Origin: Gracilimonas sediminicola | GTDB lineage: Bacteria > Bacteroidota > Rhodothermia > Balneolales > Balneolaceae | Assembly (NCBI RefSeq): GCF_024320785.1 | Contig: NZ_JANDBC010000002.1 | Coordinates: 62,001-126,000, forward strand | Direction: 5' to 3' | Length of the DNA: 64,000 nt | Shown: positions 1 to 64,000 of the stretch, piece after piece | How the letters are laid out: each line of letters opens with the position of its first letter | How positions within the stretch are numbered: position 1 is the first letter of the stretch | Position numbers and translations under genes: made by a program | Notes under the pieces: generated by a model | The model's database searches: none | Told to the model about the DNA's origin: nothing | The model's input: only the letters and a program-made list of their open reading frames with translations

Positions 1-1721
1 AGCATGTGGATCAGCGGCTCATTGATTACATCCACCATATTACGATCAATCTCGGTGTCTTCCCCAAAGGTTGAGAACTTCACCTGCTTACCGGCTTTTC
101 TGGATAGATCCCGAACCAGGCGGTTCATTTTGTGGAATGTCGCTTTAAGCGGTACCATACGCAGGGTTAAACTGGTATCCTGTAGCTCCCGAAGTATTTT
201 GGTAGCGTGATTTACTTTTTTCTGAAGTTCTGAATCTTTGGGGATAGCTTTATCCTGGGCTACTACAGAATGTGCAATAACCAGCTCTCCAACCATATCG
301 ATAAGGCGATCGAGACGACTTACACTTACCCGTACCGATGATTCTGATTCAGATTTTGAATTGATCTTATCTGTAGCATCGGAATCACCTGAATCGGTTA
401 CAGCCTCTACAACCGGGTTAGCTACCGGAGCAGCTGCCTGCTTTCCCCTAATTTCTTCGAGGGCTTGGGCCGGCTCTTTTCCTTCTTCTGAAATAGAATG
501 CAGAACAGAAATCATGTTGTCGTACTGCCCCGGTTTATGAAGCGGATCGCCCCCTTCAGCAACCTCTACTACTTTCAGCATTTTATTCAGAATATCGATC
601 GACTCAAAGTTGATATCGGCGCATGCCCGGTCGAAGGGTAAATCACCTTCCCGCACCATACTTAGCAAGGTTTCTACAAAGTGGGTGAACTCCGAAATCG
701 GGTCGAGCCCCATAAAAGCGGAAGTCCCTTTGATGGTATGGAAAGCCCGGAATACGGTATTGATCAACTCTTCATCATCCGGAGATTCCTCCAGCTCCAG
801 CAGTGCACTTTCGGCCATTTCAATCAGTTCGGAGCACTCAGTAATGAACTCTCCAACCAGTGCCATTTCTATATCTTCGGGGATATGAAATACTTCTGAG
901 GAAACAGACTCTTTCTTCTCTGATTCTTCTTGAATTACTGCTTCATCAGCAGGCTCCTCCGCTGTAGTTTGCTCTTCTTCCTCCGGGCTCTCAGTATCGA
1001 CAAGCTCATCAGTATTTTCGGGATTATCCCATTCCCTCTGAGCCTCAATTTCAATCGCTTGCTCCGTTTTATCCGAAACAATACCCAGCCATCCTTTTGC
1101 TCCACCGCTGGCTTCCACTTCGGCCATCGCCTCCTTAAGCGGAGAAGCAATAGCTTCTTCCTCATGCTTAACGATGTAGGAAACCAACTCATCCAGTTTC
1201 TGAAGGTCTTCGCCGGTAACCGATTCCTCTTCGAGAGTGATCAGGAAGCCGGCCAGGTCATTCAGCGTATATTCTTTTACCGATTTTTCCTCTTCTGTAC
1301 TTTGCTTCGACTCCCCGTTCTTTTTGATTTCCTCGACTTTTTCTTCATCCAGATCAATTACGGTGTCGGCCGATTCTGAGCCTCCCTTCAATGCTTTCTC
1401 CAATTCGTCATAGGCCTTTTCAAAGTCTTCTACTTTGATATCACCTTCCTCAATCACATACTCCCTGATAGTATTAATAGCTTGCATCGTGGCTGTTTTA
1501 ACCATGATGAAGTAGTCATCTTTTTCGTAGAGATGTTTGATTCCCTTCCACGATAAATCAATCAGTTTCTGAAATTGCCCAAAATTGTTTTCAACGTTAT
1601 TGGTAACCTCCTCAAATTTGGCACCGGCTACGGCTACATTTTCCCGGTCGGTTGGCCACACATCTGCCAGCAAACGGATAATGGATTCGAGGTCTTTGAT
1701 AAGTTGGTCTTTATTGCTCAT
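1..1721 (-). CDS. cheA: Chemotaxis histidine kinase CheA, 3' end cut by window edge
   Basis: CheA autophosphorylates on a histidine and passes phosphate to CheY under control of membrane chemoreceptors. I translated the minus strand from the ATG at 1719-1721 (MSNKDQLIK) and it stays open to the window edge, giving about 573 residues. A helical, acidic N-terminal region is followed by a canonical Hpt segment, FRAFHTIKGTSAFMGL, whose His is the phosphorylation site. Next come a linker rich in Ser and Glu, the dimerisation helices (VSRLDRLIDMVGELV) and the beginning of the ATPase domain (NEPLIHML, just before the usual N-box). The catalytic core and CheW-like domain lie outside. The long region before the Hpt exceeds that of E. 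coli CheA and may hold a second, degenerate Hpt-like bundle. It is last in a cheY-cheX-cheA operon, 15 bases after cheX. Confidence 0.93.
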   Translation of the reverse strand, partial: MSNKDQLIKDLESIIRLLADVWPTDRENVAVAGAKFEEVTNNVENNFGQFQKLIDLSWKGIKHLYEKDDYFIMVKTATMQAINTIREYVIEEGDIKVEDFEKAYDELEKALKGGSESADTVIDLDEEKVEEIKKNGESKQSTEEEKSVKEYTLNDLAGFLITLEEESVTGEDLQKLDELVSYIVKHEEEAIASPLKEAMAEVEASGGAKGWLGIVSDKTEQAIEIEAQREWDNPENTDELVDTESPEEEEQTTAEEPADEAVIQEESEKKESVSSEVFHIPEDIEMALVGEFITECSELIEMAESALLELEESPDDEELINTVFRAFHTIKGTSAFMGLDPISEFTHFVETLLSMVREGDLPFDRACADINFESIDILNKMLKVVEVAEGGDPLHKPGQYDNMISVLHSISEEGKEPAQALEEIRGKQAAAPVANPVVEAVTDSGDSDATDKINSKSESESSVRVSVSRLDRLIDMVGELVIAHSVVAQDKAIPKDSELQKKVNHATKILRELQDTSLTLRMVPLKATFHKMNRLVRDLSRKAGKQVKFSTFGEDTEIDRNMVDVINEPLIHM

Positions 1722-1736
1722 TGGATTATTACCGTT

Positions 1737-2234
1737 TTATCTGGATTCACTCAGCGCCATGTTCAGCATAAATTCGCCACAGTCGCTGGAAAATTTCATT
1801 TTAGCTGATGGGGGTTTATTTGGCATAAATAAAGTTAAGTCACTTCCCCGGGTTGCCGTTGGCAGCGAAGACTGTCCGCGAAATCCCACCCGCTCGATAT
1901 TAGCCGCTACTTCTCCGGCCAGAATATTTGCGATTTCGGCGATCAAGTCGCCCATGTCGTGGCTTTCAAAGGGCAGTTCCATTCCCAGAAAAGAATTCGA
2001 TATCTCCAGTGCGGTTGCCTTCGGAATAGCGATCATCAATGAAAATGTATGATCGGCATTAAAGACGGCTATATTCCCGATGATTCCATTCAGCGGACCG
2101 CTTTCATTCAGTTGCTCCACACATTCAGGAGTGCCACCACAAATAGAAGTGAAGGTGTTAATGACTGATTCCTGTACGATGTCAACGATCTCGCCCGGGA
2201 TTTTATCTGCTTTGCTTAATTTTTCTGCAATCAT
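1737..2234 (-). CDS. cheX: CheX-type chemotaxis phosphatase
   Basis: A 165-residue protein of the CheC/CheX/FliY fold. These proteins dephosphorylate CheY-P and so set the signal lifetime. The diagnostic helix is near residues 95-110 (DLIAEIANILAGEV), with the Glu and Asn spaced as in CheX active sites. The N-terminal half carries FSLMIAIPKATA, the typical strand and helix of the fold. There is one copy of the active-site helix, as in CheX, whereas CheC has two. The gene sits between cheY and cheA with gaps of 11 and 15 bases, so the phosphatase is co-transcribed with its likely substrate. No CheZ was seen in the window. CheC is the alternative name, less likely given the single helix. Confidence 0.85.
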   Translation of the reverse strand: MIAEKLSKADKIPGEIVDIVQESVINTFTSICGGTPECVEQLNESGPLNGIIGNIAVFNADHTFSLMIAIPKATALEISNSFLGMELPFESHDMGDLIAEIANILAGEVAANIERVGFRGQSSLPTATRGSDLTLFMPNKPPSAKMKFSSDCGEFMLNMALSESR

Positions 2235-2245
2235 GCTATCTCCCT

Positions 2246-2692
2246 TTAGGCATTTAGAATGCTGCTAAAGAAGCTCTTCTTCTCTTCTCCAGATTCTTCT
2301 CTCTTAATGTTTCCTGTCTCATCGATATACCGACTTATGGCCTTAGACATTTTATCGGCTGTAAATGGCTTGGTGATATATTCATTCGCACCGCCCTCAT
2401 TTAAAGCCTTGTCCACTTTACCCATCGACTTTTCTGCCGTCACCATAATAATAGGGATATCGGCGTAGCCTTTGTCCCGAATGGCCCTGGCGAGTTCAAC
2501 GCCGGTCATTTTGGGCATGTTCCAGTCTACAAACAGCATATCAATGTCATCATTAAATTTCTCGAGAGCATCCTCTCCATCCATTGCTTCCACGTATTCA
2601 AAATCCGCAATTAACAGTTGATCGAGAGCACGCTTAACCTGGCTCCTCATAATTTTAGAATCATCAACAACAAGTGCTTTTATTTTACTCAT
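2246..2692 (-). CDS. cheY: CheY-like single-domain response regulator
   Basis: A 148-residue receiver protein. The acidic pair is D10-D11 (VVDDSKIMR), the phospho-acceptor is D56 (FVDWNMP), the switch Thr is T85 (MVTAEK) and the conserved Lys is K108 (ITKPF), so all catalytic residues are present. It should take phosphate from CheA and bind a motility or output target. The protein is about 25 residues longer than E. coli CheY; the extension is a charged C-terminal tail after the last helix. It is the first gene of the minus-strand cheY-cheX-cheA set, so the operon promoter should lie in the 336-base gap upstream. No flagellar genes are visible, so the output (flagella, gliding or type IV pili) cannot be told. 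Confidence 0.92.
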   Translation of the reverse strand: MSKIKALVVDDSKIMRSQVKRALDQLLIADFEYVEAMDGEDALEKFNDDIDMLFVDWNMPKMTGVELARAIRDKGYADIPIIMVTAEKSMGKVDKALNEGGANEYITKPFTADKMSKAISRYIDETGNIKREESGEEKKSFFSSILNA

Positions 2693-3028
2693 TACTTACT
2701 CCTGTATATGGGCAGGGCAGCATTTATTGTGCCCTTAACCTCTGTATTAAAGTATAATTAAAGCGGTTGGCGTTAGTTTTTGACTGAAATCGCAGTTCCC
2801 GCTCTCCCTGTTATCGGATGTTTGGAAAATTCCTTAAGAGATTAGCAAGGAATTAATCTTAGGTATTATTAAAGATTGAAAGACTGAATGGCGTCTTTTA
2901 AGTGAAGGAAAAGCTGACCCTGATACAGCGTTAGATTAATGGATTCTAACAAGCAAAAATGCCCCTCCTTTTTTACTATTAATCAGTTTGATTTAAGGGT
3001 ATTGTTTTAGGCTTTCAGGTATAAAAAA
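2693..3028. other. Intergenic gap between cheY and a plus-strand gene
   Basis: A 336-base divergent gap that must contain the cheY operon promoter and the promoter of the small gene at 3029. It is moderately AT-rich (for example 2745-2765 and 2855-2875). I see no RNA gene, no strong terminator and no ORF with a convincing start. An imperfect dyad near 2832-2862 (CCTTAAGAGATTA with TAATCTTAGG) is the only structured element noticed. Confidence 0.4.
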
Positions 3029-3409
3029 ATGGGTATAGACAGCACATTCCAGTCATTTGTGCGTTCAGAAGTTAAAACCTCCAGAGGGTTTCGGCTTGTG
3101 GAGGCATACCTGACACATAAGAATTTAGCGGACAAGCACTCCGGTGAGTATGCTGATTATGAAGTTGTTGAGGAGACCAAAGATAAGCGCCGCACTAACG
3201 CTGCCACATTTACGGCAGATCCGGATTTCACCTTCAATTCCAATTTCGAAGACTTACCTGATAATTGGGTGAACATGAGGCAGGAAGAAGTGACAATGCA
3301 GCTCGCCATGGTTTCAAAAACAAGCCCTTTAAATCTTAAAAGACAGCAAACGTACCAGGTCTTATCTCAGTTTAAGCCAAAAGGACAACACCTGGATTTT
3401 AAGCTCTGA
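3029..3409 (+). CDS. Hypothetical protein, 126 aa
   Basis: An unrecognised soluble protein beginning MGIDSTFQSFVRSEV. It has no signal peptide, membrane segment or familiar catalytic motif. The composition is ordinary for a cytoplasmic protein (mixed charge, few Cys), with a central TFTADPDFTFNSNFEDLP stretch and a polar C-terminus. It is flanked by the chemotaxis operon on one side and, tail to tail with 13 bases between stops, by the degenerate kinase gene on the other. That placement suggests a signalling accessory role but does not prove it. The ATG start is the only sensible one. I regard the gene as real because the frame is intact over its length and fills the gap well. Confidence 0.6.
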   Translation: MGIDSTFQSFVRSEVKTSRGFRLVEAYLTHKNLADKHSGEYADYEVVEETKDKRRTNAATFTADPDFTFNSNFEDLPDNWVNMRQEEVTMQLAMVSKTSPLNLKRQQTYQVLSQFKPKGQHLDFKL

Positions 3410-3422
3410 TCCAATCGGCTTG

Positions 3423-4259
3423 TTAGTTCTCAGAATAAGAAAGTGGAATTCGGAGGTTCAATCTGATCGTTTGATCATTCACGGCCTCAAAAGTTAAATC
3501 TCCCTTAACCTGTCCTACCAATTTCCGGCTTTGCAGTAACCCTTCATTAAAAGAGTTTTGAATATATCCACCAGACTCTCCGTCATTTTCCTGATTAGAC
3601 ATTATCTGAGTAAGCTCTTCTCTTTTCTTGTCAGATGCTTCAAACATTAGCGAGAAAACTGCTTTGTTATCCTTTTTTCCGGTACTTATTTCTGTAACTG
3701 AATCTTTCCCCGAACATTTTAATGCAAAACTAATCAGGTTGAAGGTGATCAGCTTTAGCATGAATATATCTGTATGTACGTGAAGTGGGTTTGCACTTCT
3801 TTTGAAATCAACAGCAGGGCCCGCACAGCGCATTTGGTCACAAACTTCACTTATAATCCAATTCAGGTCAACATCCAGCAAATCCTCCCGCCCGGAAACC
3901 ACGGTATCCGACTCATCACTGTAAATTTCCATTAGCTGCTCCAGGATAACATTCACCTGATTTATCCCTGCTTCAATCTGTTTACGGTAATGCTGAATTT
4001 GCTTCACATCCGGATTGTTGGATAAGGATATGTTGATCAGTTCCAGGTAACCGGATATTGCACTGATGGGAGACATGGCATTGTGCATATTCTGCTTTAC
4101 AATACTTTTCTGAAGCTGGTGAACCCCCCTTAATTTACTAAAGCGACTATCCTCAGGATCATTGTCCTCGGTGAGGTCGTCTGTTACAATAGAATGGAGT
4201 TCATTCTTAACTTTATTTTCCTTCCGAATTATATCATCAAAGCTTTCAGCTAAATTCAT
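3423..4259 (-). CDS. Histidine-kinase-like protein with degenerate ATPase domain
   Basis: A 278-residue cytoplasmic protein with an acidic N-terminus (about 1-45), a HisKA-type dimerisation/phosphoacceptor helix pair with H59 (MHNAMSPISAISGYLELI), and a C-terminal region that aligns with a HATPase fold but lacks its key motifs. The N-box reads FNLISFALKCSG, where the usual second, Mg-binding Asn is Phe (about residue 178). No DxGxG box is present; the equivalent strand reads LMFEASDKKREE. The last part, LVGQVKGDLTFEA, resembles the end of an ordinary HATPase domain. Family knowledge: proteins such as Spo0B and ChpT keep the dimer helices and use a dead ATPase fold as phosphotransferases. By inference this is a histidine phosphotransferase or pseudokinase. 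It diverges from the hybrid kinase at 4701. Confidence 0.7.
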   Translation of the reverse strand: MNLAESFDDIIRKENKVKNELHSIVTDDLTEDNDPEDSRFSKLRGVHQLQKSIVKQNMHNAMSPISAISGYLELINISLSNNPDVKQIQHYRKQIEAGINQVNVILEQLMEIYSDESDTVVSGREDLLDVDLNWIISEVCDQMRCAGPAVDFKRSANPLHVHTDIFMLKLITFNLISFALKCSGKDSVTEISTGKKDNKAVFSLMFEASDKKREELTQIMSNQENDGESGGYIQNSFNEGLLQSRKLVGQVKGDLTFEAVNDQTIRLNLRIPLSYSEN

Positions 4260-4700
4260 ACGACTAAGACTTGTATGTACATTTAAACATTATAACTGAG
4301 CTATTTGTACCGGACGATATTGTTATCCATCCCCATGGCCAACTACATCCAAAACAGCTGGATTAAAAAACCAACGATTTATTAAGATTTTTTAATCTTC
4401 TTAATTTTAGCCAATTAGTTTTATTAAAAAAAATTAATGTTCCGTGAAAAACTGATTTATTTCTCATACTTCTTTTTTCTTAAATCATTAGCTATCAACA
4501 AATTATAATAAGTGATTACTTTGTGTGGATAAATTGTGGATAACTTATCCTTTTCAAAGTCTTTTTTCTGTGCGGAAAACAAAAGTTGGAGATTTCGGAA
4601 TATGAGTATTGTCTAATGCGGTTCCATTTTCCTTCGATTCTTTGTTATTTAGATGCCAATATTTTTAAGAGTGTTCCAAATTTGTGCAGTATAATATGGT
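4260..4700. other. AT-rich divergent region with two DnaA boxes (oriC candidate)
   Basis: A 441-base gene-free gap between divergent genes. Two perfect DnaA boxes (TTATCCACA on the minus strand, TGTGGATAA on the plus) lie at 4524-4532 and 4535-4543, with a further TTATCC at 4545-4550 and weaker matches such as TTATCCATC at 4323-4331. A very AT-rich stretch at about 4371-4460, made largely of runs of A and T, could serve as an unwinding element. Tandem boxes with this spacing occur at many bacterial origins. The region must also carry promoters for both flanking genes, and dnaA is not in view, so a DnaA-regulated promoter or titration site remains possible. Confidence 0.4.
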
Positions 4701-6707
4701 ATGAAAGACTTCATTTCGATTCTATTTATTGAAGACACTGAGCAATCAAATCAAGAGATCAAGAAGAGATTGCACCAATCAGATTTTTCTGTTATTCCAT
4801 TTTCTCAGAACAGTGTAGAGAGCCTGGGGGTTTTGCTTAAAGCCCATAAATGGGATCTCATTATTGCCGACCTTGATAAAGAAGACCTCGACCTGCCATA
4901 TACTCTTGATGTTCTGGATCAACAAGAATTTATCACTCCCCTTGTTTTGATCGGATCAGAAATTCACAATGATGTGCTATACGATGCCATGGCAGCAGGA
5001 GTGCAGGACTACGTATCTAAAGACAACCCAGACCGATTGCTCCCCGTGGTTGCTAAGGAAATCAGGAATCTGCGCAAGCAAAGAAAATACACCCAAGCGG
5101 CTACTAAGAACCAGATTTTCGACCGGATTCTTAAGAAGAGTACGAATGAAGTTTTTCTTATGGATCCCATGAGTCTTAAAGTTATTTATGCCAACGACAC
5201 GCTTTTGGATAACCTTGGATATACTGAAGAGGAGCTTTTTGATCTTTCCGCAAAAGATTTAATTGCTTCTTATGATGTACGAAACGTTTTCAAGAAGATA
5301 GCCCCTCTTTACCGTGGAGAAGAAAATTCAACCACCTTTCAATTCGATCGCAAAAGAAAAGATGGCTCTACCTATCCCGTGGAAATGCACGTTGAGGTTA
5401 CGCAAGAAGATACCCGGCAGCTATTGATGGGCATCAGTTTTGATATTTCACGACAAGTGGAAGATGCCAAAATCATTGCAAAACAAAAGCAAAAGACCCG
5501 GGAGCTGGAATTAAACAATAAGTACAAGTCGCAGTTTTTTGCCAATGTAAGCCATGAAATGCGAACCATTCTTAACTCTACCCTGCTGCTTACCAACATC
5601 CTGAAAGAGAACCGTTATCAGAACCTGAAGGATGATCAGCTTGAATATTTACAGACTATTTATCACTCCAACAACAGCGTTCTTGAGCTCCTGAATGAGG
5701 TTCTTGATCTGTCCAAAATTGAAGCAGGGAAAATTGATATCCGACTTGATGAGGTTAAAGTTTCTGATGTTTGCGAACGCGCCGAACGTTTGTTTAAACC
5801 CATTGCCCGTGAAAAGAACCTTGCCTTTGAATGCAACCTTAATGGAATTGCAGACAAGAACCTTAAGACCGACCGACTTCGACTTGACCAGGTTTTAAAC
5901 AACCTGATATCAAACGCGATAAAATTTACTGAATATGGCAGTGTGCGCCTTGAAGTATTTACTGTCAAAAGTGATCGGGCAAAGCAAAACAGCGAAAGGG
6001 TTGCCTTCAGAGTTCTTGACACAGGTGTTGGCATCCCTGAAGAAAGACAAAAGCATATTTTTAAGAGTTACATTCAAGCTGAGGGCTCTTCAACCGAGAA
6101 AAGATTTGGAGGTACCGGACTTGGGCTGGCCATCTCAAAAGAGATAGCAAACCTTTTAGGAGGTGAAATCACACTTGAGAGCGAGCCGGATAAAGGTAGT
6201 TGCTTCACCCTGATCCTCCCTTCCGACAGTAGTGATGAACTTGCACAGCAGGCTAAAAAAGGTAAGTTAAGAATAGAGAGCACACCGGAGGATGTTGAAA
6301 ACCATCCCGCGAAACTCTCTAAAGAGGAAACCGATAAGTCTCAGGGCACCGTTTTATTAGTGGACGACAGCAGCATTCACAATATGGCCTTAAAAGAGTT
6401 TTTAGGCTTTAGCATTAATAAGTGCATCACGGCAGAGTCGGCCCGAGAAGCGTACCAAATACTTCAAGAGGAAAAAGTGGACTGCATTATTCTGGACATG
6501 TATCTCCCTGATGCCGATGGTAAAGAAGTGCTGGATAAACTTAAATCAAACGGGAATTACAAGAATATTCCCGTCATCATATATTCCGGGAAAAGCTTAG
6601 CTCAATCAGAAGAAGAAGAGCTCCTGAAAAAAGCCGATGCTGTGGTTCAGAAGAATGTAAACAGCTACCGCAAGTTATTAGATAGTGTGCTGAAAACTAT
6701 TAGTTAA
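4701..6707 (+). CDS. Hybrid histidine kinase, REC-PAS-HisKA-HATPase-REC
   Basis: A 668-residue cytoplasmic hybrid kinase with no membrane segment. Domains in order: an N-terminal receiver (about 5-125; acidic E11-D12, phospho-Asp D57, Lys K107); a PAS sensor domain (about 135-250; VIYANDTLLDNLGYT and the PAC part KRKDGSTYPVEM); a HisKA domain with H285 (FFANVSHEMRT); a HATPase domain with N-box NLISNAIKFT (about 401-410), DTGVGI (about 440) and FGGTGLGLAIS; and a C-terminal receiver (about 550-665; VDDSS, D599, K651). The H-box has Ile where most kinases have Pro (HEMRTIL rather than HELRTPL). The N-terminal receiver suggests input from another kinase. No partner regulator follows, so phosphate may pass to a separate Hpt protein. 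Confidence 0.92.
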   Translation: MKDFISILFIEDTEQSNQEIKKRLHQSDFSVIPFSQNSVESLGVLLKAHKWDLIIADLDKEDLDLPYTLDVLDQQEFITPLVLIGSEIHNDVLYDAMAAGVQDYVSKDNPDRLLPVVAKEIRNLRKQRKYTQAATKNQIFDRILKKSTNEVFLMDPMSLKVIYANDTLLDNLGYTEEELFDLSAKDLIASYDVRNVFKKIAPLYRGEENSTTFQFDRKRKDGSTYPVEMHVEVTQEDTRQLLMGISFDISRQVEDAKIIAKQKQKTRELELNNKYKSQFFANVSHEMRTILNSTLLLTNILKENRYQNLKDDQLEYLQTIYHSNNSVLELLNEVLDLSKIEAGKIDIRLDEVKVSDVCERAERLFKPIAREKNLAFECNLNGIADKNLKTDRLRLDQVLNNLISNAIKFTEYGSVRLEVFTVKSDRAKQNSERVAFRVLDTGVGIPEERQKHIFKSYIQAEGSSTEKRFGGTGLGLAISKEIANLLGGEITLESEPDKGSCFTLILPSDSSDELAQQAKKGKLRIESTPEDVENHPAKLSKEETDKSQGTVLLVDDSSIHNMALKEFLGFSINKCITAESAREAYQILQEEKVDCIILDMYLPDADGKEVLDKLKSNGNYKNIPVIIYSGKSLAQSEEEELLKKADAVVQKNVNSYRKLLDSVLKTIS

Positions 6708-6868
6708 TTCAAACTACTCTTTCTTCATTTGTAGCATTGGCCACCCTCCTGCCTTTGTTATTGTAAGCCACTTGGCTGAAGCTGTTTAGTATTTGCATAT
6801 TTTTATGTATTACCCTTTCATGATACCTTACTGATGTAAGGGTACAAATATAAATTATCATCTATTCT

Positions 6869-7582
6869 ATGGATAAGTACAAAAAACTACATCTATGGCT
6901 TCTCATTCCATTCTTTATCGCTGTTCTTGGATTTATGAGAAGCTACTTTCTTAATTTCTTAAATGCCTCATGGGGTAATCATGTGCATGGCATATCTGCC
7001 ACTTTATGGTTTCTTTTCGTGATTATACAACCCTATTTAGCTACTCACGGGCACCTGAAAAAACATAAGCTATATGGTAAAATCGGGATGTTTCTGGCTG
7101 GTGCTGTTTTTGCATCTGCTTTGGTTATGATACCTGAAAATATTCGTTTCGCTCAAACTGATTTTGACCCATGGGTTGCACCTGATGTTTTTCTCTACGG
7201 GGTTTCATTTTTTGATCTCATTTCTATTACTGGATTTGCTTTCAGTGTCATAATGGCCATCATTAAATCTAAGAATATGGATGAGCATGCCATTTGGATG
7301 ATATCGTCTGTCCTTTGGGCGCTTATGCCGGCCCTGGCCCGGTTTGGCTTAATTTTCAGTGTGTGGTTTGGTCAAAATTTAAATTTTGCTGAGCTTGCCA
7401 TGATTACAACACCGGCAATTTTAATAACTGCCGGCATCATTATATACAAACTCAAAAGATGGCACCCCGCTATGGTTGCCGTTATAATTGGACATATCAG
7501 CGTGTACCTGATTATTCCACTGGGTAAAAGCCAAACCTGGATTGAAATTGCCACCGCTTTATTCTCCTTTAAGCAATTTTAA
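6869..7582 (+). CDS. Multi-pass membrane protein, unknown function
   Basis: A 237-residue inner-membrane protein with about seven predicted hydrophobic helices. The first is near residues 8-30, others lie near 40-60, 75-95, 112-130 and 145-165, and the last two are in the C-terminal third. Conserved-looking features are two early histidines (HVHG near residue 38) and a loop HGHLKKHKLYGKIG. That loop recalls the HRxxGxxG loops of predicted membrane families such as DUF2306, in which histidines may bind a cofactor; the match is by eye only. It stands alone on the plus strand and is closed by a bidirectional terminator shared with deaD. Function unknown. Confidence 0.7.
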   Translation: MDKYKKLHLWLLIPFFIAVLGFMRSYFLNFLNASWGNHVHGISATLWFLFVIIQPYLATHGHLKKHKLYGKIGMFLAGAVFASALVMIPENIRFAQTDFDPWVAPDVFLYGVSFFDLISITGFAFSVIMAIIKSKNMDEHAIWMISSVLWALMPALARFGLIFSVWFGQNLNFAELAMITTPAILITAGIIIYKLKRWHPAMVAVIIGHISVYLIIPLGKSQTWIEIATALFSFKQF

Positions 7583-7591
7583 ATATCACAA

Positions 7592-7626
7592 AAAAAGCCC
7601 AACCCCTGTTACAGGATTGGGCTTTT
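7592..7626. terminator. Bidirectional rho-independent terminator
   Basis: A ten-pair stem AAAAGCCCAA / TTGGGCTTTT (7593-7602 with 7617-7626), with a further short CCTG/CAGG stem in its centre. A-rich and T-rich flanks lie on both sides. It sits between the convergent membrane-protein gene and deaD, so it can stop transcription from either direction. Confidence 0.85.
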
Positions 7627-7648
7627 ATAAAAACATTTTGGCTTACCC

Positions 7649-9481
7649 TTAAGCGTAAACTTCCGGGCTGCGCTTTTTCTTGATTCTTCCACCCTTGGAT
7701 TTCGAAAAAGGCTCATCACCTTTAGACTTTCGATTTCCTCTTTTGGATTTGGAACCGACTTTCCCTTTTCCTTTATAGCTTCCGGATGAGGATCCATTTG
7801 AAGAAGATCCGGATCCGTTACTATCAGGCTTGGCCAATTCTACGGAAAGATCACGGCCTTCAAACTGAGTTCCGTTTACAGCATCGAATAGCTTGGCATC
7901 AAAACCTTCTTCCACTTCAAAGAAAGAGAAGTTATTCTGAATATCGATTTTGCCAAAATTCGGCTTCTTGCCATTCAACTGCTCGTTCACAACTCCCATC
8001 AAACGGGCCGGATTAAGTCCGTCACGGTTACCAACATTCAGGAAGTATCGGGTAAACCCTTCTTCAGCATGTCTTCCGCTTCCGCCGGAATTACTTCTTC
8101 CATTGTTCTTACGGGAAGAGTTATTACGGTTGTTATTATTCTTTGATCTACCGGCTGAGGCATTGATATCGCCTGCTTGCTGGTAATATTCCAGAATCTG
8201 GTTGAATTCCATGGAAACAAAATGTTGAATCAGTTCCTGCCAGCCAAGATCGGCTAATTTCTCATACACCTGAGGCAGATACTTCTCAATCTGCTTTTCG
8301 TTAACTTCGGTAGCCTTCAGCTTGTCCACCATATCCATCATGCGAACTCCGCATACTTCTTCTCCTTTTGGAACATCCTGCTTGATGAATTCTTTTCCGG
8401 ACATTTTTTCCAGCGCCCGAACTCTGCCCATTTCACGGGTGTGAATAATGGAAACGGCAATACCGCTATTCCCAGCGCGACCAGTACGGCCACTTCGGTG
8501 AATATACACTTCCAGGTCATCCGGCAGGTTGTAGTTGATAACGTGCGTCAGGTTATCGACATCAAGTCCACGTGCGGCTACATCTGTAGCTACCAGCAAC
8601 TGGAGTTCCTTGGTGCGGAACCGGTTCATTACTTCATCGCGCTGAGCTTGAGACAAATCTCCATTCAGTAAATCAGCATTATACCCTTCTTTCGAAAGCT
8701 TGGATGCCACTTCAGAAGTTTCGCGTCGTGTTCTGCAAAAAATAATCCCATAAATATCAGGATTTACATCCGCAATTCGCTTGAGGGCATCATACCGGTC
8801 TTTGGCGTGAACCATGTAGTAATGGTGCTCCACATTGAGGGCACCCGAGTTGCGGGCGTTTACTTCAATCTCTTCAGGATTGTTCATGTATTTCCGCGCC
8901 ATTTTGGAAATCTGCTTCGGCATGGTAGCAGAAAAAAGCAGCGTTTGTTTTCCTTTGGGAGTGTCCGCTAAAATAGCATCCAGGTCATCCTGGAAGCCCA
9001 TATTCAGCATTTCATCAGCTTCATCAAGTACCAGAGAACGTACGTTGGTTACGTCCAGTTTACGGCGACGAATCAGGTCCAGCATTCTGCCCGGAGTTCC
9101 GATTACAACCTGGCATCCGTTGTTAAGTGCGCGAATTTGGGTAGAGATATTAGCTCCGCCATACACGGCCACTGTTTTAATTCCTTTTTGATGCTTGGCG
9201 AATGACTTAAGGTCTTTGGCAATTTGAATAGCCAGCTCGCGGGTTGGTGATAACACCAGTACCTGCACATTGTTTGAGTTGGCATCAACCTGTTGAAGTA
9301 CAGGCATACCAAAAGCGCCGGTTTTACCCGTTCCGGTTTGGGCAAGCGCAATCAGGTCGCGCTGTGAAGCCAGAATGGTAGGGATAGCCCTGGACTGTAC
9401 TTCGGTTGGGGTTTCAAAGCCAAGATCTTCAACGGCTTGGCATATTTCGGGCGATAAGCCCAGTTCTTTGAACGATGACAT
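7649..9481 (-). CDS. deaD: DEAD-box RNA helicase DeaD/CsdA
   Basis: A 610-residue ATP-dependent RNA helicase that unwinds structured RNA, typically in ribosome assembly and cold adaptation. All motifs are visible in order: Q-motif region (SSFKELGLS), motif I AQTGTGKT, Ia PTRELA, Ib TPGR, II DEAD (about residue 155), III SAT, IV IIFCRT, V ARGLD and VI HRSGRTGRAG. After the helicase core comes a basic, Asn/Ser-rich linker. Next is a DbpA-type RNA-binding domain (FTRYFLNVGNRDGLNP to about 545), then a Ser/Gly/Lys-rich tail ending in KKKRSPEVYA that should help bind RNA. This architecture matches CsdA rather than RhlE or SrmB. The 5' leader appears long and structured. It is a single gene, convergent with the membrane protein at 6869. 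Confidence 0.95.
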   Translation of the reverse strand: MSSFKELGLSPEICQAVEDLGFETPTEVQSRAIPTILASQRDLIALAQTGTGKTGAFGMPVLQQVDANSNNVQVLVLSPTRELAIQIAKDLKSFAKHQKGIKTVAVYGGANISTQIRALNNGCQVVIGTPGRMLDLIRRRKLDVTNVRSLVLDEADEMLNMGFQDDLDAILADTPKGKQTLLFSATMPKQISKMARKYMNNPEEIEVNARNSGALNVEHHYYMVHAKDRYDALKRIADVNPDIYGIIFCRTRRETSEVASKLSKEGYNADLLNGDLSQAQRDEVMNRFRTKELQLLVATDVAARGLDVDNLTHVINYNLPDDLEVYIHRSGRTGRAGNSGIAVSIIHTREMGRVRALEKMSGKEFIKQDVPKGEEVCGVRMMDMVDKLKATEVNEKQIEKYLPQVYEKLADLGWQELIQHFVSMEFNQILEYYQQAGDINASAGRSKNNNNRNNSSRKNNGRSNSGGSGRHAEEGFTRYFLNVGNRDGLNPARLMGVVNEQLNGKKPNFGKIDIQNNFSFFEVEEGFDAKLFDAVNGTQFEGRDLSVELAKPDSNGSGSSSNGSSSGSYKGKGKVGSKSKRGNRKSKGDEPFSKSKGGRIKKKRSPEVYA

Positions 9482-9850
9482 AAATTGTATTCGGTTTTAT
9501 CCCGTACAAAGAAATTTGTGCTGCGCGTTGATCTTGCCCGGAATCATTAATTGGTAAGGTGAGCTAATGACAAGAGGCAAGCACGACTGCTTGATTCATA
9601 AAGGCCAGCAAGGTTCTATAAACCTGAAAGGTTTTCTCTCGAAAACCGGGTTGTTCCAGTCTTATCGCGAACTCACAAATTCAGTAAGCCCCTAAGATAC
9701 ATATAAAAACCTTCTGTTATGAGATTTCACCCAATTAATTTTCTACCCCGTTTTTAGCTTGTATTAGTTTGAAACCAAACGAATCCCCTATACAATGTGC
9801 CGTGTTATGATTAGATTAACGGCCGAATTCATGAATTGACCATCAAAAGC
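9482..9850. promoter_or_regulatory. Divergent leader region of deaD and the carbonic anhydrase gene
   Basis: A gap of about 370 bases with no coding capacity. At 9620-9647 two hairpins share bases and exclude each other: AAACCT-GAA-AGGTTT (9620-9634) and GGTTTT-CTCTCG-AAAACC (9630-9647). On the minus strand they would fall 140-165 bases upstream of the deaD start, within a long leader if the promoter lies beyond them. Cold-shock helicase genes often have long structured leaders, so an RNA switch is a reasonable but unproven reading. The rest must contain promoters for both genes. Confidence 0.35.
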
Positions 9851-10537
9851 ATGCAGTACATTACCAAGCACTATTCCGAAGCTGAACCTCTTTCTTTAGT
9901 TGAGAAGAACATTCTGAAAGAGATAGAGAAACACGGAATGCGTCCCGAACAATGCATATGGGGAACCTCGGTTTGCAGTGACGAGGTCAACAACTCTTTG
10001 GACGGAATGAGCCGTCATTTTGCCGCACCCGGCCCCTTTCGGTTTGGGGGTATTTCAGGAATCCCTTTTACCGGGAAAACCGGATTTCGTGCTTTTGCCA
10101 GCCATATCCCGGATGATGGCGGTGCTGTTATTGTGTTCGGGCCTCACATCGGGATTTCAAAAAATGGCACCGCCGGCGAATTAATGCGGGAAGGTCAGGC
10201 TGAATCTTCTACCTGTTGCGGTTCTTTGGTTGCCGGACTCGAGAGTGTAAAAGCCGGCAACGTATTGATGATTTCTCATGATGACTACCAGCAGGGCCAG
10301 GTTAATAAGCTGCTGATTGAGAATTACGAAGACATCAAAAAAGCGGACAATCAGATCTTAAAAATCACCGATATTGCTTACCACCAAATAAAGAGGGAGC
10401 TCACTGATATAGTATCTGCCTGTATCGAAAACCTGGGAAATAGTCCCCTCTTATTGATAGGAGGAATCGTTATCAACACCGATGCTGATCAGGAAGATTT
10501 CTTTGAAATTAGAGATATATCCGTTTTCAATTCATAA
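9851..10537 (+). CDS. LCIB/LCIC-type beta-carbonic anhydrase
   Basis: A 228-residue protein from the ATG at 9851; an in-frame TTG at 9836 is the alternative start. The sequence closely resembles the Limiting-CO2-Inducible B/C family of algae and bacteria. The N-terminal part has SVCSDEVN with C42; then come GGISGIPFTGKTGFRAF, SHIPDDG with H85, FGPHIGIS, and a Cys pair in STCCGS near C123. In structurally known LCIB proteins the zinc is held by Cys-His-Cys at matching places, beside an Asp/Arg pair that D44 and R80 could supply. Members interconvert CO2 and bicarbonate. There is no signal peptide, so it is cytoplasmic. No carbon-fixation genes are nearby, so a role in anaplerosis or pH balance is more likely than carbon concentration. 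Confidence 0.8.
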   Translation: MQYITKHYSEAEPLSLVEKNILKEIEKHGMRPEQCIWGTSVCSDEVNNSLDGMSRHFAAPGPFRFGGISGIPFTGKTGFRAFASHIPDDGGAVIVFGPHIGISKNGTAGELMREGQAESSTCCGSLVAGLESVKAGNVLMISHDDYQQGQVNKLLIENYEDIKKADNQILKITDIAYHQIKRELTDIVSACIENLGNSPLLLIGGIVINTDADQEDFFEIRDISVFNS

Positions 10538-10618
10538 AAGAGTATCTTCATTTCTTTTGTTCAGCACTGCACTTTTATGCAAGCTACCCTTCAGGTCAAC
10601 TTTAACTAAATAGATCCT

Positions 10619-11512
10619 ATGATGCGTATATGTTTAATGATGTTACTTACCGGTTTTTTTATTTCCTGTACGGCTAATGAGACAAAAACGACACCGGTCA
10701 ACTGGGAAACCGTTCAGGATACCACTGATATCGCCTTTACCATTAGCGGACTGGATGGCCCCGAGGCTGTTCGTTTTGACCCTGAGCAAAATATCTATTT
10801 CATTTCTAATTTTACCGGAGGCGGGAACACGCAGGACTCCACCGGTTTTATAACTAAAGCGGATGCAGAGGGAAATATCCTGAATCTCAAATTCATGACC
10901 GGCACTGCTGATGCTCCCCTTCATGCTCCAAGAGGCATGTTCATCATTGAAAACACACTATGGGCCGCGGATGTTCTGGGAGTACACGGCTTTGATAAAT
11001 CAACCGGTGAACAAACGGCTTTTATTGATTTTTCGGATTTTGAAATTGGCTTCTTGAATGATATCTCAGCCGATGCGGAAGGCACATTGTTTGTGACAGA
11101 TACCGGGACCAGCCGGGTTTTTAAAGTTGAAGCCGGCACGCCTTCCATTTATCTGGACTCACTTCCCGAAGCTCCCAATGGAATAACACTGAATCCCGGG
11201 AATCAACAGTTTGTTTTGGCTCCGTGGGGTGGTGATCAAATTTTCCGTTCTTTCAGCAGTTCGGATGATTTGAACGAATACGCAGCCCTGGAAGGCGGTT
11301 ATTTTGACGGCATCGAGTTTCTTCAGTCAAATTTATTGGCTGCCAGCCAGCAGGATTCCAGCATCCGTTATTTTGACGGCTCTGAAAGCACAATCCTGAT
11401 CAAAACCACTGGCCGACCGGCCGATATCGGAATTAACACCAATCTGAATCATATAGCCGTTCCGTATATTGCTTTAGATCGCGTAGACGTTTGGAATCTT
11501 TCAAAACAATAG
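10619..11512 (+). CDS. Lipoprotein with SMP-30/NHL-like beta-propeller
   Basis: A 297-residue lipoprotein. The N-terminus MMRICLMMLLTGFFISCTAN is a lipoprotein signal with Cys near residue 17, so the protein is lipid-anchored in the envelope. The rest has repeated propeller blades with motifs such as GPEAVRFDPEQNIYFISNF, APRGMFIIENTLWAAD, LNDISADAEGTLFVTDTGTSRVF and PNGITLNPGN. This is the pattern of SMP-30/gluconolactonase-like and NHL six-blade propellers. Metal-ligand residues typical of true gluconolactonases (Glu, Asn, Asp) could be E49, N143 or D-rich positions but cannot be assigned by eye, so the substrate is unknown. It precedes the GAF kinase by only 14 bases and may be co-transcribed with it, possibly as a periplasmic partner. 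Confidence 0.75.
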   Translation: MMRICLMMLLTGFFISCTANETKTTPVNWETVQDTTDIAFTISGLDGPEAVRFDPEQNIYFISNFTGGGNTQDSTGFITKADAEGNILNLKFMTGTADAPLHAPRGMFIIENTLWAADVLGVHGFDKSTGEQTAFIDFSDFEIGFLNDISADAEGTLFVTDTGTSRVFKVEAGTPSIYLDSLPEAPNGITLNPGNQQFVLAPWGGDQIFRSFSSSDDLNEYAALEGGYFDGIEFLQSNLLAASQQDSSIRYFDGSESTILIKTTGRPADIGINTNLNHIAVPYIALDRVDVWNLSKQ

Positions 11513-11526
11513 GCCTTTAGCATTTT

Positions 11527-12729
11527 ATGTCTGACACTTCAGCTCTGATCCCTGAAAACGAATTTGAGCGAGCTTTAAAACTATCTGAATATGATATTGA
11601 CTATTCGGAAATTCACGGGAAATTAGATGATTTAACCCGGCTTGCAGCTCATGTGGCCGGCACTCCCATTTCACTCATCAACCTGTTGGATACAACCACC
11701 CAGTGGACGGTTTCGAAAGTGGGACTTGATGTACTTCAAACTCCCCGGGAAGAAACCGTTTGCCAGTATGTGATACTCGATGATGATTCCGTTGAGGTGG
11801 AAGACATGACGGAAGACGAACGCTTTAAGGATAAAGAGTATGTCAAGAACTCCCCTCATATAAAGTATTACTATGGAGTGCCACTCAAATCTCCGGATGG
11901 CCACCGAATCGGGGCTATGTGTGTAATGGATACCGATGAACATGACCTTTCTCCTGAGAAAGAATCATTTCTGAAAATCATTGCGAATGAGGTCATCACC
12001 CGAATTGAATATGAGCAGAAACTGAAGCTGATGCGCCACAGCGTGGATGAGCTTAAGGAAATACAGCGCAAAGTAAGTCATGATATCCGCGGGCCGATTG
12101 GAGGAATTATTGGTATTGCTGAAATCCTTCGCGACCAGGCCGAGGAAAGCAAAATGGAAGAATTCATGCAGCTTCTGGAGTTGATCAACAAAGGCGGGCG
12201 ATCGGTGCTGGATTTAGCGGATGAGATTCTAAGTACCTATGATGATCAATCAGATCAAACAAAGCTCCTCAAAAACCAGCTTACCCTCGAAATTTTACAG
12301 AAGAAACTTGAAAATCTCTATAAACCCCAGGCGCTCAATAAGTCCATAGATTATAATGTAGTGATAAGTAATGGTCATCAGGGACTTACTTTTCCCAAGC
12401 ATAAATTACTGCAGATATTCGGGAACCTGATTTCCAACGCTATCAAATTCACCCCGGAAAATGGAAATGTAGAGGTGAACCTGGATATCAAAAAGCCTGA
12501 TTTAGAGCTGATTGGTGTAATCAAAGACAGTGGTGTGGGCATGACCGATGAGCAAATAAAGGAAATTATGAGCAACCGCGGACGTTCAACACAAGGAACC
12601 GGGCACGAGCGAGGTTTTGGATTTGGATTCAAGCTGGCTAAACACCTGATTGAATCCGTAAACGGTTCCCTCTTGATAGAATCCAAAAAGAATGAGGGGA
12701 CGGAGATCACCGTAAATATCCCTCTTTAA
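11527..12729 (+). CDS. GAF-domain histidine kinase
   Basis: A 400-residue soluble sensor kinase. An N-terminal GAF domain (about 20-165) has the usual LTRLAAHVAGTPISLINLLD strand-helix and HIKYYYGVPLKSPDGHRIGAMCVMD. A HisKA domain follows with the phospho-His in KVSHDIRGPIGGIIG (about residue 187). The HATPase domain has N-box GNLISNAIKFTPENG, DSGVGM and GFGFGFKLAKHLIES. No membrane segment or receiver domain is present. GAF domains of this subgroup, close to bacteriophytochrome-like and OmpR-type soluble kinases, sense small molecules or redox state; the ligand here is unknown. The gene lies 14 bases after the lipoprotein and 22 before an outer-membrane barrel gene. No cognate regulator is adjacent. 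Confidence 0.9.
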   Translation: MSDTSALIPENEFERALKLSEYDIDYSEIHGKLDDLTRLAAHVAGTPISLINLLDTTTQWTVSKVGLDVLQTPREETVCQYVILDDDSVEVEDMTEDERFKDKEYVKNSPHIKYYYGVPLKSPDGHRIGAMCVMDTDEHDLSPEKESFLKIIANEVITRIEYEQKLKLMRHSVDELKEIQRKVSHDIRGPIGGIIGIAEILRDQAEESKMEEFMQLLELINKGGRSVLDLADEILSTYDDQSDQTKLLKNQLTLEILQKKLENLYKPQALNKSIDYNVVISNGHQGLTFPKHKLLQIFGNLISNAIKFTPENGNVEVNLDIKKPDLELIGVIKDSGVGMTDEQIKEIMSNRGRSTQGTGHERGFGFGFKLAKHLIESVNGSLLIESKKNEGTEITVNIPL

Positions 12730-12751
12730 TCTCACAAAACTGAGGTTATGA

Positions 12752-13828
12752 ATGCGAACTTATTCAGGCACTATTCTTCTTGGTCTTATTCTTTGTGTAT
12801 TATCAAAGCCACTAAGTGCCCAAGTTAAAAACCAAGCTTTGAGAGGATTCCCTGTTGTTTTCTACACTGAAGAGACGAGTTTTGCCGTAGGTGGACTCGG
12901 TATCTTCACCTTCGATTTTGAAAACAACCTGGATTCAGGCAAACCATCTCAAATCAACTTCGGGGCAGCCTATACTCTGGAAAAACAGCTCCTCCTTTAC
13001 TTTCCTTATGAGCTTTATCTTCAACAGAATAACTGGCGGCTGGATGGAGAAATTGGATACTATCGATATACCTACAAATATTACGGGATAGGAAGCAACA
13101 CCCCGGAAAGTAACGAAGAAACCTACCGGGTTAACTTTCCCCGCATTCAGATAAACGCGCTTCATAAGGTCAGCAGAAATATCTATGCCGGGGTAAGCTA
13201 TTGGTACGACCGTTACGATATGACTAACATTCAATCCGGAGGCTTACTGGATACCAATAACCCAACAGGAACCGCGGGTGGTACTCACTCCGGCATCGGT
13301 ATATCATCTGTGTTTGATACAAGAGACAATATTTTCTATACAGAATCCGGAAGCTACCTGGAGCTTCAGGGACTCATAGATCAGTCTTGGACCGGGAGCG
13401 ATTATGACTTTTTTCAGCTTTCATTGGATGCCCGAACGTTCCATACCAACGCTTACGATCATACCCTCGGGTTTAATTTTGTGAGCAAATTTACCGGTGG
13501 CAACGTGCCGTTTCAGAAGCTGGCATTGCTGGGCGGACCAAAGCAAATGCGCGGTTACCTCGAGGGCCGATATCGCGATAAGGTGTACCTGACTACTCAA
13601 GCTGAATATAGGGTTCCTGTGTATAAACGGTTTGGCGCAGTCATTTTCGCATCGGTGGGGAATGTAGCCCAAAACCTCTCTGATTTCCCATTGACAAACC
13701 TGAAATGGACCCTTGGCCCGGGGTTACGCTACATGATTGATGAAAACCGCAAGGTCAACATTCGGCTGGATGCCGGCTTCGGCCCGGGAGTAAGTGGTTT
13801 TGTGCTCACCATCGGCGAAGCCTTTTAA
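12752..13828 (+). CDS. Outer-membrane Omp85/BamA-like barrel protein
   Basis: A 358-residue secreted protein with signal peptide MRTYSGTILLGLILCVLSKPLSAQ. It consists of alternating aromatic-rich amphipathic strands, as in the surface-antigen (bacterial D15) barrel. Typical parts are INFGAAYTLEKQLLLYFPYELYL, GIGSNTPES, GIGISSVFDTRDNIFYTESGSYLEL, the late LLGGPKQMRGYLEGRYRD (the conserved RGY/RGF turn of Omp85 barrels), LTTQAEYRVPV and a final strand ending FVLTIGEAF with a C-terminal aromatic residue. There are no POTRA domains, so it is not BamA itself. It fits small BamA/TamA-like barrels of unknown cargo, common in Bacteroidota. It ends exactly where the convergent DUF547 gene ends. Confidence 0.82.
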   Translation: MRTYSGTILLGLILCVLSKPLSAQVKNQALRGFPVVFYTEETSFAVGGLGIFTFDFENNLDSGKPSQINFGAAYTLEKQLLLYFPYELYLQQNNWRLDGEIGYYRYTYKYYGIGSNTPESNEETYRVNFPRIQINALHKVSRNIYAGVSYWYDRYDMTNIQSGGLLDTNNPTGTAGGTHSGIGISSVFDTRDNIFYTESGSYLELQGLIDQSWTGSDYDFFQLSLDARTFHTNAYDHTLGFNFVSKFTGGNVPFQKLALLGGPKQMRGYLEGRYRDKVYLTTQAEYRVPVYKRFGAVIFASVGNVAQNLSDFPLTNLKWTLGPGLRYMIDENRKVNIRLDAGFGPGVSGFVLTIGEAF

Positions 13829-14644
13829 TCAGATATCTTTATAATTACCCAGTTCCAGCGTCCAATCGTATTCTTTAAATTCAACGGAAGGGTCGGCATC
13901 CTGAGGGACGATTTCATAATCTTTAAGCATTTGTACAGCTCCGCTTTTTCCACCAAAGTCAGCACGGAACCAGCTCATAAGCTTATTTACGACTACCCTG
14001 TTTTCTTCCGGATAATAGTCCGTTGTTTTTTCCAGGTATTGTTTCGTGGTGATGTCCAGCTGCTCGTTCACCCGGTCCGGATCGTAGGCGGCGATATAAG
14101 GACAGGCTGCAGCTCCACAATTGAGTGCAAAGTGAATGCGGGGGTCAACTTCATCCCATCGAAATTTCTTTTCATATCCACCGGGAAATGGATTGCTGGC
14201 ATACCCACCGGAAATTTTAACTTTGGATCTTCTGATAATGCCATGCTCAATATCATCAAAGCTTACATCCTTTCCGGCAATGGTTATTTGGGGGGATGAG
14301 AAAAAGTTATAACCAAATACCGAATCCCGGTCCTCAAACAACTCCGGATCTTCAGTCAAAATAATTTGCACGTAGGCGTTATATACATTCAGCCAAAATG
14401 CCTTCCGTTCTCCTTCCGAATCCAGGCTTTCCTTTAACTCTTTTTCGGATACATTCGCTAGTTTTTCCTGAATCGCTTTTGTTGATTTGCCCTGTCTGAG
14501 ATTCTCAATCATTTGCTCGGAAAGTTCGGCGTAAGTCATTGCATCCAGGTTTAAGGAGTCTGCCGATATTTCATCCTGCGCCTGACCATCAACTGAGGCC
14601 AGGACTCCGGCCATTAATAAAACACTAAAAAGTATATTCTTCAT
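13829..14644 (-). CDS. DUF547-domain secreted protein
   Basis: A 271-residue protein from the ATG at 14642-14644 (MKNILFSVLLMAG), chosen because it opens a clear signal peptide ending near GQAQ; the frame extends upstream without one. The body matches DUF547: NVYNAYVQIILTE, the Ser/Gly-rich middle, and the hallmark HFALNCGAAACPYIAAYDP with a Cys pair around residues 187-192. DUF547 has been compared with papain-like/transglutaminase folds because of its conserved Cys and His, but no activity is established. Proteins of this family are exported and often lie near glycosyltransferase or rSAM-associated genes. Here the divergent neighbour is a TIGR04283-type glycosyltransferase, a combination that may reflect a shared pathway. 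Confidence 0.88.
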   Translation of the reverse strand: MKNILFSVLLMAGVLASVDGQAQDEISADSLNLDAMTYAELSEQMIENLRQGKSTKAIQEKLANVSEKELKESLDSEGERKAFWLNVYNAYVQIILTEDPELFEDRDSVFGYNFFSSPQITIAGKDVSFDDIEHGIIRRSKVKISGGYASNPFPGGYEKKFRWDEVDPRIHFALNCGAAACPYIAAYDPDRVNEQLDITTKQYLEKTTDYYPEENRVVVNKLMSWFRADFGGKSGAVQMLKDYEIVPQDADPSVEFKEYDWTLELGNYKDI

Positions 14645-14729
14645 TTTGTTATTCTTTTTGAATATTAAAACATCTGTCAAGCCCAACACATCGTATTGAC
14701 TATCCAAAGCCGATTAATCTTACTGTGAA

Positions 14730-15425
14730 ATGCTGAGCATCATTGTCCCTACATATAACGAAGAAAACTCCATATTGGATTTATTGATTCACTTGAGTGA
14801 TGCCATAGGCCCTTCCGATGAACTATTGGTTGTGGATGGAGGCAGCTCTGACAAAACCATTGGCATTGTTGAGGAAAATGGGTTTACCTGTCTAAAGTCA
14901 CCCAGAAAAGGCCGCGCAGCCCAAATGAATTTCGGTGCAAAAAAATCAACCGGAGAGGTGCTCTATTTCGTCCATGCCGATACCTTTCCTCCGGCCACCT
15001 TTCGGTATGATATTAAGGAGGCTTTGACTCAGGGCTATGAATCCGGTTGTTACCGCTACCGGTTTGATAGGAACCATCCCCTTTTAAAAATCAATGCCTA
15101 CTGTACCCGTTTTGACCGTTTGATGTGCCGGGGCGGTGATCAAACCCTGTTCATCAAAAGAGACTTATTTGACGAGTTAGGCGGCTTTCGGGAAGATTTT
15201 ATGATTATGGAGGATTACGATTTAATTCAGAAAATCCAGTCTCGTGCCGGGTTTCGTATTATCCCCAAAAACGCCACCGTCTCTGCCCGTAAATACGACA
15301 ACAACGGCTACTTTCGGGTGAACTTCGCCAACCTGGTTATCTTTATGATGTACTTCGCCGGTTTATCCCAGGAAACCATGGTTCACGCCTACAAAAACCT
15401 GATCATCCATCCCAAGTTTGATTGA
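14730..15425 (+). CDS. Family 2 glycosyltransferase (TIGR04283 type)
   Basis: A 231-residue GT-A-fold transferase. It begins with IIVPTYNEENSI, has the nucleotide-binding VVDGGSSDKT, a KGRAAQMNFGA segment and the metal-binding strand YFVHADT (DxD equivalent, about residue 88). Later come GGDQTLFIKRDLFDELGGF and MEDYDL, the catalytic ED motif. The C-terminal MMYFAGLSQETM region is amphipathic and may touch the membrane. The sequence matches the short GT2 subgroup often annotated as rSAM/selenodomain-associated transferase 2. The acceptor is unknown. The gene is divergent from DUF547, with 85 bases between the starts for promoters. Confidence 0.88.
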   Translation: MLSIIVPTYNEENSILDLLIHLSDAIGPSDELLVVDGGSSDKTIGIVEENGFTCLKSPRKGRAAQMNFGAKKSTGEVLYFVHADTFPPATFRYDIKEALTQGYESGCYRYRFDRNHPLLKINAYCTRFDRLMCRGGDQTLFIKRDLFDELGGFREDFMIMEDYDLIQKIQSRAGFRIIPKNATVSARKYDNNGYFRVNFANLVIFMMYFAGLSQETMVHAYKNLIIHPKFD

Positions 15426-15470
15426 GAACTGAATCAGCTAACCGGCACCCCATTACCAATTGAACATATG

Positions 15471-15548
15471 AAGATCCTTCGGCAAAAGCCTCAGGATGAC
15501 TCGATTCACTTCAATATTCATTGTTGAGTGTTCAATATTCAATATTCG
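15471..15548. repeat. Intergenic palindromic repeat with AT-rich satellite
   Basis: The 5' part (15471-15500) has the form AAGATCCTTC...TCAGGATGAC. This dyad, related to the widespread GTCATCCTGA...GAAGGATCTT intergenic repeat, can fold into a short hairpin. It is followed by a run of CAATATTC units (about 15513-15548). Lying between convergent genes, it could end transcription or be a dispersed REP-like unit. There is one copy in this window. Confidence 0.5.
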
Positions 15549-15552
15549 GGCC

Positions 15553-16683
15553 TCAGCCCGTCGTTTTCTTATAGCGATTGATGGAGATCAGCAGCAACAC
15601 ACTACCCATCCCGATCAGTGTATAAACCATAAACTGAATTTCTTTCCAGCCGGCCCCCTTCAATAACACCATCCGCATAATCTTAATGAAATAAGCCACC
15701 GGGTTAGCCAGTGTCAGCTGTTGTGCCCACTCCGGCATGCTTTCAATGGGAGTGAACAATCCGCCCATCAGTATAAAAATGACCATAATGAACCAGGCAA
15801 TAAACATAGCCTGCTGCTGGGTGTGGGTCAGCGTTGAAATAAGAAGTCCAAGCGCTTGAATAACAATCAAAAAGATCCCCGCTACCACCAGCACCGTTGC
15901 AAGGCTACCCAAAAAAGGAATCTGAAAACCATAGCGGGCCAGGGCCAGGCCAATGAGTAAATCCACCATTCCAATCACCCAGAATGGAAGCAGCTTCCCG
16001 ATCATAAACTGGTATTTGCGGATGGGTGTTACATTCAGCTGTTCAATGGTTCCAATCTCCTGTTCCCGGACAATATTCATCCCCGATAAAAACACGCCGA
16101 TCATGGAAACAAGCACCACCAAAATGCCCGGCACCATATAGGTTATATAATCCAGGTTCGGATTGTACCAGTTTTGGGGGATGATATTTATTGATTTGGC
16201 TTGTTTAATCTGCTGCCCCGCCTGTTCAATATTTAGCTTAGTCAAAACTTCGGTGTTCAGATCATTCAGGATAGATGCACTGTATGATTGAATAAGACCG
16301 GCCGTACTGCCGTCCACAGCGTCAATTATCAGCTGCAGATCTGCCTGCTTTCCGGTTGAGGCATCCTTTCCAAATTCAGAAGGAATGTGAATGATCATCT
16401 TAACCAAGCCCGCATTCATAGCATCAAGTGCTTCCTCCCGGTCAAATGTTTCCAGCTTCAGGGTGAAGTAGCCGGTAGCCTGAAATTTCGCCGTCAGCTC
16501 CCTGGAAAGTTCGGACTGATCCCTGTCAATCAGGGCAAAGTCAACCTCTTTCAGCTCATAGGTTGCGGCAAAGGAAAGAACCAGGAGCTGAACCACCGGC
16601 ATCACAAACAGGATAGGCAACATCGCTTTGTTACGAAAAATCTGCAGGAACTCTTTGCGAAGTAAAACCCGGATGATATTCAT
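15553..16683 (-). CDS. ABC-2 type efflux permease (YbhR-like)
   Basis: A 376-residue inner-membrane subunit from the ATG at 16681-16683 (MNIIRVLLRKEFLQIFRNK). That start overlaps the stop of the upstream permease in an ATGA, so the longer frame upstream is spurious. The layout is one N-terminal helix (about 20-40), a large periplasmic domain (about 45-175), then five helices. The ABC-2 signature loop IVREQEIGTIEQLNVTPI couples it to the ATPase. GGLFTPIESMPEWAQ follows in the late loop, and the protein ends RYKKTTG. It is the last gene of the efflux operon and should pair with the permease at 16680 to form the transport channel. The substrate is unknown; relatives export drugs or bile-salt-like compounds. 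Confidence 0.9.
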   Translation of the reverse strand: MNIIRVLLRKEFLQIFRNKAMLPILFVMPVVQLLVLSFAATYELKEVDFALIDRDQSELSRELTAKFQATGYFTLKLETFDREEALDAMNAGLVKMIIHIPSEFGKDASTGKQADLQLIIDAVDGSTAGLIQSYSASILNDLNTEVLTKLNIEQAGQQIKQAKSINIIPQNWYNPNLDYITYMVPGILVVLVSMIGVFLSGMNIVREQEIGTIEQLNVTPIRKYQFMIGKLLPFWVIGMVDLLIGLALARYGFQIPFLGSLATVLVVAGIFLIVIQALGLLISTLTHTQQQAMFIAWFIMVIFILMGGLFTPIESMPEWAQQLTLANPVAYFIKIMRMVLLKGAGWKEIQFMVYTLIGMGSVLLLISINRYKKTTG

Positions 16684-17789
16684 TGTAGCCTCACCTTGAA
16701 TTTTTTCATACTCAGAGCCATAAAGAACACGGTGATTCCGGCAAGAATAAGCGTCTCTTTCCAGATAAATAAAAACTCTGATCCTTTCAGCATGATGTCT
16801 CTTACGATAATCAGAAACCACTTGGCGGGGATGATATGAGAAATCCACTGAAGCGGAAGCGGCATACTTGAAACGGGAAAAATGAAGCCCGACAGCAACA
16901 CCGTTGGAAGCAGCAAGCCTGCCAAAGAAACCATCATCGCCGTTTGCTGATTATTAGCCGCTGATGAAATGAATACCCCCAGTGCCAGGGCTGTTAAAAT
17001 GAATAAGGTTGCTTCCATGAAAAACAGGAAATAGGAACCCTGAAAGGGAACCTGAAACACAAACCGGGCCAGCACCAAAATGGTGACTACATTCACCACC
17101 GAAAGCACCAGGTACGGCAATACTTTTCCAATAATTATATGCCTTGGCTTGAGCGGTGATACCAGCAAGATTTCCATATTCCCCATCTCCTTTTCGCGGG
17201 TGATGGAGATGGAGGTCATGAGGGCGGAAATAAGCATAAGTATTACGGCAATCAATCCGGGTACGAACAGATTTACACTTCTCAGTTCTGGATTGTACAT
17301 CATCCGGACCCGGGGGTTTAGTCCGGCCTTTCGTATATCTCCGTTATCATTTAACTCCCCCACATAATCCCGGATGATATTGGCCGTGTAAGACTGAACC
17401 AGGTTCGCAAGGTTCGGGTCGGTGGCATCGGTAATCACCTGCACCTGAGCTGTATGTTCCCCGACTAACTTCTCTTTGAAGTTCGGTTCAAACACCACCA
17501 CTTCTTTGATATTACCCTCTCTGAACAGCCCTTCCACTTCCTCATAGCTTTGCAAATAGGCCCGGACTTCAAAAGATGCCGAAGCTTCCAGTTTTTGGGT
17601 GAGGGTTCGGGTTACTTCATCCTTCGATAAATCCAAAATCCCGATCTGAGCGTTGGTCACTTCATTTCTAATTGCAAAACCAAACAGGATCAGCATAATG
17701 ATGGGCATTCCAAAAAGCACCGTTAGCGTACGCTTATCACGATAGATCTGCTTAAACTCCTTAATCACAAAGCCGGAAAAAGCATTCAT
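16680..17789 (-). CDS. ABC-2 type efflux permease (YbhS-like)
   Basis: A 369-residue inner-membrane protein with the same plan as its neighbour. There is an N-terminal helix (LTVLFGMPIIMLILFGFAI), a periplasmic domain of about 140 residues, and five C-terminal helices. The coupling loop ITREKEMGNMEILLVSPL is the ABC-2 signature, and SGFIFPVSSMPLPLQW lies in the last periplasmic loop. The two permeases are clear paralogues. The start overlaps the upstream ATPase stop by 4 bases and its own stop overlaps the next start by 4 bases, so translation of the three genes is coupled and fixed subunit ratios are likely. In E. coli the equivalent pair is YbhS/YbhR. Confidence 0.9.
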   Translation of the reverse strand: MNAFSGFVIKEFKQIYRDKRTLTVLFGMPIIMLILFGFAIRNEVTNAQIGILDLSKDEVTRTLTQKLEASASFEVRAYLQSYEEVEGLFREGNIKEVVVFEPNFKEKLVGEHTAQVQVITDATDPNLANLVQSYTANIIRDYVGELNDNGDIRKAGLNPRVRMMYNPELRSVNLFVPGLIAVILMLISALMTSISITREKEMGNMEILLVSPLKPRHIIIGKVLPYLVLSVVNVVTILVLARFVFQVPFQGSYFLFFMEATLFILTALALGVFISSAANNQQTAMMVSLAGLLLPTVLLSGFIFPVSSMPLPLQWISHIIPAKWFLIIVRDIMLKGSEFLFIWKETLILAGITVFFMALSMKKFKVRLQ

Positions 17790-18529
17790 CCTTCCCCCCT
17801 CTCGGCACCGCGAGCCAGCTTTATAAACACATCCTCAATAGAATCTGATTCGAAATTCTCTTTTAGTTCGCGGGGTGAACCGATGGCATCCATCCGTCCG
17901 TCAACCATAATGGAAATCCGGTCGCAATATTCTGCCTCATCCATGTAATGCGTAGTCACAAAAACCGTAATTCCCCGGTCTGAAACCTCGTATATCTTTT
18001 CCCAGAACTGTCGCCTCGTAACCGGATCAACTCCGCCGGTAGGCTCGTCCAGAAACACAATGTTGGGATTGTGGAGTATTGCTATGGAAAAGGCCAGCTT
18101 CTGCTTCCAGCCTAAGGGTAAAGAACGAACCAGCTTTTTCCGTACATCTTTCAGTCCAAGTGAATTGATTACCTCGTCAATTTTACGGTATAGTTCTTTA
18201 TCGGGAATCCCATAAATGCCCCCGTAAAACCGGATGTTCTCTTCGGAGGTTAGATCATCATACAGCGAAAACTTCTGACTCATATACCCGATTTTTTTCT
18301 TGATGGCCTCCGCCTGCCGATAAACATCCTTGCCCGATACCAATGCTTTGCCCGAAGTTGGAGTAAGCAGTCCGGTAAGCATACGCATGGCTGTCGTCTT
18401 TCCAGCTCCGTTGGCTCCCAAAAACCCGAAGATCTCACCCTTTTCCACTTCAAAGGTGATGTTATCCACCGCGGTGAAATCACCAAATTTCCGGGTTAGG
18501 TTTTCGGTTTGAATGGCCGGCTCAGACAT
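17786..18529 (-). CDS. ABC transporter ATPase (second half of a YbhF-like pair)
   Basis: A 247-residue nucleotide-binding subunit from the ATG at 18527-18529 (MSEPAIQTENL); a GTG at 18539-18541 would add four residues. Walker A is GANGAGKT, the Q-loop is YMSQKFSLYDDLT, Walker B is NIVFLDEPTGGVDP and the switch His is present in TTHYMDEAEYC. The signature motif is altered: where LSGGQ is usual it reads SLPLGWKQ. That variant is known from the second ATPase domain of the fused E. coli protein YbhF. The gene overlaps the first ATPase by 8 bases. The pair probably forms a heterodimer in which the intact signature is supplied by the other subunit. Confidence 0.9.
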   Translation of the reverse strand: MSEPAIQTENLTRKFGDFTAVDNITFEVEKGEIFGFLGANGAGKTTAMRMLTGLLTPTSGKALVSGKDVYRQAEAIKKKIGYMSQKFSLYDDLTSEENIRFYGGIYGIPDKELYRKIDEVINSLGLKDVRKKLVRSLPLGWKQKLAFSIAILHNPNIVFLDEPTGGVDPVTRRQFWEKIYEVSDRGITVFVTTHYMDEAEYCDRISIMVDGRMDAIGSPRELKENFESDSIEDVFIKLARGAERGEG

Positions 18530-19454
18530 GGGCTCCCTCACCTTTGGCCTGCATCAGCTCCATAAAGCTGTCCTCAATATTTGGTTTGATGGGCTTGATC
18601 TCAACCTGTTCTAATCCCCGGTCAAACAAGTAGGTTTTTAACGCCACTAAATTGGGAGAACCGGTCTTTTCTGTATAATGAACGTACTCGCCAAAGGGTT
18701 GAACCGAATGCGCCTGAGGATACGATTTAAGAGCATTGAGTAACGCATAGGTGTTAGCTGCTTTGATGCCCAGCAACGTACGTTCAAAGGAATCTACGAT
18801 GGCTGTCGGGGTATCAATTTGCAAAATCTCCCCTTCCTGAATCAGTGCCACTCTTTCACACAAGTCTGCCTCGTCCATGTACGGCGTGGATACGATGATG
18901 GTGATCCCTTCTTTTTTCAGGATCTGCAGCATTTCCCAGAATTCCTTTCGTGAAACGGCATCCACTCCGGTGGTCGGTTCATCCAGTAACAACAACTTTG
19001 GCTTATGAATGAGGGCACAACTCAGTGCCAGCTTTTGCTTCATCCCGCCGGACAAATCTCCTGCCAACCGGGTTTTAAATTTTTCGAGCTGACTGTAAAT
19101 AGGCTTCACCAGTTCATAATTCTCATCTATAGTAGTTCCAAAAACAGAGGCGAAAAACTTCAGGTTCTCCTCCACCGTCAAATCCTGGTACAGGGAAAAC
19201 CGGCCGGGCATATATCCCAACAATGGCCTGATTTGCTTGTAGTCCTTCACTGCATCTTTACCCAATACCGTGGCAGAACCTTCATCGGGAACAAGCAAGG
19301 TGTTTATAATCCGGAACAGCGTGGTTTTACCGGCACCATCCGGCCCGATCACTCCAAAGAGTTCACCTTTGTTCACCTCAAAAGAAACCTCCTTCAAAGC
19401 CCGGACCTTACCAAACCACTTAGAAACTGACGATATGTTTACCACGCTGTTCAA
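18522..19454 (-). CDS. ABC transporter ATPase (first half of a YbhF-like pair)
   Basis: A 310-residue nucleotide-binding subunit. Walker A is GPDGAGKT, the signature LSGGMKQ is intact and Walker B is LLLLDEPTTGVD. The switch-loop His is missing: STPYMDEAD replaces STHYMDEAD, so this site is probably weak or inactive. A C-terminal extension of about 90 residues follows the ATPase core. The start is a TTG at 19452-19454, touching the stop of the HlyD gene; a GTG at 19443-19445 is an alternative. In E. coli both ATPases are fused in YbhF; here they are two overlapping genes. Its defect complements that of its partner, which keeps the His but lacks LSGG. Confidence 0.9.
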   Translation of the reverse strand: MNSVVNISSVSKWFGKVRALKEVSFEVNKGELFGVIGPDGAGKTTLFRIINTLLVPDEGSATVLGKDAVKDYKQIRPLLGYMPGRFSLYQDLTVEENLKFFASVFGTTIDENYELVKPIYSQLEKFKTRLAGDLSGGMKQKLALSCALIHKPKLLLLDEPTTGVDAVSRKEFWEMLQILKKEGITIIVSTPYMDEADLCERVALIQEGEILQIDTPTAIVDSFERTLLGIKAANTYALLNALKSYPQAHSVQPFGEYVHYTEKTGSPNLVALKTYLFDRGLEQVEIKPIKPNIEDSFMELMQAKGEGAHV

Positions 19455-20354
19455 TTACCTGAAGTTTACCTCTCCCGGCATTCCAATTTTTAACTTGCCA
19501 TCCGGGTTTGGAACGGTAATCTCTACCGCGTACACCTGCGTCACGCGTTCTTCTTTGGTTTGAATCATTCTTGGCGTGAACTCCGCTTCGGAAGCAATCC
19601 ACCTTACCACGCCGGTAAGCGATTCATTCTCCTCCGTATTCTTGTCAATTAAGACCTCTGCCTGTTCACCCAGAATAACATTTGGCAGCTGCGCACCCGA
19701 CACATACACCCTTAAGATCATTTCCTCTAAATTGGCGATTTCGTAGAGAGGCTTTCCGGTTGTGACTAACTCCCCCTGCTCCGCAAAGCTCGAAAGCACC
19801 GTTCCTGAAACCGGGTTTATGATCTGCGTTTTTTTTATCTGATCTTCGACCTGAGCTATCCGGGCTTTCATTGTTTGCAGCTCTGCGTAAACAGATTGCT
19901 TTTGTACTTCCACCGAATTAATCTGCTTATTCAGCACGTTTACCTGTCCTTGTGCCTGGTCGATTTGCTGCTGGGTGGCGGCATTGTTTTGTTTCAGGTT
20001 GGTGAAGCGCTGCAGATCCTTCTGAGCTGTATTCAACTGCTCGCGATACACATCGGCCTGTGCCTCCAGTTTTGCAATATTTGTCCGGATGGAAGCCACC
20101 GAAGCTAATAGCTCATCCTTTCGAAGGGCCAGCTGTGTTGAATCTACCTGACCTGCTTTTTGGCCTTCTTCCAGTTTCATACCCTCCTGCACGGTAAAAC
20201 TCTTAAGTATTCCTGAGGTTTCAGCCGACACGGTAACTTCCTCCGCCTCAAACTGCCCATAGGCATCCGATGTTTGATCCTGACTGCATCCGACCACTAA
20301 AAAAAGCAAGAACGCCATTGGAATAAGGGATGTGTATATTTTCTTCTGTTTCAT
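19455..20354 (-). CDS. HlyD-family periplasmic adaptor lipoprotein (YbhG-like)
   Basis: A 299-residue membrane-fusion protein. The signal MKQKKIYTSLIPMAFLLFLVVGC is a lipobox with Cys at about residue 23. Next comes a lipoyl/barrel-sandwich half (TVSAETSGILKSFTVQEGMKLEEGQ), then a long coiled coil (about 75-165). The second lipoyl half (QIINPVSGTVLSSFAEQGELVTTGKPL) and a beta-barrel domain (ILRVYVSGAQLPNVILGEQAEV) follow. The adaptor links the ABC-2 permeases to the outer-membrane TolC. The gene is 22 bases after tolC and directly abuts the first ATPase gene. The protein is shorter than RND adaptors, as expected for the YbhG type. Confidence 0.92.
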   Translation of the reverse strand: MKQKKIYTSLIPMAFLLFLVVGCSQDQTSDAYGQFEAEEVTVSAETSGILKSFTVQEGMKLEEGQKAGQVDSTQLALRKDELLASVASIRTNIAKLEAQADVYREQLNTAQKDLQRFTNLKQNNAATQQQIDQAQGQVNVLNKQINSVEVQKQSVYAELQTMKARIAQVEDQIKKTQIINPVSGTVLSSFAEQGELVTTGKPLYEIANLEEMILRVYVSGAQLPNVILGEQAEVLIDKNTEENESLTGVVRWIASEAEFTPRMIQTKEERVTQVYAVEITVPNPDGKLKIGMPGEVNFR

Positions 20355-20376
20355 AACCTTTCCTGTGTTAAAATTT

Positions 20377-21642
20377 CTATTCGAGATTTAATCCCAGAGC
20401 CGTTCGATACTCAGCCCGGGCCTGAACTAATTTGATTTCATTTGTGAGTAAAGAGAGCCGGGCCCGGTTGGCATTGGTTAGCTCGGTGATGTATTCCGTT
20501 GCCGTAATCACCCCATTCTCAAGCTGATTGGAACTTTCAGCTACTACCTGCTCTCTGATTTCGATGATTTCTTTATCACGGGTAATGTTCTCTTCAATGG
20601 CCTTGATTCGCTCTTCAATTCTACTCAATTGGGTCTGAAGCTGAAGGGTAAATGATTGTTCGTTTTGCCGGATGGTTTTCTGCCTGATGTTCAGCACTTC
20701 ATTCTGCTCATCGGCATTCAGGAAGTCCATCAAATTCCAGTTTAAACGCAGGCCCACCATGTAGTAATCATGGAAATCATTGTTCAGGAAGTTTAGGCCC
20801 GGACGACCAAAAGCAGCGGTTCCAAATGCCGAAATGCGTGGTATTTTTCCGGTTTGAGCCAATTTTTTTTGCTGCTCCAAAGCTTTCACCGAATTTTCAA
20901 ACAAGGCCATTTCCGGTCTTGCCAAATCAGTCATTACACCTTCAGAAACCGGATCAGGAAGTGTCAGTTTAGTGGAAGGGTTTAGCTTTTCCCCTATCAA
21001 TTCTCCCAATACCAGATATCCGGATTTGATATTCGCCATGATGCTTGCCGAATCCTGCTTTGCTTTGATGAGTCCGGCTTCCAGGATCAACTGCTGGCTT
21101 TTCAGCAGAACTCCATTTTCAACTTTGGATCGAACACTTTCGAGGCGTTCGTCTAATTCCGAGATCATCAATTTTGTGGCTTCCATCTGCTGCTGTGAAA
21201 GTAAAATCCCAAAATACACCTGATCAATTTGTGCTCTTACCTGCTGAAGTTCCACCTTTGTGGAAAGCACTTCCTGCATTCCCTGTGTCCGCTCCAGATC
21301 TTTCCTGATAGCCGTTACCCCACCGTTATAAATGTTCTGGCTAAGCTGTATGGAAGCTTCATACTGATCTTTACTAACCGGAGGCGGACCTCCTCCCGGC
21401 AACCCGAATTCCGTTACTTCCGACTGATAACTCGCCCTCCCGTTAACAGAAAGCTGTGGGTAATAACCCGTATTCGCAATCCGGATATTTAGCTCTGTAA
21501 TCTTTTCCTGAAGCGCCACATTCTTTGCCGCCGGATAATATTCTTCCGCCTGTTGGTAGCAGTAGTTCAGTGGAACTGAATCTGAAGGGGCACTTTGATT
21601 CACAAACGTGAATATCAGTAACGAAGCGAGAAACGTGTTCAT
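20377..21642 (-). CDS. TolC-family outer-membrane efflux channel
   Basis: A 421-residue outer-membrane factor. The N-terminal signal (MNTFLASLLIFTFVNQSAPS) is weak but plausible. The body shows the two-fold repeat of long alpha-helical hairpins separated by strand pairs: NLNIRIANTGYYPQLSVNGRASY in the first half and AQTGKIPRISAFGTAAFG plus MVGLRLNWNLMDF in the second. Helices are rich in Gln, Glu and Lys, and YRTALGLNLE closes the protein. It gives the exit duct for the tripartite pump. The start overlaps the tetR stop in an ATGA. E. coli ybhGFSR has no tolC in its operon, so its inclusion makes this operon self-contained. Confidence 0.92.
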   Translation of the reverse strand: MNTFLASLLIFTFVNQSAPSDSVPLNYCYQQAEEYYPAAKNVALQEKITELNIRIANTGYYPQLSVNGRASYQSEVTEFGLPGGGPPPVSKDQYEASIQLSQNIYNGGVTAIRKDLERTQGMQEVLSTKVELQQVRAQIDQVYFGILLSQQQMEATKLMISELDERLESVRSKVENGVLLKSQQLILEAGLIKAKQDSASIMANIKSGYLVLGELIGEKLNPSTKLTLPDPVSEGVMTDLARPEMALFENSVKALEQQKKLAQTGKIPRISAFGTAAFGRPGLNFLNNDFHDYYMVGLRLNWNLMDFLNADEQNEVLNIRQKTIRQNEQSFTLQLQTQLSRIEERIKAIEENITRDKEIIEIREQVVAESSNQLENGVITATEYITELTNANRARLSLLTNEIKLVQARAEYRTALGLNLE

Positions 21643-22256
21643 GGCTTTCTGTAGTTTATGGCGTTCAGGATAAAATCAGTAAGGAACCATTTCCGGTCTT
21701 TTAGAAACTTCAGGTATTCCTGTTCTTTCAGGTCAAAAACCGTTTTTACCATCATCTGGGCTATAAAAGGAAATAGAATCAGGCCGACCATACTAATCAG
21801 CAGTTGCCGCGGTTCTACCGGATCCATATTCCCGGCTTCAATCTCTTTCTTAATTTGCTCACCAAAGCTTTTGGGTGGATGGATATTCTTTTCACTCATA
21901 AACCGCTTGAATTCATCCGGATGATTATTCATTTCCTGTATGATAAACTGCACTACTTTGGGGTTGTCTTGCAGGAAATTGTAGTAGGCATCAATCAGGC
22001 GTGGCACTTTCTTATCCAGTGTAAGCTCTGAACCTAAAATTTCAAATATGGTGGGAAAAAAGTGAGCCAGTTGCTGCTGGAAAACCGCCCTGAACAGTTT
22101 GTCTTTACTGCGGTAGTAATAATGCAACATCGACTTGTTGATGTTCGCTTCATCAGCAATTTGTTGCATGCGGGCACCGGCATATCCGTCCTTTTGGAAT
22201 ACGCGGGATGCAGCTTCAAAAATCAGTTCTTCTGTGTCCTTTTCTTTATCAGTCAT
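21639..22256 (-). CDS. TetR-family regulator of the efflux operon (CecR-like)
   Basis: A 205-residue repressor. The N-terminal DNA-binding domain (about 8-60) has FEAASRVFQKDGYAGARMQQIADEANINKSMLHYYYRSKDKLF, a full TetR helix-turn-helix with the usual YYYRSK ending. The C-terminal ligand domain is all helical. It is first in the seven-gene efflux operon and overlaps tolC by 4 bases. A perfect 18-bp palindrome 52 bases upstream of its start is the obvious autoregulatory operator. The E. coli counterpart is CecR (YbiH), which precedes ybhGFSR. The inducer is presumably the exported compound, unknown here. Confidence 0.92.
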   Translation of the reverse strand: MTDKEKDTEELIFEAASRVFQKDGYAGARMQQIADEANINKSMLHYYYRSKDKLFRAVFQQQLAHFFPTIFEILGSELTLDKKVPRLIDAYYNFLQDNPKVVQFIIQEMNNHPDEFKRFMSEKNIHPPKSFGEQIKKEIEAGNMDPVEPRQLLISMVGLILFPFIAQMMVKTVFDLKEQEYLKFLKDRKWFLTDFILNAINYRKP

Positions 22257-22307
22257 ATCTGTCTTTTAATTGATTCCACATAAAATCTAAACTGGAAAAT
22301 AGACTTT

Positions 22308-22325
22308 TTCAACCATATGGTTGAA
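22308..22325. promoter_or_regulatory. Perfect 18-bp palindrome, likely TetR operator
   Basis: The sequence TTCAACCATATGGTTGAA reads the same on both strands with no spacer. It lies 52 bases upstream of the tetR start and in the only gap that can hold the efflux-operon promoter. Its size and symmetry fit binding of a TetR dimer. It is assigned by position and symmetry, not by homology. Confidence 0.7.
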
Positions 22326-22426
22326 CTTAATGGTTAGTAATTTTAAGACTATACTTTTCCCATAAAAAACAGCCGGATAGAATTCTACTTCCGTGACTAA
22401 ATCAGATCAGAGATAGAAATTCTAAT

Positions 22427-23392
22427 CTATTTGTGAAGGGAAAGCAGCGCGTCAACAACTTTCATGCTGGCAACGGCATCATCTATAGGAGTCGGAACAT
22501 CCCTATTCTCGATAATGGCTTTAGAAAAAGCATCTCCCTGGAGAGTGTAATGGTTAGCTTGTAATGTTTTCTCTTTCAGAACTTGTCCACCGCTTGTAAT
22601 TCTTATGGAAGCCGGGCTTTCCTGCGGGTTGAAAGGTATATCCATTTCAATAATACCCGATGTTCCATAAATGATGAGCTTTTGATCGGGACTGGCCAGG
22701 GTAGAACAACTAAATGTGGCTGTTCCTTTAGTAAACCTGAGAACGCCTGAAGCTATAGTATCAACTCCAAAGTCCGGATGAATTTCTACCTCCCCTTTTA
22801 TATCAATAGGTTCTTCCTCAAATAAATAACGGGAAGCTGAAATACAGTAACAGCCTATATCCAATAAACCGCCGCCGCCCATATCTGCTTTGTTTCGGAT
22901 GTTTTCAGGATCATCATTGTAATAGGTGAAAGAGGAATGAATGGTTTGTATTGCACCAATTTCTCCATCATCAATCCATTGCTTAACCACCTGCCACTGT
23001 GGATGGAAACGATACATGAATGCCTCCATCACTTTAAGTTCAGGAAAACTTCTTACTACATCTGCCAACTCCTCAGCCTCTGCCAGATCGATTGCTATGG
23101 GTTTTTCACAAAGCACATGCTTGCCTGCTTCCAGTGCTTTAATGGTCATGGGTACATGCAGATGATTGGGAAGAGGGTTATAAATTGCATCAATTTCTTC
23201 ATCCTCTAAAAGTTCTTCATAGGACCCATACGCCTTCTCAATACCCAGCCGATCTGCCACTTCTATTGCCCGGTCCACATCTCTTGATGATATAGCCGAT
23301 ATTTTTGATAGCTCTCCTTTTTGCATAGCCGGTATCACCTGCTCTACCCCAATTTTAGCTGTACTTAAAACTCCCCATCGTATAAAATCCAT
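22427..23392 (-). CDS. Gfo/Idh/MocA-family oxidoreductase
   Basis: A 321-residue NAD(P)-dependent dehydrogenase from the ATG at 23390-23392 (MDFIRWGVLST); a GTG three codons upstream is possible. The Rossmann half has WGVLSTAKIGVEQVIPAM, a variant of the usual GxGxxG, then NPLPNHLHVPMTIKALEAGKHVLCEKP, whose CEKP Lys is the family's catalytic lysine, at about residue 95. The C-terminal alpha/beta half has MEAFMYRFHPQW and GGGGLLDIGCYCIS, placing Asp and an expected His/Cys at the substrate site. The form closest by eye is the trans-1,2-dihydrobenzenediol/xylose dehydrogenase-like group. The substrate is probably a sugar or cyclitol. The gene stands alone, divergent from the azurin gene. Confidence 0.88.
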   Translation of the reverse strand: MDFIRWGVLSTAKIGVEQVIPAMQKGELSKISAISSRDVDRAIEVADRLGIEKAYGSYEELLEDEEIDAIYNPLPNHLHVPMTIKALEAGKHVLCEKPIAIDLAEAEELADVVRSFPELKVMEAFMYRFHPQWQVVKQWIDDGEIGAIQTIHSSFTYYNDDPENIRNKADMGGGGLLDIGCYCISASRYLFEEEPIDIKGEVEIHPDFGVDTIASGVLRFTKGTATFSCSTLASPDQKLIIYGTSGIIEMDIPFNPQESPASIRITSGGQVLKEKTLQANHYTLQGDAFSKAIIENRDVPTPIDDAVASMKVVDALLSLHK

Positions 23393-23546
23393 TTCTTGCA
23401 CCGTTAGGTTAACGTTTCAGTAAGAGTAAATACTTTTTGGATCACCTTCACAAAATATTCATAAAACATGGTTAGTTTTTGAGCGACAAAATTAAAACAG
23501 GTCGGTAACCGCATTTGGTACCGCAACTAAAAAACAGACGAATACT

Positions 23547-23987
23547 ATGAGAACTCTATTTTCATTATTAGCAATTTTTGCTCTTGCATTCACAAATATG
23601 GTCCAGGCTCAGGATAAGGTTGAAGTAACCATCGAGAGTAACGACCGGATGCAATTTGACTTAAGCGAAATTAAAGTAGAAGCAGGACAAACTGTTGTAC
23701 TAACCCTTAAGCATGTTGGAAAACTTCCAAAAGCTGCTATGGGCCACAACTGGGTACTGCTAAAGCAAGGCGTTGACATTCAGACCTTCGGAGCAGCTGC
23801 ATCTAAAGCCGCTGGCAACGAATACATCCCTGAAGGCACCGATGATGTAATTGTACACACAAAACTGATTGGTGGCGGACAGGAAACAACCATCGAGTTT
23901 ACAGCTCCCGAAGCCGGAACCTACGATTACATTTGTAGCTTCCCCGGCCACTACGCGCTGATGAAAGGTAAACTAATTGTAGAATAA
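23547..23987 (+). CDS. azu: Azurin-type blue copper protein
   Basis: A 146-residue periplasmic cupredoxin that shuttles electrons. The signal peptide MRTLFSLLAIFALAFTNMVQAQ is followed by the mature protein starting DKVEVTIES. All type 1 copper ligands are present: His in KAAMGHNWVL, and Cys, His and Met in the C-terminal loop CSFPGHYALMKG. The spacing Cys-x4-His-x4-Met is that of azurins rather than plastocyanins. The disulphide Cys residues of Pseudomonas azurin are missing. It is a single gene followed by a strong terminator. Likely partners are cytochromes or terminal oxidases elsewhere. Two similar GGTAxCCGCA motifs at about 23500-23527 may form a control site. Confidence 0.93.
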   Translation: MRTLFSLLAIFALAFTNMVQAQDKVEVTIESNDRMQFDLSEIKVEAGQTVVLTLKHVGKLPKAAMGHNWVLLKQGVDIQTFGAAASKAAGNEYIPEGTDDVIVHTKLIGGGQETTIEFTAPEAGTYDYICSFPGHYALMKGKLIVE

Positions 23988-24031
23988 GTAGTTATTTAGC
24001 ATTTCTAAAACTACTCGTATTATACCCTGAG

Positions 24032-24064
24032 CCCCGGATTTCTGATCGTTATCCGGGGTTTTTT
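24032..24064 (+). terminator. Rho-independent terminator after azurin
   Basis: An eight-pair GC-rich stem CCCCGGAT / ATCCGGGG with an 11-base loop, followed by TTTTTT. It lies 45 bases after the azurin stop and also just beyond the end of the convergent oxidoreductase gene. Confidence 0.9.
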
Positions 24065-24077
24065 ATATCTGCTAACT

Positions 24078-24725
24078 TTAGCTCAGGTCAGAAATGGCTT
24101 GTTTAATGGAAGTCTCACCCTGAAGCAGCTCCAGGCTTTTCCCAAAGCTTTGTTCCTCATCCAGCAATTCCACAATAACCGATGCCACATCATCCCGGGT
24201 TATGGTTTTAGTTTCAATGGCCTCAATCCGCTCCTTCAGTTCTACTTTCCCTGTACCACTCTCATTGGTTAGCCGGCCCGGCATCAGCACCGTGTAGCTG
24301 AGATCGGAATTTCTGAGATGCTCATCGGCTTTGGCTTTGGCATCGTAATAGTGCTCCATAGGCTCCGACCATGTTCCCGGATCACGATTGGCCTTGAGCG
24401 CACTCACCATAATAAACCGCTTAACACCCGATTCTTCTGCCTCATCAATGGCTTTAATGGCTCCATCCCTGTCTATGACCTTAGTCTGAGATTTAGGGGT
24501 ATCTCCGCCCGACCCAGCCGAAAATACTACCGCATCAACTCCCTGATAAGCGTGGCTGAAATCTTTCTCCAGGTCGGCCAGCACCGTATCAACTCCATGC
24601 TCTTTAAACTGTTTGATTTGCTCCTCTTTCCGGACCATCGCCACCGAATTATGCCCGGTATCTTTCAACTGATGCACCAACCGGTTTCCTATTTGTCCGT
24701 TTGCTCCTATAACTAATACGTTCAT
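24078..24725 (-). CDS. NAD(P)-binding NmrA/SDR-like protein
   Basis: A 215-residue atypical short-chain dehydrogenase. The N-terminal Rossmann motif is VLVIGANGQIG (GxxGxxG), followed by AMVRKEEQ, where the basic residue suits NADP(H), and VVFSAGSGG. The middle has FIMVSALKAN and HYYDAKAKADEHL, an atypical Y-x3-K where the active Tyr/Lys may lie. The C-terminus is PGRLTN and TRDDVASVIVELL, the pattern of the YhfK/SDR_a5 subgroup. Members act as redox sensors or poorly defined reductases. It is a single minus-strand gene. Its upstream gap holds a dispersed repeat, so its promoter must be close to the start. Confidence 0.85.
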   Translation of the reverse strand: MNVLVIGANGQIGNRLVHQLKDTGHNSVAMVRKEEQIKQFKEHGVDTVLADLEKDFSHAYQGVDAVVFSAGSGGDTPKSQTKVIDRDGAIKAIDEAEESGVKRFIMVSALKANRDPGTWSEPMEHYYDAKAKADEHLRNSDLSYTVLMPGRLTNESGTGKVELKERIEAIETKTITRDDVASVIVELLDEEQSFGKSLELLQGETSIKQAISDLS

Positions 24726-25120
24726 TATCTTTTTTTGAATTGGATTTCAGTTAGGTAAATGACTGTGAACCCCTTTTCGTTTCGGGCATGTTAGGCCGGT
24801 CTGCCCGCACCCTTTTATTGTTATCCTCGTCCCGACCGTCCACTTTTTTTCTCGTTCCGAACGTCCACGTTCGGAACGCCTTTTGGAAGCTCCTGCTTCC
24901 ACTAAAAGACACTTCTACTTCACCAGCAGCATTTTACGTTATTCGGTAACCTGCTTGCCACTCTATGTTTTCCCAACAAAAGGACACAGATAAACTCCGC
25001 GGGCATGGGGGAAAGCATTAGTCTGGCCTGCCCACCCCTTTTCTATAGCTCCACTCTCTGTTATTAATTCAGCCAGAATCGCTTATTTTGTTGACCAAAT
25101 TTCATCGACAAAAAACAACT
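24726..25120. other. Gene-free gap with repeat copy 1 and two GGGCATG elements
   Basis: A gap of about 395 bases upstream of phosphofructokinase. It holds dispersed repeat copy 1 (24851-24945) and a degenerate partial copy just before it (about 24826-24843). Two similar elements, CGGGCATG...TCTGCCCGCACCCTTTT (about 24783-24815) and CGGGCATG...CCTGCCCACCCCTTTT (about 25001-25046), each have GGGCA/TGCCC arms. No ORF is credible. The pfk promoter probably lies in 25040-25110. Confidence 0.5.
24851..24945 (+). repeat. Dispersed two-hairpin repeat, copy 1
   Basis: Two adjacent perfect hairpins, TTCCGAA/TTCGGAA (24855-24875) and GGAAGC/GCTTCC (24885-24900), are joined by CGCCTTTT. On the minus strand the part at 24905-24945 reads V-T-E-stop-R-K-M-L-L-V-K-stop. 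That looks like the last codons of a secretion sorting domain with a nonsense codon. The same design recurs at 26253 and 28702 in the same orientation. Confidence 0.8.
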
Positions 25121-26215
25121 ATGAAGAAAGTACTTGTCACCACCGGGGGCGGGGATTGCCCAGGACTGAATGCGGTAATCCGTGCCATTGTAAAGCGCGC
25201 AGCTCAAACTAATGACTGGGAGGTTTATGGCAGTATTGAAGCGTTTAACGGAGCTTTGCGAACGCCTAAAGAGATTATCAGGCTAAATGATCAGAAAGTG
25301 GCTGGTATACACGCCAAAGGCGGAACCATTCTGAAAACGACCAACAAGGGCGGACCTTTTAACTGGCCGGTCAAACAAGAAGACGGTTCATGGACTACGG
25401 AAGACCGCTCCGATGAGATGATCGATTATCTGAAAAGTGAAGGCTTTGAGGTTGTCATTAATATCGGTGGAGACGGTTCTCAGAAAATCAGTCACCAGTT
25501 GCAGGAAAAAGGGTTGAATGTAATCGGCGTTCCCAAAACCATTGATAACGACCTGTCCTCTACTGACTATACCTTTGGGTTCCAGACCGCCGTTGATATT
25601 GCCACCGATGCTGTGGATAAACTGGTTACCACCGCTTCCAGCCACCACCGGCTGATGATACTCGAAGTGATGGGCCGTGGAGCCGGCTGGATTGCCCTGC
25701 ATGCTGCTATAGCCGGGGGAGCGGAAGTTTGCCTGATTCCGGAAATTCCTTATGACGTCAACAAGGTGCTGGAGCGACTCAACAAACGGTATAAAGATGG
25801 ACGCGGATTTGCCATTATTGTGATTGCCGAGGGAGCCAAACCCCGGGAAGGATCGGTTGTTACCCGTGAAAGTGATGAAGTCGGATATCGCAATCAACGG
25901 CTGGGCGGTGTTGCCTATCAGCTATCTGATCAGTTGAAATCGGCCGGTTTTGAACATGACATTCGCGAAATGGTGTTAGGTCATCTCCAGCGCGGAGGTA
26001 AGCCTGAAGCCTTTGACCGCATTCTTGCCACCCAGTTTGGGGTGAAGGCCATGGAGCTTGCCATCAATGGCGAATACGGAAAAATGGTTTCCTTCATCGA
26101 TCAGGAAATAGTAGCTGTCCCCTTATCTGAGGCCGCTAAAGGTAACAACCTGGTTGACCCAAACAGCTTTTTGGTACAGACTGCTAAGGGAGTTGGGATT
26201 AGTTTTGGTGATTAG
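25121..26215 (+). CDS. pfkA: 6-phosphofructokinase
   Basis: A 364-residue enzyme that phosphorylates fructose 6-phosphate in glycolysis. I start at the ATG at 25121 (MKKVLVTTGGGDCPG) because the N-terminal GGGDCPGLNAVIR is the nucleotide/phosphate-binding loop; an upstream TTG adds eleven unlikely residues. Other motifs are GGDGSQKIS, PKTIDNDLSSTDYTFGFQTA, with the catalytic Asp in TIDND, EVMGRGAGWIALHAAIAGGAE and HLQRGG. The phosphoryl-donor site is mixed: GGDGS has the Gly typical of ATP enzymes, while the PKT Lys is typical of pyrophosphate-dependent enzymes. That combination is known from the group III actinobacterial-type ATP enzymes. It is monocistronic and sits between two copies of the dispersed repeat. 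Confidence 0.93.
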   Translation: MKKVLVTTGGGDCPGLNAVIRAIVKRAAQTNDWEVYGSIEAFNGALRTPKEIIRLNDQKVAGIHAKGGTILKTTNKGGPFNWPVKQEDGSWTTEDRSDEMIDYLKSEGFEVVINIGGDGSQKISHQLQEKGLNVIGVPKTIDNDLSSTDYTFGFQTAVDIATDAVDKLVTTASSHHRLMILEVMGRGAGWIALHAAIAGGAEVCLIPEIPYDVNKVLERLNKRYKDGRGFAIIVIAEGAKPREGSVVTRESDEVGYRNQRLGGVAYQLSDQLKSAGFEHDIREMVLGHLQRGGKPEAFDRILATQFGVKAMELAINGEYGKMVSFIDQEIVAVPLSEAAKGNNLVDPNSFLVQTAKGVGISFGD

Positions 26216-26252
26216 CACCGAGAATTATAGCAGCACTTGTTGACTACTTTTT

Positions 26253-26370
26253 CTCGTTCCGAGCATCCACGTTTTTCTCGTTCCGAACGTCCTCGTTCGG
26301 TACGCCTTTTGGAAGCTCCGGCTTCCAGTACAAAAGAACCTCCTACTTCACCAGCAGCATTTTGCGTTAT
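26253..26370 (+). repeat. Dispersed two-hairpin repeat, copy 2
   Basis: The same unit as copy 1, with an extra partial unit in tandem in front (CTCGTTCC at 26253 and again at 26277). Hairpins are TTCCGAA/TTCGG (slightly decayed) and GGAAGC/GCTTCC (26311-26326). On the minus strand 26345-26375 reads L-E-stop-R-K-M-L-L-V-K-stop, again a sorting-domain end with the same TAA in front. It lies between the convergent ends of pfkA and the FIMAH-protein operon. Confidence 0.8.
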
Positions 26371-26462
26371 TCCAAACGCCTCATCAATCGTACTATCTGC
26401 GAATATTCGATTCAACGTGTCAGCCACACTTCAGAAGTATGAACAAAATAGGTATCGCCATT

Positions 26463-27371
26463 TTAGTCCTCCTTGCCAGAATCCAGCTTATCCAATAAAT
26501 ACTCCGCATTAAAATACAGCAGCGCATACCCCTCTTCGGTAATATGCTTCCCACGCTGAGCTTCAACCTGATTGATAAATGCATGGAGCACGTTCCGGGC
26601 CTGCTTGGGTTTATCCCGTTCAAGGTGTCTGCGGACATTACGAAGTTTTACCTGCAGGCTGTTGCAGATACCCTGGTTGGTAATCCAGCCCAGTTCTTCG
26701 CAGGAGCGGTAACGAAAAGTCTCGAGAGAGTCGGTAAAGGAAATAAGATTCATAGTAGGATTAGGGCTCCAAGGACCTAGGGTTTTCTTCAAAACCCCAC
26801 TTTTTAAAGTGAGTAATGAATCAACCACTTCACCTAACCTCCCTGTAGGTCCTTGAGGCTCTGAGGGAAAAGAATACCACACATAATTCTTTGAGTAGCT
26901 GTTCTTTATAGAAGGTATCCCATTACTAACATATGAAAACCCATTCAAAGTATCGCCAGAAGAAATTCCTGGAATATCTCCCCCAACTTTCGCCCAAGAT
27001 GTCTCCCTATATCGACTTAAATAACTACCATCCCATTGATTATTAGGTGTTAAAATTTCATTAACAGGTTCATCTAATAGTATAGAAAACTCATATAATG
27101 GGTAAAGTGCATCCATTTGATTATTTATGGTATATGAGTATTCGAACTGTCCCGTTGACAATGATTTTACGTCCGCTAAAATCCTTGGAGATACATTATC
27201 ACCAGGCATTACTGTTCCAGTAAAAAGGGAATCATTGCTTTCCCATTGATAGATTATTCTGAAATAGCCCTTTTCAGTATCAAAGGTTAATTGATTTATT
27301 ATCTGCTGACCAAAAACATTTTGAGAAGTATAGACTAACAGAATTGGCACTATAAATTTGAGATATTTCAT
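26463..27371 (-). CDS. Secreted protein with C-terminal FIMAH domain (paralogue 2)
   Basis: A 302-residue exported protein with signal peptide MKYLKFIVPILLVYTSQNVFGQ. The N-terminal domain (about 25-205) is beta-rich and unrecognised (EYSYTINNQ, LYEFSILLDEPV, GIPSIKNSYSK). It is distantly similar to that of the paralogue at 27700. The C-terminal about 80 residues (EELGWITNQGICNSL, AFINQVEAQRGKHI, EYLLDKLD) match the FIMAH domain, a small helical module found at the ends of secreted bacterial proteins, of unknown role. The 236 bases encoding it are identical to those in the paralogue. It is the third gene in a three-gene minus-strand block bounded by dispersed repeats. Confidence 0.75.
   Translation of the reverse strand: MKYLKFIVPILLVYTSQNVFGQQIINQLTFDTEKGYFRIIYQWESNDSLFTGTVMPGDNVSPRILADVKSLSTGQFEYSYTINNQMDALYPLYEFSILLDEPVNEILTPNNQWDGSYLSRYRETSWAKVGGDIPGISSGDTLNGFSYVSNGIPSIKNSYSKNYVWYSFPSEPQGPTGRLGEVVDSLLTLKSGVLKKTLGPWSPNPTMNLISFTDSLETFRYRSCEELGWITNQGICNSLQVKLRNVRRHLERDKPKQARNVLHAFINQVEAQRGKHITEEGYALLYFNAEYLLDKLDSGKED
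26475..26710 (-). repeat. 236-bp perfect direct repeat, copy A (FIMAH cassette)
   Basis: Every base from 26475 to 26710 equals 27712 to 27947. It begins inside the last few codons and ends after the codons for RSCEELGW. Identity extends to all third codon positions and stops abruptly at both ends, while the sequence upstream in the two genes is strongly diverged. Confidence 0.97.
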
Positions 27372-27386
27372 AATAACGTCTACTAA

Positions 27387-27698
27387 TTAATAGAAGTAAA
27401 CATGATAATGTTCATTTTTACCACTACCATGAATTCCAGATTTCCGGTTTGCACCACGTTGGCTATCACCGGATGAAATATTATCTAAATGCAGTTCATC
27501 GGCTGAAAGAGATATCCAATCCGGTATTTCTACGGCTTGTACTAAAAGGCCTTGTCCATTTTCCTGACCGGAATTCACCACTTCCAGTTGAAGCGTATTT
27601 TCTTTACTGGCAAAGGGAATGGTATAGGTTTGAGCCGCAGCCGGCAACGTTCCAATGATAGCTGTAATGATCAGGGTAAAAGCTTTCGATAAATTCAT
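27387..27698 (-). CDS. Short secreted protein, possibly a truncated gene
   Basis: A 103-residue product from the ATG at 27696-27698 (MNLSKAFTLIITAII), which opens a clear signal peptide ending AAAQ. The mature part has a beta-rich segment (LQLEVVNSGQENGQG, EIPDWISLSADELHLDN) of the kind that begins long sorting-domain proteins in these bacteria. It then passes into a polar tail (GANRKSGIHGSGKNEHYHVYFY) unlike a finished domain. No sorting domain or FIMAH module follows. I infer either a small genuine exported protein or the 5' stub of a larger secreted gene broken by rearrangement. It starts one base beyond the stop of the first FIMAH gene, and the second follows. Confidence 0.5.
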   Translation of the reverse strand: MNLSKAFTLIITAIIGTLPAAAQTYTIPFASKENTLQLEVVNSGQENGQGLLVQAVEIPDWISLSADELHLDNISSGDSQRGANRKSGIHGSGKNEHYHVYFY

Positions 27699-27699
27699 A

Positions 27700-28539
27700 T
27701 CAGTATCCCCCGCCAGAATCCAGCTTATCCAATAAATACTCCGCATTAAAATACAGCAGCGCATACCCCTCTTCGGTAATATGCTTCCCACGCTGAGCTT
27801 CAACCTGATTGATAAATGCATGGAGCACGTTCCGGGCCTGCTTGGGTTTATCCCGTTCAAGGTGTCTGCGGACATTACGAAGTTTTACCTGCAGGCTGTT
27901 GCAGATACCCTGGTTGGTAATCCAGCCCAGTTCTTCGCAGGAGCGGTGTTGATAAGAATCGAGACTATCTATAAATGTTGAAGTATCAAAATCCTCCGGC
28001 CACTCTTTAGGAGATATGGTAATTCCTTTATAAGATTCCTCTTTCCAATCCAGGAAAATTTCCTCATCGGTATACCCTTGGGCATATAAAGTATCTAACA
28101 GCTCAAAAGTAATGGGAGGCGCAAAACCTCTTGTATAAAAATCATGAATAGCAGGTAAGCCTTCAGAAGAAAAAGAAATACTAATGGATTCACCTGGCTT
28201 TAACCCATTTTCTGGAGGAAGCTCAATAAACTTACTCGCAGCCGAACCGGTTATAAAACCTTTATTCAAACCATCTACATACCATTTTTTGTTTTCTGGA
28301 CTATCAACCGTTTTTGTATAAAAAGAACCGTCTTTTAAAGCTATACTAAAAGAGGCAAGTACCTGTTCACTGGTTTCAGAATTTTTGATGTTATACTTAA
28401 AAATATAAACGGCTGAGTCTGATGACTGTATTACGTTTACTTTTAACTCTCCCTTTGCTTTATCAGGGCGTTCAATTTGGCTAAATCCTGAATTTGAAAT
28501 AACCAGTAACAAAAGGCATATAATAATTTGTCTATACAT
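27700..28539 (-). CDS. Secreted protein with C-terminal FIMAH domain (paralogue 1)
   Basis: A 279-residue exported protein with signal peptide MYRQIIICLLLLVISNSGFSQ. The N-terminal beta-rich domain (about 25-195; YIFKYNIKNSETSEQVLASFSI, KPGESISISFSSEGLPAIHDFY) aligns loosely with that of the gene at 26463 but at low identity. The C-terminal FIMAH module (RSCEELGWITNQG to YLLDKLDSG) is identical in protein and DNA to its paralogue. It is the first gene of the block; the promoter should lie in the AT-rich 28560-28660 region. Function unknown. The shared tail points to a common partner or anchoring site, or to gene conversion. Confidence 0.75.
   Translation of the reverse strand: MYRQIIICLLLLVISNSGFSQIERPDKAKGELKVNVIQSSDSAVYIFKYNIKNSETSEQVLASFSIALKDGSFYTKTVDSPENKKWYVDGLNKGFITGSAASKFIELPPENGLKPGESISISFSSEGLPAIHDFYTRGFAPPITFELLDTLYAQGYTDEEIFLDWKEESYKGITISPKEWPEDFDTSTFIDSLDSYQHRSCEELGWITNQGICNSLQVKLRNVRRHLERDKPKQARNVLHAFINQVEAQRGKHITEEGYALLYFNAEYLLDKLDSGGGY
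27712..27947 (-). repeat. 236-bp perfect direct repeat, copy B (FIMAH cassette)
   Basis: The second copy of the cassette, 1,237 bases away from copy A and in the same orientation and reading phase. See copy A for the boundaries. The first bases of difference on each side are immediate, so the repeat is sharply bounded. Confidence 0.97.
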
Positions 28540-28701
28540 GTTAACTCCTCCTCCATCTAAAATGTGGAAATCTTAATCGGTGGGGTTCATCGTTTCTTAG
28601 AACTCGATATGTAAGATGATGTTATAAATAATAATACCCGTCTACAATCAGATATAATTTCTGTAAAGAAAGCCGAAACATAGGTTTGTTACAATTTTGT
28701 T

Positions 28702-28772
28702 CTCGTTCCGAACGTCCTCGTTCGGATCGCCTTTTGGAAGCTCCGGCTTCCAGTACAAAAGATCCTTCTACT
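28702..28772 (+). repeat. Dispersed two-hairpin repeat, copy 3
   Basis: The same unit as copies 1 and 2: TTCCGAA/TTCGGA hairpin, CGCCTTTT spacer, GGAAGC/GCTTCC hairpin, then AGTACAAAAGA. The flanking part differs from the other two: the minus strand next to it ends Q-S-M-L-L-L-K-stop instead of R-K-M-L-L-V-K-stop. It is the right-hand boundary of the FIMAH block. Confidence 0.8.
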
Positions 28773-28860
28773 TGAATGCTTATTTCAATAACAACATCGA
28801 CTGATTCCGTAGTAGCAGAATCAGCCTAAAGCAGAATTACGGCACTCATTACCGGATAGC

Positions 28861-28891
28861 AAAAAAGCAGCCCAAATTATTCAGGCTGCTT
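28861..28891 (-). terminator. Rho-independent terminator of the AAA+ gene
   Basis: An eight-pair stem AAGCAGCC / GGCTGCTT (28865-28872 with 28884-28891), followed on the minus strand by a run of six T (28861-28866). It lies 34 bases past the AAA+ ATPase stop. Confidence 0.88.
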
Positions 28892-28924
28892 CATCCAGAA
28901 GTTTAGTTTTTTGGAGATTAAACC

Positions 28925-30637
28925 TTACCCCACCCGAAACTTCAATTCGTCAATTTTAGAGAGGATCTCGTCCCGGTTCATATCCCGGTATCGTTCAGGG
29001 AGTAATTCCTTGGACGTACATTCAATGACGGCACTGAGAGTCTGAAGCTCTACTTCCTCCGGATAGGTTGGCGGAAGGAAATCGGCCAGTGCAGCATCCA
29101 GAACTTCCGGGGTTACTTTCTTCTTGCCTTCTGCAGCTGCACGGAATTTGGCCCGGGTTAAAGCTGCTTCCATATCTGCACCGGAAAAGGTTTTAAAGCC
29201 TTCTTCGATTACCGCAGGAATGTATTTCTCAGTCATCTGAAGGCCGGTTTTCTTCCGCATGGCTTCAAAAAGTTCCACACGTTCTTCATTGGTATGAGGC
29301 GGGAACAGGGCAAGGTGTTCCTCGGCTCTTCCCTGTCGTTTCAAGTCAATAGGCATGAGATCGGGGCGGGCCGTCATCAGGAACCATACAATGCGTCCGC
29401 GGTTGGTGGTATCACTCATAAAGGTAGCAATCTGCGAGAATACGCGACTTGAAACCCCGCTGTCTCCGCTTGCATCACGGTCGCCAAGGTAGGCGTCCGC
29501 TTCGTCAATCATAACCGCTACAGGGGCCATAGCTTTAAGTAGAGATAGAATCTTCTCCAGGTTTCCTTCGGTTACCCCCTGCCACTGGCTTCGGAAGTTT
29601 TTGAGTTTCACCATCGGTATGCCCACTTCGCTGGCAAAACAGGTCACTAAAAAGGTTTTACCGGTTCCCACCGGACCGCAAACCAGGTATCCCATGGGCA
29701 TTACATCCTGCCGGCCGGCTTTCAGCGCTTTAACGGATTGGCGTAAATGCTTTTTCACATGGGTATGTCCGGCTACATTATCCAGCGAATACTCGGTTTC
29801 CACGAACTCCAGCAGTCCGTATGCTTCTGCTTCAATCAGTTCCTTTTTGGTTTCGGATAAGCCGTCAAAGGTGATCTTTTCTTTATTCTCCCGGGCATGA
29901 GATAACACGCTTCGGATGTTTACAAAATTCAGGCCTGCCGTTTGTTGAGCTACAATCTCCGGTTTCACTTCCGAAATACCTTTCCAGGTGTCATCCCGGG
30001 TTTCGTAGTCAATAAAATCTCTTCGTTCCTGCTCGGCGGGGATATCAATTTTAATATCCGTGGTGTAAGGATTTTGGACCAGCGTTTTGTTCAGGTCGGC
30101 CAGATTTTCGGTAATCATCACGGTGGTAAAATCGGAAGCCAGGAACATAGGGTCATGGGCCCATCGCGATAAATAGACCATGGAAGTCCGGTCCTCATTC
30201 CCGATAGAAGCCGCGTCGCTCATCGGCACAATGGTCTCGGCATAATCGATGATCAGCGCCACACTTTTCTTTTGATCGAGGCGGAGACGGAAATACTGCT
30301 CCAGCAACGACATCACCCGAACCGGGTCTTTCGGCATTTTCTTGGCATATTCGGTGCCCACCAAACTATCCCGCCCGGCAATGGCCTGATTGAAATCAGC
30401 CTGAGACTCTTTATCCCGGAAATAGATACCGGAAGCGCGATCGTAGAAAATCACAAAGTCGCGAGCACCGAAAAATTCATCCGAAAGAAAGGATTTAAGG
30501 CGGTGAAATTCTGTTCCTTCATCGGTTTTCAGAGAAACCAGGTCATGAACGTTTCCGTGCAGTATAAACTGATTAATGGTTCTGCTCAGATACTTCCGGG
30601 CAAATTCGCGCGACCATTTTGGGTAGTGATCAAACAT
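28925..30637 (-). CDS. AAA+ ATPase, Ycf46-like two-domain architecture
   Basis: A 570-residue cytoplasmic protein. The N-terminal half (about 1-240) looks like a degenerate P-loop domain: no Walker A, but a Walker B-like strand SVALIIDYAETIV and a sensor-like MITENLADLN. The C-terminal half is a complete AAA+ module: Walker A CGPVGTGKT (about residue 320), FRSQWQGVTEGNLEKIL (pore and SRH-side helix), Walker B VAVMIDEADAYL, sensor 1 FLMTARPDLMP and arginine finger KRQGRAEEHL. A lid domain and a C-terminal helical tail follow. A dead first and active second domain is the Ycf46 plan. Such proteins are probably remodelling ATPases, with no established client. It is downstream of the PspA gene set, with other genes between, so functional coupling is only suggested. 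Confidence 0.82.
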   Translation of the reverse strand: MFDHYPKWSREFARKYLSRTINQFILHGNVHDLVSLKTDEGTEFHRLKSFLSDEFFGARDFVIFYDRASGIYFRDKESQADFNQAIAGRDSLVGTEYAKKMPKDPVRVMSLLEQYFRLRLDQKKSVALIIDYAETIVPMSDAASIGNEDRTSMVYLSRWAHDPMFLASDFTTVMITENLADLNKTLVQNPYTTDIKIDIPAEQERRDFIDYETRDDTWKGISEVKPEIVAQQTAGLNFVNIRSVLSHARENKEKITFDGLSETKKELIEAEAYGLLEFVETEYSLDNVAGHTHVKKHLRQSVKALKAGRQDVMPMGYLVCGPVGTGKTFLVTCFASEVGIPMVKLKNFRSQWQGVTEGNLEKILSLLKAMAPVAVMIDEADAYLGDRDASGDSGVSSRVFSQIATFMSDTTNRGRIVWFLMTARPDLMPIDLKRQGRAEEHLALFPPHTNEERVELFEAMRKKTGLQMTEKYIPAVIEEGFKTFSGADMEAALTRAKFRAAAEGKKKVTPEVLDAALADFLPPTYPEEVELQTLSAVIECTSKELLPERYRDMNRDEILSKIDELKFRVG

Positions 30638-30661
30638 ATTCTTTAAGTTTCAAAGTGAATA

Positions 30662-30715
30662 AGTAACAAAGTTACATAGTGCAAAGCTTCTTTGTCACTA
30701 TGTAACTTTGTTACT
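30662..30715. repeat. Long near-perfect inverted repeat
   Basis: Arms of about 25 bases: AGTAACAAAGTTACATAGTG (30662-30681) pairs perfectly with CACTATGTAACTTTGTTACT (30696-30715). The pairing continues inward through CAAAG/CTTTG with one bulged base, leaving a three-base loop. Each arm also contains its own small palindrome GTAAC-AAA-GTTAC. It overlaps the last bases of the CBS-protein gene and lies upstream of the AAA+ gene start, so it may terminate or attenuate transcription between them. Confidence 0.85.
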
Positions 30716-31988
30716 CGATTAAAATGAGCTTAACCGTTTCAATGCGGCTGGGTGTGGCTTTACTGATAATGAATTTTTTGCCCTCAATCACCACTTCCTC
30801 ATTTACTTTTGGAATACGCCCTAAATGATTGATAATGAATCCCGCTACGGTATCATACTGAGAAGGTTCCAGCGGAAGTTCAATTTCTTCAAATTTTTCC
30901 ATCAGCTCATGAATCTCCACATTTCCGCTTACCACATAGGTATTTTCGGAAAGCTTCTTCATAATTTCATCTTCCACATCATATTCGTCCTGAATATCCC
31001 CTACTACCTCTTCCAGCAGATCTTCGATGGTGACCATTCCGGCGGTCCCTCCATATTCATCCAGAACAATGGCTACCGACATATTCGACTGGCGGAATTC
31101 GGTAAGCAAAGCTTTCGATTTTTTACTGGACGGCACCAGCTTTACCGGGCGTATAATCTCGTTCAGGGATTTGGGTGAATGGAAAAAATCGTGCGCAAAC
31201 ACAACACCAATCACATCGTCAATAGATTCCCTGTACACCGGGAGCTTGGAATGGCCGGATTGTATAAACATATTCAGCACTTCTTCAATAGGCGCATCTT
31301 TCTCAACCGCTTCAATTTCAATGCGGGGTATCATAGAGTCTTTAACCCGCTTATTGGAAAGCTCCAGTACATTGTGCAGAATCTCGGAGTCATCCTCGTC
31401 AATATCTTCACTCCCCCCGCTGTCCCTCAGTTCTTTGAAGATCATTTCCACATCCTGCCTCCGATAGTAGCTTTCAACCACCTCAGCATCGCTTACCAGC
31501 CAGCGAATCAGGATATTGGATGAACCCTTTGAAATTTCGATAAGCGGGCGAAACAGGTAATAGGCAATCCGAAGAGGAATCGAAATAACGGCGATCATAT
31601 TATCAGCCAATGCCCGGAAAATAGCTTTGGGCAAAATCTCCCCGAACAACATAATGACCACAGATGCGATAATGGTCTGTATAATCAGGATCTGTATTTC
31701 AGAAGGGACCAAACCAAACCAGGCTTCGCTGTACACTTGGATAGGCTCAACCAGAAATATGGCCATAAACGTAGCGTAAAGCACGTTTACAATGTTATTC
31801 CCAACCAGCGTCGTAGTTAAGAAAGTCTCCGGTTTGCGTGTAAAAAACTCAATTGAGTTGGACAGAAAGTTGTTCTTGCGTGAAGCAACTTCCAGCTTAA
31901 GCTTATTAGCCGTAACAAAGGCAATTTCCGATCCAGAGAAAAAGCCACTCAGAAGAACAGTTATGAAAATCAGGGCAAACTCAATCAT
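30711..31988 (-). CDS. CNNM/CorC-HlyC family membrane protein with CBS domains
   Basis: A 425-residue protein. The N-terminal CNNM (DUF21) domain has about four membrane segments and begins MIEFALIFITVLLSGFFSGSEIAF, with the conserved SGSE(I/M)A motif that lines the transport site in CNNM/CorC magnesium exporters. A paired CBS domain (about 205-330; DSMIPRIEIEAVEKDAPIEEVL and MSVAIVLDEYGGTAGMVTIEDLLEE) is followed by a C-terminal CorC_HlyC domain (about 340-420). The role is probably Mg2+ or Co2+ efflux, or regulation of membrane ion balance. The old name hemolysin is misleading. It is on the same strand as the PspA set. The long inverted repeat marks its 3' end. Confidence 0.92.
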   Translation of the reverse strand: MIEFALIFITVLLSGFFSGSEIAFVTANKLKLEVASRKNNFLSNSIEFFTRKPETFLTTTLVGNNIVNVLYATFMAIFLVEPIQVYSEAWFGLVPSEIQILIIQTIIASVVIMLFGEILPKAIFRALADNMIAVISIPLRIAYYLFRPLIEISKGSSNILIRWLVSDAEVVESYYRRQDVEMIFKELRDSGGSEDIDEDDSEILHNVLELSNKRVKDSMIPRIEIEAVEKDAPIEEVLNMFIQSGHSKLPVYRESIDDVIGVVFAHDFFHSPKSLNEIIRPVKLVPSSKKSKALLTEFRQSNMSVAIVLDEYGGTAGMVTIEDLLEEVVGDIQDEYDVEDEIMKKLSENTYVVSGNVEIHELMEKFEEIELPLEPSQYDTVAGFIINHLGRIPKVNEEVVIEGKKFIISKATPSRIETVKLILIE

Positions 31989-32076
31989 AGTTTACCCCGT
32001 TTTTATCAGGTGTGAAGAGAAAAAGAAATGTGCTACCCGATGGAGGTTCGTCTTTCATTCAAAAATCAGTTCGTTT

Positions 32077-32856
32077 CTATTTACCGGAGAAATTAGGTTT
32101 TCTCTTTTCAAGAAAAGCGCCGGTACCTTCCTTAAAATCAGCCGTACCGCATAATTCTCCAAACAGCCGGGCTTCGGATTCAAATCCTTTTCCGGAACCG
32201 GCTTCCTGAACGGCCCTAATAGCGTTTTTAATAGCTAAAGGGCCTTGCTTCATGATTTTAGTCAGCATTGATTTGGCCTCATCAATCGCGGAATGTTCTG
32301 TCACCTGATTTACCAAACCGATTTCAAAAGCCTCATCTGCTTTTACCTGCCGGCCGGTCATAATCAATTCCAGAGCCTTACCGCGACCTACAAGCCGGGT
32401 GAGTCGCTGCGTGCCGCCATAACCGGGAATCAGTCCCAGGCTAACTTCCGGCAACCCGAAAGCGGCCTTTTCGAAAGCAATTCTTAGATGGCAGGCCATA
32501 GCCAGTTCACAACCCCCGCCAAGGGCATACCCGTTTACGGCTGCAATCACGGGAATGGTCAGGTCTTCAATCTTTTGAAAAATATCCTGTCCTTTTTTGG
32601 ATACTTTTTCTCCGGAAACCGGATCCAGCGAGCTCAGCTCTTTGATATCTGCGCCGGCCACAAAAGCTTTTTCACCGGCTCCGGTAATCACCAGCGACTT
32701 GACCTGGTAATTCTCTTTGATGTCATCAATAGCCTGATCGAGCTCATCCAGCACCTGATTGTTGAGGGCGTTGAGTTTATCGGGGCGGTTAATGGTAAGC
32801 GTGCAAATGCCTGATTCATCGACTTCTACAAGAAGCGTTTCGTAAATCTGGTCCAT
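32077..32856 (-). CDS. Enoyl-CoA hydratase / crotonase family
   Basis: A 259-residue crotonase-fold enzyme that adds water to trans-enoyl-CoA. The oxyanion-hole segment AFVAGADIKELSS is typical. Both catalytic Glu are present in canonical places: ALGGGCELAMACHLRIA and GLPEVSLGLIPGYGGTQRL, which favours true hydratase activity over other crotonase chemistries. The C-terminus has FGELCGTADFKEGTGAFLEKRKP, the standard closing helix. The likely role is fatty-acid beta-oxidation or short-chain (crotonyl-CoA) metabolism. It follows the membrane coiled-coil gene of the PspA set by three bases, so it is probably transcribed with it, although the function seems unrelated. Confidence 0.93.
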   Translation of the reverse strand: MDQIYETLLVEVDESGICTLTINRPDKLNALNNQVLDELDQAIDDIKENYQVKSLVITGAGEKAFVAGADIKELSSLDPVSGEKVSKKGQDIFQKIEDLTIPVIAAVNGYALGGGCELAMACHLRIAFEKAAFGLPEVSLGLIPGYGGTQRLTRLVGRGKALELIMTGRQVKADEAFEIGLVNQVTEHSAIDEAKSMLTKIMKQGPLAIKNAIRAVQEAGSGKGFESEARLFGELCGTADFKEGTGAFLEKRKPNFSGK

Positions 32857-32859
32857 ATT

Positions 32860-33744
32860 CTATTCTTTGACTTTCTTAGCGGGTTTTATTTCCGTTTGTA
32901 CCTCATCAGAGAGTTCATCCAAAATGGAATCAAAATCCAGATCGTTCTCCCATTCGGTAGTGTACTCGGGTAAAATATCCTGATCTAAGTCGTCAATCAA
33001 TTGTGAAGTTTCTTCTACTTCGGTCAGCAGGTTATCAAGCTGGAAGCCGATCTCTTCCGGGTTGCTCATGGTCATAGACTGCTCGTAGATATACCTGACG
33101 GCATCTTCGATGGTTTCCAGATGCGTTTCGCAAACCAGGTATTTCTCTTTGGCAACGTTAAATTTCTTGAGTCGCTTTTGCATAATGGCAACACGGCGGG
33201 CTTTTGTGCGCTTCAGCTTCTCTGATTCCAGCGTCTTGATTTCTTCAATTTGCCGTATCACTTCTTCCTTCAGGCTGCTTTCCAGAGACGTGTTCAAATA
33301 CACTTCGTAGCGTTTAATCAGGTCAAGCAGGGTCAGATAATTTCCGAGCAGTTCGTCGATCTTCTTCCCGATGTTATCCAGCAGGCCCTGCGAGCTGTAT
33401 GGTAATTTCTCGAAGTTTTCCTGTACCAGTTTAGCCAGGTGTTTCAGTACCAGGAATCGTTTTTGGGATTTATTATCAAGCGACTGAAACAGCTCTTTTT
33501 CGTTATTGGCTGCATGGCGTTCTTTAATCTTCTTCAGTTCCAGTTTTTTGCGGAAGCGGGGCAATTTGGGGACAATGCCAAGGTACATGAGTTCCAGGCC
33601 GAATACAGAAGTAAGTAAAAGGCTGGAGAAATCCCCCAAACCGGTCATAAAAAAAGCCGTAAGCGTGGAAACCAGCAGCACCCCTAAGTTGATGGGGTTC
33701 ATGAAGGCTTCCCGGGTATAATTGATATTCAGTTCGTCACTCAT
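32860..33744 (-). CDS. Membrane-anchored coiled-coil protein of the PspA set
   Basis: A 294-residue protein of unknown function. Two close hydrophobic segments near the N-terminus (about 18-35 and 40-60: GVLLVSTLTAFFMTGLGDF, LLLTSVFGLELMYLGI) form a helical hairpin in the inner membrane. After that comes a long cytoplasmic region of charged helices (about 65-240), including IEEIKTLESEKLKRTKARR, and an acidic tail ending PAKKVKE. Its start overlaps the stop of the mini-PspA gene by 4 bases, so the three proteins are translationally coupled. I infer that it anchors or recruits the PspA-type proteins to the membrane. There is no sequence similarity by eye to PspB or PspC, so it would be an alternative membrane partner. 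Confidence 0.72.
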   Translation of the reverse strand: MSDELNINYTREAFMNPINLGVLLVSTLTAFFMTGLGDFSSLLLTSVFGLELMYLGIVPKLPRFRKKLELKKIKERHAANNEKELFQSLDNKSQKRFLVLKHLAKLVQENFEKLPYSSQGLLDNIGKKIDELLGNYLTLLDLIKRYEVYLNTSLESSLKEEVIRQIEEIKTLESEKLKRTKARRVAIMQKRLKKFNVAKEKYLVCETHLETIEDAVRYIYEQSMTMSNPEEIGFQLDNLLTEVEETSQLIDDLDQDILPEYTTEWENDLDFDSILDELSDEVQTEIKPAKKVKE

Positions 33745-34205
33745 GATTCAGGTTCTGATGAATTATCTTTGCTATCTGAAGATGGCTTTTTATTACCAAT
33801 AGTTTTCTCGGTACGGATTTCATCGGCATGTTTTTCGATCTCATTATAGAGCATGCCCATTTCGGCCTTCACTTGCTTCAGAGTCTGCTTGGCTTTCTGC
33901 TTCTTCAGTTCTTCGTCAAGCTCTTCTTTTTTAATTTTACTGCCTGCAGTGGTGTCTTCGTCTTCCAGGCTGTCCATAGCTACATCAAGCCGGGCCTCCA
34001 CGTGAGAGACCTTTTCGCGCACTTTCCCGAGAAACTCATCAACAGTCCCAAGAAGATTGTCAGCATTCATGTTATTGACTGCCTGGGAGATCCTCCCTTT
34101 CTGCTCGGCTCGTTTAAGCCGCTCCTTCGCCTCTTTAATACGCCGATAGTGCTCTTTGTATTCTTCTTTGAGACGTTCCCGTTCTTGTTCACTTTTGCTG
34201 CTCAT
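33741..34205 (-). CDS. Mini-PspA: short coiled-coil paralogue of PspA
   Basis: A 154-residue, highly charged, helical protein. Its C-terminal part (about 65-150; VEARLDVAMDSLEDED, LKQVKAEMGM, IRTEKTIGNKK) lines up with the C-terminal part of the adjacent PspA (NEARMEIALDSIDTE, VEQFKMEMGE, SKTVGNKEKSSS). It lacks the N-terminal amphipathic helix and the long central hairpin of PspA. The N-terminal SKSEQERERLKEEYKEHYRRIKEAKERLKRAEQ is a short coiled coil. It probably arose by duplication and loss, and could co-assemble with or cap PspA rods. It lies 9 bases after pspA and overlaps the next gene. Assignment as a PspA relative rests on my alignment by eye. Confidence 0.7.
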   Translation of the reverse strand: MSSKSEQERERLKEEYKEHYRRIKEAKERLKRAEQKGRISQAVNNMNADNLLGTVDEFLGKVREKVSHVEARLDVAMDSLEDEDTTAGSKIKKEELDEELKKQKAKQTLKQVKAEMGMLYNEIEKHADEIRTEKTIGNKKPSSDSKDNSSEPES

Positions 34206-34214
34206 GGCGATTTC

Positions 34215-34967
34215 CTATGAACTGCTTTTTTCTTTGTTGCCAACAGTTTTAGAGCTGTCTTTTTCCTTAGCCGGTTCTTCTTCATCAATGTTGATGGACC
34301 CGCTCTTCTCACCCATTTCCATCTTGAACTGCTCTACTAAGGACTTGGCGCGCAGTTTCTCAGCATTGGCTTCGATTTCCATGGTTTCAGTATCAATGCT
34401 GTCGAGTGCGATTTCCATACGGGCTTCGTTTTTAGCAGACTGCTCGTTGATTCGGTTAATCATCTCATCGTGAGTAGCATCAATTCCGCCAACCTCAAAC
34501 TGTTCCAGCGTATCCGCAATCTTGGCTTGCCATTCGGAGCGCTCGCTTGCACGCAATGCTTCTTTGGCTTCCTGGATTTTGCGATCTTTTTCACGCATGA
34601 ATACTTTTTTCACCTTAATCGCTTTTTCGTAGGCTTTTTCAGCAAAGGCAAGCTGATCTTTGGTGTGTGCATAATTTTCTTTGGCTTTCTCTAATTGAAG
34701 AGCATATCCCTCGGCAATATCATCACGATCGGCCTGGATGGCGGACTTCACTTTTGCCGTCAAATCCTGAATCGCTTTTTCATTCCGATTCATTTCTTTT
34801 TGGAGCATCAACAGGTTGGCTTTAACCGTAGCGATATTCTCGTTCATCTGGGGAATTTGGTCATTCAGATCCCGGATGTTTTGCTCAAGGATGAGCTTTG
34901 GGTCTTCCATTGAGCTTATTAAGCCACCGAACATGGACTTGATTGCGCGGATAAATCGTTGAAACAT
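34215..34967 (-). CDS. pspA: PspA/IM30 (Vipp1) family membrane-stress protein
   Basis: A 250-residue ESCRT-III-like protein that coats and stabilises the inner membrane. The N-terminal amphipathic helix MFQRFIRAIKSMFGGLISSM is followed by EDPKLILEQNIRDLNDQIPQM. The long alpha-hairpin runs from about 30 to 150, then comes the C-terminal helix group with EMINRINEQSAKNEARMEIALDS. The family usually runs 220-260 residues, so this is full length. It ends in a Ser/Lys/Glu-rich tail. It heads a coupled set with a mini-PspA and a membrane coiled-coil protein. No PspF, PspB or PspC is seen, so control differs from the E. coli system. Confidence 0.93.
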   Translation of the reverse strand: MFQRFIRAIKSMFGGLISSMEDPKLILEQNIRDLNDQIPQMNENIATVKANLLMLQKEMNRNEKAIQDLTAKVKSAIQADRDDIAEGYALQLEKAKENYAHTKDQLAFAEKAYEKAIKVKKVFMREKDRKIQEAKEALRASERSEWQAKIADTLEQFEVGGIDATHDEMINRINEQSAKNEARMEIALDSIDTETMEIEANAEKLRAKSLVEQFKMEMGEKSGSINIDEEEPAKEKDSSKTVGNKEKSSS

Positions 34968-35042
34968 AGTACTTTCCTTTATTTTTTAATGCCCTGTTAA
35001 ACTACAAACTAAATTAACCGATTATTAGTGTATTTCAAGCAG

Positions 35043-36386
35043 TTAAAGCTCAAATGCCCTGCTGCCTTTTTTGTCTATTGTATGACTCACCAAATGCACT
35101 GCTTCGGGTTTAGTTTCGGCAATAGTAACTGCCCCGAATAATTGCTCGCTTGCAGCGTCTATTGCTGATGGCTTGTTCGTAAGTCCGGTCAAAATTGTTT
35201 CACCTTTTGAGATTTTGTCTCCAACTTTCTTTTGAAGCACAATTCCGGCCTGCGGATCTACGTCATCTTCTTTGGTTTTTCGTCCGGCTCCGAGTTCTAC
35301 TGAGGCCATTCCTATTTCAAAGGAATCCATAGCTGAAACGTAACCATCCTGTTTTGCCTTAATTTCAAACTCAAATTGGGCTTTGGGGTATTTTTGGGGT
35401 GATTTAATCATTTCCACATCCCCACGCTGTTCTTCCACAATATCCAGCCATTTCCGGAAAGCGGCTCCGTTTTCAATTTGCTCTTTACTGAGCTCAATAC
35501 CTTCGGAAACATCTCCGGCTTTACCACCCAGGTAAATCATGGTTCCCGCCAGTAAATGGGTAATTTCCATGATATCATCCGGGCCGTTACCGTGCATGGC
35601 GTCAATACATTCTTCTACTTCCAGCCAGTTTCCGATTTTATAGCCCAGCGGCTGATTCATATTCGTCACATATGCGATGGTTTCTTTCTCAAACTGAGTA
35701 CCGATTCCAACCAGTGCCTCTCCCAGCTTTATGGCTTCTTCTGTTGTTTTCATAAAAGCGCCGGAGCCAACTTTCACGTCTAAAACCAATGCATCTATAC
35801 CTTCCGCCAGTTTTTTACTCATGATGCTTCCGGCAATCAGCGGAATAGATTCTACCGTGGCTGTTACATCACGCAGGGCATACAGGCGCTTATCGGCGGG
35901 GGCAATTTCTTTGGTTTGACCGGCCAGTACCAAATTATGTTTACCAATGATTTCCTTGTAACGCGCGAGATCCATATCCACCGTAAAGCCGGGAATGGAT
36001 TCCAGTTTGTCTAAGGTGCCTCCCGTATGTCCGAGTCCACGCCCGGAAATCATAGGAACCGGCACTCCGGCTGCCGCTACAATAGGCGCGAGAATTAGCG
36101 AAAGCTTATCCCCAACTCCACCTGTTGAATGCTTATCCACCTTTTTTCCGGCTACGTGAGACAGATCAACAATTTCCCCGGAATGCAGCATGGCTTCAGT
36201 AAAGGCCGCCGATTCCTCATCATTCATCCCGTTTAAAAAAGCCGCCATCAAGAAGGCGCTTATCTGATAATCGGGGATCTCATCGGCGGTATATAAATTA
36301 ATGAGATGCTGTATCTCCTCTTTCTCGAGGGTTTTTCCATCCCGTTTTTTGCGAATAAGTGAAACTATATTGTATTTTGAATCCAT
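35043..36386 (-). CDS. deoA: Pyrimidine-nucleoside / thymidine phosphorylase
   Basis: A 447-residue enzyme that splits thymidine, and often uridine, with phosphate to give the base and deoxyribose 1-phosphate. The phosphate-binding signature KHSTGGVGDKLSLILAP is complete, and SGRGLGHTGGTLDKLESIPGF, LYALRDVTATVESIPLIAGSIMSKK and DVKVGSGAFMK (active-site Lys/Ser region) follow. The C-terminal domain carries the GAGRKTKEDDVDPQAGI motif. Length and motifs match the glycosyltransferase-family-3 NP-II enzymes. Substrate preference (thymidine only or all pyrimidine nucleosides) cannot be read here. It stands alone, 75 bases upstream of pspA on the same strand and divergent from pdxB. Confidence 0.93.
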   Translation of the reverse strand: MDSKYNIVSLIRKKRDGKTLEKEEIQHLINLYTADEIPDYQISAFLMAAFLNGMNDEESAAFTEAMLHSGEIVDLSHVAGKKVDKHSTGGVGDKLSLILAPIVAAAGVPVPMISGRGLGHTGGTLDKLESIPGFTVDMDLARYKEIIGKHNLVLAGQTKEIAPADKRLYALRDVTATVESIPLIAGSIMSKKLAEGIDALVLDVKVGSGAFMKTTEEAIKLGEALVGIGTQFEKETIAYVTNMNQPLGYKIGNWLEVEECIDAMHGNGPDDIMEITHLLAGTMIYLGGKAGDVSEGIELSKEQIENGAAFRKWLDIVEEQRGDVEMIKSPQKYPKAQFEFEIKAKQDGYVSAMDSFEIGMASVELGAGRKTKEDDVDPQAGIVLQKKVGDKISKGETILTGLTNKPSAIDAASEQLFGAVTIAETKPEAVHLVSHTIDKKGSRAFEL

Positions 36387-36436
36387 ATTGAAGTATAGGC
36401 TTAATCAAACTTTTTTTCTCACTCAATCAGCATTTT

Positions 36437-37549
36437 TTGATACACGTTTCAGCCGACCAAAATCTGTATAAAATCAAAGAGCTTATCCCACCCCAAACAG
36501 AGCTCTCCCTGTACGACCCCTCACAGGGAATTCCGGATCTTTCTCAGGCTGATGCCATGCTGTTGCGAACGGTAACTCATTTAACTGAAGAATCTTTCCC
36601 AAATCCGCCTGCTACACTGAAATTTATTGGCACCGGATCATCCGGAACCGATCACCTTGATAATGAACACCTTGAGGGAAAAGGAATTACCCTTGCCAGC
36701 TCCAATGGATGTAATGCCCGGGCGGTTGCTGAGTATGTAATGACAGCCCTATTGTTGTGGAAAGAGAAAAAGCAGCCTAAGGAATCATTTGGAAAAATCG
36801 GGGTAATCGGTGTTGGCAAAGCCGGGTCTGCAGTTGTTGACTTACTTTCCAATTTCGACATTGACTGTGTGCTTTACGACCCTCCCCGGCAGCAAAGAGA
36901 TCCTGATTTTACTCCTGCTTCGCTGCAAGAGGTTTTGGATTGTGACATCCTCACCTTTCATGCTCCCCTTAGTAAAAAGGGACCTCATGCTACCTACCAC
37001 TGGCTGGATGAAGAAAAATTAGCCGGCAAATCCTTTAAGTTGATTATCAACGCTGCGCGGGGTGGAGTGATTGACGAGCTGGCCCTGATGAAATATTATG
37101 TGGAAGGGAAAATAGGGGATTACATTCTGGATGTGTGGGAAAGAGAACCTGACTTCAATACCGAGGTAGCCAAACATGCCTTCATAGCTACGCCGCATAT
37201 TGCCGGCTATTCTGAACAGGCAAAAGTAAATGCCACCAAAATGATTTGTGATCAGCTGGCTGCTTTTTTTGAGCTGGGTTCCGGTTCGGCTGATTATGAA
37301 ATACCGGAACGGATTGAAGACCTGGCTCATATTCAATACGACCTGACCAAGCTGATCACACGCCTTAACCCAATTCTGGGATATGATAAAGCATTAAGGG
37401 ATTTATCCGACCGGCCGGATAAAGGAGTTCTCTTCCGTAATTTAAGGAATGAGTGGCCGCTTCGGTATGAGTATGCTTCTCTTAAAATTCGTAAAGAGTT
37501 ACTCAGGGAGTTCAAAGAAATTCATATGTTAGGTGTTCAACCTATTTAA
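36437..37549 (+). CDS. pdxB: Erythronate-4-phosphate dehydrogenase PdxB
   Basis: A 370-residue NAD-dependent dehydrogenase of pyridoxal 5'-phosphate synthesis (DXP-dependent route). The N-terminal half has LLRTVTHLTEE, FIGTGSSGTDHLD and SSNGCNARAVAEYVMTALL. The Rossmann motif is IGVIGVGKAGSAVVDLL, followed by LYDPPR with the NAD-binding Asp. The catalytic Arg/Glu/His are in NAARGGVIDE, LDVWEREPD and ATPHIAGYS. The C-terminal PdxB dimerisation domain is present (about 285-370), separating it from other D-2-hydroxyacid dehydrogenases. The start is the TTG at 36437, as an in-frame stop lies just upstream and no ATG precedes the core. Its stop directly touches the ATG of the next gene. Confidence 0.9.
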   Translation: MIHVSADQNLYKIKELIPPQTELSLYDPSQGIPDLSQADAMLLRTVTHLTEESFPNPPATLKFIGTGSSGTDHLDNEHLEGKGITLASSNGCNARAVAEYVMTALLLWKEKKQPKESFGKIGVIGVGKAGSAVVDLLSNFDIDCVLYDPPRQQRDPDFTPASLQEVLDCDILTFHAPLSKKGPHATYHWLDEEKLAGKSFKLIINAARGGVIDELALMKYYVEGKIGDYILDVWEREPDFNTEVAKHAFIATPHIAGYSEQAKVNATKMICDQLAAFFELGSGSADYEIPERIEDLAHIQYDLTKLITRLNPILGYDKALRDLSDRPDKGVLFRNLRNEWPLRYEYASLKIRKELLREFKEIHMLGVQPI

Positions 37550-39286
37550 ATGACTCCAAATGGTGTTTTTATGCGGCCATGCACCAGTAAAACATTTCTA
37601 CTTTCCCTTTTATGGATATCCTTTACAGGATTAGAGGTCCTTTCCGGACAGCCTGTACAATATTCGGTTGAAGATTCTGCGATAGCTCAGGTAGGTGATG
37701 ATTTTTACGGGATTCAATATCACTCCAACACCTACGACTCTCCCATACTTCAGGAAAAATTATCTGAAATTCCCATTAAAAAAGTCCGTATTTGGGCAAG
37801 GCCTAATCAGATCCGGCCAAACATTGAAGAATGGAACTGGTCGGGGCTGGATAATAAGGTCAATGAAGTAATCGATGCTGGCTATGAGCCTATCGTGTGT
37901 ATTTTCCAGGCTGAAGATTGGTACACCGGTACCCCGGAAAACCCCTGGTGGAATGACACCACTGCAGTAAATCAATGGCTTACATTGTCAGAAGAACTGG
38001 CAGGCAGGTACGCAGATAAGATTGAGTACATCATTTTGTTCGATGAGCTGAACTACCTGCACCAGGACAATCCCTATTACATTTCCTTTTCGAATGCTGC
38101 GGATTTATTCATTCAAACAGCTTCAACGATTAAGGCTGTTGAGCCTGACTTAAAAGTTGGGGGACCTTCAGGATTCAACGGGTGGGAAAATGGGCATTGG
38201 GGCAATTACGTTTTCAATCAAACCGAACACGATACCTTACTCGATTTCATTTCTTCGAATATTTTTCTTTCGTGGGATAAAGATGATTCCGATCAAACAA
38301 TCATCAATAAAACCATATGGTATGAGGAAGCCCCGATGAAAATCCGGAGTATGCTGAACTCCACCCACTCTCCCACACTATTGCTGGATGCTTATAATGC
38401 CTCGGCACTGTGGACTATAGATGGAACCAAAGACGGTGAGTTATGGACCGATCCCAGAAACGTGAATACTTTCGGTGGAGTTTACCAGGCACTCGCCCAG
38501 CTTCACAGCGTTAAAGGAGGTTTTGATATCACCCTTAAATGGGAAACAATTGGTGGCTATGGCATCTTCAATTGGTATCCTGATTTCAACGAACTTCCCA
38601 CCTATTACAGCTGGGAACTCATGGTCAAACGCGGAGGCCTGAGGCCCGGATCCGAGCTAATCAAAATCAACACTACTGAAAATCCCATACAGGACCTGCC
38701 GCATCACTCGGGTATGAATGTGGATGGCTACCGGGTGCAGCCGTTTGCAATCCTGGATTCCGAAAACAACATCACGGTTATTCTTATCAACAAAACAGAC
38801 AGCCTAAAGGAAGCAAACATTACTCCTCCGACTGACATGAACAGCTTTCAGTTGTATCAATTTCATGAATTCCGGACGCAAGATGCTTTGGCAGCGGTTG
38901 ATTCAGGCAGCGTGGATGGTAATTTAACTATGGAGCTCCCTCCGCTAAGCATCAACATAATCAGTTATTCCGAAAGCAGCCTGCTTACGTCAACAGAGAC
39001 AGAGGAGTCAGGCTCTGAACCCGACCATTTCACCCTTTTTCAGAACTATCCCAATCCCTTTAACCCTACTACTTCCATTGCCTTCAGGCTTTCAGAAGCA
39101 AGCTTTGTACAACTCTCCGTTTATAACGCCCGCGGACAGAAAGTGAAGGGATTTTATGGAAACCGGTTACCTGCCGGCGAACATTCTCTGCTATTTGACG
39201 GGAGCGGACTTTCATCCGGTATTTACTTTTATCGGCTTACTGTTGACGGTCAAACTGAAGTCAGGAAGTTTGCGCTGATCAAATAG
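37550..39286 (+). CDS. Secreted glycoside-hydrolase-like protein with sorting domain
   Basis: A 578-residue exported protein. The signal peptide follows MRPCTSKTFLLSLLWISF; the start is at 37550, or at ATG 37571 for a cleaner signal. The middle (about 35-370) resembles a clan-A (alpha/beta)8 hydrolase such as GH39: PIKKVRIWARP, ILFDELNYLHQ, where the Glu sits like the acid/base of the NEPN motif, and TLKWETIGGYGIFNW, which could supply the nucleophile. Next is an accessory beta domain (about 395-480). The C-terminal NYPNPFNPTTSIAFRL to VRKFALIK is a type-IX-like sorting domain, so the product is probably surface-exposed or released. The substrate is unknown; catalytic assignment is tentative. 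Confidence 0.75.
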   Translation: MTPNGVFMRPCTSKTFLLSLLWISFTGLEVLSGQPVQYSVEDSAIAQVGDDFYGIQYHSNTYDSPILQEKLSEIPIKKVRIWARPNQIRPNIEEWNWSGLDNKVNEVIDAGYEPIVCIFQAEDWYTGTPENPWWNDTTAVNQWLTLSEELAGRYADKIEYIILFDELNYLHQDNPYYISFSNAADLFIQTASTIKAVEPDLKVGGPSGFNGWENGHWGNYVFNQTEHDTLLDFISSNIFLSWDKDDSDQTIINKTIWYEEAPMKIRSMLNSTHSPTLLLDAYNASALWTIDGTKDGELWTDPRNVNTFGGVYQALAQLHSVKGGFDITLKWETIGGYGIFNWYPDFNELPTYYSWELMVKRGGLRPGSELIKINTTENPIQDLPHHSGMNVDGYRVQPFAILDSENNITVILINKTDSLKEANITPPTDMNSFQLYQFHEFRTQDALAAVDSGSVDGNLTMELPPLSINIISYSESSLLTSTETEESGSEPDHFTLFQNYPNPFNPTTSIAFRLSEASFVQLSVYNARGQKVKGFYGNRLPAGEHSLLFDGSGLSSGIYFYRLTVDGQTEVRKFALIK

Positions 39287-39378
39287 CACCCTTTTCTATA
39301 CAGAAACTATCAGTAGTATTTTTTCTGAAATTGTTGCATAATCGAGCTACCGAATGTTGCTAACTATAAGGACGCCGG

Positions 39379-39870
39379 ATGAATAACAAGATTAACCTCC
39401 TTATCACTACCTGCCTGTTTGGCCTGTTATTTACGGGATGTAAAACCTGGCATACGCTGGAATATGAAACCTCCAATCAGCCCATACAAATGGGGTCCCA
39501 TTTATCAACTGTTCCTTTGGATACCCTGGGTGTAATTAGTGGATATTATCGCTTCCATTCTGAGGACGCTGTGTATTCTGAAGCAGAAAACATTGCGGTG
39601 ACTTTAGGTGGAGATGAATACGTTGAAGAAAATATCACGACAACCATTTACCGTTCGCTGGATGATAACCCCTATCACTTCATTGCAGATGGTGTTTTCC
39701 AGGTTGAAGTGGAACAGGGAATGACTTTTTGGGGATTCTTGAGAACGGTAATTGCCGGAGCTATAACGGGTGGGGAATCAACCGGCGGGGAGTTCTCGAC
39801 ACAGACCATTCGTCATTCCGGGGTTGTCTATAAAATAACACCTAACACCAATCGGGATGAAAACGAATAA
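39379..39870 (+). CDS. Lipoprotein, unknown function
   Basis: A 163-residue envelope lipoprotein with signal MNNKINLLITTCLFGLLFTGC, lipobox FTGC with Cys at residue 21. The mature part is beta-rich (LGVISGYYRFHS, YVEENITTTIYRSL, ADGVFQVEVEQG) and contains a short hydrophobic patch FWGFLRTVIAGAITGG. No known domain was recognised. The 3' end overlaps the next lipoprotein gene by 14 bases, so the two are co-translated and may form a complex. Confidence 0.65.
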   Translation: MNNKINLLITTCLFGLLFTGCKTWHTLEYETSNQPIQMGSHLSTVPLDTLGVISGYYRFHSEDAVYSEAENIAVTLGGDEYVEENITTTIYRSLDDNPYHFIADGVFQVEVEQGMTFWGFLRTVIAGAITGGESTGGEFSTQTIRHSGVVYKITPNTNRDENE

Positions 39871-40402
39871 CACCAAACTGTTTTCACTGGCAATCCTATT
39901 CTTAACCGGAGTTCTTACATCCGGATGCTCGGTGGGTGCAAAAATAGCTGTGAGTGCCACAGATGTGCAATACCCCGTCTCACAAACCAACAGCTTTTAC
40001 ACTCAACAGAATCAGCTTACAACGGAAGATCAGTACGAAGCCTTAAAGGATTTCAGCTTCACCTTTACAAAGTGGGGTATTTCTTCAATGATTGAGATCA
40101 AAAACAGTGAAGATATATCCAACCGACTCAACAAAATCATCGAAAAGCATGATGGGGATGCGATCGTCAACCTTCGTATTTCTGTAAATAACCCTGCCGG
40201 AAAAAATGGCCTTTTGTGGTTTTCCAAAACACTAACCACAACAGCTTCTGTTCTCTTTACTTTTCTGGCAATAGCCGATCCCCAGCCCGAATTTACGGCC
40301 ATAGCTGTAAGTTCAACAGGACTCGCTTTATTCACTCCCGCCGCCGCGGATGTTAAAGTGGAAGGAACCGTAGTGCGAATAACTGAATTCACTTCTGATT
40401 AA
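39857..40402 (+). CDS. Lipoprotein, unknown function
   Basis: A 181-residue lipoprotein with signal MKTNNTKLFSLAILFLTGVLTSGC (lipobox TSGC). The body has a helix-strand segment SNRLNKIIEKHDGDAIVNLRISV resembling the small YbjQ/Bor-like lipoprotein folds in which a heterooligomer is expected. A hydrophobic hairpin (VLFTFLAIADPQPEFTAIAV, LALFTPAAA) and a final beta strand follow. It is translationally coupled with the lipoprotein at 39379. It converges with the next gene, 33 bases between the stops. Confidence 0.65.
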   Translation: MKTNNTKLFSLAILFLTGVLTSGCSVGAKIAVSATDVQYPVSQTNSFYTQQNQLTTEDQYEALKDFSFTFTKWGISSMIEIKNSEDISNRLNKIIEKHDGDAIVNLRISVNNPAGKNGLLWFSKTLTTTASVLFTFLAIADPQPEFTAIAVSSTGLALFTPAAADVKVEGTVVRITEFTSD

Positions 40403-40435
40403 AAATACTTTGATTATCGGTCTGAGTTAGGCACT

Positions 40436-41260
40436 TCACTCTCCATGCGAAAGATGGTCGATATCTATTGTTCCTTCTCTGGTGAAAGTGCTGTTCCATT
40501 CAGGCTGATTCATCAACTTTTTCAGCTCAACCAATACTCCATTTACCTCAGCAACAGGATAAACAAGGCGCAGCCCGTGGCTATAGTCCTCATAATCTTC
40601 AGTATGAACGGTTGAAAGCGGCTGAATAGGATCATCCACAGCATAATGCCATCCGTAAATAGCCACTCTCCCACCTTGTTGTGTCAATCGATTTGTAATC
40701 ACAACGTCCTTCTTATGTCCGGCAACCAGTCGCCCGTTTTCAACTCCGGCAAGCTGTTCCTCTATCATCTTATTGTGCCGGCGGTAGTAGTCATTGCTTC
40801 TCATTTGTTCACCGGGCTTCATCGGAATGGGATTTAACCTGGTATGAGCCTTAGCATAAATGGAGTCCACCATAACCGATGTGGGAAGGTACATATTAGT
40901 AGCCCTGGCAATCTCTCGAGAAGAAGGCTTTGAAAGTGGTATCCGGATGAAATCTTCATTGGTACCTATGGACATATAGTCGGCGGTCACCCAGATCTTC
41001 GCTGTTTCACCACGGTCATTTCTGAATTGTACCGGAATCAAACCCCGCAAAAATGATGGAACATTTCCTTCTAAAATCCAGCTTACAGCCTCTTGCTGAC
41101 GGGGTTTATAATCAAAGGAAGCTGTTTGTTTAAGGAAGTCACTGCCGGTTTTAGTTTGCGAGACATCAGGATGAGGCAAATCCAAAACCGGTGTTTGCAA
41201 CGTATCCTGAGCACTCACGGAAGTGTTTAGCATCAGCAATAAAATCAATGTGTATTTCAT
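40436..41260 (-). CDS. Exported protein with H-x-E-D-Y-x-D-Y-S-H-G motif
   Basis: A 274-residue protein with signal peptide MKYTLILLLMLNTSVSA. I recall a conserved, poorly annotated family with the same backbone: an early IWVTADYMSIGTNEDFIRIPLS strand pair, MYLPTSVMVDSIY, a middle KPGEQMRSNDYY, and a late HYAVDDPIQPLSTVHTEDY followed by YSHGLRLV. The His/Asp/Tyr-rich end looks like a metal or catalytic site. I cannot name its reaction; a peptidoglycan or polysaccharide hydrolase is possible because of the exported location and neighbouring secreted enzymes. It stands alone between convergent lipoprotein and divergent GH3 genes. Confidence 0.65.
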   Translation of the reverse strand: MKYTLILLLMLNTSVSAQDTLQTPVLDLPHPDVSQTKTGSDFLKQTASFDYKPRQQEAVSWILEGNVPSFLRGLIPVQFRNDRGETAKIWVTADYMSIGTNEDFIRIPLSKPSSREIARATNMYLPTSVMVDSIYAKAHTRLNPIPMKPGEQMRSNDYYRRHNKMIEEQLAGVENGRLVAGHKKDVVITNRLTQQGGRVAIYGWHYAVDDPIQPLSTVHTEDYEDYSHGLRLVYPVAEVNGVLVELKKLMNQPEWNSTFTREGTIDIDHLSHGE

Positions 41261-41363
41261 GGGGTGAATCTTACATGATTAGCTATCAATATACTTCCCC
41301 GTATAAGATTTTTACAAAAAAAGAACCCGCCTTGTTTTTTTAATCTAATTCAAATGCTTAGGA

Positions 41364-42770
41364 TTGGCAGTTCATTTTCACTCTTACAAGACATTGCCCT
41401 TGAGACGAATAGCTACTTTAGGTTTACTCACTTTCTTACTCTCCCTCCCCCTGCTTTCCAAAGCACAGACCCTTCAGCAAAAAATTGGTCAGATGATTAT
41501 GGTTGGGGTTGAAACCAGCCAGGAACACCAGGATTCTTTGAAATATGATATCGAGCACCGAAACCTGGGCGGAGTGTTGTTGTTCGCATACAACCTTCGC
41601 TTTCCCAGCCAGATACGTAGCCAAAATTCGAGATTTCAGGGACTGGCAGACACCCCTTTATTTTTGGCCACAGATCAGGAAGGCGGTATTGTAGCCCGCC
41701 TTGATGAGCAGAACGGCTATGAGCGAACTTTCTCGGCACATAAACTGGGCACCGAATTCAATTCTGAAGATTCCACCCGAAAGCAGGCCACACTTATGGC
41801 CGGCTGGATGGCCAATACCGGGTTAAACATGAACCTGGCGCCGGTAGTGGATGTAAATGTTGATCCAAACAGCCCAGCTATAGGCGGACTGGATCGCAGC
41901 TTTTCGACGGATGAACAGGTTGTTTATCAGCATGCCTCCTGGTTTGTGGATGAATTTCATAAACAAAATATAGCCACCTCACTCAAGCATTTCCCCGGTC
42001 ATGGAAGCGCTGTATCTGACTCCCATGAAGGGTTTACCGACATCACCGACACCTGGGAAGACCGTGAACTCGACCCTTTCCGCTTTCTAATTGAAGATGG
42101 ATACAACGATGCCGTTATGACCGGACATCTATTTAATCAAAATTGGGATGAAGACTACCCGGCCTCCCTCTCTTCCTATGCCGTCACCGACATTCTGAGA
42201 GACAGCCTTGGATTTGACGGCGTTGTGATTTCCGATGAGCTTTTCATGGGTGCAGTTCAGGAAAATTACGGGATGGATGAAGCTATTGTTCAGGTAGTGA
42301 ATTCTGACACAGACATTCTTTTGTTCAACACCAATTTGTATCAGGATAAATCCCTTCCGGCCTATATCATCTCACTCATTTCAGAGAAAGTAGAAGCCGG
42401 AGTTATTGATGAAGCAACCATCACCGCTTCTTATAATCGCATTATGGCTCTGAAGGATACCCGCATCCCAACCAGTAACGAAGTGGACTATCAGCCGCAG
42501 GAGCTTCCCGATCAGGTTGACATCGCCAACTACCCGAACCCCTTTAATCCCTCCACTACCATTACGGTGTCTTTAGATCAGGCGAGCCAGGTACAAGTAC
42601 AAGTCTTTAACTCCATTGGCCAGCGGGTGCAAACACTTGCCCAAACACAGCTCTCATCAGGTGTGCATAACTTTACTTTTGACGGAAGAAGCCTCAGCTC
42701 CGGCATGTATCTTGTGGTTGTGAGTACTCCGGAAACCCGTCAGGTTCACAAAATGATGCTTATCAAATAA
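41364..42770 (+). CDS. Secreted GH3 beta-N-acetylhexosaminidase-like enzyme with sorting domain
   Basis: A 468-residue protein, start TTG at 41364 or 41394, followed by the hydrophobic signal LATLGLLTFLLSLPLLSKAQ-like segment. The GH3 catalytic domain (about 30-375) has QKIGQMIMVG, FLATDQEGGIVARL, the family signature LKHFPGHG, the Asp/His dyad in DSHEGF and the nucleophile in GVVISDELFMG. These are traits of NagZ-type beta-N-acetylglucosaminidases, which use a His-Asp dyad as acid/base. The C-terminal NYPNPFNPSTTITVSL to VHKMMLIK is a sorting domain, so the enzyme is exported through the outer membrane, unlike cytoplasmic NagZ. It could trim GlcNAc from chitin or peptidoglycan outside the cell. 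Confidence 0.85.
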   Translation: MAVHFHSYKTLPLRRIATLGLLTFLLSLPLLSKAQTLQQKIGQMIMVGVETSQEHQDSLKYDIEHRNLGGVLLFAYNLRFPSQIRSQNSRFQGLADTPLFLATDQEGGIVARLDEQNGYERTFSAHKLGTEFNSEDSTRKQATLMAGWMANTGLNMNLAPVVDVNVDPNSPAIGGLDRSFSTDEQVVYQHASWFVDEFHKQNIATSLKHFPGHGSAVSDSHEGFTDITDTWEDRELDPFRFLIEDGYNDAVMTGHLFNQNWDEDYPASLSSYAVTDILRDSLGFDGVVISDELFMGAVQENYGMDEAIVQVVNSDTDILLFNTNLYQDKSLPAYIISLISEKVEAGVIDEATITASYNRIMALKDTRIPTSNEVDYQPQELPDQVDIANYPNPFNPSTTITVSLDQASQVQVQVFNSIGQRVQTLAQTQLSSGVHNFTFDGRSLSSGMYLVVVSTPETRQVHKMMLIK

Positions 42771-42777
42771 AGAGCAT

Positions 42778-42813
42778 AAAAAAAGTCCACCGCGCCTAAG
42801 AACGATGGACTTT
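42778..42813 (-). terminator. Rho-independent terminator
   Basis: An eight-pair stem AAAGTCCA / TGGACTTT (42782-42789 with 42806-42813) with a 16-base loop. The minus strand continues with a run of T (42778-42784 read in reverse), so it best serves the minus-strand lipoprotein at 42837. It lies directly after the GH3 gene stop. Confidence 0.75.
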
Positions 42814-42836
42814 AGCATCTGTTAGATTCGAATAGA

Positions 42837-43253
42837 TCAGTCGAATTCGATTACATCAGCTGTGATGGTAACCTTCGCTTTGGTATAAAGAACAAAGTTG
42901 GTTGTACCTGAATCGTACTGGATATTAACCAGCGCCAGCTTTTTGCCTTCTACCGGAAAATTAGCAGCTTCAAAGTTGGCCCAGAGATCTTCGCGGGCAT
43001 CTTTGTATAATGTTTTGCCTTCTCCTAAAGGAATAAGTCCCAAGGCATTTGTTGCCATACCCCAGGAATAACTGGCGCCCAGAATATATGCTGATTCTGA
43101 AGAGCCGGTAACGTTTTTGGCAATAATGGAGTAATTACCCTCGCTCAGCTCTACTTGAGTGTTATTGCTTGCTACAAACATTCCGGCATTGCCACAACCA
43201 GCAAATAATAACGTTGATGCCAGAAGAATGATAAGTTTATATGATTTCATCAT
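42837..43253 (-). CDS. Small lipoprotein (DUF6567-like)
   Basis: A 138-residue envelope lipoprotein. The signal MMKSYKLIILLASTLLFAGC has its lipobox Cys at residue 20. The mature part has VELSEGNYSIIAKNVTGSSESAYILG, the hydrophobic GMATNALGLIPLG, and LYKDAREDLWANFEAANF, then a final KVTITADVIEFD strand. The pattern matches a small Bacteroidota lipoprotein family recorded, as far as I remember, as DUF6567; its function is unknown. It is monocistronic with its own terminator. Confidence 0.7.
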   Translation of the reverse strand: MMKSYKLIILLASTLLFAGCGNAGMFVASNNTQVELSEGNYSIIAKNVTGSSESAYILGASYSWGMATNALGLIPLGEGKTLYKDAREDLWANFEAANFPVEGKKLALVNIQYDSGTTNFVLYTKAKVTITADVIEFD

Positions 43254-43444
43254 GAAGAATTTTGATTAAGGTTACGTTCTTTAAAAGCACCGACAGAGAA
43301 GTGAACTTTTGATGAAGTTCCAAAGGGTTTCCTGCCCTGCTTTTTTAGTCTGCTTACCACAACGAATTTTAACCTAAAATGTTCAGACTATTTTTGGAAA
43401 AGCATGGATTCCTATTGAAAGCCCCGGCTGAAGCCGAAATTCTT

Positions 43445-43939
43445 TTACTGCAGGAAAAGCAATAAAATGAGCAGTAAGGCTGTGATATTAGAAAAGGCCG
43501 TGCGGATTACATTCCATTTAACCCACTTTGCCTCAAAATTTGTGCGGGCCATTTGCTGCTCCGCGTCATCCATTTCATCCACATTCAGGGTTTGCAGAAT
43601 ATTGTTCAATGGGATATTGATGCGTATGGTAGGCAGTTGCACTCCAATCAGATATGTTGATACCGCCAGGGTCATGAAGATCCACCCGATGGTGTCCAGT
43701 TCTCCTACCGCTAAAACAGCAGTTATGACCAAAGCTATGATGGAGCCCACCCAGAAGATCATAAACAACGCCTGACCGTTTTGAATGACCCGATCAATAG
43801 CCTGGAATGCTCGGATAAATTCACCATCATTCAGATTCTTAATACCCGGCATTACCACAATGGAAAAAGCCATTAAAAAACCACCCACAACTGAACATAA
43901 AAAGGTGGCAAGGATCAGTGCAATTTGAAAAATATCCAT
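43445..43939 (-). CDS. DUF1772-family membrane protein
   Basis: A 164-residue inner-membrane protein with four helices (about 6-30, 53-78, 82-103 and 143-164). The first contains GGFLMAFSIVVMPGI and the region after it EFIRAFQAIDRVIQN, which is the DUF1772 (anthrone oxygenase-like) signature. The late loop has QLPTIRINIPLNN, also typical. Some relatives in fungi oxidise anthrones, but most bacterial members have no known activity. It is a single gene. The 234-base region upstream of it contains no other gene. Confidence 0.85.
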   Translation of the reverse strand: MDIFQIALILATFLCSVVGGFLMAFSIVVMPGIKNLNDGEFIRAFQAIDRVIQNGQALFMIFWVGSIIALVITAVLAVGELDTIGWIFMTLAVSTYLIGVQLPTIRINIPLNNILQTLNVDEMDDAEQQMARTNFEAKWVKWNVIRTAFSNITALLLILLLFLQ

Positions 43940-44173
43940 AGGTAGTGTCCCCTAACATGCAGATGTGTTAATAACCAATTAGCCTTAAAGAATGTAGCTA
44001 AGCCACAAACATAAATCCAGTCTTTGGTAAGGGTTAAGATATTCTCATTTCTGGAATTCTCCCTCCTGTTAATACACTCTGCCACAGAGGTTTGAACCTT
44101 ATTTTGAATGGTGGTAACACTATTTTAGTTTTATGGATATACGTTTTGATCTAAAACTTAAACCGGAGGTTTT

Positions 44174-44641
44174 ATGCCATTGAACAAGCTGATTGATTAC
44201 CTGGATGAACATGACAAGAAGTATATAGTTGTGAAGCACTCTCCTGTTTTTACTGCTCAGGAAGTAGCCGCTTCCGCTCACATCCCCGGAAAGAATATGG
44301 CCAAAACCGTAATGGTGAAAGTAGATGACGCCATGATGATGGTCGTACTTCCTTCAACTCATAATGTTGATTTTGATTCCATCAAAGAAGCCATTGGGGC
44401 TAATGAGGTTGAACTGGCTTCCGAGGAAGAATTCGAGGAGCTATTTCCCGATTGTGAGTTGGGAGCCATGCCCCCGTTTGGCAATCTATATGATTTAGAA
44501 ACCCTGGTTGCTGAATCTCTTACGGAGGATGAAGAAATTGCCTTTAACGCAGGAACCCATAAAGAGTTGGTAAAAATGAACTACCGGGACTTTGAAGAGC
44601 TGGTTGAACCTAAAATTCTGCCGGTTGGAGTACGGGCATAG
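44174..44641 (+). CDS. YbaK/ProX-type aminoacyl-tRNA deacylase
   Basis: A 155-residue trans-editing protein that removes wrongly attached amino acids from tRNA. The core motifs of the family are present: LNKLIDYLDEHDKKY, HSPVFTAQEVAASAHIP, the catalytic Lys in GKNMAKTVMVKVDD, and the C-terminal GAMPPFGNLYDLETLVAE and AFNAGTHKELVKMNYRDFEELV. Length and motifs suit a free-standing YbaK/EbsC-family protein. A purine-rich GGAGG eight bases before the ATG is one of the few clear ribosome-binding sites in this window. It is monocistronic. Confidence 0.87.
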   Translation: MPLNKLIDYLDEHDKKYIVVKHSPVFTAQEVAASAHIPGKNMAKTVMVKVDDAMMMVVLPSTHNVDFDSIKEAIGANEVELASEEEFEELFPDCELGAMPPFGNLYDLETLVAESLTEDEEIAFNAGTHKELVKMNYRDFEELVEPKILPVGVRA

Positions 44642-44689
44642 CAAAACAGGTTGATCTATCCATACCGTTAAATAAAAGGCCCTGCATCG

Positions 44690-45136
44690 TTAATCAGGCG
44701 TATTTGTCCAAACGATGTCGTCTTTGGAAACCACCAAATCAAAATAGTCGGAATCTGAAACCAGGGTGGAAATATCGACAGGGCCGCCTACTTCCATCAT
44801 CGGTTCTCCCCAAAGTCCCACTTCGGTTGGTGTAACGCTGTACACGTGATACACTCCGTTGGCATTTCGGGCATGTAATCCATCTTCCGAAATTTCATCG
44901 GCCGGGAACGCTATTTTGTGGAAGGTGAAACCATCAAAGCTTCCACCACCGCCGCCAAGCATCGGGGGTTTTTGCACATAACTCTGCACGGAGGCCGAAA
45001 TAGTTATTAAGTCCTGACGAACGGCATCGTTATTCATAGAATTAGAGGCATCCCCGAACACCGTAATGGCGATAACCGTTGCGATACCCACTAATACTGC
45101 TACCAGTATCACCAGAAGTAGTTGTTGCTGTCCCAT
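44690..45136 (-). CDS. Type IV pilin-like protein
   Basis: A 148-residue protein with an N-terminal MGQQQLLLVILVAVLVGIATVIAI. This is a short leader followed directly by a hydrophobic helix, like class III/type IV pilin signals in which the helix packs in the filament core. After that come a polar helix and a Gly-rich loop (LGGGGGS), then a beta-rich domain (DGFTFHKIAFPADEI, GVYHVYSVTP, EVGLWGEPMME). I recall very similar MGQQQLLL starts in Balneolota and Ignavibacteria, often in multicopy secretion or pilus sets; here it is alone. The usual Glu5 of the mature pilin is not evident, so the class is uncertain. Confidence 0.65.
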   Translation of the reverse strand: MGQQQLLLVILVAVLVGIATVIAITVFGDASNSMNNDAVRQDLITISASVQSYVQKPPMLGGGGGSFDGFTFHKIAFPADEISEDGLHARNANGVYHVYSVTPTEVGLWGEPMMEVGGPVDISTLVSDSDYFDLVVSKDDIVWTNTPD

Positions 45137-45216
45137 ATGCCAAATGTAGATTTATTTTGCTGTATAATATTGAAGTATGGGAAATATCAGAATTAGAAAT
45201 AATTTAGGTTCTTCTC

Positions 45217-45285
45217 GCCCAACGGGTTTCGGAGATAGAAAAGCTATAATCTATTATCATTCTAATGGCCGAAACTCTGTTGGGC
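45217..45285. repeat. Imperfect inverted repeat with attC-like core sites
   Basis: A 69-base dyad whose ends are GCCCAAC (45217-45223) and GTTGGGC (45279-45285). They fit the RYYYAAC/GTTRRRY core sites of integron attC elements. Inside them a second paired block, GTTTCGG (45226-45232) with CCGAAAC (45269-45275), follows an unpaired spacer of two bases on one arm and three on the other. A variable AT-rich centre completes the structure. This is the general plan of attC, but no integrase is in view and I found no second site of equal quality nearby. Confidence 0.35.
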
Positions 45286-45311
45286 CGGGCTAATGATTAT
45301 AAAAATTACCA

Positions 45312-45809
45312 TCAATAGTATTTAATCCAGTATAGTAGAAAAGGCAATACAGCGAGTAGAGCAGTTGTAATTATACCAGCTATTTCGGGTTTAATCAGAT
45401 AACTTTTTTCCGGCTTTTTAGGATTATAAAATACAATAACACCGCCCTCCTGATTCTTTTTTATCCTGCTTAACTGTTTTTTAAGGATAAACCTGAAGTT
45501 ATGGGAGGCCACTACCGTCCAGGCAGTTAACCTGTGCCCCTTGTATTCCTTGCCATTCACCTGATATGAATAAGCGGTTTCTGTGATATAATCATCTTCG
45601 CTTTTATCCCACTCAGCAGCTCCAAACCTTTGCAAATCATTTTTTATTAACGTTCCGGCTACCCCCGGCCATAAACTCGTTCTTATTTGGTAAACAACAG
45701 AAATCAACAGTACGACACATGTATAAACTGCTGCCCAGAAGAAAACCCCCTGGGTTGATCCCGCAAGAAGTAAACTCCACATTTCTGATAGGTATTCTGT
45801 CAGGTACAT
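45312..45809 (-). CDS. DUF3592-family membrane protein
   Basis: A 165-residue protein with two membrane helices: one near residues 18-42 (FFWAAVYTCVVLLISVVYQI) and one at the C-terminus (about 142-162). The central soluble part has YSYQVNGKEYKGHRLT and VIVFYNPKKPEKSYL, the DUF3592 hallmarks (Tyr-containing strand and YYNPxxPxxS box). Function is unknown; the fold is an extracytoplasmic beta domain. The window has another DUF3592 gene at 47331. It is preceded by an overlapping-style, closely spaced lipoprotein gene (11 bases). Confidence 0.8.
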   Translation of the reverse strand: MYLTEYLSEMWSLLLAGSTQGVFFWAAVYTCVVLLISVVYQIRTSLWPGVAGTLIKNDLQRFGAAEWDKSEDDYITETAYSYQVNGKEYKGHRLTAWTVVASHNFRFILKKQLSRIKKNQEGGVIVFYNPKKPEKSYLIKPEIAGIITTALLAVLPFLLYWIKYY

Positions 45810-45820
45810 CTCAATCCTAT

Positions 45821-46192
45821 CTATTTCCTCATTAATATTCGGACGCCCTTAGGGCCAAGCAGATAAACCTCGCTTGCAGAAAATGCATCGGGCGGCAACT
45901 TAAAAGATCTGACTTCCCTTAATACAAGCTCACAAAATTGATCTGGTGTGTTCTTGAATAACCATATTTCAAGGTGATCCGGACTTTTCTCTCTGTATTG
46001 AAGGGTAAACTCCTGGTTTTTATTGCAGCCTTCATACTGAAGATTTACGATCATTGAATCACTTGAAATTACAGGGAATTGGTCAGTTTGTACTACACGG
46101 TACCGATAACCAAAAAGAGCATTTATACCTTCAGAACCGGTTAAACATCCAGTAAAGAATAGAAGCGGCATCAGATAAAGAAAGACTTTCAT
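45821..46192 (-). CDS. Small lipoprotein, unknown
   Basis: A 123-residue lipoprotein from the ATG at 46190-46192 (MKVFLYLMPLLFFTGC), chosen because it opens directly with the signal and lipobox. The mature protein is small and rich in charged strands (QFPVISSDSMIVNLQYEGCNKNQEF) with two further Cys that could pair, and ends GPKGVRILMRK. No family recognised. It lies 11 bases upstream of the DUF3592 gene, so the two are probably co-transcribed. Confidence 0.6.
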   Translation of the reverse strand: MKVFLYLMPLLFFTGCLTGSEGINALFGYRYRVVQTDQFPVISSDSMIVNLQYEGCNKNQEFTLQYREKSPDHLEIWLFKNTPDQFCELVLREVRSFKLPPDAFSASEVYLLGPKGVRILMRK

Positions 46193-46302
46193 ATCAGTGT
46201 TCATGAATTGCAAAACCAACGGATTTCATAGTCTGTCAGGGGCTAATTCCTATGTTTTTTGATTTGCCTGATGTTAACTCATACTTGGGCCCTATACAGA
46301 AG

Positions 46303-46626
46303 CTATTTTGGATCAAGCGACATAACATAATCATAACTCTGGCTAAGATACTTTGCTAATTTATCCAAATCCTCAAACATATGAGTCGGTACCAGAACAT
46401 AACCATGCATAACCGAATTATACGATTTGAATAAACCGCTATCCCATTCCTGTATATATTTTTCCTGAACTTCCTTCGAAAACCGAATACCCAACTCACC
46501 ATCTTTATTCAACAATGAAAACATATAGCCGTTTGCTGATGTATGAGGCATGGTCTTTCCTTTTCTAACAAAATCGGGGCATTTTGCTACGAGCTCATCA
46601 TATATTGCTAATCGTTCTTCCCACAT
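46303..46626 (-). CDS. TfoX/Sxy-like N-terminal domain protein
   Basis: A 107-residue cytoplasmic protein from the ATG at 46624-46626. The sequence WEERLAIYDELVAKCPDFVRKGKTMPHTSANGYMFSLLNKDGELGIRFSKEV resembles a set of small proteins usually named TfoX/Sxy-family, with a single alpha-beta domain. The PHTSANGYMFS stretch and the C-terminal LDKLAKYLSQSYDYVMSLDPK match what I recall for those. TfoX itself controls competence, but the stand-alone members are uncharacterised, so the name is structural only. It is a single minus-strand gene in the accessory cluster. Confidence 0.55.
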   Translation of the reverse strand: MWEERLAIYDELVAKCPDFVRKGKTMPHTSANGYMFSLLNKDGELGIRFSKEVQEKYIQEWDSGLFKSYNSVMHGYVLVPTHMFEDLDKLAKYLSQSYDYVMSLDPK

Positions 46627-46680
46627 ACTATTGCTCCTCCACAAATTCTTTTAATTACTTGATCCGTTATAACCGCTTAT

Positions 46681-47127
46681 TTAATTGCGGTTAAGGTGAT
46701 TCTCTAAACCAAGCAGTCCACTTTCCAGTGTTGATTCCATTTTACCTTTCATAAGTCCGCTCATCCACCCAAACGGTGCTTTCATTCGGTACCAAAATTC
46801 TTGTATTACCAGTGTTTGCCCTTCCCGGCTCTTAAATGAAAACTTACTCTCAAGGAACCCCATTGGTATAGATGATTCAATGAATTTAACCTTAAAAGAG
46901 TCTTTATCAACCCATTCGGTTATTTCCTCTACTATATACCCCTTCTTAGGGAAGTCACAATGCCTTCTGGTTCCTATACCACTCCTCCTATCTGAGACTA
47001 ACCTTGAGTCTTTTACCTCTGGATTGTAGTCCGAAACATTGCCAAAACCGAGAGCAACTGTTTCCCAAACCATCTCTAAAGGCCGGTCTATTGTTTTCTC
47101 AACTTTTAAATAAATTGGCTTTCCCAT
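46681..47127 (-). CDS. SRPBCC-fold protein
   Basis: A 148-residue protein of the START/Bet v 1-like superfamily. It begins KVEKTIDRPLEMVWETVALGFGNVSDYNPEVKDSRLVS, the typical first strand and helices. Then come the curved sheet (GTRRHCDFPKKGYIVEEITEWV) and a long C-terminal helix (MKGKMESTLESGLLGLENHL) that closes a hydrophobic pocket. Such proteins bind or transport lipids, polyketides or other hydrophobic molecules, and some are enzymes; nothing in the sequence tells which. No signal peptide. It is single, within the minus-strand accessory cluster. Confidence 0.8.
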   Translation of the reverse strand: MGKPIYLKVEKTIDRPLEMVWETVALGFGNVSDYNPEVKDSRLVSDRRSGIGTRRHCDFPKKGYIVEEITEWVDKDSFKVKFIESSIPMGFLESKFSFKSREGQTLVIQEFWYRMKAPFGWMSGLMKGKMESTLESGLLGLENHLNRN

Positions 47128-47330
47128 TTTCCCCTTCCTTTTTTAAATGAATTTGACCCTTTTACGGTAACCCCTTCAAAGTGTTAGGTCTATTTCACAA
47201 ATAGAATTTGAGGCAATATGATTAAAGTGGAAATAAGTTCAAAGCAAGAAGGCTGGATGGATGGGGTTCAAGTCCTCGTATTCAGCAAGTCAGATATATT
47301 CATTATCAGATGGTCTGAATAAATACAGGG

Positions 47331-47795
47331 CTATAGGTTCCCCTGTAAGTTCATTATAGTTACCACAACTCCAATCAAGACAGCGAGTATCGCAAGAATC
47401 AAATCACTATACCGCTTACTACCTTTTCGATGCCCCGGAATGAGTACGGATTCGGAAGGTTCAGCCGGATTGTAGTACACATCAACCGGACTATCAGTAG
47501 TATGATCCTCAGCAAATTCGGTGGTTTCCGGGTACATCAGGGTATAAAAGGCGACCACTGTACCGGCATACACTTTATCATGAACTGAATAATCATATTT
47601 AACGGACAGCTTGTCAGCATCAATCATTTGGCCATCAATATTTCGCTTACCCCACAGGTTTATACTTACCAACTTCCCACTCACCTTCGGCCAATTTTGA
47701 CTCGCTAATGCTTTTTTGTGATTTCTTAAGGCATAAATCAATAAATAGATCCCAAGAAGGGAGAATGCTAATCCGGCACCTAGAGGAAGATTCAT
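47331..47795 (-). CDS. DUF3592-family membrane protein
   Basis: A 154-residue protein from the ATG at 47793-47795 (MNLPLGAGLAFSLLGIYLLIYAL). It has an N-terminal helix and a C-terminal helix (about 130-150), with a soluble DUF3592 domain between: WPKVSGKLVSINLWG, YDYSVHDKVYAGTVVAFY and SPVDVYYNPAEPSESVL, the last being the diagnostic YYNPxxPxxS box. It is a divergent relative of the gene at 45312. The extension upstream in the frame is not needed. The roughly 200 bases downstream hold no gene. Confidence 0.82.
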   Translation of the reverse strand: MNLPLGAGLAFSLLGIYLLIYALRNHKKALASQNWPKVSGKLVSINLWGKRNIDGQMIDADKLSVKYDYSVHDKVYAGTVVAFYTLMYPETTEFAEDHTTDSPVDVYYNPAEPSESVLIPGHRKGSKRYSDLILAILAVLIGVVVTIMNLQGNL

Positions 47796-47914
47796 CGCTA
47801 TAATGTATGACGTATATCGCACGCCTGTTTAAAAATTTATAGAAGTAGCGAAATTAATTCCTTTCAATCAAGTTCCATGGCACCCATCCAGGCTGGCCCG
47901 GTCAGCCGGGAAGG

Positions 47915-48337
47915 CTAAATGTTATATGCGTTACTTGAAATTATTCTCTTTCTATCCTTCCATATATAGGTGCCTGCAAATAAAAAAGCTACGCTAAGCA
48001 AAATGCTCATTGGTCCCAGTTGCCCATCTATATGACCTTCCGGAACCGGTTTTACGAACAGGTTAATCATACTCAGCGAGAGCCTTATTGTTGACCAAAG
48101 GATGATTAAAGAAGACCATAACCCCATACTTCTTTCGAAAGCAGTGGGTGATTTTTTAAGGCTAAATAAAATCAGGCTCAAAATTGTAAGTATGAACAGC
48201 AAAGGCACAAAACTTCCGATCAGGGCATAGACTATACCTTTGTGGATAAAATATGTAAGCGAAAGGCCCAAGCATATACTAAAAAGCCGGTTTTGATGAA
48301 GTGTGTTGATCAATTGACTCGTTAAATTTTTCATCAC
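47915..48337 (-). CDS. Small membrane protein, unknown
   Basis: A 140-residue protein with about four hydrophobic helices (about 18-35, 37-58, 72-95 and 108-125). It begins MMKNLTSQLINTLHQNRLF and has few charged residues. No family was recognised. Its start overlaps the stop of the M28 peptidase gene by 4 bases, so translation is coupled and the two products probably work in the same process. Confidence 0.6.
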   Translation of the reverse strand: MMKNLTSQLINTLHQNRLFSICLGLSLTYFIHKGIVYALIGSFVPLLFILTILSLILFSLKKSPTAFERSMGLWSSLIILWSTIRLSLSMINLFVKPVPEGHIDGQLGPMSILLSVAFLFAGTYIWKDRKRIISSNAYNI

Positions 48338-49278
48338 ATCACCAGTTTTTTAATAATCTCTGCCACAAGATTTGAGCTTGACAATAAGTAGCTAAAATCT
48401 ACTGTTTCAAAGGTGTCTTTGGGGGTGTCTTTGTAAGGAGTGGAATCGCGGTGATAAAATAATTCACCGGCTCCGATCACGTGGTAGCCACCGGGAACAA
48501 AAGCATCAAAATCTGTTGAGCTTACCTCGTATCCAATCGGATCAATGACTATTTCATGAATTGGGATATTGTGAGCAGCAGCGGTTTCTTTATAGATTGA
48601 CCGTAACGATTCAGATGGAGAAAAGATCTCCATCGCTTTATCCTGGTCCTCATCCCAGCCAACCATATCAAAACAATGCACGGAGTGTATATTCCATTGT
48701 TCTTCTTTGATGAGATTCAGAAAGGCTCCGCTCCCGATCAGTTCTTCCTCTTCCTGGTCAAAAAATACCACAACAATATTTTTGTCTCTGTATTTCATTT
48801 CAGCAACTTCTTGTACAACGCTGTAAATGAGGGCAATTCCAGTGGCATTATCAATGGCTCCCGGAGCATTTCTCTTTCCCGTATCATAATGCGCCCCAAG
48901 AATAATGTATTCATTGCTGGATTGGGTAGCGGGAAGAATACCATACACGTTAGTCCCACGAAATGGGCCGATGATCAAATCAATAGCGGGATTGAGGTTG
49001 GGTGACTTATAGTGTTGCTCTTGTGGTTCAATTTTCAATTGCAAAAGCAGCTCTTTTAAATACCTTCCTGTTAACTTGCGTTCTTCTTTAGACCAGCGGC
49101 TTACAATAGTAGTGTTATTAGCCAGCGTGTATTCACCGGATAAATGCCCGACAATTTGTTGCTGATATTCGGCTTTTTGCTCAGATAAATCTTCAATTAA
49201 AAGGGGATGAGAACTATCATTATTCTGACATCCAGATAGGGCCCTTACTATGACTATTAATACAATACATGCTCTCAT
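48334..49278 (-). CDS. M28-family metallopeptidase lipoprotein
   Basis: A 314-residue peptidase. The signal MRACIVLIVIVRALSGC carries a lipobox, so it is a lipid-anchored, exported enzyme. The M28 metal-binding residues are visible: His and Asp in ILGAHYDTG, a bridging Asp in PGAIDNATGIA, the catalytic Glu pair in FFDQEEEELIGSGAF, an Asp in CFDMVGWDEDQ, and a last His in GELFYHRDSTPYKD. These should bind two zinc ions. Family members are aminopeptidases or glutaminyl cyclases; the Phe-Asp-Gln-Glu-Glu region is compatible with either. It is followed by a coupled small membrane protein. Confidence 0.88.
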   Translation of the reverse strand: MRACIVLIVIVRALSGCQNNDSSHPLLIEDLSEQKAEYQQQIVGHLSGEYTLANNTTIVSRWSKEERKLTGRYLKELLLQLKIEPQEQHYKSPNLNPAIDLIIGPFRGTNVYGILPATQSSNEYIILGAHYDTGKRNAPGAIDNATGIALIYSVVQEVAEMKYRDKNIVVVFFDQEEEELIGSGAFLNLIKEEQWNIHSVHCFDMVGWDEDQDKAMEIFSPSESLRSIYKETAAAHNIPIHEIVIDPIGYEVSSTDFDAFVPGGYHVIGAGELFYHRDSTPYKDTPKDTFETVDFSYLLSSSNLVAEIIKKLVM

Positions 49279-49489
49279 ATCAGTTTATTTAGTTGATGAT
49301 TGCTCCGAATGGTATCAGCTCATTCTTTATTCTAAAATTATTCTGGACAGATTAGCTCCCACCAAGGGTAGAAAACACTTCACAAGTTTCAGACTCAGTT
49401 CAACATGTCTGGCCGGTGGTTCATAAACTATCAGCATGAATTCGTACATAATCTTTGCCCCATAAGACTTTGGGAAGTACTTTAAGCAG

Positions 49490-50290
49490 ATGAAATTTTG
49501 GCCAACATACAGGCGAACCATATTTACAATCACCCTTCTGATTGTATCTATTATCGGGATGGCGGAGTACAAGCAACAGCTGGAGCAAGAAAAACTGCTG
49601 CAATATGAAGTCTATTTCTGGACTTTTGCGGTTTTGTTTTGGGGAACACTGACCGGGGTTATTTTCACCCAGGTTTATGATCGCTGGGAATCTTATCAGC
49701 AGCTTAAAAATGAGCATGCGAAAGCTGAATTGGCCTTATTGAAAAGTAAAGTTGATCCTCATTTTTTCTTTAATACCCTGAATAATTTGTATGGCTTAAC
49801 AGTTGGTAAATCAGAAAAGGCGCCCGATGTAATTCTGAAGCTTTCTGAGATTATGCGGTATGTAATCTATGACAGCAGTGATGAGCGGGTGTCATTAAAA
49901 AAAGAAGTAGAGTATCTGGAAAAATATATTGAACTCTTTAAAATACGTTTTCATAAGAAAGTTGATATTTCCTTTTCCAGCGAAATTGAAAATGAGAATG
50001 AATTAATTGCCCCGCTGATATTGAGTATTTTTGTTGAAAATGCGTTTAAACATGGGGCTGAGCAGCTCATTGAAAATGCCTTTATACATATTTACCTAAA
50101 AGCTGAAAACGGAACACTGAATTTTCTGGTCAAAAATAATTTCAAAAGAAAAAAAGACACCACTAAATCAGGCATCGGTTTAACCAACCTGAAAAAGAGG
50201 CTAAAACTCATCTATCCCAAGAAACATCAATTAGCACTCCAAAAAGATGAACGTTTGTTTACTGCGAATCTAACAATTAACCTGCGATGA
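49490..50290 (+). CDS. LytS-type histidine kinase
   Basis: A 266-residue sensor kinase. Two N-terminal membrane helices (about 9-27 and 40-63) make a very short sensor part. The His_kinase domain has the phospho-His in KSKVDPHFFFNTLNNLYGL (about residue 95), and the ATPase half has N-box VENAFKHG and the G-box GIGLTNLKKRLKLIY. The small periplasmic loop suggests it senses membrane state or works with a partner. The stop overlaps the start of the regulator gene by 4 bases, so the pair forms a two-component system. A long AT-rich untranslated region precedes it. Confidence 0.92.
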   Translation: MKFWPTYRRTIFTITLLIVSIIGMAEYKQQLEQEKLLQYEVYFWTFAVLFWGTLTGVIFTQVYDRWESYQQLKNEHAKAELALLKSKVDPHFFFNTLNNLYGLTVGKSEKAPDVILKLSEIMRYVIYDSSDERVSLKKEVEYLEKYIELFKIRFHKKVDISFSSEIENENELIAPLILSIFVENAFKHGAEQLIENAFIHIYLKAENGTLNFLVKNNFKRKKDTTKSGIGLTNLKKRLKLIYPKKHQLALQKDERLFTANLTINLR

Positions 50291-51000
50291 TTAAGTACCT
50301 GATCATAGATGATGAACCCATTGCCCACGGGATTATTGAAAAATACTGCCAGAGCCTTCCTCATTTAACCAAAAAAGGGAATTGCTACAACGTGAAGCAG
50401 GCTTATGAGACATTGTTCAAAACAAGCATAGATTTGATCTTTCTGGATATAAATATGCCGGAGATCTCCGGGTTTGAATTTTTACGTTCCCTTTCTAAAC
50501 CCCCTCAAATAATCGTTACATCTGCCCACCGGGAGTTTGCGATTGAAGGTTTTGATTTGAATGTATGTGACTATTTGCTGAAACCCTTCTCTTTTGAACG
50601 GTTTATGAAAGCAATAAATAAAGCCTCTGAGAACCTGCAAGATAATGAGGATATCCATGTGGGCTTTAAATCATCTGATTCCAAAGATTCTCAGCTTTTT
50701 GTGAAAGTAAAGGGTGAAAACAAACAATACCAGATATCTGAGGATGACATACTGTTTGTTGAGGCATCGGGAAACTATTCCAAAATTTTTGTAGAGAACA
50801 TGGAATATATAACCCCTCAAAAATTATCTGAGATCGAAGAAAAGCTTTCAAAAAATACATTCATAAGGATTCATCGCTCATATCTGGTATCGAGAGAAAA
50901 AATTAAAAGTATAGAAGGAAATCAGATTGAAATCTCAGGACGTAGCTTGCCGATTGGACAAACCTACAAGGAGCAGGTAAGAAGCATTCTTGACTTGTAA
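50287..51000 (+). CDS. LytTR-family response regulator
   Basis: A 237-residue transcription factor paired with the LytS-type kinase. The receiver domain has D8-D9 (IIDDEP), phospho-Asp D54 (FLDINMP), SAHREFA for the switch region and the Lys in YLLKPFSFERF. After a linker comes the LytTR DNA-binding domain (about 135-235), with ILFVEASGNYSKIF and the recognition part FIRIHRSYLVSREKIKSIEGNQIEI. Such regulators bind short direct repeats in promoters. Target genes are unknown; the minus-strand accessory genes nearby are candidates. It is translationally coupled with its kinase. Confidence 0.93.
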   Translation: MIKYLIIDDEPIAHGIIEKYCQSLPHLTKKGNCYNVKQAYETLFKTSIDLIFLDINMPEISGFEFLRSLSKPPQIIVTSAHREFAIEGFDLNVCDYLLKPFSFERFMKAINKASENLQDNEDIHVGFKSSDSKDSQLFVKVKGENKQYQISEDDILFVEASGNYSKIFVENMEYITPQKLSEIEEKLSKNTFIRIHRSYLVSREKIKSIEGNQIEISGRSLPIGQTYKEQVRSILDL

Positions 51001-51141
51001 GTATTTTTCTCCCTCGAATAAAGGATGGGTTATATTAATTCCCAATTGAATCCTGTTCCCAGACTAAACCTATGTTCGAACCATACCTGAATCCGTCGTT
51101 AAAGCGCTTTTTTTTAATTAATTAGATCTTTGAATCTACTC

Positions 51142-51507
51142 TCATATTGTTTCGTTGAATCTTAATAAATTTCCAAAGGGATCTTCAATTTCCATTTGCA
51201 AAGTTTGCCAATCAGTTTCTGAAACCTCGGGAATAGATTTAGCGGTGTTTCTTTCGACTAATTCATTGTGAAATTCTTCAATGCCCTTGGTGTCGATAAA
51301 TATTATTACCCCTGTTTGAAATCTCTTGTTTTCGGAAAGATGCAGAGTTAGCTCATTTCTTGAAATCTGCATATACACCGGTTCTGATGGAGCAAAACGA
51401 TGTTCCCAATCAATAGTAAATCCAAGGAAATTAATATAGAACTCAACAGCTTCATTATAGTTGAAGATTCTGAAAGTTGGTATACCCTTGAATTTGATTT
51501 GGCTCAT
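51142..51507 (-). CDS. Glyoxalase/VOC-superfamily protein
   Basis: A 121-residue single-copy VOC domain with the beta-alpha-beta-beta-beta repeats: GIPTFRIFNYNEAVEFYINFLGFTIDWEHRF, LHLSENKRF, GVIIFIDTKGIEEFHNELV and LQMEIEDPFGNLLRFNE. The layout resembles bleomycin-resistance-type proteins and glyoxalase-like proteins. The usual metal ligands (His and Glu at strand ends) are partly visible, for example the Glu near the C-terminus in RFNE. Its substrate is not evident. It is a single minus-strand gene downstream of the two-component pair. Confidence 0.85.
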   Translation of the reverse strand: MSQIKFKGIPTFRIFNYNEAVEFYINFLGFTIDWEHRFAPSEPVYMQISRNELTLHLSENKRFQTGVIIFIDTKGIEEFHNELVERNTAKSIPEVSETDWQTLQMEIEDPFGNLLRFNETI

Positions 51508-51558
51508 GGTTTTTGGTTTAAAGCATAACAGCCCAGCGATAAGCAGCAGGACATCAAT

Positions 51559-52101
51559 TTAAAAATGGCTAAACTCAATCTCGTTTTCTGCCTTTAGTGA
51601 TACAAACCATTCATTTAGTAAAGAATTATGATGCTCAATTATTTGCGATGCAGTAAGGTCGTCAGTATTCCAGGTGCTGTGAGAATCTTTAACCAATGTC
51701 ACGTCATAGCCAAGACTAAATGCCCTCCTACAAATAGTATCTATACAATATTCGGTCTGGATTCCAGCTATTATCACTCTGCTAATTTTATTTGAATCTA
51801 ATATGCCTTTAAGGTTTGTATCATAAAATGAATCAGGAGTATGCTTTTGTACAGTAAAATCATCATTTGTGATATCCAGACCGGGGTGGATCTGCCAATC
51901 GTTTGTACCCTGCTCTAAAGGATGTCCTTTTCCTCCATTGTGTTGAATGAATACAATTGGGATCACCGCATTTCTTGCTTTCTCTATCAATCGCGATACG
52001 TTTGAAAGTAACTTTTCAGACTCAAAAACTGCCGGGATAGTCGCTTCATTAAAAACGCCAACTTGCATATCAACAACTATAAGTGCCGTATCCTTTGCCA
52101 A
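51559..52101 (-). CDS. Isochorismatase-like cysteine hydrolase
   Basis: A 180-residue hydrolase of the isochorismatase/nicotinamidase superfamily. The catalytic triad is visible: Asp in ALIVVDMQVGVF (about residue 11), Lys in TVQKHTPDSFYDTNL (about residue 84) and Cys in IAGIQTEYCIDTICR (about residue 116). A cis-peptide-region motif is also present before the Cys. The substrate is not evident: close relatives cleave amides such as nicotinamide or ureido compounds. It is a single gene in the minus-strand cluster, 51 bases from the VOC gene. Confidence 0.88.
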   Translation of the reverse strand: MAKDTALIVVDMQVGVFNEATIPAVFESEKLLSNVSRLIEKARNAVIPIVFIQHNGGKGHPLEQGTNDWQIHPGLDITNDDFTVQKHTPDSFYDTNLKGILDSNKISRVIIAGIQTEYCIDTICRRAFSLGYDVTLVKDSHSTWNTDDLTASQIIEHHNSLLNEWFVSLKAENEIEFSHF

Positions 52102-52194
52102 AACAACTTTGATTCAATAGTGTTAAAGTTTTTTTGCATAACACCCTTTTACGCTCTCCTAAGATAATACCTTACCCCTCATTTTCAACGGCAA

Positions 52195-52953
52195 TCAAAT
52201 CCCAAATAACCGCTTCGCCGTCTCCGTGGTTTTGGTGTCTATTTCTTCCAGGCTCAGATCAAAAATGTCGGCAAGCTTTTGGGCAGTGTATTTCATGAAG
52301 GCCGGTTCGTTGCGTTTGCCGCGCTTTGGGGTGGGCGACAGATACGGAGCATCGGTTTCCAACACCATCTTTTCCAGCGGGAGCTGAGCTACAGTTGTAT
52401 CCACTCCCCCGTTTTTAAAGGTCACCACGCCGCCGATCCCGATATGAAATCCAAACCCGATGGCCCGTCTGCCTTCTTCCGCCGTTCCGTTAAAACAGTG
52501 CCAGATGCCGGTCAGGCTACCATCCTGCTCCTCTTCCAGGATATCCAGCACATCATCGGTACTCTCCCGGTTATGGATAATAATTGGCTTTTGAACCTGC
52601 TTTGCCACCTTACAATGCAGGCGAAGGCTTCGCTTTTGCTCCTCCACATGATCGGTACTCCAGTAATAATCCAGCCCGGTTTCTCCCACTCCGTAGATAT
52701 CTTCTTTTGAACAAAGCCCGAACAGTTGTTCTTCAAAATCATCCGGCAGGCTCTCCACATCGCAGGGGTGTATGCCCGCCATTTTGTAGAAATCAATTTC
52801 AGAATGACTCAGTTTGTTCATCTGCCCCAGCGAATCGAAATCGATAGCCGGCATGAATATGGCTTTCACTCCGGCTTCTGCTGCTCGCCGGTTTACTTCA
52901 GCACGGTCTTCATCAAATTTAGGGAGGTATATATGGGAATGGGTGTCTATCAC
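52195..52953 (-). CDS. tatD: TatD-family metal-dependent DNase
   Basis: A 252-residue (alpha/beta)8 amidohydrolase. The metal ligands follow the TatD set: HxH in MIDTHSHIYLPKFDED, Glu in GVGETGLDYYW, His in IIIHNRES, His in IWHCFNGT and Asp in LETDAPYLSP. The protein is full length for the family, which includes 3'-5' DNases and tRNA-processing enzymes; the Escherichia name TatD came from the tat operon and does not imply a secretion role. It is a single gene at the left of the sugar-salvage part of the window. Confidence 0.92.
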   Translation of the reverse strand: MIDTHSHIYLPKFDEDRAEVNRRAAEAGVKAIFMPAIDFDSLGQMNKLSHSEIDFYKMAGIHPCDVESLPDDFEEQLFGLCSKEDIYGVGETGLDYYWSTDHVEEQKRSLRLHCKVAKQVQKPIIIHNRESTDDVLDILEEEQDGSLTGIWHCFNGTAEEGRRAIGFGFHIGIGGVVTFKNGGVDTTVAQLPLEKMVLETDAPYLSPTPKRGKRNEPAFMKYTAQKLADIFDLSLEEIDTKTTETAKRLFGI

Positions 52954-53257
52954 GTGGTTGGTACTTGTTTAATTAAAATGCCACTAAAGATCCCGAATCC
53001 ATTTCATGATGACAACCAAATATCCGGATCCATTCCGAGCGAGGAAGTATACCAAATTCAGCATCCTCAAAATCACCAGGCGCCTCATCTATACATAAGG
53101 GACACATTATGTTAACAAATTGTTGCTTTAGGTAAAACTGCCCAACATCGTATTGAATTAATCATTTTAAGCGTTATTTTGCGGGTTCTATCTTTTTCAG
53201 ACCTGCTGTCTTTAAGCGGGCTTTGCATCGAAATTAACATCTAATCAATTATTGTTT

Positions 53258-55186
53258 ATGTCTTCCAGTCCACTCATCCGCCCTGAGTTTGAAAAGTATG
53301 AGAAAGTGCCTGCCAATGTTTTTGATACGGCCAAAATCGCTTCTAAATATGCCGCTGATGAAATTGCTTCACTGATCCGAGATAAAGCGGCCAAAGGTGA
53401 GCAAGCGGTACTGGGACTTGCAACCGGTTCCACTCCAACCCAGCTGTATGATGAGCTGGTGCGGATGCATAAAGAGGAAGGGCTGAGTTTCGAGAATGTA
53501 GTCACCTTCAACCTGGACGAATACTACCCGATGGAGCCGGACTCCATTCACAGTTATGTCCATTTTATGCACGAGTATCTCTTCGACCATGTAGACATCA
53601 AAGAAGAAAATATCCACATCCCCGATGGCACACTGGATCGGGAAGACGTGTACGATTTTTGCCAAAAATACGAAGAGAAAATTGATGCCCTTGGCGGACT
53701 GGATATCCAGATTCTGGGTATCGGGCGAACCGGTCACGTTGGTTTTAATGAGCCCGGTTCATCCATCAATTCTAAAACCCGCCTCATTGCTTTAGACAGC
53801 CTGACGATATTAGATGCCGCCAGCGGTTTCTTTGGGGTGGAAAATGTTCCCCGCCGCGCCATCACCATGGGGGTTGGAACTATTATGAAAGCCGACCGCA
53901 TCTTCCTGATGGCCTGGGGCGAAGGCAAAGCCAAGATTGTACAAAAGGCTATTGAAGGGGACATCACCAGCCAGATTCCGGCTACCTTCCTGCAGAAGCA
54001 CGAGAATGTAGAATTCCTCCTCGATGATGCTTCTTCGGCAGAACTTACACGAACCAAAACTCCGTGGCTGGTCGGCCCTATTGACTGGACAGACGAGCTG
54101 CTTAGAAAAGCGGTGGTATGGTTAAGCCTCTATCTGGAGAAACCAATCCTCAAGCTTACGGACGAAGATTACAGTGAGCATGGCATGAACGATGTACTGA
54201 TTGACATTGGCCGCGCTTATAATGTAAACATCCGCATTTTTAACGAGATTCAGCACACCATTACCGGATGGCCCGGTGGTAAACCTAACGAAGACGACAC
54301 CTACCGTCCGGAAAGAAAATCACCCGGCAAAAAGCGCGTACTTATTTTCAGTCCCCACCCGGATGACGACGTAATTTCCATGGGCGGTACCTTTATCCGC
54401 CTGGTAGATCAGGGACATGAAGTTCATGTAGCCTACCAGACGTCCGGTAACATCGCCGTTTTTGATGATGAAGCCATTCGTTTTGCCGATTTCGTTACCG
54501 ATTACCACGAAAGTTTTGGATTGGAGAATGAAGAATCAGCTGAGCTTTTTGAGGAAGTAAGAGCTTCCATCAAGAATAAGAAACCCGGCGAAGTGGATTC
54601 CGATGAAGTGAAAACCATTAAGGGAATGATTCGCCGCGGAGAAGCCAAAGCTGCCTGCCGGTATGTGGGCATCCCCGATGAGAATATGCACTTTCTGGAT
54701 CTTCCGTTTTATGAAACCGGGAAAGTCCGTAAGAAGCCTATTGGCCCTGAAGACATTGAGATCACCAAAAATATTATACAGCAGGTGAAGCCCCATCAGA
54801 TTTATGCAGCGGGTGACTTATCTGATCCACACGGCACGCACCGGGTGTGTCTGGATGCTGTTTTCACCGCTTTGCGTGAACTGAAGGATGAGCCTTGGAT
54901 GCAAGAGTGCTGGACATGGCTATACCGCGGTGCCTGGCAGGAATGGGATATTGAGGACATCGAAATGGCGGTGCCACTCAGCCCCGAAGAAACAGACCGC
55001 AAGCGTAAAGCCATCTTCAAGCATCAGTCGCAGAAAGACCGACCTCTGTTCCCCGGAACCGACAAGCGGGAATTCTGGCAGCGTGCCGACGACCGTACCC
55101 GCGGAACCGCCGAACTCTACGACAAGCTGGGGCTGGCCGAGTACGAAGCGATGGAAGCCTTCGTGCGCTGGAAAGAGCTGGATTGA
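53258..55186 (+). CDS. nagB: Glucosamine-6-phosphate deaminase fused to a PIG-L/LmbE deacetylase
   Basis: A 642-residue fusion from the ATG at 53258 (MSSSPLIRPEF); a TTG two codons upstream is less likely. The N-terminal NagB domain (about 1-275) has LGLATGSTPTQLYDELV, NLDEYYPM, and GIGRTGHVGFNEPGS with the active-site His and Glu; it turns glucosamine 6-phosphate into fructose 6-phosphate plus ammonia. The C-terminal domain (about 350-620) is PIG-L/LmbE: SPHPDDDVISMGG binds zinc through HPDD, and SDPHGTHR supplies another His. PIG-L enzymes deacetylate N-acetylglucosaminyl groups, so the fusion could deacetylate and deaminate in sequence. This fusion is known in Bacteroidota. It is followed by a terminator, then the AmpG-like gene. 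Confidence 0.93.
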   Translation: MSSSPLIRPEFEKYEKVPANVFDTAKIASKYAADEIASLIRDKAAKGEQAVLGLATGSTPTQLYDELVRMHKEEGLSFENVVTFNLDEYYPMEPDSIHSYVHFMHEYLFDHVDIKEENIHIPDGTLDREDVYDFCQKYEEKIDALGGLDIQILGIGRTGHVGFNEPGSSINSKTRLIALDSLTILDAASGFFGVENVPRRAITMGVGTIMKADRIFLMAWGEGKAKIVQKAIEGDITSQIPATFLQKHENVEFLLDDASSAELTRTKTPWLVGPIDWTDELLRKAVVWLSLYLEKPILKLTDEDYSEHGMNDVLIDIGRAYNVNIRIFNEIQHTITGWPGGKPNEDDTYRPERKSPGKKRVLIFSPHPDDDVISMGGTFIRLVDQGHEVHVAYQTSGNIAVFDDEAIRFADFVTDYHESFGLENEESAELFEEVRASIKNKKPGEVDSDEVKTIKGMIRRGEAKAACRYVGIPDENMHFLDLPFYETGKVRKKPIGPEDIEITKNIIQQVKPHQIYAAGDLSDPHGTHRVCLDAVFTALRELKDEPWMQECWTWLYRGAWQEWDIEDIEMAVPLSPEETDRKRKAIFKHQSQKDRPLFPGTDKREFWQRADDRTRGTAELYDKLGLAEYEAMEAFVRWKELD

Positions 55187-55201
55187 CATTTTTAAACATT
55201 T

Positions 55202-55236
55202 AAAAGCGAAAGAGATATTTCTTTCGCTTTTTTTTT
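55202..55236 (+). terminator. Rho-independent terminator after the NagB fusion
   Basis: An eleven-pair stem AAAAGCGAAAG / CTTTCGCTTTT (55202-55212 with 55221-55231), an eight-base loop and a T run to 55236. It follows the nagB stop by 15 bases. Confidence 0.9.
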
Positions 55237-55292
55237 ACCTATAATTCCGACTTCGACATTTTGAAGCTTAACCATGAAATCAACATCGGCAT

Positions 55293-56597
55293 ATGAATTT
55301 AATAGCTAAGCTAAAAAAGAATCCATGGTTTTGGATTCCTTCTCTCTACTACGCTCAAGGGCTCCCCTACATCATGGTGGTAGAGGTTTCGGTAATCATG
55401 TATCAAAACCTGGACATCTCTAATGCCGAGATTGGTTTATACACCAGTTTGCTCTACCTGCCGTGGATTATTAAGCCATTCTGGAGTCCACTGGTGGAGA
55501 ACACCAAAACCAAGCGCTGGTGGACCATAGGCATGCAGTTTGTGATGGGAGCCGCCTTTGCCGGTGTGGCTCTTGTATTGCTCACTCCTTCATTCTTTGC
55601 CTTCAGCCTTATCGTGCTTTATCTACTGGCCCTGGCTTCCGCAACACATGATATAGCCGCAGACGGTTTTTATATGATTGCGCTTAATGAAGAGAAGCAA
55701 TCCTTTTTTGTAGGGATCCGATCTACCTTCTATCGCATTGCCATTATAAGCGGTAAAGGGGCGCTGGTTATTTTAGCCGGTTACCTTATTGAAAGCGGAA
55801 CCGATGTGGATTATGCCTGGGCCGTCACCTTTGGTATCCTGGCTGTGGTTATGACGGTTTTTGCCCTCTACCACACCCTTTCTATTCCCAAGCCGGCCGG
55901 TGACTATGCCGAAGAATATGACAGCCCCAAAGAACAACTGGCAGCTTTTTTCAAGGTATTCATCGATTTCTTTAAGAAGAAACAAATCTGGGTAGCACTT
56001 GCTTTTATCCTGTTTTACCGGTTTGCGGAAGGTCAGCTCGTGAAAATGGGGCCTCCTTTCTTTTTGGATGAAATTAAAGCCGGCGGACTTGGCCTTTCCA
56101 CTTCTGATTTGGGATTCATCTACGGTACCATAGGCGTGATTGCCCTGACCATAGGTGGCATTATCGGTGGGGTGGTTATTTCAAGAAAAGGACTTAAATA
56201 CTGGCTCTGGCCTATGCTTATTGCTATGAACGTGCCCAACCTGGTGTATGTAATTTTGGCCTACTTCCAGCCGGAATCCTATACTTTAATCAGTGCTTTT
56301 GTAGCCATTGAACAATTTGGATATGGGTTTGGCTTTGCCGCCTTCCTGATGTTCCTGATTTATGTAGCTCAGGGCGAGAACAAAACGGCTCACTATGCAT
56401 TCGGAACCGGATTTATGGCCCTGGGGATGTTAATTCCCGGATCTATAAGCGGTTTTATGCAGGAATGGCTGGGCTACCTCAACTTCTTTATCTGGGTGAT
56501 GATTGCCACCATCCCCATCTTTATTGTAACAAAGTTTGTGGATATCGATCCTGACTTTGGAAAGAAAAAAGACAAGCAGGAAGCAGAGAATAATTAA
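55293..56597 (+). CDS. AmpG-like MFS permease
   Basis: A 434-residue inner-membrane transporter with about 12 helices. The N-terminus has PSLYYAQGLPYIMVVEVSVIMYQNL, the pattern of AmpG-type MFS proteins. It also has KPFWSPLVENTKTKRWW at the cytoplasmic loop between helices 2 and 3, and ASATHDIAADGFYMIALNEE on helix 5, typical of this subfamily. AmpG imports GlcNAc-anhydroMurNAc peptides released by wall turnover. Here it sits between NagB and the amidases, in agreement with that job, although the substrate (sugar or muropeptide) is inferred only from context and resemblance. Confidence 0.82.
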   Translation: MNLIAKLKKNPWFWIPSLYYAQGLPYIMVVEVSVIMYQNLDISNAEIGLYTSLLYLPWIIKPFWSPLVENTKTKRWWTIGMQFVMGAAFAGVALVLLTPSFFAFSLIVLYLLALASATHDIAADGFYMIALNEEKQSFFVGIRSTFYRIAIISGKGALVILAGYLIESGTDVDYAWAVTFGILAVVMTVFALYHTLSIPKPAGDYAEEYDSPKEQLAAFFKVFIDFFKKKQIWVALAFILFYRFAEGQLVKMGPPFFLDEIKAGGLGLSTSDLGFIYGTIGVIALTIGGIIGGVVISRKGLKYWLWPMLIAMNVPNLVYVILAYFQPESYTLISAFVAIEQFGYGFGFAAFLMFLIYVAQGENKTAHYAFGTGFMALGMLIPGSISGFMQEWLGYLNFFIWVMIATIPIFIVTKFVDIDPDFGKKKDKQEAENN

Positions 56598-56735
56598 TCA
56601 TCGAAACCTATTTTTATTACAAGATAGTTTTACAAAGAATAAAACCTTTAAGGCGCTCCCTTGTAGCATCTTACAGCTAATTCCATCATTTTTACCTACT
56701 CCACTATGATCTGTAAATCGTTTAAAATTCAAAAT

Positions 56736-57695
56736 ATGAACTCTTCTATCTCATCTATAATCACCACCCTTCTGTTGGTGATTTCTTTATCCATAACAGC
56801 TATTGCTCAACCAGCTACAAACGGAGATCCCCAAAAATTGATAAGTGTGGAAGGATCTGATTTTATGAACCCGGTTTGGTCACCTGACGGAACCCAAATA
56901 GCTTTCACTTCATCCCGGCAGCAGGGACTTTGGATAGCAGATGCAGATGGTTCAAATATGGAGCAGATTACAGATGAATCGGCCGGATATGGCTTCTCCT
57001 GGTCATCTGATTCTGAATCTATTTTAACCCGGGTTTCAGAGTTTCAGAATAAAAGAAGGAAACTCGCTGTTAAGATTTACCACACCAACGGTAACGAACC
57101 TGAACAGCTGACGGAGTTCAGAGATCAAATGCCAACCATTCCAAAGTGGGCCAATTATGACCGACAGGTAGTGCTTATTTCTGATAATGATATTGAATCG
57201 TTCGACTCTGGCAAAGAAGTTTCTACTCAGCAAAAAGCTTCGGTCACCAAACCTTTTTATGTGTTGAAGTCGAACCAGATTGCTAAAGGTAAAGTCCCGG
57301 AAAACAGCACTGAGAATATCTCCCCTTTTGATGATGCCCAATACCTGAACCTGGAAGTATCGCCGGATGGTAAAAAACTGGCCTTTGAAGTGTACGGCGG
57401 TAACTTATTCGTAATGAATATTGACGGAACCAACCTTATGGATCTGGGTAAAGCCAACCGGGCAAAATGGTCGCCCGACAGCCAATACCTGGTGGCGATG
57501 GTAGCCGAGGATGACGGACACAATTACACCAAATCAGACCTATATGCTTTGAGCATTGATGGAGAAGAGCGGATTAACCTGACTTCATCAACGGATATAA
57601 TAGCTATGAACCCTGACTGGTCTCCTCAAGGTGACCAAGTAGCCTTCGACAGCCCCGGTGATGGAAGTATTTATATCCTGAACATCAGCTATTAA
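56736..57695 (+). CDS. Exported TolB-like PD40 beta-propeller protein
   Basis: A 319-residue protein from the ATG at 56736 (MNSSISSIITTLLLVISLSITAIAQ), which gives a clean signal peptide; the upstream ATG adds ten polar residues. Repeated PD40/WD40-like blades are visible: MNPVWSPDGTQIAFTSSR, YGFSWSSDSESIL, LEVSPDGKKLAFEVYGGNLFVMNIDGTNL, AKWSPDSQYLV and MNPDWSPQGDQVAF. TolB-like propellers usually bind partners, such as TolA/Pal or peptidases. There is no TolB N-terminal domain. The location, periplasmic and near amidase genes, suggests a role at the cell wall. The gene lies 43 bases before the amidase at 57739. Confidence 0.82.
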   Translation: MNSSISSIITTLLLVISLSITAIAQPATNGDPQKLISVEGSDFMNPVWSPDGTQIAFTSSRQQGLWIADADGSNMEQITDESAGYGFSWSSDSESILTRVSEFQNKRRKLAVKIYHTNGNEPEQLTEFRDQMPTIPKWANYDRQVVLISDNDIESFDSGKEVSTQQKASVTKPFYVLKSNQIAKGKVPENSTENISPFDDAQYLNLEVSPDGKKLAFEVYGGNLFVMNIDGTNLMDLGKANRAKWSPDSQYLVAMVAEDDGHNYTKSDLYALSIDGEERINLTSSTDIIAMNPDWSPQGDQVAFDSPGDGSIYILNISY

Positions 57696-57738
57696 TTCGT
57701 CCCGTATAATCAATCAGCAACCATCCACACACGGCATT

Positions 57739-60243
57739 ATGAAGTATTTTCTATCCCTTTTAGCATTTGCAACACTTATTAGTACGGCCCCGGTTAAAGC
57801 CCAGACCGTAACCGGACTTGAAGGCTTTTCTATTTTTCTTGATCCGGGGCACAGTCAAACCGAAAACATGGGTCTTTACAATTATTCGGAAGCTGAGAAA
57901 GTACTTCGTGTAGGACTGGCACTGCGTGAAATGCTGCTCACCCAAACCGACATCGACACCGTGTACATTAGCCGGACAAGTGATTCTCAGCAAGTTCCTC
58001 TGTCTCAGAGAGATGATCTTGCCAATGCTACCGGTGCCGATTTCTTTCACTCCATTCACAGTAACGCAGGCTCAAACACTGCAAACAACACATTGTTTCT
58101 ACATGGCGGTTGGCGTTCAAATGGGCAAACCGTGGAGAAAACTCCGAACGGCGGAAAAGAAATGGGCGATATCATGGAAATTGAGCTCACCGATGCCATG
58201 AGAATACCTACCATCGGGAATTGGGCCGACCGTAATTTCTATCAGGGCAGCTCTGTTGATAATCACAGCAATCAGTTCCCTTACCTGTTTGTAAACAGAA
58301 CAACCAACATGGCTTCTGTATTGAGTGAAGCCGGTTTTCATACCAATCCAACCCAGCAAAAACGAAATTTAAATGCGGACTGGAAACGACTGGAAGCACA
58401 ATCCTTTTTCTGGTCTATTCTGGAATACCTGGATGTGGAACGACCTCCCGTAGGCATTGCTACCGGGTACATCACCGATACTGATGGCGGGCTTCCAATT
58501 AATGGGGCCGTTGTAACGGTTGGCGACTCTACCTATACCACCGATACTTTTGAATCCCTGTTTAACAATTACGCTGCAAACCCCGGCGATCTGCAAAACG
58601 GTTTTTACTATATAGAAGACCTTCAAAACGGGCCCGCTCAAATCATCGTTGAAGCGGAAGGATTTTACACCGATACCGTTGATACCAACATCATTTCTAC
58701 CGATTTCACCTTTACCGATGTGGCATTGGTTTCCAATATCCCTCCCTTTGTGGCCTCTACTTCCATAGGGGATGACGATGAGATTAATCCCGGGGAAGCA
58801 CTTCTGCTGAATTTCAGCCGGTCTATGGATCGAACTGCCGTAGAAAACGCATTATCCCTCACGCCTGATGTTGACTATACCCTCACGTGGAATTCAGATA
58901 AAAAGCTGAGTATATCCACGGCTAATTTTGACTTTGAAAGCAGTTACACCCTTACAATTGATTCTACGGCTACCGACAAATCATCCTATGCTCATAACAT
59001 TGACGGCGATGCTGATGGTACGGAGGGTGATTCTTACATCGTTACCTTCGAGACCGGTCCGGTCGATATTATTCCTCCGGCTATTTCTGATATTCGCCCA
59101 ACCAATACACAGCTGAACGAACTCCGGCCTATCATAAGCGCCACTTTTGATGAGCCACTGGATACCGCACTTTTTGATAACAAAACCATCGAAGTGAGCA
59201 AAAGCGACTACACCGTTCCCGGTGAAACCGTTTATTATACCATAGGCAATCGAAGTGTACTTAACTTTTTCCCTTCCGAGCGTCTCGATAAATCTCGGAA
59301 TTACACCCTCACGTTCTCCAAATCGATCAGTGATACGGTTGGAAACAGTCTCGGATCTGATGTAGTACGAACCTTCCCTACCGGAGATCAGGACATTATA
59401 AATGAAACCGTTGTTGATGATTTTGAAGATGGAATTTCAGCCTGGTGGGAGCCCTCTCAAAGCGGAAGCACGGACGGTTATATCCCCGAAGAAACAAGCC
59501 TGGAAATCAGCACCACTGAAGTCAATCTTTTGACAAATAGTAGCCAGTCTATGAGGGTGAATTACGGCTGGGATACTACCAGCACTGCAAACCTGATTCG
59601 TCAATATCGAGGCAGTGTAACCACTCCTAAGTTTGCCAACGATCTTATACTTCAAACCTATGTATTCGGTGATGGGAATGGCAATAAATTCAGGTTCATG
59701 CTTCGCGACGGCAACGGAGAGCTCGAAGGGAGTTCCTGGTACACCGTTGACTGGCTGGGCTGGAAATTAGTCTCCTGGGATTTAAGTCAGGATAGCGTGG
59801 TTGCATGGGTAAATGGGAACGGAACGCTGAACGGCGACCTGTATCTGGACAGTTTCCAGATGACTTATACCGAAGGACAGCCCACAACCGGTTTTATCGT
59901 ATTTGATGATCTCAGAGCAGTTGAAATGGGACTCGCTACTTCAAATGAACCCAACGATGAGCTTCTTTCAGATGTACCCAACCAAATTGAGCTGAAGCAG
60001 AATTACCCCAACCCATTTAATCCTTCCACTAACATCAGTTTTGGATTGCCCCAACAGAGTGACGTTAACCTGAAGATCTACGACATGTTGGGACGGGAAG
60101 TAGCCACCGTTTACTCCGGGGTCAAATCAAAAGGGTTTCATACTATTCAGTTTGACGCTTCAAGACTATCAAGTGGAGTGTATATCTATCGATTGGTTAC
60201 GAAGTCCGGTACCATTTCCAAGAAAATGACTTTGCTGAAGTAA
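57739..60243 (+). CDS. Secreted N-acetylmuramoyl-L-alanine amidase with Ig-like region and sorting domain
   Basis: An 834-residue exported enzyme with signal peptide MKYFLSLLAFATLISTAPVKAQ. The Amidase_3 domain (about 28-235) has its zinc ligands in IFLDPGHSQ (His), NYSEAEKVL (Glu) and FHSIHSNAG (His), and the catalytic Glu in VLSEAGFHTN. It cleaves the bond between MurNAc and the stem peptide. A carboxypeptidase-regulatory-like region and Ig-like (Big_5) domains follow (about 240-560; TNTQLNELRPIISATFDEPLD). A carbohydrate-binding-like beta domain (about 570-745) is followed by the sorting domain NYPNPFNPSTNISF to ISKKMTLLK. It probably acts outside the outer membrane, on foreign or shed wall. 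Confidence 0.92.
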   Translation: MKYFLSLLAFATLISTAPVKAQTVTGLEGFSIFLDPGHSQTENMGLYNYSEAEKVLRVGLALREMLLTQTDIDTVYISRTSDSQQVPLSQRDDLANATGADFFHSIHSNAGSNTANNTLFLHGGWRSNGQTVEKTPNGGKEMGDIMEIELTDAMRIPTIGNWADRNFYQGSSVDNHSNQFPYLFVNRTTNMASVLSEAGFHTNPTQQKRNLNADWKRLEAQSFFWSILEYLDVERPPVGIATGYITDTDGGLPINGAVVTVGDSTYTTDTFESLFNNYAANPGDLQNGFYYIEDLQNGPAQIIVEAEGFYTDTVDTNIISTDFTFTDVALVSNIPPFVASTSIGDDDEINPGEALLLNFSRSMDRTAVENALSLTPDVDYTLTWNSDKKLSISTANFDFESSYTLTIDSTATDKSSYAHNIDGDADGTEGDSYIVTFETGPVDIIPPAISDIRPTNTQLNELRPIISATFDEPLDTALFDNKTIEVSKSDYTVPGETVYYTIGNRSVLNFFPSERLDKSRNYTLTFSKSISDTVGNSLGSDVVRTFPTGDQDIINETVVDDFEDGISAWWEPSQSGSTDGYIPEETSLEISTTEVNLLTNSSQSMRVNYGWDTTSTANLIRQYRGSVTTPKFANDLILQTYVFGDGNGNKFRFMLRDGNGELEGSSWYTVDWLGWKLVSWDLSQDSVVAWVNGNGTLNGDLYLDSFQMTYTEGQPTTGFIVFDDLRAVEMGLATSNEPNDELLSDVPNQIELKQNYPNPFNPSTNISFGLPQQSDVNLKIYDMLGREVATVYSGVKSKGFHTIQFDASRLSSGVYIYRLVTKSGTISKKMTLLK

Positions 60244-60551
60244 AAATCCCCGCTCACAAAATACTTAAAACTGGTGCCGCCGCTCTGCTGCGGCACCCGG
60301 TTGTGAGGCTCAGTCTCAGATATTAAGTAATTGTTAAGAATGAATTTAAGATAGAAACGCACTTATTTTGAGACAGAGCATCGTGACGAGATTAAGTTTT
60401 AACTTATGCCTGTTCTAATCTTCAGACCGCCAAACCTTGTATTGCTAATTTAAACCCTTTCCTAAAGCGGTCGGACGAAAGCAGAAGCTTATTCTTACTC
60501 ATCTAACTATCATTATTTAAGGACTCTCTTACTTATTACCAAGCATCTCTT
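60244..60551. other. Gap between convergent amidase genes with a strong hairpin
   Basis: A 308-base gap without a credible gene. A perfect eight-pair stem GGTGCCGC / GCGGCACC (60273-60280 with 60290-60297) has a nine-base loop. It follows the plus-strand amidase by 30 bases but lacks a T run, so it is a likely terminator or mRNA-stabilising hairpin. The rest is ordinary AT-rich spacer. Confidence 0.5.
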
Positions 60552-62411
60552 CTATTTATCAGGCATATCTGACACCGTTTCAAGGTATCCGTGCTGCAGG
60601 TAAAACTCTTCGAGTCCCTTCACAATTTGCTCGGCTATCTTTCGCTGGAAGTCTGGATCAGTCAATAGTATCTCCTCTTCCGGGTTTGAAATAAAAGCTG
60701 TTTCTACCAATACGTTCGGAAACTCAATGGGCGCATTCAGGGAGAAGTTAAAACTACCGGTCAGCCCGTAGTCTTTAAAGCCCAGCTCCATCATCTTATC
60801 ATACATAATAGCGGCAAGCGGCTTAAAGGCGATATGCTTATAGAAAGAGCCGGTTCCCCTTACGTCAAGCGGATCACTTCCATACCCAATTGAATTGGTA
60901 TGAATACTGACCAGCAGATCAGCATCTTCATCAAGAGTAATTTCTTTTCTCTCACTCATATACACGTAGCTGTCATCGGTTCGAGGCAAGACGACAGTAG
61001 CTCCACTTTCCTCGAGCAGCTCTTTCACCAGGTAAGACAGCTGCAGGGTAACATCTTTCTCCAGGTTACCGGCAGCTCCTAACGATCCGCGATTGTCACC
61101 GCCATGACCCGCATCAACCGAAATAGTTCTGCCATCCAGCGGACTATTGAAATTGGTGACAACCGGAGGCCTCTTTACTTCCACATTCAGTTGAGAACCC
61201 CAGCCATAGCCAACAGTATATCCCCAGTTCTGGCTGTGATTCAGCTCAATCTCCAGCCGGAAGCGGTCATCCTCAACCTGATTCCAGGTTACATTTCTGA
61301 TGCCTTGTGAACTGTTGTGCTTAATCTTCCAATTGGTGTTGGAAGTGGCACCAAATACATCCACTATAATCACATTAGGGTCCAATTCCTGATATGTGAT
61401 ATACGGTAGCTTTTCAGAGAGCGTGAGCGTAATCATATCTGATTCATCTCTGCCCGACACCCTGATATTTCCTGTAAGGGATGTGGCCGGGGATGTGTAC
61501 TCATTCTGAAGTTCAACAAACCGAACCGGTATCCAGGCGCTCAGGCTTTTGGATAACTGTACCCGGTAATTATCAGCTTTACGACCGGTGATATTGAGTT
61601 TTACTCCCGGTTCAAGAGAGCCATAACGAGCTCCCCCGAGGCGGTCGGTACCCATGCCAATGTTCAGGTAGGCATTTTCATCCATCACTTCCGCAACGCG
61701 GGGGAAGTTGTTAAAACTGACGGTATATTCACTTTTTTTCTTCTCATATCCGAACAAACCCTTTTTCATCTTAAAGGTGATATGTTTGTCCTTTACCTTA
61801 TCACCGGGTTTTATGGTGTAGCTTCCTTTGTAAAGTCCTTCAATACCGGCAATTTCTTCGGGTACCTCCTTCATGGGGATATTATTCTTGAAGTAATCAA
61901 TATTGAAGACCACTTCTTTTCCGGGCGTACCCAGAAATTGTACATCCAGTGTTTCTCCGGTTACCAGCCAAAGCTCGCTGGTTGGTTTCATCATCCGGTC
62001 TGAAATCACATTTCCCTTGGTATCTATTGGTTCCGGAGCTTCCGGGCGCACCAGGTACATGGTTTTAGTCAGCTCCTCGCCGTTCAGTTCTACTCTGAAT
62101 TCTATTTGAGTGGTATCCGACCTGTGCTCCATCATATGTATGAATGCACCGCTTTCGTAAACCTTCACCGGCTTTCCGTTTATATATGCATTTGCAGCGG
62201 GGTTCGTGTTAGCTGCAACACGATATCGCGAAAAACTGTAGGTAACCGTATCGGTTTCCGGAATTACAATATTCAGGTAAAGGGAATCACTGACTGCAAT
62301 GGTAGTGTCGGCCTGAACCGTATCAACCCTGACAGAATCGACCTGAGCTTGCAGGCATTGTGGAGTAAAATGTACAACCAGAAAAGCGGCTAATAAACTT
62401 AAATACTTCAT
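60552..62411 (-). CDS. N-acetylmuramoyl-L-alanine amidase with AMIN-like region
   Basis: A 619-residue exported amidase with signal peptide MKYLSLLAAFLVVHFTPQCLQAQ. The long N-terminal part (about 25-390) is all beta. It includes an SH3-like segment (LGGARYGSLEPGVKLNITGRKAD) and an AMIN-type segment that would bind peptidoglycan (TWNQVEDDRFRLEIELN). The C-terminal Amidase_3 domain (about 400-605) has the full zinc site: SVDAGHGG (His), AAGNLEKDVTL (Glu), VSIHTNS (His), and catalytic Glu in VLVETAFISNPEEE. It has no sorting domain, so it acts in the periplasm, probably in daughter-cell separation or recycling. It is 3 bases upstream of the NamZ gene stop, reading the same way, so the two are co-transcribed in the order namZ then amidase. 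Confidence 0.92.
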   Translation of the reverse strand: MKYLSLLAAFLVVHFTPQCLQAQVDSVRVDTVQADTTIAVSDSLYLNIVIPETDTVTYSFSRYRVAANTNPAANAYINGKPVKVYESGAFIHMMEHRSDTTQIEFRVELNGEELTKTMYLVRPEAPEPIDTKGNVISDRMMKPTSELWLVTGETLDVQFLGTPGKEVVFNIDYFKNNIPMKEVPEEIAGIEGLYKGSYTIKPGDKVKDKHITFKMKKGLFGYEKKKSEYTVSFNNFPRVAEVMDENAYLNIGMGTDRLGGARYGSLEPGVKLNITGRKADNYRVQLSKSLSAWIPVRFVELQNEYTSPATSLTGNIRVSGRDESDMITLTLSEKLPYITYQELDPNVIIVDVFGATSNTNWKIKHNSSQGIRNVTWNQVEDDRFRLEIELNHSQNWGYTVGYGWGSQLNVEVKRPPVVTNFNSPLDGRTISVDAGHGGDNRGSLGAAGNLEKDVTLQLSYLVKELLEESGATVVLPRTDDSYVYMSERKEITLDEDADLLVSIHTNSIGYGSDPLDVRGTGSFYKHIAFKPLAAIMYDKMMELGFKDYGLTGSFNFSLNAPIEFPNVLVETAFISNPEEEILLTDPDFQRKIAEQIVKGLEEFYLQHGYLETVSDMPDK

Positions 62412-62414
62412 GAA

Positions 62415-63659
62415 TTACTTGTATAGATAATAGTTTTGTGATTTCTCTTTGAAGGAGGCTACATCTTTGGAAAGGTATTCCGAGATGTCTGAAACTTTAT
62501 AGTTTTGGCTGAAGAGCATCCTAATTTGATCGGTTCCGGTAACTTTCTCAAACATACTCCATCGGTTTTTGCCCATTTCAAAAACATCCTTATCCGGATA
62601 CATTTCTTTGTGAACCTGCATAAACCAAAACTGCAGCTTCATTAAATGAGCCTGCGTGTAGTCGCTGAAATGAATCTGAACACCATGTAAAGTCTTGCCC
62701 TGATCCCTTCCATAAAAAGGCTTAAATACAATGGGGCGAAATACCACTCCCGGTATATCCAGGGCATTCATGCGGTCGGCAAGCTCACCTTCATCAATCC
62801 ACTCAGCGGCAAACACCTGGAAAGGAAGCGTATATCCAACACCTTCCGAGAATACTCCCAACTCTCCCATAATACCTGTGGCCACATAAAAGTAAGCGGA
62901 ATACTCATGCGGAATATGCGGTGATGTGGGCACCCAGGGCAATCCCGTTTCATCAAAGGTCATAGAGCGGTTCCAGTCTTCCATTTCCACAACGGTAAGA
63001 CTACATTGTTTGCCATCAGCCAGCCAGCCTTCTTTGTTGATCATTTTGGCTACTTCACCCGGAGTAAGCCCATAGATATAGGGAACCGGAAACTGACTCA
63101 CAAAAGAAAAATATCCTTCTTCCACAATATTGCCTTCCACCTTTTCCCCACCCAGTGGATTGGGACGGTCGAGCACCACAAACTCAAGGTCATGCTCTGC
63201 GGCAGCTTCCATGGCCAGCCCCATTGTACTGATGTAGGTGTACGAACGAACGCCGATGTCCTGAATATCATAAACCAGCACATCCACATTCTCCAGCATT
63301 TCCGGAGTTGGCTTGCGGGTTGCCCCATATAGTGAAAACACGGTTACACCGGTTGCTTCATCCACATAGGTATCAACCTTGTCACCGGCGGCGAACTCTC
63401 CTCTTACCCCGTGTTCCGGCCCGTATAAAGCCGTGAGCTCCACACCCGGAGCGTTGTAAATAAGATCCACAGTAGATACAAGATCAGCATTGACTCCGGT
63501 GGCGTTAGTGATAACTCCAACTCTTTTTCCTTTCAATAATTCGAAGTTGTTTTCAGCCAACACTTCAATTCCGGTTTTAACTTGGTTAGTATGCTGAGTG
63601 AAGCCGTTTGAATATCCCAAAAAACTTACCAGCAGAACGAGCAGAGCTTTTTTCATCAT
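62415..63659 (-). CDS. namZ: Exo-beta-N-acetylmuramidase NamZ (DUF1343 family)
   Basis: A 414-residue exported protein with signal peptide MMKKALLVLLVSFLGYSNGFTQ. The DUF1343 motifs are clear: KGKRVGVITNATGVNADLVSTVDLI, LYGPEHGVRGEFAAGDKVDTYVD, FSLYGATRKPTPEML, VLVYDIQDIGVRSYTYISTMGLAM, VLDRPNPLGG, TPGEVAKMIN, WVPTSPHIP, and a final YYLYK. DUF1343 was shown in Bacillus to be an exo-beta-N-acetylmuramidase that releases MurNAc from non-reducing glycan ends. Its neighbour on the same strand is an amidase that would expose peptide-free MurNAc, and the divergent neighbour is a GH3 enzyme that would free GlcNAc. This order of enzymes supports sequential glycan degradation. Confidence 0.9.
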   Translation of the reverse strand: MMKKALLVLLVSFLGYSNGFTQHTNQVKTGIEVLAENNFELLKGKRVGVITNATGVNADLVSTVDLIYNAPGVELTALYGPEHGVRGEFAAGDKVDTYVDEATGVTVFSLYGATRKPTPEMLENVDVLVYDIQDIGVRSYTYISTMGLAMEAAAEHDLEFVVLDRPNPLGGEKVEGNIVEEGYFSFVSQFPVPYIYGLTPGEVAKMINKEGWLADGKQCSLTVVEMEDWNRSMTFDETGLPWVPTSPHIPHEYSAYFYVATGIMGELGVFSEGVGYTLPFQVFAAEWIDEGELADRMNALDIPGVVFRPIVFKPFYGRDQGKTLHGVQIHFSDYTQAHLMKLQFWFMQVHKEMYPDKDVFEMGKNRWSMFEKVTGTDQIRMLFSQNYKVSDISEYLSKDVASFKEKSQNYYLYK

Positions 63660-63769
63660 AATAAGAGTGATCTTTTTTTCATTTTAAGCTGTTGAAGTTA
63701 TACATTCTCAACCTGAACTTCAGGCACGAATGATTACTACTTGTAAAAAATAGAAACCCCTTCAAGCAC

Positions 63770-64000
63770 ATGCCCAACAGCAACCTAAGTACCGTAAGCG
63801 AACTAAGTCTTAAAGAAAAAATTGGCCAGCTTTTTTTAATGGGATTCAGGGGGAATGACATCTCTGAAGATTCGGAAGTTCTGAACATGATTAAAGAACA
63901 CAAACCGGGCGGAGTTATTCTCTTTGATAAAGATATGGTTCATGACCAACCGGTTCATAATATCAAGTCGCCTGAACAGGTTCGAAGCCTTACAAAAGCA
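63770..64000 (+). CDS. GH3 beta-N-acetylglucosaminidase (NagZ-type), 5' end only
   Basis: The first 77 residues of a GH3 enzyme, read from the ATG at 63770 to the window edge. The N-terminal LKEKIGQLFLMGFRGN and MIKEHKPGGVILFDKDM match the start of NagZ-like GH3 enzymes and are similar to the secreted GH3 at 41364 (QKIGQMIMVG, GGVLLFAYN). There is no signal peptide, so this copy is likely cytoplasmic, consistent with work on imported muropeptides. It is divergent from namZ, with 110 bases between starts for a shared control region. The catalytic residues lie outside the window. Confidence 0.82.
   Translation, partial: MPNSNLSTVSELSLKEKIGQLFLMGFRGNDISEDSEVLNMIKEHKPGGVILFDKDMVHDQPVHNIKSPEQVRSLTKA

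Follow-up and report, generated by a model that had tools for sequence, protein, structure and literature searches.

A PspA operon of Gracilimonas sediminicola with a truncated PspA paralogue, a Cdc48-like AAA+ ATPase and a C-terminal tag that is lost together with the ATPase

The window that we analysed is a stretch of 64,000 nt of Gracilimonas sediminicola (Balneolales, Rhodothermia, Bacteroidota; NZ_JANDBC010000002.1, 62,001-126,000, forward strand), and it carries an operon in which pspA, the gene of a bacterial protein of membrane repair related to eukaryotic ESCRT-III, a truncated pspA paralogue (mini-PspA) and the gene of a membrane coiled-coil protein (TMCC) belong with the gene of a Cdc48-like AAA+ ATPase. 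PspA and mini-PspA have a four-residue C-terminal tag in common, and where the ATPase was lost the tag vanished with it, a pattern suggestive of a machine that corresponds in bacteria to ESCRT-III/Vps4. The genes, their paralogy and conservation, the architecture of the ATPase, the tag, its exclusivity and its joint loss with the ATPase are what the analysis established. Our main reading, to which we give a probability of about 0.6, is that the operon encodes a membrane-remodelling machine working like ESCRT-III and Vps4, in which the ATPase would engage the tag to remodel PspA polymers and mini-PspA would be an accessory that recruits the ATPase or caps the polymer.

Gene layout and the encoded proteins

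A first-pass annotation had described three genes at 32860-34967. They are real and positioned as it said, all on the minus strand: pspA (250 aa; 34215-34967), mini-PspA (154 aa; 33741-34205) and TMCC (294 aa; 32860-33744). The gap between pspA and mini-PspA is of 9 bases, and the 4-base overlap claimed for the last two genes is there (ATGA, 33741-33744). While the span was right for the trio, the unit is larger and extends to the ATPase gene (28925-30637) and a terminator. After a gap of 3 bases, TMCC is followed on the same strand by ECH, an enoyl-CoA hydratase/isomerase family gene (32077-32856; PF00378, 1e-66), then by the gene of a CNNM/CorC-like membrane protein (30711-31988; PF01595, PF03471 and CBS domains), the ATPase gene and, just 3' of it, a terminator-like hairpin of 13 pairs and a T run (28892-28864), which was recognised by pattern match only. 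The ECH and CNNM genes thus separate the ATPase gene from the trio; both are conserved in place, and ECH stays there in genomes without the ATPase. Though conserved in place, they are probably not part of the machine.

The window PspA is a full-length PspA/IM30 protein of the ESCRT-III superfamily: it scored 59.4 bits against PF04012 (cut-off 33.9), and it could be aligned with Vipp1 structures from end to end, nearly every residue having a counterpart (residues 1-202 against 7o3w). Mini-PspA had been proposed to be a truncated paralogue keeping the C-terminal half, and comparison of profiles (28 minis, 21 PspAs) with hhalign agreed, placing mini-PspA residues 17-121 on PspA residues 125-223 with a probability of 98.5 and an E-value of 2.3e-15. 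In a single-sequence phmmer search, mini-PspA also matched the PspA of its own genome at 1.8e-8, and the motif pairs quoted earlier, EARLDVAMDS/EARMEIALDS and KxEMG (here KAEMG/KMEMG), are present in the two proteins. The paralogue, whose gene position is conserved, retains the end of the hairpin, the alpha4-alpha5 region and the tail; it is no full PspA domain, as the alpha0 membrane helix and most of the alpha1-alpha3 hairpin, alpha1 included, are missing. The window mini-PspA had no Pfam match, neither PF04012 nor Snf7 was matched by any of the 28 minis searched, and a PDB profile search with mini-PspA gave no useful match. Truncations have shown that alpha5 of Vipp1 (residues 192-219) is essential for polymer formation, and alpha5 of one Vipp1/PspA subunit grips the hairpin of the subunit three places on (PMC8281802). 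Since this hairpin-gripping region is kept, the earlier proposal that mini-PspA caps or regulates PspA polymers is reasonable.

TMCC belongs to no known family. Its AF2 model (pLDDT 77) shows helices 17-32 and 39-60 as a membrane hairpin with long helices after it, and its mean column identity is 47%. There was no Pfam match over the cut-off for TMCC and no Snf7 (PF03357) among the Pfam matches of 25 members; a PDB profile search gave no useful match, and a fold search gave no significant PDB match, just generic coiled coils and BAR-like bundles at Z <= 11.4. As such values are below the meaningful level for helical bundles, we draw no claim from them. The idea that TMCC is PspA-like or Snf7-like was dropped as lacking sequence support (hhalign probability against PspA, 5.8). 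TMCC carries no tag and persists in genomes without the ATPase (a subclade of f3); because it stays without both the ATPase and mini-PspA, its most likely role is with PspA itself, which it would anchor at the membrane or serve as a membrane sensor.

The ATPase (570 aa) consists of two AAA domains, of which the first is degenerate and the second intact. Its AF2 model (pLDDT 83) matched the Cdc48/p97 D1-D2 tandem over the whole length (Foldseek E 2e-20), and PF00004 was found at residues 318-442 (1.6e-24). By its motifs and fold, the first domain (about residues 20-272; 29822-30580, minus strand) has no Walker A and shows DY or DF in place of the Walker B DE, its Walker B region reading IIDYAET against MIDEADA in the second. 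The second domain has a Walker A, GPVGTGKT (residues 321-328; 29654-29677, minus strand), and this motif and IDEAD were invariant in 18 of 18 sequences; in 17 of them Walker A occurs solely at about position 321, the remaining one (L059) having an extra chance match at 247. We read an invariant QWQG in the alignment as the equivalent of pore loop 1 in the classic AAA unfoldases. The protein is not a Vps4, since it has two AAA domains and a Pfam search gave no match to the MIT domain in it. Among the matches listed, its closest are from Gracilimonas and other Balneolaceae. Distant relatives (29-32% identity) are also encoded on large Bacillota plasmids (L324 5971-7602, L325 5695-7317, L323 7716-9293), with no annotated PspA near them and neighbours mostly annotated as hypothetical; we read these as another use of the two-AAA ATPase family.

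Conservation of the gene set, and the joint loss of tag and ATPase

A survey of gene order confirmed that the gene set is conserved, with pspA, mini-PspA and TMCC kept together across the whole class. In Balneolales the order D2HDH (on the opposite strand), PYNP, pspA, mini-PspA, TMCC, ECH, CNNM and ATPase is nearly fixed. In the rest of Rhodothermia the ATPase gene is found away from the trio, and ATPase and pspA locus still co-occur. Of 345 genomes sampled from the phylum, 87 have the ATPase and 86 have TMCC, the two sets being virtually identical; apart from one ATPase-bearing genome of another class (G314), they are Rhodothermia, and in a wider scan for the system the best 80 loci listed were all from Rhodothermia.

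In G314 a TMCC relative (E 4e-16) precedes the ATPase gene and the gene of a helical 236-aa protein follows it (L262 7860-10411), while a short contig (L263 1964-3143) carries pspA with a near-copy of this protein encoded ahead of it. The helical protein is possibly a substitute for mini-PspA, and the PspA tail ends in KKEIGPQTEGQ, with a tag-like KKEIG that has E in place of T or S. The gene neighbourhood in G314 speaks for our main reading; against it count the E in the tag, the isolation of this genome in its class and its fragmented assembly (about 420 contigs, 3% contamination). PspA and the ATPase gave no match in G023, G024, G029, G412 and G052; mini-PspA and TMCC, searched for in all of these but G412, were missing there too. 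The four family f1 genomes in this set are small (1.5 to 2.4 Mb) and G052 is not. We also observed in-frame stops in the mini-PspA (TAG) and ATPase (TAG) genes of G044 (C152) and in the TMCC gene (TAA) of G116 (C1), which reflect either assembly errors or beginning decay.

The tag, K-[TS]-[ILVM]-G, is common to the tails of PspA and mini-PspA. In the window PspA it reads KTVG (residues 240-243 of 250; 34239-34250, minus strand), and in mini-PspA KTIG (residues 134-137; 33795-33806, minus strand), with two copies in many relatives. Across 58 PspA tails, the four columns are K in 98% and T or S, I/V/L/M and G in 100% each, against 21-45% identity in the flanking columns; the tag lies 6 to 11 residues before the end of PspA, amid a variable charged tail. 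In mini-PspA, K134 of the tag is one of four columns that are invariant in 28 sequences. The motif is also close to exclusive: in the loci retrieved (889 ORFs), PspA and mini-PspA made up 73 of the 74 proteins with a C-terminal match, the other being a different protein, and among 1082 ORFs of the window's genome (1.22 Mb, a 34% sample) the broad tag pattern was confined to these two. A search of open-licence papers for a KTIG/KTVG motif gave nothing relevant.

We then compared the presence of tag and ATPase in 80 loci, of which 78 were scored and two, at contig ends, were left out. Wherever the ATPase was present, PspA, mini-PspA or both carried the tag (62 of 62 loci); where the ATPase was absent and PspA kept, both the tag and mini-PspA were missing (0/16 for each). 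These 16 loci represent two independent joint losses, too few for a sign test to be significant. Mapped on the tree, ATPase and tag change two times each, on identical branches, and mini-PspA changes five times. One loss comprises 15 loci of a subclade of f3, whose PspA tails are untagged (e.g. QNTVHVNRTNHV). The other is that of G012, which has a shortened PspA tail and no mini-PspA, TMCC or ATPase; both ATPase and tag are present in other members of its genus, the 3' part of the ATPase gene (FIPPTYPEEVELQTLLAVLECTSKE) can still be read behind CNNM (L049 4500-5110), and the loss is recent.

It is very unlikely, in our judgement, that shared ancestry alone accounts for this pattern, with genes co-inherited in the class and both joint losses reflecting the general decay of a dispensable region. 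Such an explanation is helped by there being just two loss events, by the long branch of the larger ATPase-less clade (part of f3) and by the fact that G012 lost TMCC too. However, in f3 the non-adjacent mini-PspA and ATPase genes and the four tag residues of PspA are gone while TMCC, ECH and CNNM are kept in order, and the tag persists in those lineages of the class in which the ATPase is unlinked.

The ATPase is tracked by the tag and not by mini-PspA, as follows from two further sets of loci. Mini-PspA was lost alone three more times (in L089 and G124, in L102 and G344, and in L237 and L238), with ATPase and PspA tag retained each time where the tail was read; and in four loci with the ATPase (L088, L092, L100 and L106) PspA is untagged and mini-PspA has two tag-like copies. 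The three lineages that keep the ATPase without mini-PspA rule out a strict mutual dependence of the two and, as they also keep the PspA tag and the membrane protein, show that mini-PspA is dispensable. The reverse case, mini-PspA without the ATPase, never occurred in the 78 scored loci. This bears on a quite unlikely alternative in which the main role of mini-PspA is to cap PspA rods or end their chains, as the first-pass annotation had suggested for capping, and the ATPase has some other task: mini-PspA does keep the alpha5 region, through which a subunit docks on the hairpin of its neighbour, and has little of a hairpin of its own, but it is never found without the ATPase, and the most conserved feature of its tail is the tag common to PspA.

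The residues of the tag allow yet another reading, in which it is the site for a different partner (an FHA-like protein, for instance, could recognise it as a peptide phosphorylated on Ser/Thr), and the ATPase disappeared together with the pathway concerned, without any contact of its own with the tag. The second position is indeed always T or S (44 T and 14 S in the 58 tails), with E in G314. We nonetheless consider this unlikely, given that the remaining operon genes do not follow the tag (TMCC, ECH and CNNM all stay in the ATPase-less subclade) and that the recent loss in G012 took mini-PspA, TMCC and the ATPase together.

A putative mechanism of ATP-driven remodelling

Because the tag is shared by PspA and mini-PspA and the ATPase co-varies with it, we favour ATP-driven remodelling over passive capping. 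According to our main reading, PspA would form membrane-bound polymers, as is established for the family, and the Cdc48-like AAA+ protein would assemble into a hexamer, one ATPase ring of which is inactive and the other active, and recognise K-[TS]-[ILVM]-G near the end of PspA. The ATPase would then thread PspA subunits through its pore, so that the polymer is remodelled or recycled. Mini-PspA may enter the polymer through its alpha5, possibly as a chain end, and by adding one or two tags it would recruit more ATPase, much as late ESCRT-III subunits recruit Vps4. TMCC, for its part, would hold PspA at the membrane independently of the ATPase. We infer the binding of the tag by the ATPase, the position of PspA as its substrate and the role of mini-PspA from the pattern of conservation and loss; the Bacillota plasmid relatives of the ATPase, with no annotated PspA nearby, count against this reading, as do the small number of independent losses and the two unrelated genes that stand between the trio and the ATPase gene in Balneolales.

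A more specific version, which we hold tentatively and at somewhat less than even odds, would have the system as a functional counterpart, in bacteria, of ESCRT-III/Vps4: the PspA tail, with its dedicated K-[TS]-[ILVM]-G, would be read by the Cdc48-like ATPase, whose first ring is dead, the hairpin-less paralogue with its one or two tags would be the recruiter, and the whole would have evolved in parallel to, and separately from, the MIM-MIT pairing of Vps4.

Comparison with known systems

That PspA neighbours a two-AAA protein is already known. In the passages concerned, Ravi et al. 2024 reported the co-occurrence of PspA with a tandem AAA+ protein whose N-terminal copy is inactive (e.g. AEY64321.1), and proposed for the pair an ATP-dependent membrane remodelling like that of Snf7-VPS4 (PMC11237479). 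By this description the window ATPase matches, with two AAA+ domains, an inactive N-terminal one and co-occurrence with PspA; those passages, however, describe no hairpin-less PspA paralogue, shared tail tag or joint loss. The same source lists a PspA-Snf7-coiled-coil trio in Bacteroidetes (CBH24266.1; PMC11237479). As outlined there, this set of PspA, an ESCRT-III-like partner and a coiled-coil protein is probably the same trio as here, but the partner in our loci resembles PspA, with no Snf7 Pfam match in 28 minis, and TMCC is not detectably PspA-like. We take CBH24266.1 to be from Salinibacter. Searches of open-licence papers turned up neither the tag nor the anatomy of the paralogue nor the joint loss; the tag, the hairpin-less paralogue and the joint loss appear to be new.

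With the PspFABC phage shock system the operon shares PspA. It is not a PspFABC system, having no PspB, PspC or PspF, and in this sense the first-pass annotation was right to call it an alternative. The absence it noted holds for the pspA neighbourhood, where none of pspB, pspC and pspF was found; for PspC it does not extend to the genome, which encodes PspC-domain proteins twice away from pspA (G000:C1:897641-897811 and G000:C3:376575-376751). With Cdc48/p97 the window ATPase shares the D1-D2 tandem fold across its full length; it differs in having no N-terminal substrate domain, a degenerate first AAA domain and 16-20% identity in structural alignments.

Reviews hold that bacteria have no clear Vps4 homologue and that bacterial PspA possibly has no AAA ATPase as a partner (PMC7615534), that bacterial ESCRT-III proteins are often single proteins, and that how PspA polymers are disassembled is unknown (PMC7615534; PMC11746142). 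The operon puts names to the ATPase, to a tag of four residues and to a second subunit of the polymer, and therefore makes the question of PspA disassembly testable; if our main reading is true, ATP-driven remodelling of ESCRT-III polymers extends beyond archaea and eukaryotes. Like the ESCRT-III/Vps4 (CdvB/CdvC) systems of those two groups, the operon combines a polymer protein of the superfamily, a classic AAA+ ATPase and a short C-terminal motif on the subunits; unlike Vps4, which combines one AAA domain with an MIT domain, its ATPase has two AAA domains in tandem, the first of them dead, and the motif in the tail is a different one.
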